Assembly: GCA_028824965.1 (NCBI GenBank)
Contig: JAPKBD010000007.1
Span: forward strand, 1-36,966
Length of the DNA stretch: 36,966 nucleotides
Direction: 5' to 3'
Origin: Alphaproteobacteria bacterium
GTDB taxonomy: Bacteria; Pseudomonadota; Alphaproteobacteria; GCA-2731375
Below the pieces are notes generated by a model. The model was given only the letters and a program-made list of their open reading frames with translations, did not search any database and was not told where the DNA came from. The stretch's first letter is position 1. Each line of letters starts with the position of its first letter. Shown here piece by piece: positions 1 to 36,966 of this stretch. The translations under genes were made by a program, and so were the position numbers.

Positions 1-49
1 CATCGTATGTTGCAGCGACCCATTGAATCCACCGTCCATGCTATCGGTG

Positions 50-66
50 TTGTATCATTGATACAA
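50..66. promoter_or_regulatory. 17-bp palindrome, possible GntR-type operator
   Basis: The sequence TTGTATC-ATT-GATACAA is a perfect inverted repeat with 7-bp arms and a 3-base centre, lying 97 bases before the ATG of the first GST gene. The form TTGT...ACAA resembles operators of GntR/FadR-type repressors; that link is inferred from general knowledge. No regulator gene is in the window. It could equally serve a gene left of the window edge. Apart from this, bases 1-162 hold no gene I can support. Confidence 0.35.
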
Positions 67-162
67 TGGCCCGCACCGTACCTGGCTAGGCTTTGACGGA
101 CCTGCACCGTGGCCTTATGGTTATAATCGTTCAAAAATCCAGACTTTGGGGAGATGCCTGAT

Positions 163-858
163 ATGGCGAAGAAATATCATCTGATCAGCTCGATCACTTG
201 ACCGTGGGTACAGCGCGCCGTGATTCTTTTGCGTGCGAAAAATGTCGATTTTGACGTTACCTACATTGATCTGACTGACAAACCCGATTGGTTCCTGAAA
301 ATCTCACCGCACGGCAAGGTGCCCGTGCTTTCGGTGGATGGGGAACCGTTGTTCGAGTCCAATGCCATTGCGGAATATCTTGAAGACGTGGTGGAGCCGA
401 AATGCCATCCCGCCGATACATTTAAGCGGGCCCGCAACCGTGCGTGGACGGATTTCGTGCCGGACTTTTCCAAGGGCATCAATATCTATTACACTAAGAC
501 CCGGGAAGAGATGGATGAGAAGGTCGCTGGTATGTCGGCCTTTCTACAAAAGCTCGAAGATGCCATCGCCAAAGAGCGGGACAATGAAGGGCCGTATTTC
601 AACGGGACTGAGATTTGTCTGGTAGACGCCTCATACGCGCCGTTCCTGCAGCGTTTCCTGTTAATAGAGCAGTTTGTGCAGACAGGTATTCTGGAGAAGT
701 ACCCCCTGGTGCGTGCCTGGGCGGAAGATCTGTTGCAAAACGATGCGGTCATCGGATCAGTTCACGAGACATTTGAGGAAGTGTTCTTCAATAACCTGCG
801 CACCCGTGGCTGGTACGTCGGGACTTTGTTGGGCGAAAGCACTGTCGCGGCAGAGTAG
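163..858 (+). CDS. Glutathione S-transferase (omega/CPWVQR type), putative selenoprotein with in-frame TGA at codon 13
   Basis: GST-fold protein, 231 residues if codon 13 (TGA) is read through. The N-terminal thioredoxin-like domain includes KISPHGKVPVL and FESNAIAEYL, the usual cis-Pro loop and glutathione Ser region; an all-helical domain follows. Before the TGA the frame encodes MAKKYHLISSIT, and after it PWVQRAVILLRAK, so the stop replaces the Cys of a T-C-P-W-V-Q-R motif. That Cys is the nucleophile in omega-like GSTs. GGGGAG at 148-153 sits nine bases before ATG 163 and supports this start; an in-frame ATG at 154 abuts it too closely. Starting at GTG 220 instead would remove the first beta strand and the active site, so it is unlikely. 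The gene ends two bases before a GFA-family gene and probably shares its transcript. Either this is a Sec-containing GST or a recently broken gene; I lean to Sec. Confidence 0.75.
199..201 (+). other. In-frame TGA at the catalytic Cys position (candidate selenocysteine codon)
   Basis: Codon 13 of the first GST gene is TGA, between Thr12 and Pro14-Trp15. The family has Cys here (TGC or TGT), one base away from TGA. Homology continues without a gap on both sides, which is the classic signature of a Cys-to-Sec exchange. No selA, selB, selC or selD lies in the window, so decoding capacity cannot be judged here. Confidence 0.6.
213..236 (+). promoter_or_regulatory. Candidate bacterial SECIS hairpin
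   Basis: Bases 213-218 (GCGCGC) pair with 231-236 (GCGTGC), giving six pairs including one G-U, around a 12-base loop at 219-230 whose second base is G. The stem begins 11 bases after the TGA, and the loop G lies 18 bases after it. As I recall it, the bacterial SECIS model asks for a short stem, a small loop with G in its first two bases and a TGA-to-loop distance of about 16-37 bases; this hairpin fits. A six-pair stem in GC-rich coding DNA can also arise by chance. Confidence 0.45.
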
Positions 859-860
859 CC

Positions 861-1295
861 ATGGCTATGCGACACACTGGTAAATGCCATTGTGGCCGAG
901 TCCGGTATGAAATTACCGGACCCGTACGCCAGGTGGTGGAATGCCATTGCGAAAGCTGCCGCCGGCTTACGGGCAGTGTATGGCATGCCATCGGCACCCG
1001 TCTGACCGACGTCTCTATTGATGATGCCCAGGATAGTTTGAGCTGGTATCGCAGCTCGGAAAAAGTCGAACGCGGTTTTTGTTCGAACTGCGGCTCCACC
1101 ATGTTCTTCCGTCGTGATGGCGGCGATACCCTCACCATCACCGCGGGGTCTTTGGATCAGCCAACCGGCCTGCATCTGATGATGCGCATCTTCCTGGATG
1201 AGGCCGCGGACTATGCACCGGACACCGCTGGCGACGATATCCCCCGCCACGGCACATTCCCGGAGATGCATCACTTCGCCATTCCTGAAGAATAG
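861..1295 (+). CDS. GFA/CENP-V family zinc protein
   Basis: 144-residue protein of the GFA family, annotated historically as glutathione-dependent formaldehyde-activating enzyme. The visible zinc ligand sets are C9-H-C11 (GKCHCG), C28-H-C30-x-x-C33 (CHCESC) and C74-x-x-C77 (CSNCG), the standard pattern, and the length is typical. The start is ATG 861, two bases after the GST stop; ATG 867 is an alternative. The enzymatic role of this family is disputed, so formaldehyde handling is an inference. It is, however, suggestive that the gene sits beside a GST and faces a sarcosine oxidase operon, an enzyme that can release formaldehyde. Likely co-transcribed with the GST and the deaminase downstream. 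Confidence 0.85.
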   Translation: MAMRHTGKCHCGRVRYEITGPVRQVVECHCESCRRLTGSVWHAIGTRLTDVSIDDAQDSLSWYRSSEKVERGFCSNCGSTMFFRRDGGDTLTITAGSLDQPTGLHLMMRIFLDEAADYAPDTAGDDIPRHGTFPEMHHFAIPEE

Positions 1296-1307
1296 GAGGA
1301 TCACCCC

Positions 1308-1802
1308 ATGCATGAAAAATTCATGGCCCGCGCCATAGAGATCGCTGGGGAAAGCATTGATCAGCCGGGTACGTTGCCATACGGCGCAGTGGTTGTCCTG
1401 AATGGAGAAGTTGTCGGTGAAGGCCTGAACCGGGCCGAGGCGACATGCGACCCGACCTCCCATGGTGAAGTGGATGCAATCCGGGATGCCTGCGCCAAAC
1501 TTTCGGTCAGCAGCCTGAAAGGTGCGGACCTTTATACTTCAGGCGAACCCTGTGCCATGTGCGTGGCGACCATGTATCAGGCCGGTATCGCGCGGCTTTT
1601 TTATGCAGCGGACGCCGCTGACAGCGGGGCATTTTTCGGACGTCTGGTGGTCCATGATCCGAAATGGGCCCGCGCCATGAATAATCAGAAACTGCGTGAA
1701 CAGGTTGGCCTGCCCGTCGTCGAACGCAGCATGGTCTCAGAACAGATGATGGTGGCGGATATCGTCGCCGTATTCGAAGCGTTTATCGAACGGCACACAT
1801 AG
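1308..1802 (+). CDS. Nucleoside/guanine deaminase, CMP/dCMP deaminase superfamily
   Basis: 164-residue zinc-dependent deaminase. The zinc and proton-transfer residues are visible as H52-G-E54 (SHGEVDAI) and P81-C82-x-x-C85 (EPCAMC). The C-terminal part with YAADAADSGAFFGR resembles guanine deaminase and tRNA adenosine deaminase (TadA) relatives. Domain spacing and length suit a small-molecule deaminase better than TadA, which usually carries HAE rather than HGE; the substrate is therefore open. An AGGAGG-like site just after the GFA stop, about eight bases before ATG 1308, supports the start and suggests co-transcription with the two genes upstream. The stop lies eight bases from the convergent soxG stop. 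Confidence 0.85.
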   Translation: MHEKFMARAIEIAGESIDQPGTLPYGAVVVLNGEVVGEGLNRAEATCDPTSHGEVDAIRDACAKLSVSSLKGADLYTSGEPCAMCVATMYQAGIARLFYAADAADSGAFFGRLVVHDPKWARAMNNQKLREQVGLPVVERSMVSEQMMVADIVAVFEAFIERHT

Positions 1803-1810
1803 GTCACTGC

Positions 1811-2317
1811 CTAAATCGCGCCGTCCACCAACCAAGCATAAACGTGTTGGCCATAGCTGCGCGGGACATAGATGTCCATGTGGCTACCGCTCTCCAAATG
1901 ATGCACCAGGATCGGAACAGGGGAGAGGCTGCCCAGTCCGCTTTGGGCGCAATGGCCGGGCGGGAAGTTCGAAAGGCGCAGATCCAGAGGGCAGCTCTTG
2001 GCGAGGATCGCGCGGGCAGGTTCCGCGTCTATTCGGAAGACAGTGCGGGCATGGCTTAGATCACTGAGGGCTGCGCCTTCTATTGTTTGAGCTTCTTCAC
2101 TAACCAACAGATATTCGCCCGGAGCGACCCAAAGGGCATGGACGCCCCCCTTGTGGCTGGCGGTGTTTGGTTGTTCGGGCAGGTCGAGCCCCGACACCGG
2201 CTCCTGTAAGCCGTTGGGGGCGTAGAGACGCTGGATCCACAGGCCCGTGCGTTCCCGGATCAGGTCGTGGGGTTCCATGCCAACTAAGGCCGAACGGCGT
2301 TCTGGAATATCAGGCAC
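1811..2317 (-). CDS. soxG: Sarcosine oxidase gamma subunit
   Basis: 168-residue SoxG, the small non-catalytic subunit of heterotetrameric sarcosine oxidase, which folds like a GcvT-type domain. Recognisable stretches are the opening PDIPERRSAL, LWVAPGEYLL, LSHARTVFRI and a C-terminal VPRSYGQHVYAWL. I chose GTG 2317, which overlaps the soxA stop by eight bases and has a purine-rich GGGGGAG site seven bases before it. ATG 2338 is possible and would add seven residues. It is the last gene of the soxBDAG operon and is convergent with the deaminase gene. Subunit identity is secure from sequence plus operon order. Confidence 0.9.
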   Translation of the reverse strand: MPDIPERRSALVGMEPHDLIRERTGLWIQRLYAPNGLQEPVSGLDLPEQPNTASHKGGVHALWVAPGEYLLVSEEAQTIEGAALSDLSHARTVFRIDAEPARAILAKSCPLDLRLSNFPPGHCAQSGLGSLSPVPILVHHLESGSHMDIYVPRSYGQHVYAWLVDGAI

Positions 2318-5093
2318 GCAGACGCTCCCCCTTTGCATCGATAAATATGGGGTCCGTGACCTCGACCTGAACGACACGGCCATCAACGGGGGAATGGGCC
2401 CACAGGGTCTCGCCATGACGCTGACGGCCATTGGTCACCATGGCTGTAGCAATGGGTTTGCCCAGGGTGGCTGAGAACACGGACGTTGCCACATGCCCCG
2501 CCTTTTCCATTGACGGTCCCGGTGTTTCCCGGTTCCCCATGATGGCGCCGGGCGGGATGGCTGTTTTGCCGTCTGTTGGCACCAATCCGACCAGGTTCAG
2601 ACGGCCTTCCGTCATTAGGGCGGGCAGGCGCAGGGACCGCCGCCCGATGAAATCCTTTTTGCTGGAGAGCATGCGGCCCAGGCCCATGTCATCGGCGCTG
2701 GCGCGGCCATCCGCCTCCGGTCCCATGACAAAATGGCCTTTCTCCGTACGTAGGGTTGTCAGGGCCTCGGTGCCATAGGGTATAACGTCCATGTCCTTGC
2801 CCGCTGCCAACAACATCTCCCACAAAGCATGGCCGTGATCGCTGGGCACCGCCATCTCGTATGCCAATTCGCCTGAAAAACTGATGCGGAAGACCTGGGC
2901 CGCAATATTACCAATTTCTCCTGCCCGCCAGCCCATAAAGGGCAGAGCCTGGTTGGCAAATTCCATATCGCTGTCCAGGTTTTCCAGCAGGGCGCGGGAC
3001 TGCGGCCCGGCAACGGCAACAACGGCCCATTGATCTGTGATGGAAGTCAGACGCACATCAAGGTCGGGCCAGACCACTTGTAGATAATATTCCAGGTGCG
3101 CCATGACCGGGCCTGCATTGGCGGTGGTGGTGGTCATGATGTAGTGGTTATCGCCCATGTGTGCGACGGTGCCGTCATCAAAGATCATACCGTCATCGCG
3201 CAGCATCACGCCGTATCGGCACATGCCGATGGCAAGGGTTTTGAAACCATTGATATAGACCCGGTTCAGAAATTCGGCCACATCCACGCCATGCAAATCG
3301 ATCCGCCCTAAAGTGGAGACATCGACAATGGCGACATTTTCGCGCACGGCCAGCACCTCGCGCTTGACTGCATCGGCCATCGCCTCCCCCCCGCGCGGAT
3401 AATAATGGGGCCGCTGCCACAGGCCCGCGGGGACAAAGACCGCGCCGTTATCTTCGTGCCATTCCTGTAATGGCGTGCGGCGGGTGGGCGTAAAAAACGC
3501 GCCGACCTCCCGCCCCGCCAAGGCTCCAATAGTGACCGGGGTATAGGGCGCGCGATAGGTTGTGATGCCCACGTCGGGCAGGGGTTTGTCCAAGGCGTTG
3601 GCCAAGGCAGCAATACCGTTCAGGTTCGAGGTCTTGCCCTGGTCCGTGCCCATGCCCAATGTGGTATAGCGCTTCAGGTGCTCAACAGATCGATAGCCTT
3701 CGCGGGCCGCCAATTCCACATCCGCCGCCGTCACATCGTTTTGCAGATCGATGAATTGCTTGGCCTTGCCACGGCTAAGGGCGATGGGCGCGCCGATGCC
3801 GCCATCCAGTTCGCCATTCGCTGTGCCAACCACGGTAATGCCCGGCACTTCCGTTTTCGGCACCATGGTTTGGATATCATCCCGGAATGTCAGCTTGCCG
3901 CCTGCTTGGGAAAACAAATGCACGCTTGGCGTGAAGCCGCCTGCGACACACAACAGGTCGCAATCGATCAGACGTTCAGATTGCGGCACCGCATCGCCGT
4001 CCACATCCAGGGGCGCAATGGTCACCCGGCGCAGACCATGGCGGCCAGCTGTGTCGATGACGGCGTGATTGTGCAGGATCTCACAGCCGGCGATCTCCCG
4101 CCGGGTGGTCATGTGTCGTTGGTCAATGATTGCGGCAACTTCAACCCCGCCTTCGATCAGTGTGCTGGCCACGTCATAGGCGCTGTCGTTGTTGGCGACG
4201 ATCACGGCGCGCTTGCCCGGAGCTACGCCATAGTCAGCCAAATAGCGCGCGGCGGCGCTGGCCAGCAAGATGCCGGGGCGGTCGTTATTGGCGAATACCA
4301 GCGGGCGTTCAATGGCACCGCTGGCCAGGATCATCCTACCCGCCCGCACCAGCCATAGGATTTGACGCGGCGCACCTGCCTCAGGTTTGGCCAAATGATC
4401 GCCGGTGCGTTCCACCAGGCCATAAAGGCCGTCGTCGTATTTCCCAAACGCCGTAGTCCGCGCCATTGTGGTGACGTTGTCCAAAGCTTCCAATTGCGCG
4501 TTCTCGTCCACCAGCCAGACAAGGCTGCCGTCTTTCGCGGCCTCAGTCGCGGCTGTGCGGCCCGCTGCGCCACCGCCAATAACCAGAACATCGCAATGGG
4601 CATGGCGTTTCTCGTAGTGGTCCGGGTCGGCCGCTTTGGCGCTGCGTCCCATGCCCGCCATGTTTCGGATCAGATGTTCATAATGAGGCCAGAATTTCCC
4701 TGGCCACATGAAGGTCTTGTAATAGAAGCCCGCAGGCAGGAACCTTGAGACCAGACCCAGTGCTGCGCCCAGATCCCAATTCAGGGATGGCCAGTTGTTT
4801 TGGCTGTGTGCGACCAAGCCTTCATACAGCTCCACCTGAGTGGCCCGCATGTTGGGTTCGGCCCGTGCGCCCGCGCGCATTTGAACCAGGGCGGAGGGGT
4901 CTTCACTGCCCGCGCCAAAGATGCCCCGTGGCCGATGATACTTGAAACTCCGCCCAATAACGCGAACACCGTTTGCCATCAGGGCGGAGGCCAAGGTGTC
5001 ACCGTGATAGCCGCGATACGTTTCGCCATCAAAGGTGAAAGACAGCGGACGGTTCCGATCAATTAACCGGCCCATGGATGGATGGCGGTTCAT
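2310..5093 (-). CDS. soxA: Sarcosine oxidase alpha subunit
   Basis: 927-residue large subunit. It carries the dinucleotide-binding half of the enzyme and the folate-binding GcvT-like C-terminal half that takes the methyl unit from sarcosine oxidation to tetrahydrofolate. The N-terminal Fer2_4-like region (GDTLASALMANGVRVIGRS) is at residues 31-49. The dinucleotide motif GGGAAG is at 173-178, with GAIERPLVFANNDRPG further on. GcvT-type segments (VPAGLWQRPHYYP, FSGELAYEMAVP, YGTEALTTLRTEKGHF) fill the second half. The protein is shorter than the usual approximately 1000 residues. Compared with the family as I remember it, VDENAQ at 195-200 runs directly into LEALDNV, lacking some 35 residues that normally hold a GG-LL flavin-contact segment. 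ATGA overlap couples it to soxD upstream, and soxG overlaps its end. Confidence 0.9.
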   Translation of the reverse strand: MNRHPSMGRLIDRNRPLSFTFDGETYRGYHGDTLASALMANGVRVIGRSFKYHRPRGIFGAGSEDPSALVQMRAGARAEPNMRATQVELYEGLVAHSQNNWPSLNWDLGAALGLVSRFLPAGFYYKTFMWPGKFWPHYEHLIRNMAGMGRSAKAADPDHYEKRHAHCDVLVIGGGAAGRTAATEAAKDGSLVWLVDENAQLEALDNVTTMARTTAFGKYDDGLYGLVERTGDHLAKPEAGAPRQILWLVRAGRMILASGAIERPLVFANNDRPGILLASAAARYLADYGVAPGKRAVIVANNDSAYDVASTLIEGGVEVAAIIDQRHMTTRREIAGCEILHNHAVIDTAGRHGLRRVTIAPLDVDGDAVPQSERLIDCDLLCVAGGFTPSVHLFSQAGGKLTFRDDIQTMVPKTEVPGITVVGTANGELDGGIGAPIALSRGKAKQFIDLQNDVTAADVELAAREGYRSVEHLKRYTTLGMGTDQGKTSNLNGIAALANALDKPLPDVGITTYRAPYTPVTIGALAGREVGAFFTPTRRTPLQEWHEDNGAVFVPAGLWQRPHYYPRGGEAMADAVKREVLAVRENVAIVDVSTLGRIDLHGVDVAEFLNRVYINGFKTLAIGMCRYGVMLRDDGMIFDDGTVAHMGDNHYIMTTTTANAGPVMAHLEYYLQVVWPDLDVRLTSITDQWAVVAVAGPQSRALLENLDSDMEFANQALPFMGWRAGEIGNIAAQVFRISFSGELAYEMAVPSDHGHALWEMLLAAGKDMDVIPYGTEALTTLRTEKGHFVMGPEADGRASADDMGLGRMLSSKKDFIGRRSLRLPALMTEGRLNLVGLVPTDGKTAIPPGAIMGNRETPGPSMEKAGHVATSVFSATLGKPIATAMVTNGRQRHGETLWAHSPVDGRVVQVEVTDPIFIDAKGERLRA

Positions 5094-5383
5094 GGGTTGC
5101 TCTCCGCCACATCGCCTGCCGGATCCCCGGCTAAGTCGCAGCAGCTGATGACCTTGTGGGTGACCACATCACGGCGCACCCGTAACCAGCGGCGGCAGCC
5201 CTGGACGTGGTGCCACAGCTCATCATGGGGGCCTTTGTGATTGTCCCGTAGGTGCAGGTATTCGACCCAACTTGTATCATCCACACCTTCTGGCGCTGTG
5301 GGTCGTGCAACGGTGGCATCGCCACGGTAGGTGAATTCGCTTATCCCGCGCGGGCCGCAATGGGGGCATGTGAGCAAAATCAT
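5090..5383 (-). CDS. soxD: Sarcosine oxidase delta subunit
   Basis: 97-residue zinc-binding SoxD. The N-terminal C6-x-x-C9 motif (TCPHCG) and the HVQGCRRW-RRD-VTH segment are hallmarks of the family; the conserved Cys and His residues bind zinc. Length is normal. Its TGA overlaps the soxA ATG in an ATGA junction, which implies translational coupling, and it begins eight bases after the soxB stop. Position between soxB and soxA matches the canonical operon. Confidence 0.92.
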   Translation of the reverse strand: MILLTCPHCGPRGISEFTYRGDATVARPTAPEGVDDTSWVEYLHLRDNHKGPHDELWHHVQGCRRWLRVRRDVVTHKVISCCDLAGDPAGDVAESNP

Positions 5384-5391
5384 GAACGCAC

Positions 5392-6660
5392 CTAATGCAG
5401 CCAGGGATAGGGGCCGGCACCCTTTTCATCCAGCACCCGGCCGGTATGAAAACGATCCAGGCTTAATTCTGCGTTCAGGACATGGGGTTGCCCGGTTGCG
5501 ACCGTATGGGCAAAAACCCAACCAGATGCTGGCGTCGCCTTGAACCCGCCATAGCACCAACCCCCATTCAAGAACAGGCCCGGTACCGGTGTGGTGCCGA
5601 TAATCGGGCTGCCGTCCGTGGTCATATCCATGATGCCGCCCCAGGTACGCAGGATCGCTAGGCGGCTGAACTGCGGGAACAGCGCCATAAGACAAGTTGT
5701 GACATGTTCGACAATGGCCAGGCTGCCCCGTTGTGCGAAAGAGTTATAGCCGTCGATGTCACCGCCCATAACCAACTCCCCCTTATCGGACTGGCTGACG
5801 TATAGATGCGCCGCACCAAAGGTGATGACCGTATCCAGCACTGGTTTGACCGGCTCGCTGACCATGGCCTGAAGAACGTGGGATTCAATAGGCAGGCGTA
5901 CATCGGCCATGGCCGCCAGTTGTGTGGAATGGCCTGCCACCGCCAGGCCGATCTTTTTCGTGGCGATATAGCCCCTGCTGGTCTCGACGCCAACGACGCC
6001 GTTCTGATCCCGCCGGATGCCGGTGACTTCGCAATTCTGGATGATGTCGACGCCCCGTTGATCCGCCCCCCTGGCATAACCCCAGGCAACCGCATCATGG
6101 CGCGCGGTTCCGCCGCGGGGTTGTAGCAATCCGCCCTCGACGGGGAAGCGAGCGTCGGGGGACATGTTCATTGAGGGCACGAATTTGGCGACGTCGTCGC
6201 GGTTCAGGATTTCCGCATCAATGCCGTTCAAGTGCATGGCGTTGCCGCGCCTGCGAAACGTTTCCAGCTGCCCCTTGGTGTGGGCCAGGTTCAACACGCC
6301 CCGTTGGGAGAACATGACGTTATAGTTCAGATCCTGGCTCAACCCCTCCCACAGCTTCATGCCGTGTTCATAGAATTTCGCGTTGCCGTCCAGCAGATAA
6401 TTGGAGCGGACAATGGTGGTGTTGCGTCCCGTATTACCGCCGCCCAACCAGCCTTTCTCCAGCACCGCGATATTTGTCATGCCGTGGTTCTTTGCCAGAT
6501 AGTACGCGGATGCGAGCCCATGCCCGCCGCCGCCGACAATGATGGCGTCGTATTCCGGCTTGGGCTCCGGGTGACGCCAGGCAGGCGTCCAGCCCCGGTG
6601 CCCGGTTAACCCGTGGCGGATCAGATTGGCAAGGGAGTATCTGGAGGTATGGGAGCTCAC
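5392..6660 (-). CDS. soxB: Sarcosine oxidase beta subunit
   Basis: 422-residue flavin subunit that oxidises the sarcosine N-methyl group. The FAD-binding IVGGGGHG motif is at residues 41-48, followed by VLEKGWLGGGNTGRNTTIVRS. The RHDAVAWGYAR segment carries His188, at the place where the family attaches FMN covalently. The C-terminal WGGIMDMTTDGSPIIG and NGGWCYGGFKATPASG are typical flavin-contact regions. Length matches family norms. The only reasonable start is GTG 6660; I see no strong ribosome-binding site before it, and the gene begins 14 bases after the FAD oxidase stop, so it may rely on upstream translation. First gene of soxBDAG. Confidence 0.93.
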   Translation of the reverse strand: MSSHTSRYSLANLIRHGLTGHRGWTPAWRHPEPKPEYDAIIVGGGGHGLASAYYLAKNHGMTNIAVLEKGWLGGGNTGRNTTIVRSNYLLDGNAKFYEHGMKLWEGLSQDLNYNVMFSQRGVLNLAHTKGQLETFRRRGNAMHLNGIDAEILNRDDVAKFVPSMNMSPDARFPVEGGLLQPRGGTARHDAVAWGYARGADQRGVDIIQNCEVTGIRRDQNGVVGVETSRGYIATKKIGLAVAGHSTQLAAMADVRLPIESHVLQAMVSEPVKPVLDTVITFGAAHLYVSQSDKGELVMGGDIDGYNSFAQRGSLAIVEHVTTCLMALFPQFSRLAILRTWGGIMDMTTDGSPIIGTTPVPGLFLNGGWCYGGFKATPASGWVFAHTVATGQPHVLNAELSLDRFHTGRVLDEKGAGPYPWLH

Positions 6661-6674
6661 TAGAGAATTCAGCC

Positions 6675-8051
6675 CTAAAAAATCTTGCCGGGATTTAGGA
6701 TATTGTTCGGGTCCATCACCGACTTCAGCTGTTTCATCAGTTCAATTTCCGCCCCGCTGCGTGAGACCTCCAGATAGGCCTTTTTCATCAACCCGATGCC
6801 GTGCTCGGCAGATACCGAACCGCCCCGACTGGCCAGCGGTAGGTAGACCGCATCATCAATTATCTTTTTAGTCTTGGGGCCATTGTCGCCCACCGAATAA
6901 GTGATATGCAGATTGCCGTCGCCCAGATGGCCAAATACGGCGCGTTTGCGGTCGGGCCATTCAGCAATGATGGATTTGTCAATTTCTTCCAGATAGGCCG
7001 GCATTTCCGCAATAGGCAGGCCCACATCAAAGCCAATCCGGGGCCCCCACTGGTCCAGGCTTTCTATATCGTCGCGCAAAGCCCACATTGCCATGCGTTC
7101 GCCTTCGGACTTGGCGACAACCGCATCCACCACCAGACCTTCTTCCATCGCAGCGGCCAGCATGTTTTCGAACCTCTCTCCATCACCTGTGGCGTCACCC
7201 CCGATCACCTCCATCAAGACATAGAAAGGATAGTCCGTTGGTAATACCTGGGCAGCACCGGGCCTTGAGACGACAAGCTCAAAATAGTTCTTCCACATGA
7301 CTTCATAGGCCGACAGACCACCGCCAGAGCGACCGCTACAGAAATTTAGTAATTGCGGCAGCTTGTCGAAATCGTCCACCGCCAGAAACGCCGTCTCCTG
7401 GCTGACGGGTTTGGGGCGCAGGCGCAGGACCAGACGGGTGACCACGCCCAAGGTGCCCTCGCTGCCAATGAACATATGCTTCAGGTTATAGCCGGCGTTG
7501 TCCTTGATAATCTTGTTCAGGGAATTCAGAACGGTGCCGTCGGCGCGCACGGCCTCCAGCCCCAACACCATATCCCGCGCCATGCCGTAGCGGACGACCC
7601 GGTTGCCGCCTGCGTTGGTAGAAATATTGCCCCCCAATGTGGCGGAGCCCCGCCCGCCCAAATCAAGGGGAAAGAAAAAACCAGCCTCGTCCGCGGCTTC
7701 CTGCACCGATTGCAGGGTAACGCCGGCCTGCACTGTCATGGAGGAAGAGGCAGGATCAATCTCCTCAATCTCGCGCATCCGCTCCATGCTCAAGATAACT
7801 TCATCCCGGGCCGCAATATTGCCGTCCACCAAACCCGTCAAGCCGCCGTGGCTGACCACGGCCTGGCCTGCGTCATTGCAAAGTTTCAGAACCTTTGCGA
7901 CTTCATCCGTATTGGCGGGGCGGACCAGAAATTTCGCCTGCAAGGTATCATTCGGATGGCGAAAGCCGGCGCTTCGGCCCAATAAATCCTCGTGCAGGAC
8001 TATGCCGCGGTCACCAACGACGTCGCGGATTTGATCAATAAGTTCGGCCAT
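6675..8051 (-). CDS. FAD-binding 2-hydroxyacid oxidoreductase (GlcD / D-lactate / D-2-hydroxyglutarate dehydrogenase type)
   Basis: 458-residue flavoprotein of the VAO/PCMH family. The FAD-binding region shows VRPANTDEVAKVL, SHGGLTGLVDG and LDLGGRGSATLGGNISTNAGG. The C-terminal FAD-linked oxidase domain shows GHLGDGNLHI, the SAEHGIGLMKK histidine motif and the ending PNNILNPGKIF. Length is typical of GlcD, Dld and D-2-hydroxyglutarate dehydrogenase relatives, which oxidise D-2-hydroxyacids and pass electrons to an acceptor; the substrate cannot be chosen from sequence. It stands directly upstream of soxB on the same strand with a 14-base gap and probably shares the transcript, so a role with sarcosine-derived carbon such as glycine/glyoxylate metabolism is conceivable. 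Confidence 0.88.
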   Translation of the reverse strand: MAELIDQIRDVVGDRGIVLHEDLLGRSAGFRHPNDTLQAKFLVRPANTDEVAKVLKLCNDAGQAVVSHGGLTGLVDGNIAARDEVILSMERMREIEEIDPASSSMTVQAGVTLQSVQEAADEAGFFFPLDLGGRGSATLGGNISTNAGGNRVVRYGMARDMVLGLEAVRADGTVLNSLNKIIKDNAGYNLKHMFIGSEGTLGVVTRLVLRLRPKPVSQETAFLAVDDFDKLPQLLNFCSGRSGGGLSAYEVMWKNYFELVVSRPGAAQVLPTDYPFYVLMEVIGGDATGDGERFENMLAAAMEEGLVVDAVVAKSEGERMAMWALRDDIESLDQWGPRIGFDVGLPIAEMPAYLEEIDKSIIAEWPDRKRAVFGHLGDGNLHITYSVGDNGPKTKKIIDDAVYLPLASRGGSVSAEHGIGLMKKAYLEVSRSGAEIELMKQLKSVMDPNNILNPGKIF

Positions 8052-8065
8052 ATTGTAACTGTAAT

Positions 8066-8094
8066 CCCCAAAAAATAATTTTCAGACTTTGGGG
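8066..8094. repeat. Inverted repeat upstream of the FAD oxidase gene
   Basis: CCCCAAA at 8066-8072 and TTTGGGG at 8088-8094 are perfect 7-bp complements around a 15-base AT-rich spacer. The repeat begins about 15 bases before the start of the minus-strand FAD oxidase gene, so it could be an operator or a leader hairpin. The right half lies in CAGACTTTGGGG, which recurs at 140-151 around the ribosome-binding site of the first GST gene; that match may be coincidence. Confidence 0.3.
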
Positions 8095-8161
8095 CAGTCT
8101 ACGCTGGCCTCGCTATTTGTCCAGAAGCCTCGATGCTGGAACAATTGCAAATTGAAACTAT

Positions 8162-8425
8162 TCAGTTTTCGCCAATGCGCGGCGCGCCTGCGACACTGGG
8201 TCCAAATGATTTGTCCAGGACGGTGCTACTGTCTTCGGCCAGCGCGATACACTCACTTAGCATGGCCATTATTTTGACATCGTTGGCCAGAACTTTGCGT
8301 GCTTCGGGCCTGTCGTCATCTACGATCAAGCCGGCCCGTTTGATCAAATCTCCCTGCACCATGGCCAGAACCTCTTCCAGGCGATGGCCATTGGGATTGT
8401 CTTCCGTCGCCAGAAATTGGGTCAT
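8162..8425 (-). CDS. Small hypothetical protein
   Basis: 87-residue soluble, acidic, probably helical protein; I do not recognise its family. It opens with MTQFLATEDNPNGHRLEEVL, has the segment KRAGLIVDDDRPEARKVLANDVKIMAMLSECIALAEDS and ends KSFGPSVAGAPRIGEN. The run of helix-forming residues, normal codon use and an upstream GGAAG about ten bases before ATG 8425 suggest a real gene. No transmembrane segment, signal peptide or metal motif is visible. It stands alone between the hydrolase gene and the FAD oxidase, all on the minus strand. Confidence 0.65.
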   Translation of the reverse strand: MTQFLATEDNPNGHRLEEVLAMVQGDLIKRAGLIVDDDRPEARKVLANDVKIMAMLSECIALAEDSSTVLDKSFGPSVAGAPRIGEN

Positions 8426-8498
8426 GCTGTTGGTCTTCCATCAATCGATCCAGGCTGAGGGGTAATATTAGAGCATCTGTATTAACAAGCGCTTACGC

Positions 8499-9551
8499 CT
8501 ATTGCTGGCTGCCGGAGGGCAGGGATGCATTAGGTTTGTTGATCCAGACGGCAATGTCGCGCCACACTACCTTTGCCTGCAGGTCACGTAACAGCATGTG
8601 CCAGCCTTTCGGATAAAGGGCAAAGGTGGGCGGGCTGGGCAGACGGGCGATGGTTTGGTGCACGGGTGTGGGGGGTACAATTTCATCCAGTGCGCCGTAC
8701 AACATCAATGTTCGCTGCTTTAGGGCCGGGGCGGCCTCAAATGCCATTCCCATTAGATTGGTAACGCCATAAACCGTATCGATGCGGGTTTGGCGGATGA
8801 TTAGTGGATCGGCGCCGAGGGCACGCAGCATGGGAATATTGTCGGATGCCTGACGTTTCAGGCCGCTGCCCGTGGCGGTATTCCAGGGCATGGTATGGGC
8901 CGATAACCACAGACCAAACCGCAGGGCCGGATGCATGGATTGACCACCCCACAGGCCAGGCGCGACCAGTATGACGCCTGCAATCGCCTGATTTGTATTT
9001 GGATCTTTATTCAGTTCTGTATTCCGTTCTGCATTCCGTTCTGGGGCCTCCGCCATAGCCAATACAGCCACCGCAGCACCCATACTATCGCCCAACAGAT
9101 AGATCGGCAGGTTCGGATGGCGCGTTGTGGCCAGTCGCAACAAGGCCCTGGCATCGGCTGCCATGGCCGCCGCCCCGCCCCAGATCCGCGCCTGGGGCGA
9201 GGCACCGAAACCCCGTTGATCATAGGCGTATGTGGTGATGCCTTGCTTCGCCCACCATGTGGCGGGTTCGGAGAAGTAGTTGCTGTACATATTGAAGCCA
9301 TGCAGGGCGACCAGAACAGCTTTTGCGTTTTCTTCCGGCTGCCATATCCGCAGGGGCAGGTCCTTGCCGTCTTCGGTTACGAACGTGTCCGCTTTGATGT
9401 CGAATTTGATTTTGGCTGCCATCAGGCCCGGTTGGAAATCCTGGACCTGGGGGGTGCAAGCGCTGGTCATCATACTCACCAGTATTAGGGCACAGACAAG
9501 TGCTGGAAATGCCCTAGAATAGCCCCGAATCGTGAAAGTTATCGTAGACAA
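8499..9551 (-). CDS. Alpha/beta hydrolase, lysophospholipase-like, probable lipoprotein
   Basis: Serine hydrolase of the monoacylglycerol lipase/lysophospholipase group. Landmarks are LVALHGFNMYSNYF (oxyanion region), YAYDQRGFGAS, the nucleophile elbow GDSMG, an acid residue near YGALDEIVPP and the histidine in KGWHMLLRD. The N terminus holds a hydrophobic stretch ending in MMTSAC, which looks like a lipoprotein signal with Cys as the lipidated residue. I placed the start at TTG 9551, which gives a basic residue before the hydrophobic core; no ATG fits, and the open frame extends much further upstream into the opposite-strand nitroreductase, which I reject. A short Asn/Glu/Arg-rich repeat (AERNAERNTELN) is inserted after the nucleophile elbow. 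Confidence 0.8.
   Translation of the reverse strand: MSTITFTIRGYSRAFPALVCALILVSMMTSACTPQVQDFQPGLMAAKIKFDIKADTFVTEDGKDLPLRIWQPEENAKAVLVALHGFNMYSNYFSEPATWWAKQGITTYAYDQRGFGASPQARIWGGAAAMAADARALLRLATTRHPNLPIYLLGDSMGAAVAVLAMAEAPERNAERNTELNKDPNTNQAIAGVILVAPGLWGGQSMHPALRFGLWLSAHTMPWNTATGSGLKRQASDNIPMLRALGADPLIIRQTRIDTVYGVTNLMGMAFEAAPALKQRTLMLYGALDEIVPPTPVHQTIARLPSPPTFALYPKGWHMLLRDLQAKVVWRDIAVWINKPNASLPSGSQQ
9021..9044. repeat. In-frame 12-bp tandem repeat inside the hydrolase gene
   Basis: Two copies of ATTCCGTTCTG plus one base lie at 9021-9032 and 9033-9044, with a degenerate third copy just before (9010-9020). On the minus strand they encode the ERNAERNTELN segment of the hydrolase. The unit length is a multiple of three, so copy-number change keeps the frame. 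Confidence 0.7.
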
Positions 9552-9566
9552 AGTGGAGTGGACATC

Positions 9567-10406
9567 ATGGGTAAACTGGCGGATCTTGCGGCACAGCGTT
9601 TTGGCATGGATACGAATGTGGGCGAGGTTGAGGCCGGGCCGGGGCAAGATGTCTTGGCTGCATTGTTGTCCCATCGTACCCATCGCCGCTTTCTTGAAGA
9701 CCCGGTTCAGGAAGAAACCTTGAATTTGCTGTATGCCTGCGCCCTTTCGGCGCCTGCGAAGTCGGACCTGCAGCAAATTGCCATTATCCGCATTCAGGAT
9801 GTGGAAAAGCGCGCCGCCATTGCCGCCCTGATGCCCGAGATGGGATGGATTGGTACGTGCCCGGTGTTTTTGCTGTTTTGCGGCGATTCCAGACGTATTC
9901 GTCGGTTGTGCGAACTGCGTGGCCATCCATTTGCCAACGATCATCTGGACGCCTTTCTCAATGCTGCCGTGGATACGGGGTTGGTCTTGCAGAATTTCAT
10001 CACCGCAGCAGAGGCTGCGGGCCTGGGGTGTTGCCCCATAAGCGTGGTGCGCAATCATATTAACACGATCGCCGAAATTACCGCCTTGCCGGATTATGTT
10101 TTTCCCCTGGCCGGTCTGTGTTTAGGCTATCCCGCTCACCCCGGCTTTACCTCCACCCGTCTGCCGCCCGAAATTGTCGTGCACACGGATCAGTATGACG
10201 ACAGCAAATTGCCAGAACAAATGGACGGCTACGACCACCGCCGGAACGGCATCTATACAATTCCGCCCGAAAAATATCGGAAGACGGCGGAATATGGCAC
10301 GCCGGAATTTTATGGTTGGTCCGAGGACAAGGCCCGACAGGTTTCCGTGCGCGAACGTGATGATCTGGCCGACTATCTGCGCCGTCATAAATTCACGCTG
10401 GAGTAG
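9567..10406 (+). CDS. Nitroreductase-family NAD(P)H:FMN oxidoreductase
   Basis: 279-residue nitroreductase-fold flavoprotein. The N-terminal FMN/phosphate-binding RTHRRFLEDPV, the ALSAPAKSDLQQ segment, the middle DAFLNAAVDTGLVLQNFITAAEAAGLGCCPIS and FPLAGLCLGYPA follow the NfsA/FRP layout. These enzymes are FMN dimers that reduce nitroaromatics, quinones or flavins; the natural substrate is unknown. ATG 9567 has a GGAG site at 9555-9558 and is preferred over GTG 9558, which is also in frame. The divergent hydrolase gene begins only 15 bases away, so their promoters must lie inside each other's coding region or overlap. The stop is four bases from the convergent glycosylase-like gene. Confidence 0.88.
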   Translation: MGKLADLAAQRFGMDTNVGEVEAGPGQDVLAALLSHRTHRRFLEDPVQEETLNLLYACALSAPAKSDLQQIAIIRIQDVEKRAAIAALMPEMGWIGTCPVFLLFCGDSRRIRRLCELRGHPFANDHLDAFLNAAVDTGLVLQNFITAAEAAGLGCCPISVVRNHINTIAEITALPDYVFPLAGLCLGYPAHPGFTSTRLPPEIVVHTDQYDDSKLPEQMDGYDHRRNGIYTIPPEKYRKTAEYGTPEFYGWSEDKARQVSVRERDDLADYLRRHKFTLE

Positions 10407-10410
10407 AGCC

Positions 10411-11001
10411 CTATAGAATGTCGCGAACCCGGCGGCGCAACTCGGGCAGAACCTCGTCATCAAACCAGGGATTTTTTCGTTGCCAGCCCTTGGTGCGCCA
10501 CGACGGGTGGGGCAGGGGTATGAAACGGGGTCCATAGTCGCGCCAGGCACGGACGGTTTCGGTGAGATTTCCAGCGCGCTCTTTGGCCAAATAATAGGCC
10601 TGGGCATAGGCCCCGGCCAATATACACAGATCGATATTTGGCATTTTCGTCAATAGATCAGAATGCCAGGCCGGGGCGCATTCGGGACGGGGCGGTCGGT
10701 CGCCGCCCTTGGGCAAGCGACCTGGATAGCAAAAGCCCATGGGCACAATTGCAACTTTGTCCTGATCATAGAAAGTATCAGCATCTATATCCAACCAGTC
10801 CCGAAGGCGATCGCCGCTGGGGTCGTCCCACGGAATGCCGCTGGCATGGACTTTTGTACCGGGTGCCTGTCCGATGATAAGCAGTCGTGCCGACGCCCTG
10901 GCCCGTACTACGGGCCGCGGACCCAGGGGTAGGTGGTCCGCGCACAAACGACAACGGCTGATCTCAGCCAGCAAAGGTTCAAGTGCCTGAAATTTTGTCA
11001 T
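10411..11001 (-). CDS. Uracil-DNA glycosylase superfamily protein
   Basis: 196-residue member of the uracil-DNA glycosylase superfamily. The LLIIGQAPGTKVHASGIPWDD segment carries the GQAPG active-site loop, and LPHPSWRTKGWQRKNPWF carries the HPS substrate loop. A C-x-x-C pair near the N terminus (RCRLC, residues 17-20) recalls the iron-sulfur families 4 and 5, but the other two cysteines of that cluster are not evident at usual spacing, so a cluster is doubtful. The likely job is base excision or a related nucleobase reaction. ATG 11001 fits the alignment start. The AT-rich spacer 11002-11138 separates it from the divergent kinase gene. Confidence 0.82.
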   Translation of the reverse strand: MTKFQALEPLLAEISRCRLCADHLPLGPRPVVRARASARLLIIGQAPGTKVHASGIPWDDPSGDRLRDWLDIDADTFYDQDKVAIVPMGFCYPGRLPKGGDRPPRPECAPAWHSDLLTKMPNIDLCILAGAYAQAYYLAKERAGNLTETVRAWRDYGPRFIPLPHPSWRTKGWQRKNPWFDDEVLPELRRRVRDIL

Positions 11002-11138
11002 GGCCTAAGTTCGATGAATAAACTTTCATAATGCAAGCAAAAATTGACAATTAACCGATCATTAACTTGAGCAAACTACTGTTATCACGAGATATATTTT
11101 CACATTGTCGGCACCTGTTCGCACAATAGAGAGACTTG

Positions 11139-13322
11139 ATGGCGGCACTGGACTACACCTTCATTTTTTTGGCTGTGATTTGCCTACTGGTACTGGGGAT
11201 AGCGCTTGGTCTTGGGCTGGCTATAATGATGCGTCGTGGTTATGCATACGCTGTTGCCCCGCAGGCCCTGACGAACGAAACGGAGATCGTTAGCGCCCTG
11301 CCTTTGGCAATGGCTTATTTCGATCAGAATGACCAGTTGCAGCAGGTTAACGAGAAGCTGTTGCAGCTCATGCCAATGATCCACGGTGTAAAAGATCAAA
11401 GGTTCAGCCGCCTGGAATTTTTTCGTGCCCTGGCAGAGGCAGGCATTTTCGTCGATGCGGCCCATCGAGTGCCGGCCTTTTTGGAAGATGTGGCTAAACG
11501 GGCACAGCAACCGAATGTGGAATGGGAAGTCAGCTTAACCGACGGTCGCAGTCTACGTTTCAATGAGCGCACCACGGATGGTGGCGGGCGTTTGTTGAGC
11601 TGTGTCGATATTACCCGGTTGAAGCAACAAAGCTGGGCGTTGGACGAAAAATCCGAATTGCTGCGGTCAACCTTGGAAAGCATTGATCAAGGCGTCGTCG
11701 TCTTTGACAGTGCCGGCGACTTGTTGACTTGGAATCAAAGGTACTTCGATCTTTTCGGCGTGACATCGGAAATTGCTGAAGCCGGGCTTTCGATTGAAAA
11801 ACTTTGCCAGTTTCTTGGTGATGCAGGTGTTTTCGATGATACTTCTGCCGTAGCCATAAAAAATCGCGCCGAGGCGATGTTGAGCTGCACCCCGCCGCGC
11901 CACGAAATGACGGGGCGTGATGGCCAAGCCCTGGATGTGCGACGCAACCGGATGCCCGACGCTGGCATCACAATCGCGATCACCGATATCACAGAGCAAA
12001 AACAGGGCCAGGAAGACCTGCGCAAACGGTCGGAGGAGCTGGAGGCGATCTTCGGCAATCTGGATGTAGGCATTGCCTTCATCGGACCGGCAGGCGAGAT
12101 CGTCGCGTTGAACGAAGGTTTGTATGAACTGCAGGGGCTTGACCCTGATCGTGTTGCAGAATGCCGGACGGTACGGGATCTGCTGCGCCTGAGTGCGGAT
12201 AATGGTGAGCTTGGGGAGGGGGACCGAGAAGAATTAGTTGAGGCGGTTTTAGAAAAGTCCTTCGGTGCCGTGCCAAGCACCTATCAACGCACCCGGCAAA
12301 ATGGTGACGTTCTTGAATTCAGGACCTTTGCCATGCCTGGCGGCGGTGTTCTCGCTGTCTGTCAGAACGTGACCGAACAACAGAATTCTGAACAGGCCCT
12401 GCGCGTCGCCAAGGAACAGGCGGAGCTGGCCAATCGCGCCAAGTCGGAATTCCTGGCCAATACCTCCCATGAATTGCGCACGCCATTGAACGCCATCATC
12501 GGTTTTTCCGAAATTCTTGTTGGCGAACTATTCGGGCCGCTCAGTTCGCCGAAGTACCTCGAATATTCCAAGGATATTAACGAGAGCGGCCAGCACCTGC
12601 TGTCCATCATCAATGACTTGCTGGATCTGGCCAAGGTGGAAGCCGGGCATTTTGAACTTTCGGAAGAACAGTTCCTGCTGTCCGAAGTGGTCGTCGCAAC
12701 TGCACGGCTGACCCAGGAAAGAGCCAGCGAAGGCGGGGTCAGGGTTATCACCGAGATTGATCCGGACATTGATCTGATCCGGGCTGACAAACGGGCGCTG
12801 AAACAGGTCATTTTAAATTTGCTGTCCAATGCGATCAAATTCACCTTGGAAGGTGGCCAGGTCACTGTCGGCACCGGGCGTCGCCGGGACCTAAGAAGCG
12901 GTGAAGAACAGATCGAATTATGGGTGACGGACACGGGCATTGGCATGAAGGAGGAAGATATTCCCTTCGCTATGACACCATTTGCCCAAGTGGACGGCTC
13001 GTCCACCCGTCGTTTTGAGGGCACCGGCCTCGGCCTGCCCCTGGCGCTGCATCTGTGTGAATTGCATGGTGGAACGTTAGCTATCAATTCCGAATTTGGT
13101 GAAGGCACGACGGTGACCATGCTGTTGCTCGCCGAACGCATGTTAGGCAATACGGAAGATGCCCGTCAGGAATTGACACCCCATCAGCCAGTCCAAAATG
13201 TAGCGGCCGGAGCGGCCGGAGCGGCCGGAGCGGCCGGAGCGGATGTGGATGAATTTCTCAGTCAGGGGTTGGGTGAGGCGCAAAGTGAGTTGTTGGAGCT
13301 AATCGCCTCGAAAGTTGGGTGA
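11139..13322 (+). CDS. PAS-domain sensor histidine kinase (PleC/DivJ-like core)
   Basis: 727-residue membrane-tethered kinase. One transmembrane helix is at about residues 6-30 (FIFLAVICLLVLGIALGLGL). Three PAS-type regions follow at about 45-160, 170-290 (STLESIDQGVVVFDSAGDLL) and 300-420. The HisKA phosphoacceptor is at FLANTSHELRTPLNAIIGFSE with His444, and its FGPLSSPKYLEYSKDI segment resembles alphaproteobacterial PleC/DivJ kinases. The ATPase domain shows LLSNAIKF, DTGIGM and GTGLGLPLA. A C-terminal tail carries an AAG repeat and an acidic-helical end. There is no receiver domain or adjacent response regulator, so the partner is encoded elsewhere. ATG 11139 is preferred over TTG 11136. 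The 3' end overlaps the convergent crotonase gene by 24 bases. Confidence 0.9.
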   Translation: MAALDYTFIFLAVICLLVLGIALGLGLAIMMRRGYAYAVAPQALTNETEIVSALPLAMAYFDQNDQLQQVNEKLLQLMPMIHGVKDQRFSRLEFFRALAEAGIFVDAAHRVPAFLEDVAKRAQQPNVEWEVSLTDGRSLRFNERTTDGGGRLLSCVDITRLKQQSWALDEKSELLRSTLESIDQGVVVFDSAGDLLTWNQRYFDLFGVTSEIAEAGLSIEKLCQFLGDAGVFDDTSAVAIKNRAEAMLSCTPPRHEMTGRDGQALDVRRNRMPDAGITIAITDITEQKQGQEDLRKRSEELEAIFGNLDVGIAFIGPAGEIVALNEGLYELQGLDPDRVAECRTVRDLLRLSADNGELGEGDREELVEAVLEKSFGAVPSTYQRTRQNGDVLEFRTFAMPGGGVLAVCQNVTEQQNSEQALRVAKEQAELANRAKSEFLANTSHELRTPLNAIIGFSEILVGELFGPLSSPKYLEYSKDINESGQHLLSIINDLLDLAKVEAGHFELSEEQFLLSEVVVATARLTQERASEGGVRVITEIDPDIDLIRADKRALKQVILNLLSNAIKFTLEGGQVTVGTGRRRDLRSGEEQIELWVTDTGIGMKEEDIPFAMTPFAQVDGSSTRRFEGTGLGLPLALHLCELHGGTLAINSEFGEGTTVTMLLLAERMLGNTEDARQELTPHQPVQNVAAGAAGAAGAAGADVDEFLSQGLGEAQSELLELIASKVG
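13203..13238 (+). repeat. Four perfect 9-bp repeats in the kinase tail
   Basis: The unit GCGGCCGGA occurs four times in direct succession and encodes Ala-Ala-Gly four times (about residues 689-700 of the kinase). It lies between the ATPase domain and the C-terminal helix, where a flexible linker is tolerable. Perfect identity between copies points to recent slippage. Confidence 0.9.
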
Positions 13323-14083
13323 TCTTTTCTCAATAAAGGCATTCATTCCTTCCAGCCTGTCGTTCGATGCAAAACATCGCGCATGCGCCTTAATCTCAGC
13401 CTCCCGCGCCGCTTCAAAGCTCATTTCCAATGACGCATTCAGGGCGCATTTCAATTCACGCATGGCGACGGGTGAATATCCGGCCATGAGGTCCGCCAGA
13501 CGGGCCGTTTCAGCCGCCAGATCATACTTTGTCACCAGGTGTGTGATCAGGCCCAATTGATAGGCCCGCTCAGCGCCAAATAATTCCCCGGTCAGGCAGA
13601 TCGCGCGGGCGTTCGCTGGCCCGATGAGACGATCCAGCAATATTGTGCCCCCGGTGCCTGGAAAAATCCCCAGCTTTATTTCCGGATAGCCGAATGTGGC
13701 GGTGTCTGCAGCGACACGGACATCGCAGGCCATAGCCAGCAACATGCCTCCGCCCAGGGCATAGCCGTTTATGGAGGCGATAATGGGTTGGGGCATATGG
13801 CGGATCTGATCATAAAGGTGCATGCCCAGATAAGACCGCGCACTACCCGTATCTGCACTGCCTGCGCCGGCCATCTCCTTTATGTCCGCGCCGGCGACAA
13901 AGGCCTTGTCGCCGGCCCTTTGATGACGACGACGCGGATGTCCGGGTCTTTGGATATGTCGATCAAACATGCGGTCAACTCCCGGAACACCTGACTGCTC
14001 AAGGCATTCAGCATGTGTGGCCGGTTCATGATTATGGTCGCGACCGGTCCGTTGTCTTCCTGCAAAATTGTCTCGTAGGCCAT
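13299..14083 (-). pseudogene. Enoyl-CoA hydratase/isomerase (crotonase) with a one-base frameshift
   Basis: Two overlapping frames together make one crotonase of about 261 residues. The first encodes MAYETILQEDNGPVATIIMNR through DIRVVVIKG. The second continues AGDKAFVAGADIKEMAG, with GGGMLLAMACD and YPEIKLGIFPGTGGT. The break is near 13911-13918, where AAAGGGCCGGC lacks one base: adding a G restores GAGDKAFVAGAD, a family hallmark. The family's second catalytic Glu (in YPEIKLG) is present, but the first (usually GGGxEL) is Leu, so true hydratase activity is uncertain even if repaired. The defect may be a real mutation or a homopolymer error. ATG 14083 is the start. It converges with the kinase gene and diverges from the thioesterase gene. 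Confidence 0.85.
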
Positions 14084-14169
14084 GCTTTGAACTCCCAACT
14101 ACTTGCCATGCTGATGCTGTATTCTGATAATAGCCTGAATGAGTTGATGATGGGACAGAGCAAAAAATT

Positions 14170-14592
14170 ATGAACGACGTTTCAGTACCAGTACAAAGTA
14201 ATCAACCTCCCAGTCTGGCGGTCAGCGATATTCAGCGTGGCATTGGCGAGGCTTCGGCCCGCTTTCACGCTGGGGCGGAGCATCTGAATATGAAGGGGAT
14301 GCTCCATGGCGGGATCATCGCCGGGTTGATGGACGTGATCATGGCTATTGCCGCCGGCTCACATCCCGATCCTGCGAAGCGGCAATTCTCCATTACCTTG
14401 AGCATGTCTCTGAATTTTATAGGCAGCGCCGGTGCGGAGCCGTTGGTCTTGCGGGCTAATACCACGGGTGGAGGCAGGCGCACGGCTTTTCTTGAGGCAC
14501 GTATCGAAAATGCCAACGGCGATCCCATCGCCACCGCCCAGGGTGCCTTTAAGTTGATGGAGCCCGGATCAGAATTCCGGCAGATGCCGTAG
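14170..14592 (+). CDS. PaaI-type hotdog thioesterase
   Basis: 140-residue hotdog-fold protein of the PaaI/YigI group, which hydrolyses acyl- or aryl-CoA thioesters. The characteristic segment is NMKGMLHGGIIAGLMDVIMAIAA, where HGG forms the active-site turn on the central helix; ending strands include TAFLEARIENANGDPIATAQGAFKLM. Length is typical. It diverges from the frameshifted crotonase across an 86-base spacer and ends three bases from the convergent M81 gene. The ribosome-binding site is weak. Substrate unknown; the acyl-CoA rich neighbourhood fits. Confidence 0.85.
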   Translation: MNDVSVPVQSNQPPSLAVSDIQRGIGEASARFHAGAEHLNMKGMLHGGIIAGLMDVIMAIAAGSHPDPAKRQFSITLSMSLNFIGSAGAEPLVLRANTTGGGRRTAFLEARIENANGDPIATAQGAFKLMEPGSEFRQMP

Positions 14593-14595
14593 CGA

Positions 14596-16080
14596 TTATT
14601 TTGGCGGCCAGACGCCATCCTCATCAATAGGATAAATGGCCCGGTCCAGGTTTTTATACTCAAACCGGGTCAGGTTTGAGGCGCAGACACCTGGCGTGTC
14701 CACATAGATCTCACCCTTGGCGAATTCTTGAAAATGCGCCTGCCAGGCGATGGCCGATTTGACCACGATGATCTGCTGTAATTCCGCTGCGATCCCGGCG
14801 GCGGCCAGATGGTCTGCGTCAAAGGGCATGGCCTGTGCCTCGGTCAACATCACTGTAACCCCGCCTGCCTGGATTCCGGCAACTTCACCCAGGTCGATCT
14901 GTTGCCCCGTCATATAGTCGCCCCGGCGTTGATAACGTACGTGTTCTTGAAAGATGATGCTGCCGACCAGGGGCACCGGCGGGCCATGCAGATCATCGGA
15001 CTTGCCCCCTACGTTGCCGCTGAACATGCCGTCCAAGCCCAGGGCCTTGGCGTTGCGCACTGCGTCGGGGTCCTGGATCACGACGACCGCGTTGGTCGCA
15101 TCTTGATCCAGCAATTCTGCCAAAATAGTGGTGCCGTCAGCAGGCGCGCCACCGCCTGCGTTATCGGCCACATCGACCAAAATTATGGGGCCTTTGGGCG
15201 CCGACATGGCGCTGCGAACAGCATCTTCAACATCAACCAATCCGGCATCAAATTCCCCCCGTTGATGCCAGATGGTTAGGGCCAGATCATCGGCGACCCG
15301 CGTCACATGAGCATGATCATCGCCCTGAACCAAAACACCGACGCCAAGATGGGCCACATCGGAATAGGGAAATCCCCAGGCGATAGAGGCCGACCAGATG
15401 CCACCCCAGGTTTCCATGTCGTGCATTTTCGCCATGATCTCGGCCACTGGCGCGGCATCCGTTCCTTGAACCTGGGGTGGCGGGGCAAAGGGCAGCTTGC
15501 GTAGAATTTTCGCGGGCCGCTTCGTGCTCCACAACATGCGATGTAGAATTTGGGCTGCCTCCCCGCCGCGCGCGCCCATGTCATTGTGGGGGTAGGTGTC
15601 ATAGCCGACCAGGGCATCGGCCACGGCAACCAAGTCATCAGACAAATTGGCGTGCAGATCGAACGTGACGACAAGGGGCGTGCCTGGGTTCAATTTTTGC
15701 CGGATATTGGCAAGAAATACGGCATCGGCCTCTGGCACACCTTCGACGACGGCGGCACCATGGAGGTGGATTAGGACGCCATCAATCTCGCCCGCATCTG
15801 CCAGTAATTCCAAAGTGCGTTCGAGCAGTGCTTTAAAAGCCTCCGCCTTGATCATACCGGATGGCACCGCGCCTGCAAAAAGGCCGGGTACCAGGTTCAG
15901 GTCCAACTCTATCGCGGCGTTCATGGCACCGCCTATTTCTGTGTTGGTATCGGCGAAAGCTGCGAAGAGGTCATCGCCCTCGGCGTACTGATAGGCATGG
16001 AAATCCTCCAGCCCGGTTTGCGTTGCCGCAAAGGTGTTGGTTTCATGCCAGATGCCGGTAATAAAAATTCGTTTTGCCAT
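14596..16080 (-). CDS. M81-family metallopeptidase (MlrC/microcystinase C-like)
   Basis: 494-residue protein with both M81 halves. The N-terminal part shows GIWHETNTFA, IHLHGAAVVEGVPEAD, VTFDLHANLSDDLV and YDTYPHNDMGARG, whose His and Asp residues form the zinc site. The C-terminal MlrC domain shows VDVADNAGGGAPADGT and a stretch ending TRFEYKNLDRAIYP. MlrC cleaves linear microcystin products, but most relatives in Alphaproteobacteria have no known substrate and probably act on small peptides or amides. It follows the MFS transporter gene by 26 bases on the same strand, suggesting uptake and cleavage of one compound. No signal peptide is seen, so it is cytoplasmic. Confidence 0.88.
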   Translation of the reverse strand: MAKRIFITGIWHETNTFAATQTGLEDFHAYQYAEGDDLFAAFADTNTEIGGAMNAAIELDLNLVPGLFAGAVPSGMIKAEAFKALLERTLELLADAGEIDGVLIHLHGAAVVEGVPEADAVFLANIRQKLNPGTPLVVTFDLHANLSDDLVAVADALVGYDTYPHNDMGARGGEAAQILHRMLWSTKRPAKILRKLPFAPPPQVQGTDAAPVAEIMAKMHDMETWGGIWSASIAWGFPYSDVAHLGVGVLVQGDDHAHVTRVADDLALTIWHQRGEFDAGLVDVEDAVRSAMSAPKGPIILVDVADNAGGGAPADGTTILAELLDQDATNAVVVIQDPDAVRNAKALGLDGMFSGNVGGKSDDLHGPPVPLVGSIIFQEHVRYQRRGDYMTGQQIDLGEVAGIQAGGVTVMLTEAQAMPFDADHLAAAGIAAELQQIIVVKSAIAWQAHFQEFAKGEIYVDTPGVCASNLTRFEYKNLDRAIYPIDEDGVWPPK

Positions 16081-16106
16081 GGCTGTTTATGACGAATTTT
16101 ATAGCC

Positions 16107-17285
16107 TCATGACAAGTCCATATGCTTGCCGTCCCACATTTTAGCCAGGACCAATGCGGCCAACAACGAGGCGCATGCGATGGCTGCCATGAAAAAATAG
16201 GCACCGTTGGCGTAATTTTCATACAACAGTCCCGCGACCGCCATCACCAACCCGACGGCGATACCCGCCCCAACGGCGCCGTGCAGGCTTTGCGCTGTGG
16301 CGGACATTTCCTCTGGTGCGGCGCGGGCAATAAAATGCATCGCCCCTAAATGTGCCGCGCCAAAGGTAAAGGCGTGCAGCGCCTGGGTCAGCACCGCCAA
16401 CCATAGGGCATCGGAAATCCCCAGAGCGGTCCAGCGCACGATACCGGCGGCGGCCCCAAGGGCCAAAAGATTGGCCGCGCCAAAGCGGGAGAGTAGGCGG
16501 TTGCCCAACCAGAACAGAATGATTTCCGCCACCACCCCTTCGGCCCACAAGGCGCCGATCAGAACATCGGAGAACCCCACACTGCGCCAATGCAATGTGG
16601 CAAAGCCGTACAGGACGGCGTGGCTGGCGCTACTCAGGCCACCTGCAAGCAAAAACAACAGGAATACGGGCTGGCGCAGCAATTGCCACATAGTGCCGGA
16701 CTTTGGGGATGTCTCTGGCTTGGGCTTTTTCGCTACGCTTTCCGCCGGCAACAGACCGCAGGCTAAAAGCACGCCGAGCATCAGGGCCAGGATCGCCCAT
16801 AGCACGGACCAGGAGCCGAATGCCGCCAACATGGGCCCGCCTGCAAAGGATGTGGCGATGAACGTCAGGGAGCCCCAGATCCGCAATCGGCCATAGTCCA
16901 GTCCCAGGCGATAGACCGCGCCCAGAACCACGGTTTCCCCCAATGGAATGATGGAAGAAAATGCGACGGAGGCGATCAGATTAACCGCCAGCAAAGCCCA
17001 AAAGCCTTTGACGAACAGGAAACAGGAAAAACCCAGCATGGCGACCAACGTCAACACCAACAAGGGTCGCCGCCGCTCCCCCTTCCGGTCAGCCAGCTGG
17101 GCAATCATGGGGTTCAGGATAACCCGCATCCACAGCCCAGCCGACAGCAGCAGGCCAATCTCAGTGGCTGAAAGGCCTCGGGCTTTCAGGAACACCGGCC
17201 AAAATGGTGCCATGACCCCCACAACGGCAAAAACCGCGCCGAAGTAAAATGATAACCGCCAAGCCTGATACGCCGTTGTGCCCAT
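16107..17285 (-). CDS. MFS transporter, HcaT/PPP-like
   Basis: Integral membrane permease of about 392 residues and roughly 12 hydrophobic helices, with FWPVFLKARGLSATEIGLLLS and an RKGERRRPLL loop after helix 2, as in the 3-phenylpropionate permease (HcaT/PPP) branch of the major facilitator superfamily. I prefer ATG 17285, which has AGGA close upstream, over GTG 17336, which would add 17 low-complexity residues and lacks a ribosome-binding site. It precedes the M81 gene in an apparent two-gene operon. The substrate is unknown; HcaT-like proteins also include nucleoside and sugar carriers, so an aromatic acid should not be assumed. Confidence 0.85.
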   Translation of the reverse strand: MGTTAYQAWRLSFYFGAVFAVVGVMAPFWPVFLKARGLSATEIGLLLSAGLWMRVILNPMIAQLADRKGERRRPLLVLTLVAMLGFSCFLFVKGFWALLAVNLIASVAFSSIIPLGETVVLGAVYRLGLDYGRLRIWGSLTFIATSFAGGPMLAAFGSWSVLWAILALMLGVLLACGLLPAESVAKKPKPETSPKSGTMWQLLRQPVFLLFLLAGGLSSASHAVLYGFATLHWRSVGFSDVLIGALWAEGVVAEIILFWLGNRLLSRFGAANLLALGAAAGIVRWTALGISDALWLAVLTQALHAFTFGAAHLGAMHFIARAAPEEMSATAQSLHGAVGAGIAVGLVMAVAGLLYENYANGAYFFMAAIACASLLAALVLAKMWDGKHMDLS

Positions 17286-17489
17286 AGTTCCTGTTTGATT
17301 TGCCGCGCTGCCACCCGCGTTACCGGATGCAACCACGAGCTAATTTTTATGAAGGGACGAAATTCAATGAATCACCACAAATATACCTGTTTTGAAGCCA
17401 GCTGACAGGGCCGACAATTACGAATACTTGATCTGGACAACCCTATCCCGGCATAGTGGGGCAACGATTTTGTCATTTAGGAAATACAG

Positions 17490-18110
17490 ATGTTGAAAGT
17501 TTATGGCCGCAGCAATTCGGTCAACGTGCAAAAAGTTATGTGGATCATCGGCGAATTGGGCCTGGATCATGAACGGATCGATGCCGGTGGTACCTTTGGC
17601 CTGAACGATCAGGAATGGTATTTGGCGATGAACCCCATGGGGCGGGTGCCGGTGCTCGATGATGATGGTTATATCTTGTGGGAAAGCCACAGCATCATCC
17701 GCTATCTGGCGCTGCAAAACCCTGATGCCGGTTTGTACCCGACGGACCCGCGGCTAGGTGGTGATGTGGACAAATGGCTGGATTGGAAGTTGGGTTTTCT
17801 GACGCCTGCTCTAACCCCTGCCTTCTGGGGCTTGATCCGCACACCTGAGGCGGAACAGGACAAAGCCGCAATCGCGGCATCGTCTAAAGCCAGCGCCGAA
17901 TTATTCGGCATTTTGGACAAGCATCTGGAGGGCCGGGAATATATGGCAGGCGATAATTTCGGCCTGGCCGATATGCCTGTCGGTGCCTTCACCTATCGTT
18001 GGTACGGCCTGGATGTGGAGCATCCTGACTACCCTAATTTGGCCGCCTGGTATGAACGTCTGTGCCAGCGTCCGGCTTATCAGGAACACGTCATGCTGCC
18101 CATAACCTGA
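17490..18110 (+). CDS. Glutathione S-transferase (Ser-type, beta/theta-like)
   Basis: 206-residue GST. The N-terminal GRSNSVNVQKVMWIIGELGL carries the serine expected to activate glutathione; MNPMGRVPVLDDDGYILWESHSIIRYL holds the cis-Pro and gamma-glutamyl binding Ser. The helical domain ends ADMPVGAFTYRW and NLAAWYERLCQRPAY. Unlike the first GST it has no Cys at the active site. It is a single gene with its own 5' region at 17337-17489, which contains no clear promoter, and it ends near a hairpin shared with the convergent ligase gene. Confidence 0.9.
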   Translation: MLKVYGRSNSVNVQKVMWIIGELGLDHERIDAGGTFGLNDQEWYLAMNPMGRVPVLDDDGYILWESHSIIRYLALQNPDAGLYPTDPRLGGDVDKWLDWKLGFLTPALTPAFWGLIRTPEAEQDKAAIAASSKASAELFGILDKHLEGREYMAGDNFGLADMPVGAFTYRWYGLDVEHPDYPNLAAWYERLCQRPAYQEHVMLPIT

Positions 18111-18136
18111 TGGAGATTTGATGGCCGGCGCGGGTT

Positions 18137-18158
18137 GCCCTGACTATTTGGTCAGGGC
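18137..18158. terminator. Hairpin between convergent genes, possible bidirectional terminator
   Basis: GCCCTGAC at 18137-18144 and GTCAGGGC at 18151-18158 are perfect 8-bp complements around a six-base loop (TATTTG). It sits between the GST stop and the end of the ligase gene and includes the ligase TGA. A T-tract is weak on either strand, so termination is inferred from position and stem strength. Confidence 0.5.
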
Positions 18159-19642
18159 TTCCTACTCAGGTCTTCAATAATTTTGAACTTCTGCACCTTG
18201 CCCATGGGGTTGCGGGGCAGCTCGGTTACGACTTCGACCCGGCGCGGAACCTTGAAACCTGCCAGGCGTTCCCGGCAGAAGCTTTCCAGGTCTGCCGCCT
18301 CAATCGTCATGCCCTCCCGCAGCACAACCAAGGCTGTGACCCGTTCGCCCCAACGATCATCGGGTAGGCCAACCACGGCGGCCTCCAACACCGCCACGTG
18401 TTCAAGGACAATGCGTTCTACCTCTGCTGTGTAGATGTTCTCACCGCCCGATATGATAATATCTTTCTTGCGATCAACAATGCACAGACGGCCATCGGGC
18501 TGCCAGATGCCGATATCGCCAGACATCACGTAGCCTCGATGCCAGGTGGCCGCCGTTGCTTCTTCCCGGCCCAGATAACCATCGAAATGGGTGACGCTTT
18601 TGACGCCAACCTCGCCGGCTTTCCCCACTGCGCAGGGCTCCCCCGCCTCATCGAATACGGCGACTTCGTTGCCGAATGTGGGCCAACCTACGGAATGGGC
18701 CAGCAGCGTGTCAGCTGCCTTGACTTCAAACGTGACCCAGCCGCCTTCGGTCCAGCCATAGGCCTCGGTAATCTTGGCATTGGGGAACATTTTCATGGCC
18801 GTCCGCGTCATGGACAAAGGTCCCGGCGCGCCGGACGATATCATGAACCGAAATGCCTCCACCAACGGCTCACCCTGGCGTCGCCATTCCTCCTCAACCA
18901 TTGTTGTCATGGACGGGACTAAAAAGGCGAAGCTACAATGATGGCTCAGCTCTGACAACGCCAGATCAGCGCGGAATTCGGGCATGATCCGGATGCGCGC
19001 GCCTATCGCCAGGGCAGCCATGGACAGCCCGGCATAGGAAAGATGAAACAATGGCCCGGGCACCAACATGACGTGATCCGCCGTCAACCCAAACTCCCAG
19101 CCCCATCGCATCAGGGCCGCCAAATAATGATCGTTGGAATAGATCGCGCCTTTTGGGAACCCCGTGGTGCCGGAGGTATAGCCGACCACACATACAGCCT
19201 CTCCGCACCTACTCTTGCCCAAAAGAGGGCGGGGTACGGATGACGGCGTCTCTATATCCTCAACCCTGACAACCGTGATGTCCAATTTGTCGGCTATTTC
19301 GGCAAACGGCCCGCCGGTCAGGATCAGCTTGGCGTCCGCGTCCTCAACCACAAAACGGATTTCCGGTTCCGCCAGTCGGGTTGAGATGGGAACAGCTGCT
19401 ACGCCGGCCATTTGGCAGGCCAGATATGCCAGAGTGGCATCCGCCTCATTCGGCAACAACAACGCCACCATGACGCCGTGACGACCTGCTTTCGCCACCG
19501 CCAAAGCCTCTGCCAGCGCCGTGATACGGCGCCAGGCTTGGCCGTAGGTCAGTGTCGCTCCGCCGTCCAGAACCTCGATGGCAATACGGTCCGGATTCGC
19601 CAGGGCGCGGACGGCGATGTTCTCCGCGATTGTCAGATGCAT
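18152..19642 (-). CDS. AMP-forming acyl-CoA synthetase/ligase
   Basis: 496-residue member of the adenylate-forming family that activates a carboxylic acid to its CoA thioester. The phosphate-binding loop YTSGTTGFPKG is at residues 155-165; EAYGWTEGGW, SGDIGIWQPDGRL and DRKKDIIISGGENIY are the later core motifs. The end PRNPMGKVQKFKI contains the catalytic Lys. Length suits medium- or long-chain or aryl acid ligases. It begins four bases after the ketoacyl synthase stop and is the last gene of a five-gene minus-strand operon, so it probably activates the substrate of that pathway. The exact acid is unknown. Confidence 0.92.
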   Translation of the reverse strand: MHLTIAENIAVRALANPDRIAIEVLDGGATLTYGQAWRRITALAEALAVAKAGRHGVMVALLLPNEADATLAYLACQMAGVAAVPISTRLAEPEIRFVVEDADAKLILTGGPFAEIADKLDITVVRVEDIETPSSVPRPLLGKSRCGEAVCVVGYTSGTTGFPKGAIYSNDHYLAALMRWGWEFGLTADHVMLVPGPLFHLSYAGLSMAALAIGARIRIMPEFRADLALSELSHHCSFAFLVPSMTTMVEEEWRRQGEPLVEAFRFMISSGAPGPLSMTRTAMKMFPNAKITEAYGWTEGGWVTFEVKAADTLLAHSVGWPTFGNEVAVFDEAGEPCAVGKAGEVGVKSVTHFDGYLGREEATAATWHRGYVMSGDIGIWQPDGRLCIVDRKKDIIISGGENIYTAEVERIVLEHVAVLEAAVVGLPDDRWGERVTALVVLREGMTIEAADLESFCRERLAGFKVPRRVEVVTELPRNPMGKVQKFKIIEDLSRKP

Positions 19643-19646
19643 GAGG

Positions 19647-20897
19647 TTAGTTTCGGGTCAGGACAACAGAGGCATTCTGACCGCCAAAGCCGAAGGAATT
19701 CACTTGAAGGCTGTCATATTTCATCTGCCGTGGTGCGCCGTGGACGATATCGAAATCCGCCTCCGGGTCCGGCTCGTCCGTATTGGCGATATAGGTAAAT
19801 CGGTCCTCCGCCATGCCGATCAGGCCGCTGATCATAGCCATGGCACCCGATGATGCGCCGGAATGACCAATATGGCCTTTGATGGAGGCGACGGGCAAGC
19901 CGCGCCCGGCGTGCACTTTGTTGATGGCACGAATTTCCGCCGTGTCACCCTTGGGTGTGCCGGTGGCGTGCGCGATGAGCGCGCCTATATCGTTCGCTGC
20001 CATGTCACTATCAGCCAATGCCAGCGCCATAGCCCTGGCTTCCCAAACGCCGGTGGGCTCAGGCGATGATGGGTGGAAGCCATCGGCGCAGGAACCATAG
20101 CCGCGCAGATACCCCAATATTTTGGCACCACGGGCCCGGGCATGTTCGGCGCGTTCCAGCACCACCATGCCGGAGCCTTCACCGACCACAATGCCGCTGC
20201 GTTTCACATCGAATGGCAGCATGGCCTGGTTCGGATCGGGTGATGGCGCCTCCATGCCATAGGCATTGCTGGTATAGAACAGCACCGGCACGAAATCACC
20301 GTCCCGGCCGCCGCCTGCCAAAGATATCCCGCCTTCTGTCCCACCCGTGATCGCAACGTCCGCTTCACCTCGTTCAATGATGCGGGCGGCTGTGCCAATG
20401 GCATCCAGGGAGGAGGCGCAGGCGGTTGTAATCGTCAGTGACGGGCCGTGCAGGCCATAGCGCATGGCAATTTGCGCTGCCGCCATGTTGGGCCAGATCT
20501 GGATCATCGTCTTGCGCGGTATGGCGTCCGGCCCGTTTGTGTCGAGGGCATGTTGCGCCTTCATCACCGCGCGCACGCCGCCGATGGAGGTGCCGTTGAC
20601 CACCGCCGTTCGCAAAGGGTCCAGCTCGCCTATATCAGCCTGTCGCACCGCCTGTTCGGCAGCGGCCAGGGTGAATTGGGCAAACAGATCGGTACCGTCT
20701 TCGATCCGCTTATCCATCCAATCGGCGGGGTCGAAATCCTCCACCACCGCCTGCCAGGCATCCCGGCCCTCAACTTCAGCCGCCCAGGGGGAGGCTTTGA
20801 TAGAGGTCTCCCCCGACATCATGCGGTCATGGAACTGCTGGCTGTCGGTACCTAATGAGGATACGACGCCGGTGCCGGTGATCGCGATCTCTACCAT
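19647..20897 (-). CDS. Beta-ketoacyl-ACP synthase (KAS II/FabF-like)
   Basis: 416-residue thiolase-fold condensing enzyme. The catalytic triad is visible as Cys160 in TTACASSLDA, His310 in AHATGTPKGD and His342 in KGHIGHSGASSG; the ending SFGFGGQNASVVL is standard. Thus it should be active in decarboxylative condensation. It is not next to fabD, acpP or a ketoreductase gene, so it is probably not the housekeeping FabF. It sits between an HpaB-family gene (16-base gap) and an acyl-CoA ligase (four-base gap), which is unusual for a purely catabolic operon. It may elongate or shorten a special acyl chain. Confidence 0.9.
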   Translation of the reverse strand: MVEIAITGTGVVSSLGTDSQQFHDRMMSGETSIKASPWAAEVEGRDAWQAVVEDFDPADWMDKRIEDGTDLFAQFTLAAAEQAVRQADIGELDPLRTAVVNGTSIGGVRAVMKAQHALDTNGPDAIPRKTMIQIWPNMAAAQIAMRYGLHGPSLTITTACASSLDAIGTAARIIERGEADVAITGGTEGGISLAGGGRDGDFVPVLFYTSNAYGMEAPSPDPNQAMLPFDVKRSGIVVGEGSGMVVLERAEHARARGAKILGYLRGYGSCADGFHPSSPEPTGVWEARAMALALADSDMAANDIGALIAHATGTPKGDTAEIRAINKVHAGRGLPVASIKGHIGHSGASSGAMAMISGLIGMAEDRFTYIANTDEPDPEADFDIVHGAPRQMKYDSLQVNSFGFGGQNASVVLTRN

Positions 20898-20913
20898 TGC
20901 GCCAATCTCCTAG

Positions 20914-22299
20914 CTACTCTGCGGCTTCCACTTCGATATTGGCAGCATGCAACGCCGCACGTTTGGCACCTTCCAGATCGTAATGCCGCCGGGTCACGAT
21001 GCGCTGGGCATAAAGCCCGCCGCCAGCTTGGAGGTTGGTGACAAAGCGCCAACCGCCGTAAGAATCCGCTGTCAGGTCACGGATGGCATGGAACAATTTC
21101 ATACGGTATTCGCCCGATGCACCATTGCCCCCCGCCATGTATTTACGCACCAAAGCACCAACTTCATTGTTTTCCAGATCCGCAATAGACGGCGCTGTGA
21201 CGATGGACCCGCCGGAGATGTCATGCACATGGCGGACGATTTGGTTGTAGTTAGCGGCACCATGGTATTTGCCGGCGTTGATATACAGCTCATTCGGGAA
21301 GGCCGCGCCATCGGGTCCAAAATCGCAATTGAACATGGCCGCTTCCAATGAGGCGCGGATCAAGGTGGCGTGAATGATCATGTCGGAAATTTTTTCCTTC
21401 ACATGGCCCACCCGCTCCAAACCATTCGCTTCCGCGATCAATTGGGCGAAACCAACCAATTCGTCGGCTTCGTCCGCCAAAAAGGCCAGGCTGCCCAGGC
21501 GTTCCCACAGGCCAAGAGAATGCGCGAAGGTGGCGGCGTACTTAATCTCACCATTCAGAAAAATACGCTCATTCGGCACGAAAACATCGTCGAAAATAAC
21601 AAAGCCTTCCGGGCAATGGTCGTTGGCGGAAATGGGGAAGTCGCGGGTGTCCGCATGGCGGGGCGCATAGGATGTGTTGACGATTTTAACGCCCGGCGAT
21701 TTTACCGCAACGCAGCAGGCAATGGCATAATCTTCCTCACCCGGCTTCATGGCCTTTGTGGGAATAGTCAGCAGCTCATGACCTAACGAGGCACCGGTGA
21801 TGTGCAGTTTTGCGCCGCGGATGACCACGCCGTCTTCACGCTGTTCGACAACCCGGCAATATGAATCCGGGTCCGACTGTTTGCCGGGCGGTAGACTGCG
21901 GTCGCCCTTGGCATCCGTGATGCATTGGGTGATGCGCCGGTCACTGGCCTGCATTTCTTCTACATAGGCCATGATCCGTTTGTTATAGACGGGCATGTCG
22001 GGCATGCGACCGGCGGCCGTGATTAAGGTCATGATAGAGCTATAGGTGACATGGGCCAGCATATCGGCGCTGTGCAACAGGGGTATGCGGTCTTTTAGTT
22101 CCTGGGCGGATTTCGGTACGCCCATAAGTGGGCTACGGGCATCAGCCCCCGGCGAATAGAACCTATCAAAACAATTCGCCACAACCGTGGCGGCAACGCC
22201 CATGATGGGATGGTTGGGGATGTCATCGACCCGTTCGCCTTCAAAATACGTGGCCCGGCCGTCATCCAGGGTTGCCAGATACTCTTTACCTGTCAGCAT
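20914..22299 (-). CDS. HpaB-family protein (4-hydroxyphenylacetate 3-monooxygenase / 4-hydroxybutyryl-CoA dehydratase superfamily)
   Basis: 461-residue flavoprotein of the acyl-CoA dehydrogenase-like HpaB fold. Recognisable are ITDAKGDRSLPP, VVEQREDGVVIRGAKLHITG, FDDVFVPNERIFL and the C-terminal NYNQIVRHVHDISGG-IVTAPS region. These also resemble 4-hydroxybutyryl-CoA dehydratase. However, the two N-terminal cluster cysteines of that dehydratase are replaced by non-Cys residues (region SADMLAHVTYSS), and the later Cys is missing although a His remains (FAHSLGLWERLGS). An iron-sulfur dehydratase is therefore unlikely and a two-component FADH2-dependent hydroxylase is more plausible. No HpaC flavin reductase is in the window. 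GAGG before ATG 22299 supports the start. Confidence 0.82.
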   Translation of the reverse strand: MLTGKEYLATLDDGRATYFEGERVDDIPNHPIMGVAATVVANCFDRFYSPGADARSPLMGVPKSAQELKDRIPLLHSADMLAHVTYSSIMTLITAAGRMPDMPVYNKRIMAYVEEMQASDRRITQCITDAKGDRSLPPGKQSDPDSYCRVVEQREDGVVIRGAKLHITGASLGHELLTIPTKAMKPGEEDYAIACCVAVKSPGVKIVNTSYAPRHADTRDFPISANDHCPEGFVIFDDVFVPNERIFLNGEIKYAATFAHSLGLWERLGSLAFLADEADELVGFAQLIAEANGLERVGHVKEKISDMIIHATLIRASLEAAMFNCDFGPDGAAFPNELYINAGKYHGAANYNQIVRHVHDISGGSIVTAPSIADLENNEVGALVRKYMAGGNGASGEYRMKLFHAIRDLTADSYGGWRFVTNLQAGGGLYAQRIVTRRHYDLEGAKRAALHAANIEVEAAE

Positions 22300-22404
22300 A
22301 ATCGTTTCCTCTGTACTTTTCTTTTAGGCCGCAGCCCGAAATCTTGCCTTTAGGTTAGCATTCGATCCCCATTAAAGGTCAATCTTCAGCGGTGCCCCTT
22401 TGGG

Positions 22405-23271
22405 TCAATCGCCATATTTCTTATCGAATTCCCAAACGTCTTCGAAGCCCATCAACTTGTTCATATCCTCGAACGGATACAGCTGGTCAGCGACCTGGGT
22501 GGAAATGCCGTCCTTTTTCAGGGCACCATAGACATTGTGCAGCACCTGCGCGGTGGCCAGAAAGCCCGTGCCGGGGAAAATGGCGATCTTAAAGCCGATA
22601 TCCTCCAGCTCCTCAGCGCTCAATAACGGCGTCCGTCCGCCCTCAACCATATTGGCGAAGCACGGTTTGTCGAAATTGGCACAGACGGTCTTCATCTCGT
22701 CCAAAGTCTCCGGGCTTTCGATAAAGATGATGTCCGCGCCCGCTTTGGAAAATGCCTCCCCCCGGCGCAAAGCTTCATCCAGGCCCAATGATGTCCGGCT
22801 ATCGGTACGTGCGATGATCAGGAAATCGTCGGACTCCCGTGCTTCCGCTGCGACCTTGATCTTGGTCACCATATCTTCAAGCGGGACCACTTTGCGGCCC
22901 AGGGTATGGCCGCATTTCTTGGGAAATTCCTGATCTTCGATCTGGATCGCCTGAACGCCTGCTTTTTCGTAGCCACGGATGGTGTGCTGTACGTTCAAAG
23001 CGCCGCCAAAGCCCGTATCTGCATCTGCTATCAAAGGTGTCGTAGTGCGCGAGGCGACCTGGGAGGCGCGACCGACCATGTCCGTATATGTGGCATAGCC
23101 CGCATCCGGCTGGCCCAGGTAAGAGGCGGCGATGCCATAGCCGGTCATATAGATCGCATTAAAACCCATGCTGTCTGCCATGCGGGCCGAAATCAGATCA
23201 AATATACCTGGTGCCAGGACGAATTCACCGTCTCGCAGGCATTGGGCGATGGTCTTTTTCTGTTCACTCAT
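22405..23271 (-). CDS. Isocitrate lyase/PEP mutase superfamily enzyme
   Basis: 288-residue TIM-barrel enzyme. DADTGFG provides the magnesium-binding aspartates, QIEDQEFPKKCGH carries the K-K-C-G-H lyase signature with catalytic Cys, and IARTDSR is conserved. The KKCGH motif argues for a C-C lyase of the 2-methylisocitrate or 2,3-dimethylmalate lyase type rather than a phosphonomutase. Related oxaloacetate decarboxylases are not excluded. It is the second gene of the minus-strand operon, after a crotonase and before the HpaB-family gene, where it could cleave a hydroxy-dicarboxylic acid. AAGGGAAA before ATG 23271 acts as ribosome-binding site. Confidence 0.88.
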   Translation of the reverse strand: MSEQKKTIAQCLRDGEFVLAPGIFDLISARMADSMGFNAIYMTGYGIAASYLGQPDAGYATYTDMVGRASQVASRTTTPLIADADTGFGGALNVQHTIRGYEKAGVQAIQIEDQEFPKKCGHTLGRKVVPLEDMVTKIKVAAEARESDDFLIIARTDSRTSLGLDEALRRGEAFSKAGADIIFIESPETLDEMKTVCANFDKPCFANMVEGGRTPLLSAEELEDIGFKIAIFPGTGFLATAQVLHNVYGALKKDGISTQVADQLYPFEDMNKLMGFEDVWEFDKKYGD

Positions 23272-23286
23272 GTCGTAATTTCCCTT

Positions 23287-24066
23287 TTAGTCTTGCCACT
23301 GCGGGGCGCGCTTAGCCAAAAACGCGGCAACGCCCTCGCGAAAATTATCTGTTCCTGCCAATCCTGTCACTAGATCCGCTTCCAGGGCCAGGCCGTCGTT
23401 GAAATCAATGCTGCCGCCCAGGGTAATGCTTTGACGGATCGCCGCCAATGCCTCAGGTGGCTTTGCCGCCAATTTTTCACCATACGCCTGAACTTCATCC
23501 CGAAGGCTTTCAGGTGCCACCAAGCTATCCACCAAACCAATTTCAAGCGCTTCGATGGCAGAGATCAAGGTGCCGTCATAGAGCAACTTGATCGCATTGG
23601 GGCGACCGATCAATCGGGCCAGGGCCTGGGTCGCACCCACAGGGGGGATGAGGTTGATGTTAATCTCCGGCTGGCCCAGACGGGCGTCCGTGGCGGCAAA
23701 GCGCAGATCGCAATGCAGGGTCATTTCCAACCCGCCACCGACCGCAGTACCATGAATGGCCGCCAGCAGCGGTTTTTCGGACTGGCGCAGGGTTTTGACC
23801 AGGTTATGGGCCATCACCACCCATTCCGCCATTTCGGCTGCTGCCATGCCGCTGAAGACGTCCAGGTCCGCGCCGGTGGAGAAAAACCGGTCCAGGGCTG
23901 AGGCCATGACGATCACGCGCACTTCACGGTCGGCCAGATGTTCCTCTATCCCACGCTGAACCTCCCGCACCATATCCCAATCAAAGGCGTTAATGGGCGG
24001 GCGGGCGAATTCCAGCCATCCGACCCGGTTAATGGTGCTTAGTTTGATGTGTTCATAGTCGCTCAT
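23287..24066 (-). CDS. Enoyl-CoA hydratase/isomerase family protein
   Basis: 259-residue crotonase. The oxyanion and catalytic segments are FSTGADLDVFSG, IHGTAVGGGLEMTLHCDLRFA and GQPEININLIPPVGATQAL; both catalytic Glu positions (in GGLEM and QPEIN) are filled, so hydratase activity is plausible. ATG 24066 is chosen; GTG 24078 would add four residues. First gene of the five-gene minus-strand operon and divergent, across 107 bases, from the acyl-CoA dehydrogenase pair, with which it probably acts in sequence. The gap to the next gene is 15 bases. Confidence 0.9.
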   Translation of the reverse strand: MSDYEHIKLSTINRVGWLEFARPPINAFDWDMVREVQRGIEEHLADREVRVIVMASALDRFFSTGADLDVFSGMAAAEMAEWVVMAHNLVKTLRQSEKPLLAAIHGTAVGGGLEMTLHCDLRFAATDARLGQPEININLIPPVGATQALARLIGRPNAIKLLYDGTLISAIEALEIGLVDSLVAPESLRDEVQAYGEKLAAKPPEALAAIRQSITLGGSIDFNDGLALEADLVTGLAGTDNFREGVAAFLAKRAPQWQD

Positions 24067-24173
24067 GTGAAATTCCACAGGTCATCATTTTTGGGTCAAC
24101 ACCTATCAGACCTTTAATGGGACCGCTTCGGCTGCTAGTTTAGCCATCATTGTAGTCCGAATTGAGAGCAAAC
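24067..24173. promoter_or_regulatory. Divergent promoter region between two acyl-CoA operons
   Basis: These 107 bases separate the start codons of the minus-strand crotonase operon and the plus-strand dehydrogenase operon and must contain both promoters or lie next to them. I do not see a clear consensus -35/-10 pair or a long palindrome. The word TTGGGTCAA occurs here and again at the 3' end of the lyase gene, probably by chance. Shared control is an inference from the arrangement. Confidence 0.4.
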
Positions 24174-25325
24174 ATGCATTCCTTCCGTTTTGAACCCGCC
24201 GAGCTGCCGCCTGAAACGGCTGAAATTCGCGCAGAGGTCCGGGATTTCCTGGATAAAAACCTATCCGATTATCCATCTGTTATGCGGGCCAGATCCTGGG
24301 CCGGTTATGACGCAGAATTCAGTGCCAAGGTGGGCCAGGCCGGTTTCCTTGGCATGACCTATCCAAAGGAATACGGCGGCCATGGCCGCACGGCCTTTGA
24401 ACGCTACGTGATGTTGGAGGAGATGCTGGCCGCAGGCGCGCCCGTCTCCGCCCATTGGATCGCGGATCGGCAAAGCGGGCCGTTGATTTTGGAATTCGGC
24501 ACGGAAGATCTGAAACAACGCATCGTCCCGGCAATTGCCAAGGGTGAGGCGTTCTTTTGCATTGGGATGAGCGAGCCGGATTCAGGCTCCGACCTTGCCT
24601 CCATTCGCACCAAGGCAACCCGCACGGAAGGTGGTTGGTTGATCAACGGTACCAAGGTTTGGACGTCTGGCGCGCATCTTGTGCACTACATGATCGCCCT
24701 GGTGCGGACCAACACTGACGTTGAAAAGAAGCATGATGGGATGTCGCAAATCCTGATCGATTTGCGTGAGACGGACGGCATTACCATTCGCCCCATCAAG
24801 AACATGGCGGGGGAGGAACATTTCAACGAATGCGTTTTCCAGGATGCTTTCGTGCCTGATGCCAATATCATTGGTACAGAGGGGAAGGGCTGGGCCCAGG
24901 TGATGGCGGAGCTGGCCTTCGAACGCTCCGGCCCGGAACGTTATATGTCTTCCTACCAGCTGATCCTGGAATTGCTGAACGAAGTTTCCAAAGATACCGG
25001 CCCTGCTGGCGCCAGGGCCGCAGGTCGACTGGTGGCCCATTTGGCGACCTTGCGAAACATGTCGATTTCGGTTGCGGCGAAATTGCAATCCGGCGAAGAC
25101 CCAGCTCTTGATGGCTCCGTCGTCAAGGAACTGGGGACGTTGTTTGAACAGTCAGTCCCGGTGATTGCCCATCAAACGTTTGATCGGGAACCCAGCCTTG
25201 AGCACGGCGACGATTTCGCCCAGACCCTGGCATATGTCACCCAGGCAGCACCTTCATTTTCCTTGCGCGGCGGCACCCGTGAAATTGTGCGGGGCATTAT
25301 CGCCCGAGGTTTGGGCCTAAGATGA
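24174..25325 (+). CDS. Acyl-CoA dehydrogenase, first of a pair
   Basis: 383-residue FAD enzyme of the acyl-CoA dehydrogenase family. The middle domain has FCIGMSEPDSGSDLASIRT and the flavin-binding WLINGTKVWTSGAH; the C-terminal domain ends FSLRGGTREIVRGIIARGLGL, the usual GGTxEIxR adenine-contact region. ATG 24174 is preferred over TTG 24162. The stop overlaps the next dehydrogenase start in ATGA. Such adjacent unequal pairs form alpha2beta2 enzymes in steroid and related acyl-CoA catabolism (ChsE, FadE28/29 type), often with one FAD site per dimer; the same is plausible here but not shown. Confidence 0.92.
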   Translation: MHSFRFEPAELPPETAEIRAEVRDFLDKNLSDYPSVMRARSWAGYDAEFSAKVGQAGFLGMTYPKEYGGHGRTAFERYVMLEEMLAAGAPVSAHWIADRQSGPLILEFGTEDLKQRIVPAIAKGEAFFCIGMSEPDSGSDLASIRTKATRTEGGWLINGTKVWTSGAHLVHYMIALVRTNTDVEKKHDGMSQILIDLRETDGITIRPIKNMAGEEHFNECVFQDAFVPDANIIGTEGKGWAQVMAELAFERSGPERYMSSYQLILELLNEVSKDTGPAGARAAGRLVAHLATLRNMSISVAAKLQSGEDPALDGSVVKELGTLFEQSVPVIAHQTFDREPSLEHGDDFAQTLAYVTQAAPSFSLRGGTREIVRGIIARGLGLR

Positions 25326-26386
25326 GTGGCGATAGCGAATTGCGGACTATCCTGGGCGACCAGGTCAACCGCCTGCTGGCCGATCGGATCAGCAAGGGCA
25401 ATCTGGAAGAGGCTGAGGCGGGTGCGTCGCAGGAGAAACTGTGGCAAGCCATCGAAGAAAACGGTTTGCCCTCGGTTCTTATCCCAGAGGATAAGGGCGG
25501 CGTCGGCGGCGGCTGGGACGAGGCCGAGGTGGTCATTCGTGCCGCCGGTAAATACCAGGCACCTGTTCCTTTGGTGGAAAGCATTCTGGCCGGCTGGTTG
25601 CTCTCCCTGGCCGGGTTGGATATGCCAACGGGGATGCTGTCCATCGCACCCGTGCGCCCGGATGAGGCATTGAGCATAACGAAAGATGGCCGCGTTTCGG
25701 GCACCGCGACACGCGTGCCCTGGGGCCGTGGTGTGGCGCATTTGGCTGTGTTTTGCCGCTGTGATGACGCCCCGATGATTGCGCTGGTGCCGTCAGAGGC
25801 CTGGTCGGTGACGTTGGAAGATCGCAACATTGCAGCTGAGCCGCGGGATACCTTGAACTTTGATGGTCAGGCGCTGGCCTTTGCGGCCTTGCCTGACAGC
25901 GTTGATCCTGACCGCCTGTTTGCCTTCGGTGCATTGGCGCGGTCGTCCCAGATTTCGGGTGCGCTTGAATCCGTGCTGGAACAGACCGTGCAATACGCCA
26001 ACGACCGCACCCAGTTCGGCCAACCCATTGGAAAATTCCAGGCCGTCCAGCAGGAGTTGGCCCGTATGGCAGGTGAAGTGGCCGCCGCTGGTGCCGCAGT
26101 GGAATGCGCCTCCCGCGCCGTGGATCGGGGGGGCAGTGGGGCCGGGTTCGAGATGGCGGTGGCAAAAATCCGCGCGTCTGAGGCCGCCTCCATCGTGGCC
26201 GGTATCACCCACCAGACACATGGTGCCATCGGGTTTACCTATGAACATTCCCTGCATTTCGCGACCCGGCGGCTATGGTCGTGGCGGGCGGAATTCGGTT
26301 CGGAAAATTATTGGGCGGAGGCCTTGGGCCGTTCGCTCGCCAGCCACGGTGGGCAAGCCCTGTGGCCGTACTTGGTTAATAGATAG
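25322..26386 (+). CDS. Acyl-CoA dehydrogenase, second of a pair (shorter subunit)
   Basis: 354-residue acyl-CoA dehydrogenase-like protein, shorter than its partner. The N-terminal helices (LWQAIEENGLPSVLIPEDKGGVGGGWDEAEVV) and the C-terminal domain (YANDRTQFGQPIGKFQAVQQELARMAGEV; QTHGAIGFTYEHSLHFATRRLWSW) are good, but the middle beta domain is compact and lacks the typical SEPxxGSD segment. This fits the companion subunit of heteromeric dehydrogenases. Translation is coupled to the first subunit through ATGA. Its end shows a 21-base near-duplicate that straddles the TAG stop. Confidence 0.88.
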   Translation: MSGDSELRTILGDQVNRLLADRISKGNLEEAEAGASQEKLWQAIEENGLPSVLIPEDKGGVGGGWDEAEVVIRAAGKYQAPVPLVESILAGWLLSLAGLDMPTGMLSIAPVRPDEALSITKDGRVSGTATRVPWGRGVAHLAVFCRCDDAPMIALVPSEAWSVTLEDRNIAAEPRDTLNFDGQALAFAALPDSVDPDRLFAFGALARSSQISGALESVLEQTVQYANDRTQFGQPIGKFQAVQQELARMAGEVAAAGAAVECASRAVDRGGSGAGFEMAVAKIRASEAASIVAGITHQTHGAIGFTYEHSLHFATRRLWSWRAEFGSENYWAEALGRSLASHGGQALWPYLVNR

Positions 26387-26407
26387 CCGTACTTAGCTGA
26401 TAGACAG
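26366..26407 (+). repeat. Imperfect 21-bp tandem duplication across a stop codon
   Basis: The 21 bases at 26366-26386, which end with the TAG of the second dehydrogenase, are followed at once by a second copy at 26387-26407 that matches at 17 of 21 positions. The copy lies between the gene and the MetE-like start and could be a decayed duplication of the gene end. Confidence 0.6.
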
Positions 26408-26422
26408 ATTGTAAGGAACATT

Positions 26423-27430
26423 ATGACACACAAAATTAAAACAACCGTTGTTGGCTCCTACCCCGTGCCGGCATGGCTTTCCGCGGCACCGTCCGAACAG
26501 GCGTTGACCGATGCCACCCGCGTCGTTCTGCACAACTAGGAACAGGCCGGGATCGATCTGGTCTGTGATGGAGAGATGTACCGCTTTGACGTCAACCACC
26601 CTGAAACCAACGGCATGATCGAATATTTCGTCCGTCCCATGGGCGGTATTCGCACGGACATTGATTTTTCTGAACTGTTGGATTACCGCAGCCAGGAAGG
26701 CATGGGATTTCGCCGTCGCCCGCCCGCCGTCGTCGATGGTCCCATTACCGGTGGCAGCCTGGACCTGCCCGGCGCGTGCGAGGCAGCCAAGGCGCTGACG
26801 GACAAACCGTTGAAGTTCACCCTGACGGGTCCGCATATGCTGGCCAAGACCGTGGTCGATCAACACTATGGCGACGTGGCAAAGGTGGCTGATGCCATCG
26901 CAGATGCCCTGGCTGAACAGGTCCGCCATTGTAATGCGGATGTGGTGCAGTTGGACGAGGCGAACCTGCCTGGCCACCCGGACGAATGGGAATGGGCCGC
27001 AGCCGCGATCAACAAGGTGCTGGATGCCATTCCCGGCCCGGGTGTTGGTGCTGTGCACTTGTGTTTTGGCAACTACGGCGGCCAGACCATCCAACAAGGC
27101 AGCTGGGATAAATTGCTGGGCTACCTCAACGCCCTGCACGTGGATCACATTGTGATGGAGAATGCCCATCGCCCGGTAGAGGAGTTGGCAGCGTTTGCGG
27201 ATTTGCGGCCTGAAATCGGCATGGGTATGGGCGTGGTGGATATCAAGCGCACGGACATTGAAAGTGCGGATGCCATTGCCCGGCAAATCGAAGCGGCTGA
27301 GAAGCTGTTGGGCGCGGGCCGGGTGAAGTATATCCATCCCGATTGCGGTTTCTGGATGCTGCCCCGCAATGTAGCGGACGGCAAAATTCGGGCACTGGTT
27401 GCAGGCCGGGATCTATACGAGGGTAAATAA
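26423..27430 (+). pseudogene. MetE-like (cobalamin-independent methionine synthase C-terminal type) gene with an internal TAG
   Basis: One frame of 336 codons encodes a MetE C-terminal-domain-like methyltransferase. It opens KTTVVGSYPVPAWL and shows the zinc-site segments VHLCFGNYGG (His and Cys), a later Glu in VMENA and YIHPDCGFWMLP (Cys), so the catalytic core is intact. Codon 39 (26537-26539) is TAG, between HN and EQAGIDLVCDGE, where relatives often have Gln; CAG to TAG is one change. The next ATG, at 26576, would leave out the GSYP segment. AAGGA five bases before ATG 26423 supports the full start. Standalone MetE-core proteins transfer methyl groups from other donors than folate in several lineages; the donor here is unknown. 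It is in the plus-strand acyl-CoA operon. Nonsense mutation, sequence error and readthrough are all possible. Confidence 0.8.
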
Positions 27431-27435
27431 ATTTA

Positions 27436-28455
27436 ATGGCAAATGTGCAAGATTGGCTGGCACTGCGGCAGGAGCAGGCGTTGGAGCCTGACCTGCCCAT
27501 TTGCGATCCACACCATCATTTGTGGGAATTCCGCGAGGCGACCTTTGGCCGCTATCTGTTCGAAGATCTGTTAGGGGATCTGGGCGGCGGTCACAATGTG
27601 GTCAGCACAGTCTTTATGGAGTGTGAGGCATTTTACCGCGCCAAGGGTGACCGGGAAATGGCCGTTGTAGGTGAGACAGAGTTCGTCAACGGTGTTGCCG
27701 CGCAATCCGCATCAGGCCTGTACGGCAATACCCTGGTCGCAGCCGCCATCGTCGGTTATGCGGATTTGCGTTTAGGTGAGCGGGTGTGGGAGATTTTGCA
27801 GGCGCACCTTCAAGCAGGTGGCGGACGTTTTCGCGGCGTGCGCCATGCCTCTGCCTCCGATCCCCATGAAGGCGTGCTGGGTGCCGATCATACAAATCCC
27901 AATGGCGATGTCTTCTACGACGAAGGCTTCCGTAAGGGCTTTGCCCAGTTGGCACCTTTGAATATGTCCTTCGATGCCTGGCTTTATCACCACCAAATTC
28001 CAGAACTTCAAGATCTGGCCCAGGCCTTCCCGGAAACCGCAATTGTGATGGATCACGTGGGCGGGCCTTTGGGCATTGGGCCTTATGCAGGCAAGCGTGA
28101 CGAGATTTTTGCTACCTGGGCGAAGGACGTCACAGCGCTGGCAAGCTGCCCGAACGTGCATGTGAAGCTGGGTGGTCTGGCCATGAAAATGACGGGCTTT
28201 GGCCACCACAAATTACCCGAACCACCATCGTCCGAAGTTCTGGCAGCGGATTGGAAACCATACATACTGTGCTGTATTGAGGCGTTTGGCCCGGACCGTT
28301 GCATGTTTGAAAGCAATTTCCCCGTGGACAAATCCACCTGTGCCTACACCACCCTGTGGAATGCCTTTAAGCGGATCGCGGCTGATTTCACTGCTGGTGA
28401 AAAGGCTGCCCTGTTCCACGATACCGCCACGCGCTTTTATCGGATTGAGGAATAG
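27436..28455 (+). CDS. Amidohydrolase-2 family metal-dependent hydrolase
   Basis: 339-residue TIM-barrel hydrolase of the amidohydrolase_2 group that includes fuconolactonase, 2-pyrone-4,6-dicarboxylate lactonase and decarboxylases. Metal ligands are seen as DPHHHLW (His26 and His28), with later His in [10 protein letters not shown] and MDHVGGP and an acid near MFESNFPVD. Substrates are commonly lactones or aromatic acids; the family member is not identifiable. ATG 27436 follows the MetE-like stop by five bases. It is the fourth gene of the plus-strand operon and could open a lactone or remove a carboxyl group in that pathway. Confidence 0.88.
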
Positions 28456-28459
28456 ACCT

Positions 28460-29146
28460 ATGATCGATCTCTACACGGCCTCTACCCCGAACGGTTGGAA
28501 AGCCTCCGTCACGTTGGAAGAATTGGCACTGCCCTATGAAGTGCATCCTATTCGCTTGAGCGAAGGCGACCAGAAGACGGACAGCTTCCTGGCCATGAAC
28601 CCTAATGGCCGCATTCCTGTCATTGTGGACCGTGAAGCGGATAACTTCGCCGTCTTCGAAAGCGGTGCCATCATGGTCTATCTGGCTGAAAAGACTGGCC
28701 GCCTGATGCCGTCGGATGTCAAAGGCCGCAGCCTTGTCATGCAATGGTTGATGTTCCAGATGGGCGGTATCGGGCCCATGATGGGCCAGGCGAATGTTTT
28801 CTATCGTTATTTTCCCGAGAAAATCCAACCAGCCATAGACCGCTATCAAAACGAATGCCGCCGTCTGTTTGAGGCGTTGGAGCTGGGTTTGGTCGACAAA
28901 GAATATCTGGCCGGCGATCTGTCCATCGCCGATATCGCCAATTGGTGCTGGGTCCGCAGCCATAAATGGTCCGGCGTTGAAGTCGACGGCCTGCCGAATT
29001 TACAGGCCTGGATGGGCCGTATGGCCGAACGCCCGGCCTGCCAGAAAGGCACCAAAATACCTTTTGATGACACAAGGCAGAAAACCAGTACGGATGAAGG
29101 CGCGAAGAAGTTTGCCGAAGACGCCCGTAAAATGGTCGCCCGCTAG
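28460..29146 (+). CDS. Glutathione S-transferase (YfcG/Ure2p-like)
   Basis: 228-residue GST. The opening [21 protein letters not shown] carries the T-P-N-G/S motif of the YfcG group, which uses Thr/Asn rather than Cys and shows disulfide-bond reductase activity in E. coli. [14 protein letters not shown] and [17 protein letters not shown] complete the thioredoxin-like domain. Helical-domain landmarks are [17 protein letters not shown] and [17 protein letters not shown] 28460 lies four bases after the amidohydrolase stop; the open frame extends upstream inside that gene, which I reject as coding. Last gene of the plus-strand operon; a role in glutathione-dependent thioether cleavage or detoxification there is inference. 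Confidence 0.9.
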
Positions 29147-29157
29147 GCGTCTTCGGC
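29114..29157 (+). terminator. Strong inverted repeat across the GST stop codon, probable terminator
   Basis: GCCGAAGACGCC at 29114-29125 is perfectly complementary to GGCGTCTTCGGC at 29146-29157, a 12-bp stem around a 20-base loop that contains the TAG stop. It is followed by TTAAATTTCG. The stem and downstream A/T stretch fit a Rho-independent terminator of the plus-strand acyl-CoA operon, although the loop is long and the T-tract is mixed. Confidence 0.5.
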
Positions 29158-29180
29158 TTAAATTTCGTCCCGTTTTTCAG

Positions 29181-29621
29181 TCACAGGTGCAGACGCATTT
29201 GCGGCTGTCCGTTTGAGGTCTTTTCGGGCGACACCCAATCGTTGGTCAGGGTGCAGGAGACCCGTTGCCGGAAGGACGAGAAACTGTCAAAGGTGACAAC
29301 GTCAACCGGTTCATCGAAATGTATGGTGACCCTGTGCCGATCAGCGCTGTGCCTTTGCGCAATCGCAATGATCTTGCCTTCAAAGGCCTGGCCCAGATAG
29401 ACCCCTCGGACCCTGTTGCCAATTTGCAAAGGGTTTTCGGCTGGACCATTGCCGGCAGCAACGTGCTACGTGTTCCAATCTCGATAGCCAAATTGCCCGG
29501 CAATCATCTCCAGGGATTGGCTATGGGTGAAGGGATGACCGGTTCCTGCCAAGCTGGCGCGTAAGCGCTTGGCCTGGAATTTTAAAGTCTCAATAGATGG
29601 GAGTGCTTTTGTCGTATTCAT
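29181..29621 (-). pseudogene. Glyoxalase-superfamily-associated conserved protein with an internal TAG
   Basis: One frame of 147 codons. The first part encodes SIETLKFQAKRLRASLAGTG, HSQSLEMIAGQFGYRDWNT; then TAG (29466-29468, codon 52); then, in the same frame, QIGNRVRGVYLGQAFEGKI, VTIHFDEPVDVVTFDSFSSFRQRVSC and a C-terminal KTSNGQPQMRLHL. This is the layout of a small conserved proteobacterial protein often labelled glyoxalase-superfamily, in which DWNT is followed by Leu; TTG to TAG is one change. GAGG six bases before ATG 29621 supports the start. The molecular function of the family is not known to me. It lies alone and convergent with the GST gene. It may be a real pseudogene or a sequence error. 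Confidence 0.78.
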
Positions 29622-29630
29622 ATCTCGCCT

Positions 29631-29646
29631 CATGCAGTTTTGCATG
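29631..29646. repeat. Small palindrome before the broken glyoxalase-associated gene
   Basis: CATGCA-GTTT-TGCATG is a perfect inverted repeat with 6-bp arms, nine bases before the start of the minus-strand gene. It could be an operator. The remaining bases up to 29817 contain no supported gene. Confidence 0.25.
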
Positions 29647-29817
29647 TGGTGTAAAGAATGGAGCCCGCGTTACCATCCAACCACATGACAATGTGCTGGC
29701 GGATAATCGAAATAACGGCTTCACCGTGGCAATTGCCTGCGGGCGGCAGGGGCCGTTTCCCAAGTCGCGCGCAACTTAGTTGGACGAATTGCGTCTGTCA
29801 ATATTCTTCGCGGCGGC

Positions 29818-30618
29818 TCAATCCAGCGGCGGTAAATCTTCGGGCGTCGCTGCTTTTTGTGCTGCTTTGCTGCGCAGATCAAAAACCGGGCTGGCATCAA
29901 GAAAGCTGTGGGGGTTGATCACCACGTTGCCCGCAACCAGGTTGACCGCACCGAATATGGGCGGCTCATGGCTACCCTGCATGACTTTGGAGCCGAAGTT
30001 GTAGACGAACTGATGCAGGGTGGAAAACTGGCTGGACATAGGAATGCCTTTCCAGCTGCCATGCAGGGGGCGGTGCAAATGGCCAAAGAAAATATGTTTA
30101 ACCCGGCCCGCGCCAATCATCTCGGCCAAGGCTTCCCCGCCTTCCAGGCGCAATGGCGGGTGATGGATGAACAGAAAAGTGTTTAAGTCAGTTTTAGCTT
30201 CCAGTTGCCGGGCCAGCCAATCCAGCCGACGCTGGCATATAAGGCCCGTTGTCTTACCTTCATCCAACGTATCCATAACGATAAAGCGGTTGTCCTCAAC
30301 CGTGAAGTCGAACTGTATGAAGCCGTCATCGTCCACGGGCACTTCGGGAAATATCTCACCAAAAGCCGCCCGGCGATCATGATTGCCCAGCAGCAAATGA
30401 TAAGGCGCGTTCAGAACCTGGAGGACCTCGCGCAGGCCCTCGTATTCAGGGACCGTGCCGCGATTGACCAGATCGCCGGTCATCATGACGAACGAGATAT
30501 CCTTGAAGTCCCGATTAATGCAGTCGAACGCGGCTGCCAGGCGGTCATGGGGCGACAGGCCATACAGGGGCTGTCGATCAGCCGTAATGTGCATATCCGT
30601 GATGTGGATGAAGCGCAT
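29818..30618 (-). CDS. Class III cyclic-nucleotide phosphodiesterase-like metallophosphoesterase (CpdA-like)
   Basis: 266-residue calcineurin-like phosphoesterase. All metal motifs are present: D8-x-H10 (TDMHI), GD49 (MTGDLVNRG), G-N79-H80-D81 (LLGNHDRR), FIHHPP and the final GHLH of FFGHLHRPLHG. Relatives hydrolyse cyclic AMP, glycerophosphodiesters or other phosphodiesters, so the substrate is open. The ATG lies just before the stop of an upstream 58-aa ORF, which in turn overlaps the sugar kinase, so the three genes form one operon. A phosphodiesterase next to a 2-keto-3-deoxygluconate (KDG) kinase is not a standard pairing. Confidence 0.9.
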   Translation of the reverse strand: MRFIHITDMHITADRQPLYGLSPHDRLAAAFDCINRDFKDISFVMMTGDLVNRGTVPEYEGLREVLQVLNAPYHLLLGNHDRRAAFGEIFPEVPVDDDGFIQFDFTVEDNRFIVMDTLDEGKTTGLICQRRLDWLARQLEAKTDLNTFLFIHHPPLRLEGGEALAEMIGAGRVKHIFFGHLHRPLHGSWKGIPMSSQFSTLHQFVYNFGSKVMQGSHEPPIFGAVNLVAGNVVINPHSFLDASPVFDLRSKAAQKAATPEDLPPLD

Positions 30619-30619
30619 G

Positions 30620-30796
30620 TTAGGTATCTTTCAGACGCGCCATGACTTGTCGGCGGTACTCAAATATCTGTTCCGGGCTGGTCAGGTTATTACCCAGCTT
30701 ACTGTAATTGAGGGGCGTCAGGTTGGTTAGCTTGATAACCTGTTGCAATATCGTACCATCTAGCGAATCTGGTGCCTCCGGAAATGGCGCTGTCAT
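30620..30796 (-). CDS. 58-residue hypothetical protein in a kinase-phosphodiesterase operon
   Basis: A short frame encoding 58 residues, beginning MTAPFPEAPDSLDGTILQQV and ending FEYRRQVMARLKDT, with TPLNYSKLGNNLTSPEQ in the middle. I do not recognise the family. Its ATG overlaps the kinase TGA in an ATGA junction, and its stop is immediately before the phosphodiesterase ATG, which is strong evidence for translation. It is polar and probably helical, with no membrane segment or cysteine. Its position suggests a partner or regulator of one of the flanking enzymes, but that is speculation. Confidence 0.65.
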   Translation of the reverse strand: MTAPFPEAPDSLDGTILQQVIKLTNLTPLNYSKLGNNLTSPEQIFEYRRQVMARLKDT

Positions 30797-31731
30797 GGCA
30801 TCTTATCCACCGGAATAACGGCGCCAGGATGTTGGATCACCTGTGCGGCGAGTTGATGGCCGGCCTGGGCCGCCGTGGCGGTATCTGCACCGATCAGGCG
30901 TTGATAAATATAGGCGGCGTTAAAACTGTCACCGGCGGCGGTGGTGTCTGCGACATCAATGCCGTCGACGGCCGGAATTAACTCTGCCTTGCCGTCTGTA
31001 AGGACCAAGCATCCCCCGTCACCTAGTTTCAGGCAGACTTCCTTTGCGCCCAGGTCGGCGATGCGTTGGGCCGCAACCTCCGGCGTCATATCACCATGCA
31101 GGGCGCATTCGTCATCCAGGCTGGGCAAGGCGATATGGCTGCGGCGATACATCTGATCCATGGCGCGTCGGGCCGCGATCTCATCCGGCCAGCCCCGGGC
31201 TCGGTAATTGCAGTCAAAGGCAATGCGTGCGCCTTTCGCAACCGCGTGATCGACAGCACCAAACAGCTTTGCTCGGTCGGAAACGGGCAGAATGGATAGG
31301 GTGATGCCTGAGAGGTAGACCAGATCATACTCCACCAGCGCTGCTGTGATGTGCTTGGCGTTTTCGCCCTGCATTAATTCCCGGGCAGCAGAGGCGCTGC
31401 GCCAATAATGAAAGCTGCGCTCTCCCCCCTCATCAGTCCGAATTGTGTAGAGGCCCGGCAGACGGCCGGGCAAGCGTGGGATTCGATCCGTGCCAATGCC
31501 TTCCGCTTGCCAGAACGCCAGCATCTCATCCGAATAAGGATCATTGCCCAGGGCTGTCAGGTAATCCACCTTAACGCCGCTATTCCCGTCGCCGGCCCGA
31601 CCCAGTCGGGCTAGATAGACCGCAGTGTTTAGGGTGTCGCCGCCATAGGCCAATGCCATGCCATTATCCGGCCGGGCGCATATTTCAATCATACATTCGC
31701 CGATTGAGGCGATTTTCATCTCGTTTGTCAT
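30793..31731 (-). CDS. kdgK: 2-keto-3-deoxygluconate kinase (PfkB family)
   Basis: 312-residue ribokinase-family sugar kinase. The N-terminal IASIGECMIEI and AYGGDTLNTAVYLARLG bind the sugar; the anion-hole motif TTAAGDSFNAAY is at residues 263-274 with Asp268 as catalytic base (A-A-G-D, where G-A-G-D is commoner). GGDTLNTAVYLAR is typical of KdgK, which phosphorylates 2-keto-3-deoxygluconate to KDPG. The divergent neighbour is KDPG aldolase, which uses that product, so the assignment is strong. First gene of an operon with a 58-residue protein and a phosphodiesterase. Confidence 0.9.
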   Translation of the reverse strand: MTNEMKIASIGECMIEICARPDNGMALAYGGDTLNTAVYLARLGRAGDGNSGVKVDYLTALGNDPYSDEMLAFWQAEGIGTDRIPRLPGRLPGLYTIRTDEGGERSFHYWRSASAARELMQGENAKHITAALVEYDLVYLSGITLSILPVSDRAKLFGAVDHAVAKGARIAFDCNYRARGWPDEIAARRAMDQMYRRSHIALPSLDDECALHGDMTPEVAAQRIADLGAKEVCLKLGDGGCLVLTDGKAELIPAVDGIDVADTTAAGDSFNAAYIYQRLIGADTATAAQAGHQLAAQVIQHPGAVIPVDKMP

Positions 31732-31738
31732 AGGGCCG

Positions 31739-31748
31739 CACTATAGTG
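31739..31748. promoter_or_regulatory. Palindrome in the kdgK-eda divergent spacer
   Basis: CACTATAGTG is a perfect 10-bp palindrome in the 56-base spacer between the two divergent sugar genes. It could be part of an operator shared by both promoters. It is short and could be chance. Confidence 0.25.
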
Positions 31749-31787
31749 TCGGGCTCTATGGCAAGCAATAATGCGAAGTGACAATAG

Positions 31788-32414
31788 ATGACTAAATTGA
31801 CGATTTTTCAGGTCATGGATCTGGCTCCGGTCATCCCTGTGTTGACCATCGAACGGATTGAAGACGCGGTGCCCCTGGCGAAGGCCCTGGTAGATGGCGG
31901 CCTGCCCGCCTTGGAGATTACCTTGCGCACGAATGTCGCACTGGCTGCTATCAAGGCGATTGCAGACGCGGTGCCGGACGCTGTCCCTGGTGTTGGTACG
32001 GTTACGACACCGGAGGATTTATCCCAGGCGCGTGCTGCAGGCGCGCGTTTTGCGGTCTCCCCCGGCTTCGCACCTGACTTGGTTCAAGCAGCGGATCAAA
32101 TGCCATTCCTGCCCGGCGTGGCAACGGCAAGCGAGGCAATGGCCGCGCAACGGGCCGGTTTGCAATATCTGAAATTCTTTCCGGCTGAGGCGATGGGCGG
32201 ACGCCCAACCTTGCAAGCCCTTGCCGGGCCCTTTCCCCGACTTACCTTTTGTCCTACGGGCGGAATTGGCCGCGACAATGCGGCTGATTATCTGGCCCTT
32301 AAAAATGTTCGTTGTGTTGGTGGTAGTTGGGTTGCACCAAATGAGGCGATCGCTGCGGGGCAATGGGAAACAATAACTGGTCTTGCGAGGGAGGCCGCCG
32401 CTTTAAGGGAATGA
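31788..32414 (+). CDS. eda: KDPG aldolase (2-keto-3-deoxy-6-phosphogluconate aldolase)
   Basis: 208-residue class I aldolase that cleaves KDPG to pyruvate and glyceraldehyde-3-phosphate in the Entner-Doudoroff route. E43 lies in LEITLRT, GVGTVTTPEDL and FAVSPGF follow, and the Schiff-base Lys129 is in YLKFFPAE; PTGGIGRDN binds phosphate. Length is standard. ATG 31788 is used; ATG 31815 is a possible later start. It is divergent from kdgK, so the two steps of KDG breakdown are together. No dehydratase (edd) is seen, which suggests a route from uronic acids or other sugar acids rather than from gluconate-6-phosphate. Confidence 0.93.
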   Translation: MTKLTIFQVMDLAPVIPVLTIERIEDAVPLAKALVDGGLPALEITLRTNVALAAIKAIADAVPDAVPGVGTVTTPEDLSQARAAGARFAVSPGFAPDLVQAADQMPFLPGVATASEAMAAQRAGLQYLKFFPAEAMGGRPTLQALAGPFPRLTFCPTGGIGRDNAADYLALKNVRCVGGSWVAPNEAIAAGQWETITGLAREAAALRE

Positions 32415-32418
32415 CCGA

Positions 32419-32448
32419 CATTTGCGAATTGTCCTATGGTAGCAAATG
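32419..32448. repeat. Inverted repeat between eda and the stress protein gene
   Basis: CATTTGC at 32419-32425 and GCAAATG at 32442-32448 are perfect 7-bp complements around 16 bases, starting just after the eda stop. It may be a weak terminator or a regulatory site for the next gene, 90 bases on. No T-tract follows. Confidence 0.3.
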
Positions 32449-32536
32449 AAACATTTCCTGTTTCCATCCGCGCGTGTTCTTGTCACAATAACGTACGGAT
32501 GAATCGAAGTTCTGCAATGCTACGGGGGTTAATCGC

Positions 32537-33385
32537 ATGCGTACTATTCTGGTTCCATTCTGCGACGATGATCGGGCAGAGGCTGCCTTAAGAACAGCCC
32601 TGTTGATCGCAAGAAAATATGATGGCCATGTGGAAGGTTTGCACGCATGGCGAACGCCACAAATAATTGCCGGGGAAGGCGTGGTCTTTCCATCCGAATC
32701 CCTGGCTCGCTTAACCGATGAATCTAAACAATTCGCCGCGTCCGCCCATCAACGATTTGACCGGGTGGTCAAAGGTGACAATGTGCCCTATCGCGATATT
32801 GGTACGGCAGCCGGTGGTGTCAGTTGTTCCTGGCGTGAAGGCGAGGGGGTGGAGAGCGAGATTGTCGGCGACTATGGTCGTCTGTTTAATCTCATGGTCA
32901 TGGGGCGCAATGAATTGGGCACTTCCGTCGATTGGAAAGCGACGTTGGAAGCAGCTTTGTTCGAAAGCGGCCGGCCGATTATTTTGGCCCCCGACACAGT
33001 GCCCGAGGTTATTGGCCGCCATGTGGTCATTGCATGGAACGGTGCCACGGAGACGTCTCGCACGATCGCCGTTGCCATGACTTTTCTACGGGATGCGGAA
33101 CGGGTCACGGTGCTGACGGTAGAGGGTGGCTTTGTCGTTCCCGGCCCATCGGCTGAAGATGTGGCCAAACATCTGACCCGGGCCGGTATTGACGCATCTA
33201 CCATGACGGTAGCACCCGGGCGTCGCAGTGTTGGCGAGGCTTTTGTGTATGAAGCGGCCCAAGCGGGGGGCGATCTGTTGTTGAAGGGCGCCTTTAGCAA
33301 TAGCCGTTTGCGGCAGATGATCTTTGGCGGTGCGACCCGGGACATCATCGCATCATCAAGCCTGCCGGTATTGCTGGCCCGGTAA
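32537..33385 (+). CDS. Universal stress protein, two tandem Usp domains
   Basis: 282-residue protein made of two UspA-like domains. The first begins MRTILVPFCDDDRAEAALRTALLIA; the second begins RHVVIAWNGATETSRTIAVAM and ends KGAFSNSRLRQMIFGGATRDIIASSSLPVLLAR, which contains the ATP-binding G-x-x-x-x-R and G-G-A-T/D-I-I landmarks. Such proteins bind ATP or nucleotides and respond to stress or starvation; no specific role can be given. GGGGG eight bases before ATG 32537 is the ribosome-binding site. It lies ten bases upstream of the agmatinase-family gene and may be co-transcribed. Confidence 0.88.
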   Translation: MRTILVPFCDDDRAEAALRTALLIARKYDGHVEGLHAWRTPQIIAGEGVVFPSESLARLTDESKQFAASAHQRFDRVVKGDNVPYRDIGTAAGGVSCSWREGEGVESEIVGDYGRLFNLMVMGRNELGTSVDWKATLEAALFESGRPIILAPDTVPEVIGRHVVIAWNGATETSRTIAVAMTFLRDAERVTVLTVEGGFVVPGPSAEDVAKHLTRAGIDASTMTVAPGRRSVGEAFVYEAAQAGGDLLLKGAFSNSRLRQMIFGGATRDIIASSSLPVLLAR

Positions 33386-33395
33386 TGGCCCCGTA

Positions 33396-34352
33396 ATGGT
33401 TGACCGCGACCCTATGGTACGGCCCCGGTATACGGGGTTGGCGAGTTTTATGCGCGCGCCTTATTGCAGTGGTGACCAGGGCGACGATTGGCGCGATGTT
33501 GATATTGGCATGATTGGCGTGCCCTTTGATGGCGGGGTCACAAATCGGCCCGGTGCCCGCCATGGCCCCCGCGAAATCCGAAATCAATCCAGTTTGATCC
33601 GTCGCATTAATCAGGCAACGGGCATCTGCCCCTATGATTTGGCGCGGGTTGCAGATCTGGGTGATGCCTGGATTGAAAAGCCGTTCGAATTGGAAGGCGC
33701 GTTGGATGAGATCGCGGCGTTTTATGCAAAAGTCCATGGCAGAGGCATAATTCCACTATCGGCGGGCGGCGATCATTCGGTGACCCTGCCTATTTTGCGC
33801 GCCATTGCCCGTGACCGCGCCCTGGGCCTGGTCCATTTTGATGCCCATTGCGATACGGGTGATGACTATCTGGGGTCCAAATTTCATCACGGTGCACCAT
33901 TCCGCCGCGCGGTGGAGGAAGGCTTGCTGGACCCCAAACGCTGTATTCAGATCGGCATTCGCGGCTCCCTGAATGATATGGATCTGTGGTCTTTCAGTCA
34001 CGACCAGGGCATGCGGGTGATTTATATCGAAGAATTTTACGAACTGGGTGTCAAAGGCGTCATTGCAGAGGCGCATCGAGTTGTCGGCACGGGCCCTGCC
34101 TATGTCAGTTTCGATGTGGACGGTTTGGACCCGGTTTATGCGCCGGGCACAGGCACGCCGGAGGTTGGGGGTTTCTCCACCCTGGAGGCGCAATTGATGC
34201 TGCGGGGATTATCAGGATTAGATTTGGTAGGGGGCGATGTGGTTGAAGTCTCCCCACCGTTTGACCCCAGTGGCAACACTGCTTTGGTGGGTGCCACCAT
34301 GATGTTTGAAATCCTCTGCCTGCTTGCAGAGTCCCGTGCGGCGCGTGCCTGA
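33396..34352 (+). CDS. Agmatinase/arginase (ureohydrolase) family protein
   Basis: 318-residue manganese ureohydrolase that splits urea from agmatine, guanidinobutyrate or related guanidino compounds. Metal ligands are visible as H127 in AGGDHSV, D149-x-H151-x-D153 in HFDAHCDTG and D240-x-D242 in SFDVDGLDP; PFDPSGNTAL follows the family end. ATG 33396 is chosen because the MVDRDPMVRPRYTG start suits the family; the open frame from 33324 overlaps the stress protein in another reading frame and I reject its extra N terminus. Agmatinase and guanidinobutyrase cannot be told apart here. Confidence 0.9.
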   Translation: MVDRDPMVRPRYTGLASFMRAPYCSGDQGDDWRDVDIGMIGVPFDGGVTNRPGARHGPREIRNQSSLIRRINQATGICPYDLARVADLGDAWIEKPFELEGALDEIAAFYAKVHGRGIIPLSAGGDHSVTLPILRAIARDRALGLVHFDAHCDTGDDYLGSKFHHGAPFRRAVEEGLLDPKRCIQIGIRGSLNDMDLWSFSHDQGMRVIYIEEFYELGVKGVIAEAHRVVGTGPAYVSFDVDGLDPVYAPGTGTPEVGGFSTLEAQLMLRGLSGLDLVGGDVVEVSPPFDPSGNTALVGATMMFEILCLLAESRAARA

Positions 34353-34367
34353 TCCCTATGATGACCG

Positions 34368-35660
34368 CTATCTTTGGGGCGTCATCCGTTGGGCGGCAGC
34401 CGTTGCCACAAGGGCGAGCAGGGCGAAGATCGCTGCACCATAAAATACGTAGGCCGGTTGGTTGCCGTCCAAAAACCAGCCAAACAGAATTGGTGCGATA
34501 CTGACACCTATTGAATATCCTACGAAGACAAAGCCAATAACCTTGCCGAATTGACCGGGTGGGGTCAGAGCGCGCAACATCAGATCACGGGCCGGCAGTA
34601 CCGCGCCCAGCCCAATACCGCTCAGCGCCATAAGGGCGATGAGTATGAGGCTCGAACCCGGCACAACAACGGCAAGCGCCGTGGCAATCGCCGCCAACAA
34701 CAACGCGGCCGCCGCCGTCACCAAATGACGGGGGAAGCGGTCGGTGATGATCCCGGCCAACAATATACCGCCGACGACGCCGAACAGATGAGCTGATAGC
34801 GCCGTGTTCGCTTCCTCAAGGCTGATCCCGTGCAGACCAACCAGACCTGTCACGATGAAGGCGATGAGACCACCGCTCGCCATCCCGTATAGAATAAAGA
34901 ACAACATGAATAACAGCACTGCGGGGCTGAGCAAAAGGGGTATGCCTGTCAGAGCGGCAGATGACGTGTCGGTTGCGACTTCGTTTGTCGGTTGGGGGGT
35001 GGTTGATGGACGCGTAACGTTTAGCAGATCCCGTCGCCAGATCATGGCGGCCAGGGCGACCAAACCTGCAATCCCGGCGACCGTCAGTGCGGTTCGCCAA
35101 CTGGTCCACTGGGCCAGAACAAGGATTGAAACAGGCGCGCAGGCCCCGCCCAGAAAGCCAGAGAAGGTATGGAAGGAGAACGCCCGGCCGAGTTTCTTTT
35201 CCCGAATAGCGTTGTTGATGATCGCATAATCAGCCGGATGAAAGACGCTGTTGCCAAGGCCCGCAAGAACCGCCAAAGCCAGCAGCGCCCAATAGACCTC
35301 AACCAGGCCCATCATCAACACCGCACAGGCGTTGATACCCATGCCCACCAACAACACAGTGCGCGGCCCAATCCGATCAACCAAAAATCCGACCGGGCTT
35401 TGCATGACGCCGCCCAATAGACCATAGGCGGTCATGGCGAGGCCCAGTTCCAGATAGCTGACGCCGAATTCTGCTTTTAGAAATGGAAACAACGGGGGCA
35501 GGACCAGGGCGAAATAGTGACTGAAAAAATGCCCGATGCTGATGACCCCCAACGTCCGGCGCTCACGAGAGATCACGCTGGGTTCGCTGTCGTCGTAACC
35601 GGGGGGCGACACAGGGCCGTTCATGGGGCCGTTCATGGGGCTGTTCAAAGTTTGCGACAT
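34368..35660 (-). CDS. MFS transporter
   Basis: Integral membrane protein of about 430 residues with 12 predicted hydrophobic helices. Helix 2 and its loop carry SPVGFLVDRIGPRTVLLVG, the MFS signature region, and FHPADYAIINNAIREKKLGRAFS is the conserved fifth-helix area of this subfamily. The N terminus has a Met-Asn-Gly-Pro repeat, from the 12-bp repeat in the DNA. ATG 35660 shares one base with the TGA of the upstream MFS gene (TGATG), so translation is coupled. The pair of MFS genes in one operon is notable; substrate unknown. Confidence 0.88.
   Translation of the reverse strand: MSQTLNSPMNGPMNGPVSPPGYDDSEPSVISRERRTLGVISIGHFFSHYFALVLPPLFPFLKAEFGVSYLELGLAMTAYGLLGGVMQSPVGFLVDRIGPRTVLLVGMGINACAVLMMGLVEVYWALLALAVLAGLGNSVFHPADYAIINNAIREKKLGRAFSFHTFSGFLGGACAPVSILVLAQWTSWRTALTVAGIAGLVALAAMIWRRDLLNVTRPSTTPQPTNEVATDTSSAALTGIPLLLSPAVLLFMLFFILYGMASGGLIAFIVTGLVGLHGISLEEANTALSAHLFGVVGGILLAGIITDRFPRHLVTAAAALLLAAIATALAVVVPGSSLILIALMALSGIGLGAVLPARDLMLRALTPPGQFGKVIGFVFVGYSIGVSIAPILFGWFLDGNQPAYVFYGAAIFALLALVATAAAQRMTPQR
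35614..35649. repeat. In-frame 12-bp repeats at the start of an MFS gene
   Basis: GGGCCGTTCATG occurs twice at 35614-35637 and a variant (GGGCTGTTCAAA) follows to 35649. On the minus strand it encodes the MNGPMNGP segment near the N terminus of the transporter. The 12-base unit keeps the frame. Confidence 0.85.
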
Positions 35661-36883
35661 CAAAGACGCTCTGCTTCCGGATCGCCCTGCAGGCCAGACA
35701 GTTGTACCGGCCGGCCCTTGCCCGGCAGTAACAATGCGCCAAGCGTCGCCAGGATTGCCGCGACACCCAGCAATAGATATAGAAGATCAAAATTACCCTC
35801 GGCGTCGTACAGGATGCCTGCAAGTTCGACCGTAAGGCCGCCGATGCCGATGGACAGTACGAACTTTGCACCGTAGGCGATGCCTCGCCATTTAAACGGC
35901 GTGTATCGTGCCACCAGCATGTTTTCGGCTGCGACAAAACCCGTGCTGGCCAAAAGCACGAAGGCGATCAACGTCAGTAACCCGGTGCCAAACATTGCGG
36001 TGACAAAGAACAGCGGTATGATTTGTAGCAACCAAAACACAATGTAGATGTTTTTCGGCGAATAACGATCCGCCAGCCAGCCGCCGATTAGACTGCTGAT
36101 GGAGGAAAAACCGACAACGGCACCAACATAGATGCCGATCTCTGTATAAGACCCTGCGAAGCTGGTGCCGAGGCCGCCCTCAAACAATTTCGGCATGGTG
36201 TTCAGAATGCCGGAATAGATAAAGCCACTGCATGCCATTGTGACCGTCAGCACCAAAAAGGCACGTTTCATGGTGCCGGCACCTGGCTTGGCCACGGCCG
36301 CCCGGTCTTTCTTGATATCGCCAACATATCCACGCGACCAGGCAACAAGCAGTATCAGGCCGATTGCGATGCTGGCAATGCCGGGCAGGATGAAAGCTTC
36401 CCGCCAGGAGAAATAATCGATCATTAAGCCCACGAACGGCGGTGCAATCGCCCCACCAAAGCCACCGAATAACCCATTGATGCCCAGGGACATACCCTGT
36501 TTGCGGGCACTTGCAATCAGCCATGGGATGCCCACCGGATGATAGATGGAGGCAAAAAAACCTAGCAGTGATAGGCCGATGAACAGCTGCGTAGATGTAT
36601 CTGCCATGCCGATGAAAAACAGCGAACCGCCAATGCCGGCGAAGAACATCACCATCATGCCAACCTGGCTCCATCGATCACCAAGCCAGCCTGCAGGCAA
36701 CGCAGCGACGCCATAGAGTACGAGACCAACACTGGCCAGGCCCAGCATCTCGCCATAAGGCAAGTCGAACACCTGCGGCAAATGCAGCACCGCCGTTGCA
36801 TAAAGAATGGTGACCATATGCGTGGTGGTGTGGCCGATATTCGTGAATATGGCGGCAAGGCGATCTGAAGGGCTGGTTTCCAA
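35660..36883 (-). CDS. MFS transporter, upstream member of a coupled pair
   Basis: 407-residue major facilitator permease with about 12 transmembrane helices. HTTTHMVTILYATAVLHLP and ALPAGWLGDRWSQVGMM belong to helices 1-3, and YHPVGIPWLIASARKQGMSLGINGLFGGFGGAIAPP is the helix 4-5 region. It resembles the second MFS protein in this region (both share a helix 5 H-P motif), so the two may be paralogues. The start is TTG 36883: a stop codon lies in frame upstream, no ATG fits, and GGAG precedes it by about seven bases. The end overlaps the second transporter start by one base. Confidence 0.87.
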   Translation of the reverse strand: METSPSDRLAAIFTNIGHTTTHMVTILYATAVLHLPQVFDLPYGEMLGLASVGLVLYGVAALPAGWLGDRWSQVGMMVMFFAGIGGSLFFIGMADTSTQLFIGLSLLGFFASIYHPVGIPWLIASARKQGMSLGINGLFGGFGGAIAPPFVGLMIDYFSWREAFILPGIASIAIGLILLVAWSRGYVGDIKKDRAAVAKPGAGTMKRAFLVLTVTMACSGFIYSGILNTMPKLFEGGLGTSFAGSYTEIGIYVGAVVGFSSISSLIGGWLADRYSPKNIYIVFWLLQIIPLFFVTAMFGTGLLTLIAFVLLASTGFVAAENMLVARYTPFKWRGIAYGAKFVLSIGIGGLTVELAGILYDAEGNFDLLYLLLGVAAILATLGALLLPGKGRPVQLSGLQGDPEAERL

Positions 36884-36894
36884 TGGTGTCTCCG

Positions 36895-36966
36895 CTATTT
36901 AGTGGTTTTTTCGTTCGATAGCTGCGGTGAAGGCTTAGGCGCTTCTGCGACTTGGGCCACGCGTGC
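36895..36966 (-). CDS. Partial C terminus of an upstream protein (cut by the window edge)
   Basis: On the minus strand an open frame enters from the right edge and stops at TAG (36895-36897), giving 23 residues: a polar, Pro-, Ala- and Lys-rich tail (ARVAQVAEAPKPSPQLSNEK). It ends 11 bases before the TTG start of the MFS gene, as expected for an upstream operon member. No family can be assigned from such a tail, and a chance open frame of this length is possible. Confidence 0.35.
   Translation of the reverse strand, partial: ARVAQVAEAPKPSPQLSNEKTTK

Follow-up and report, generated by a model that had tools for sequence, protein, structure and literature searches.

We analysed a window of 36,966 nt, that is, the whole stretch of DNA under study, which is contig 406 of an alphaproteobacterial MAG of 4.44 Mb in 505 contigs. 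The features discussed below are listed in Table 1. The frame from 163 to 858 on the forward strand reads MAKKYHLISSIT[TGA]PWVQRAVILL...AAE up to its closing TAG, and the TGA at 199-201, located at the catalytic-Cys position of an xPWVQR motif, is its sole internal stop. This agrees with the original prediction of a glutathione S-transferase (GST) gene that is intact apart from a single in-frame TGA at the catalytic Cys. Homology on both sides of the TGA, which was also claimed, is borne out by the domain models: the read-through protein matches GST_N_2, GST_N_3, GST_N and GST_C_2, covering the N- and C-domains, and the match of PF13409 (GST_N_2; E = 1e-19), which would be the domain bearing the selenocysteine (Sec) and is matched by 34/34 members, starts at residue 12. 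The candidate ribosome-binding site was correctly placed upstream of the TGA. Under translation table 11, the ORF in the GST frame runs from GTG 220 to 858; this start lies past the active site, and its use leads to the loss of the first strand and the active site, as had been predicted.

Table 1. Coordinates of the features at the GST locus
Feature	Position	Strand	Remarks
Shine-Dalgarno-like GGGGAG	148..153	+	9 nt before ATG 163; kept in most same-genus orthologues
Predicted Sec-containing GST-like gene	163..858	+	231 residues, U13; TAG at 856-858
UGA codon, predicted to be read as selenocysteine 13	199..201	+	aligned with the catalytic Cys of omega GST / TDR1 / DHAR
SECIS-type hairpin	213..236	+	5' arm 213-218 GCGCGC, loop 219-230 CGUGAUUCUUUU, 3' arm 231-236 GCGUGC
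GUG in the hairpin loop; start of the mechanical ORF 220-858, taken to be a false 'restart'	220..222	+	GTG in 50/51 TGA genes
GFA-family gene (PF04828)	861..1295	+	directly 3' of GST; conserved only in the same genus; outside the proposed Sec mechanism

The GST gene is found in 12 of the 15 genomes of the source family (59-100% identity; a search at the order level returned the same 15 genomes), and all 12 homologues contain exactly one internal TGA, always at codon 13. Among GTDB genomes, a scan identified 75 loci, 69 of them informative at codon 13: TGA is present in 49, TGT in nine, TGC in nine and AGC in two (distant GSTs), a ratio of TGA to Cys that is not a frequency, because one search pattern contained Cys. 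In a sample of 385 genomes spread evenly over the class, the TGA form is seen in 12 genomes, and 24 contain only stop-free homologues (E up to 1e-60). With two family genes outside the GTDB list there are 51 distinct TGA genes, compared with 17 close Cys genes and one distant Cys gene, an agreement beyond what chance would give. Both the Cys-containing and the independent TGA-containing orthologues that the original prediction had proposed to look for thus exist, an in-frame UGA aligned with a conserved Cys being present in at least two distinct sequences. The TGA genes, with identities as low as about 54%, come from MAGs labelled Alpha- and Gammaproteobacteria and include some from low-contig assemblies; one of the MAGs is labelled Acidobacteria, yet its gene is nested in the clade of the window gene.

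The AlphaFold model of the read-through protein has a GST fold (mean pLDDT 93), with a helix at residues 14-25. Profile searches align residue 13 with the Cys that is catalytic in TDR1 and in omega GST. The best profile matches are TDR1 and GSTO1, the best structural match is a tau GST, and the closest overall folds are tau GSTs, followed by TDR1, omega GSTs and DHAR. The protein shares with omega GSTs, DHAR and Leishmania TDR1 the fold, the position of the nucleophile at the start of helix 1 (U13 on their catalytic Cys) and the VP and ES residues of the glutathione (GSH) site; it differs from them in the predicted Sec in place of Cys, in an identity of only about 20-28% and in having a tau GST as its best overall structural match. 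P54, E65 and S66 are invariant among the homologues. Cys152, the only other frequent Cys, is found in 42/65 and is not conserved throughout.

By analogy with these proteins, the likely activity is that of a transferase or reductase that depends on GSH, as in omega GST, DHAR or TDR1, and a monothiol-type selenol mechanism with GSH would be the best reading of the active site. The conservation of the nucleophile as Sec or Cys, together with that of the GSH-site residues VP54 and E65-S66, favours GSH chemistry over a Sec protein of another kind (an SspA- or FzlA-like binding protein, or a peroxidase or reductase using another thiol). This alternative is unlikely but deserves to be kept in mind, as some proteins with a GST fold are not enzymes (this one has weak matches to SspA and FzlA), tau rather than omega GSTs are the closest overall folds, and no conserved neighbouring gene names a pathway. 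The gene neighbourhood gave no pathway: the GFA-family gene follows GST in eight close relatives only, and no neighbour recurs beyond the genus.

Concerning the other genes of the window, GST is followed (861-5093) by a GFA-family gene, a deaminase gene and sarcosine-oxidase-like genes, an arrangement shared within the genus except for the deaminase gene, which only the closest relative has; a link of these genes to formaldehyde or C1 metabolism is possible. Two more GST-family genes are found within the 37 kb, at 17490-18110 (+) and about 28457-29146 (+); as read from the sequence, they have no Cys or Sec at the corresponding position. An enoyl-CoA hydratase-like gene at 13299-14100 (-) extends over two frames, MAYETILQEDNGPVATIIMNRP...VVVIKG and then AGDKAFVAGADIKEMAG, and this split would be a frameshift, either real or an assembly error.

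The hairpin begins 11 nt downstream of the UGA, inside the coding sequence. Counting the U of the UGA as 1, bases 15-20 pair with bases 33-38 around a 12-nt loop. In 48 TGA genes (39 distinct rows; the count leaves out L100, L102 and L104), every cell of the six pairs holds a standard pair (100%). The stem changes in the TGA genes are ten from G-U to G-C and four double changes from G-C to A-U at pair 15-38, the latter all within one clade and therefore probably one event. Pairing in the same columns of the 17 Cys genes is 82%, and two-sided changes are absent. L100, L102 and L104, as read from the sequence, have six pairs in another register (AAGGGC/GCCCUU), which gives a loop of 7 nt. C21, G22 and U23, at the start of the loop, are invariant in the 51 TGA genes, and the selD genes of these genomes have hairpins with a matching core, GC closing a loop that begins with CGUG (GC/CGUG).

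There is also a difference in synonymous identity between the two kinds of gene: at codons 17-20 the Sec genes have 0.91, versus 0.49 for the remaining, downstream codons, and the corresponding values of the Cys genes are 0.62 and 0.54. When windows of nine codons are used, codons 17-25 of the Sec genes reach 0.74 and the best downstream window 0.65. Val20 is encoded by GTG in 48/49 Sec genes versus 4/11 Cys genes with Val (P = 6e-6). When the region is folded as a single sequence, its stability does not exceed that of shuffled sequences (z = +0.74), so the case for the hairpin rests on comparison; an Rfam scan of the window gave no match at the gathering threshold. Judged from the aligned genes, the synonymous constraint just 3' of the TGA and the conserved hairpin are confined to the TGA genes.

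The published bacterial SECIS (bSECIS) model (bSECISearch; PMC13188914, Fig. 2A) has an upper stem of 4-16 bp, 16-37 nt from the UGA to the loop, an MFE <= -7.5 kcal/mol, a G in the first two loop positions and an apical loop of 3-9 nt. The window hairpin fits this model in its 6-bp stem, in its loop located 17 nt after the UGA, in its energy (about -8.8 kcal/mol for the hairpin alone) and in the G at loop position 2, which is followed by U (CGUG...), but not in its 12-nt loop. Some bSECIS elements are stated not to conform to the published model (PMC13188914).

The conserved hairpin also bears on the GTG-started ORF. That ORF exists, and its GTG is conserved at that codon, which would suit a restart at GTG 220 that yields a truncated GST without its first strand and active site, the UGA being a true stop, perhaps of a leader. 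We consider this very improbable: the GTG is part of the conserved hairpin and is replaced by GTC in seven Cys genes and, among the UGA genes, in L095 alone, the codons upstream of it are conserved as protein (KYHLISS.T in most homologues) and follow a Shine-Dalgarno sequence, and the Cys homologues read through.

The selA, selB, selC and selD genes, a search for which had been suggested, are all found in the source genome, selB and selC, whose absence was to count against Sec, among them. The selA gene (C54:8239-9582) adjoins selB (C54:6274-8193), the tRNA-Sec is located on contig 34 (C34; ARAGORN confirms the anticodon tca), and selD, on contig 379 (G000:C379:5849-6775, L138), has an in-frame TGA of its own at AHGGG[U]GCKIAP; SelA, SelB, tRNA-Sec and SelD are thus present together. 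In the source family, selB and selD pass the cut-offs in 15/15 genomes and selA in 14/15. More widely, selA is found in 29/33 TGA genomes versus 5/17 Cys genomes (Fisher P = 5e-5). Four TGA genomes are without selA; one of them has selB, and the other three (L072, L077 and L103) have neither gene, perhaps as a result of MAG incompleteness.

The selD genes themselves vary within the family. A TGA-containing (Sec) selD is present in 12/15 genomes, and a further selD-like match, in a frame of about 760-790 aa without TGA, occurs in most genomes of the same genus. The three family genomes that lack a Sec-type selD (G013:C1:681477-683887, G014:C80 and G011:C171) have their tRNA-Sec no more than a few kb from a long (740-830 aa) selD-containing frame.

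TGA terminates 12/26 genes in the window as an ordinary stop, hence the genetic code is not reassigned. The Cys of the homologues could suggest that a suppressor tRNA or a reassigned code inserts some other amino acid, Trp or Cys, at the UGA, but besides these ordinary stops, the Sec machinery and a hairpin that only the UGA genes possess indicate SelB, and such a reading is hardly credible. A pseudogene or assembly error (a TGC or TGT mis-called as TGA, or a recent nonsense mutation) can be practically discounted, even though the window belongs to a 505-contig MAG and its gene at 13299-14100 seems frameshifted, since the remainder of the GST frame is intact and conserved and the same TGA is seen in 51 distinct genes of independent assemblies, some of them low-contig, to about 54% identity; sequencing error and recent pseudogene formation are excluded by these independent orthologues.

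The reading of TGA 199-201 as Sec is strongly supported by comparison of sequences, and 163-858 is almost certainly a selenoprotein gene of the GST superfamily with its UGA decoded as Sec. Three comparative findings speak for Sec decoding: the conservation of the UGA/Cys position, a hairpin restricted to the UGA genes, and Sec machinery that is complete. In the proposed mechanism, ribosomes would start at ATG 163, the UGA would be translated as Sec by SelB and Sec-tRNA(UCA), directed by the hairpin, and translation would then run on to the TAG. GSH would be bound in the thioredoxin-fold N-domain (VP54 region and E65-S66), with Sec13, at the N-terminal end of helix 1, as the nucleophile. The reaction of Sec13 with GSH or a glutathionylated substrate would give a selenenyl-sulfide, regenerated by GSH, so that the protein may act as a monothiol-type thiol transferase or reductase resembling omega GSTs, DHAR or TDR1.

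On a tree with residue 13 masked, the distribution of Sec and Cys needs five changes, and starred branches force at least three of them. The Cys gene L058 groups as a pair with the Sec gene L103, and the Cys clade contains the Sec gene L082. The Cys version may be the one used by lineages without Sec machinery. We tentatively suggest, at somewhat less than even confidence, that the Sec-GSTs of Alpha- and Gammaproteobacteria are an orthologous group with a bSECIS type of its own (a large 12-nt loop beginning with CGUG, and a core also found in the genome's own selD), in which Sec and Cys have been exchanged repeatedly, in line with gain or loss of the Sec machinery.

The original prediction had stated that Sec-containing GST-like sequences are reported in marine surveys, and this proved correct: the Sargasso Sea survey of 2005 lists 'Glutathione S-transferase' as one of its new selenoprotein families, with four sequences (PMC1088965), and GST selenoproteins are represented by 12 sequences in the GOS survey of 2008 (PMC2398784). 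A GST-like selenoprotein family is also named in reviews of 2022 and 2026 (PMC9312934, PMC13188914); its published exemplars are PPR62222.1 and MEK9676863.1. According to the 2026 review, nearly all such selenoprotein families were found computationally and are functionally uncharacterised (PMC13188914), and the marine surveys and reviews naming the family report no activity for any Sec GST member. By their description, the Sargasso Sea and GOS proteins resemble the window protein in belonging to the GST superfamily (COG0625 / PF13409), in having one Sec with no second redox residue listed, and in being bacterial and from marine data. The window gene differs from the survey GSTs in coming from an alphaproteobacterial MAG with complete Sec machinery and in having many orthologues in Alpha- and Gammaproteobacteria.

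Given the reports of 2005 and 2008, the window gene joins a known, biochemically uncharacterised family. Since any gene finder that takes UGA as a stop truncates the gene at a false GTG start, with the active site lost, many proteobacterial genomes probably carry a wrong annotation of the enzyme. The group provides natural Sec/Cys pairs of a single GST, which would be useful for learning what selenium adds to glutathione chemistry.
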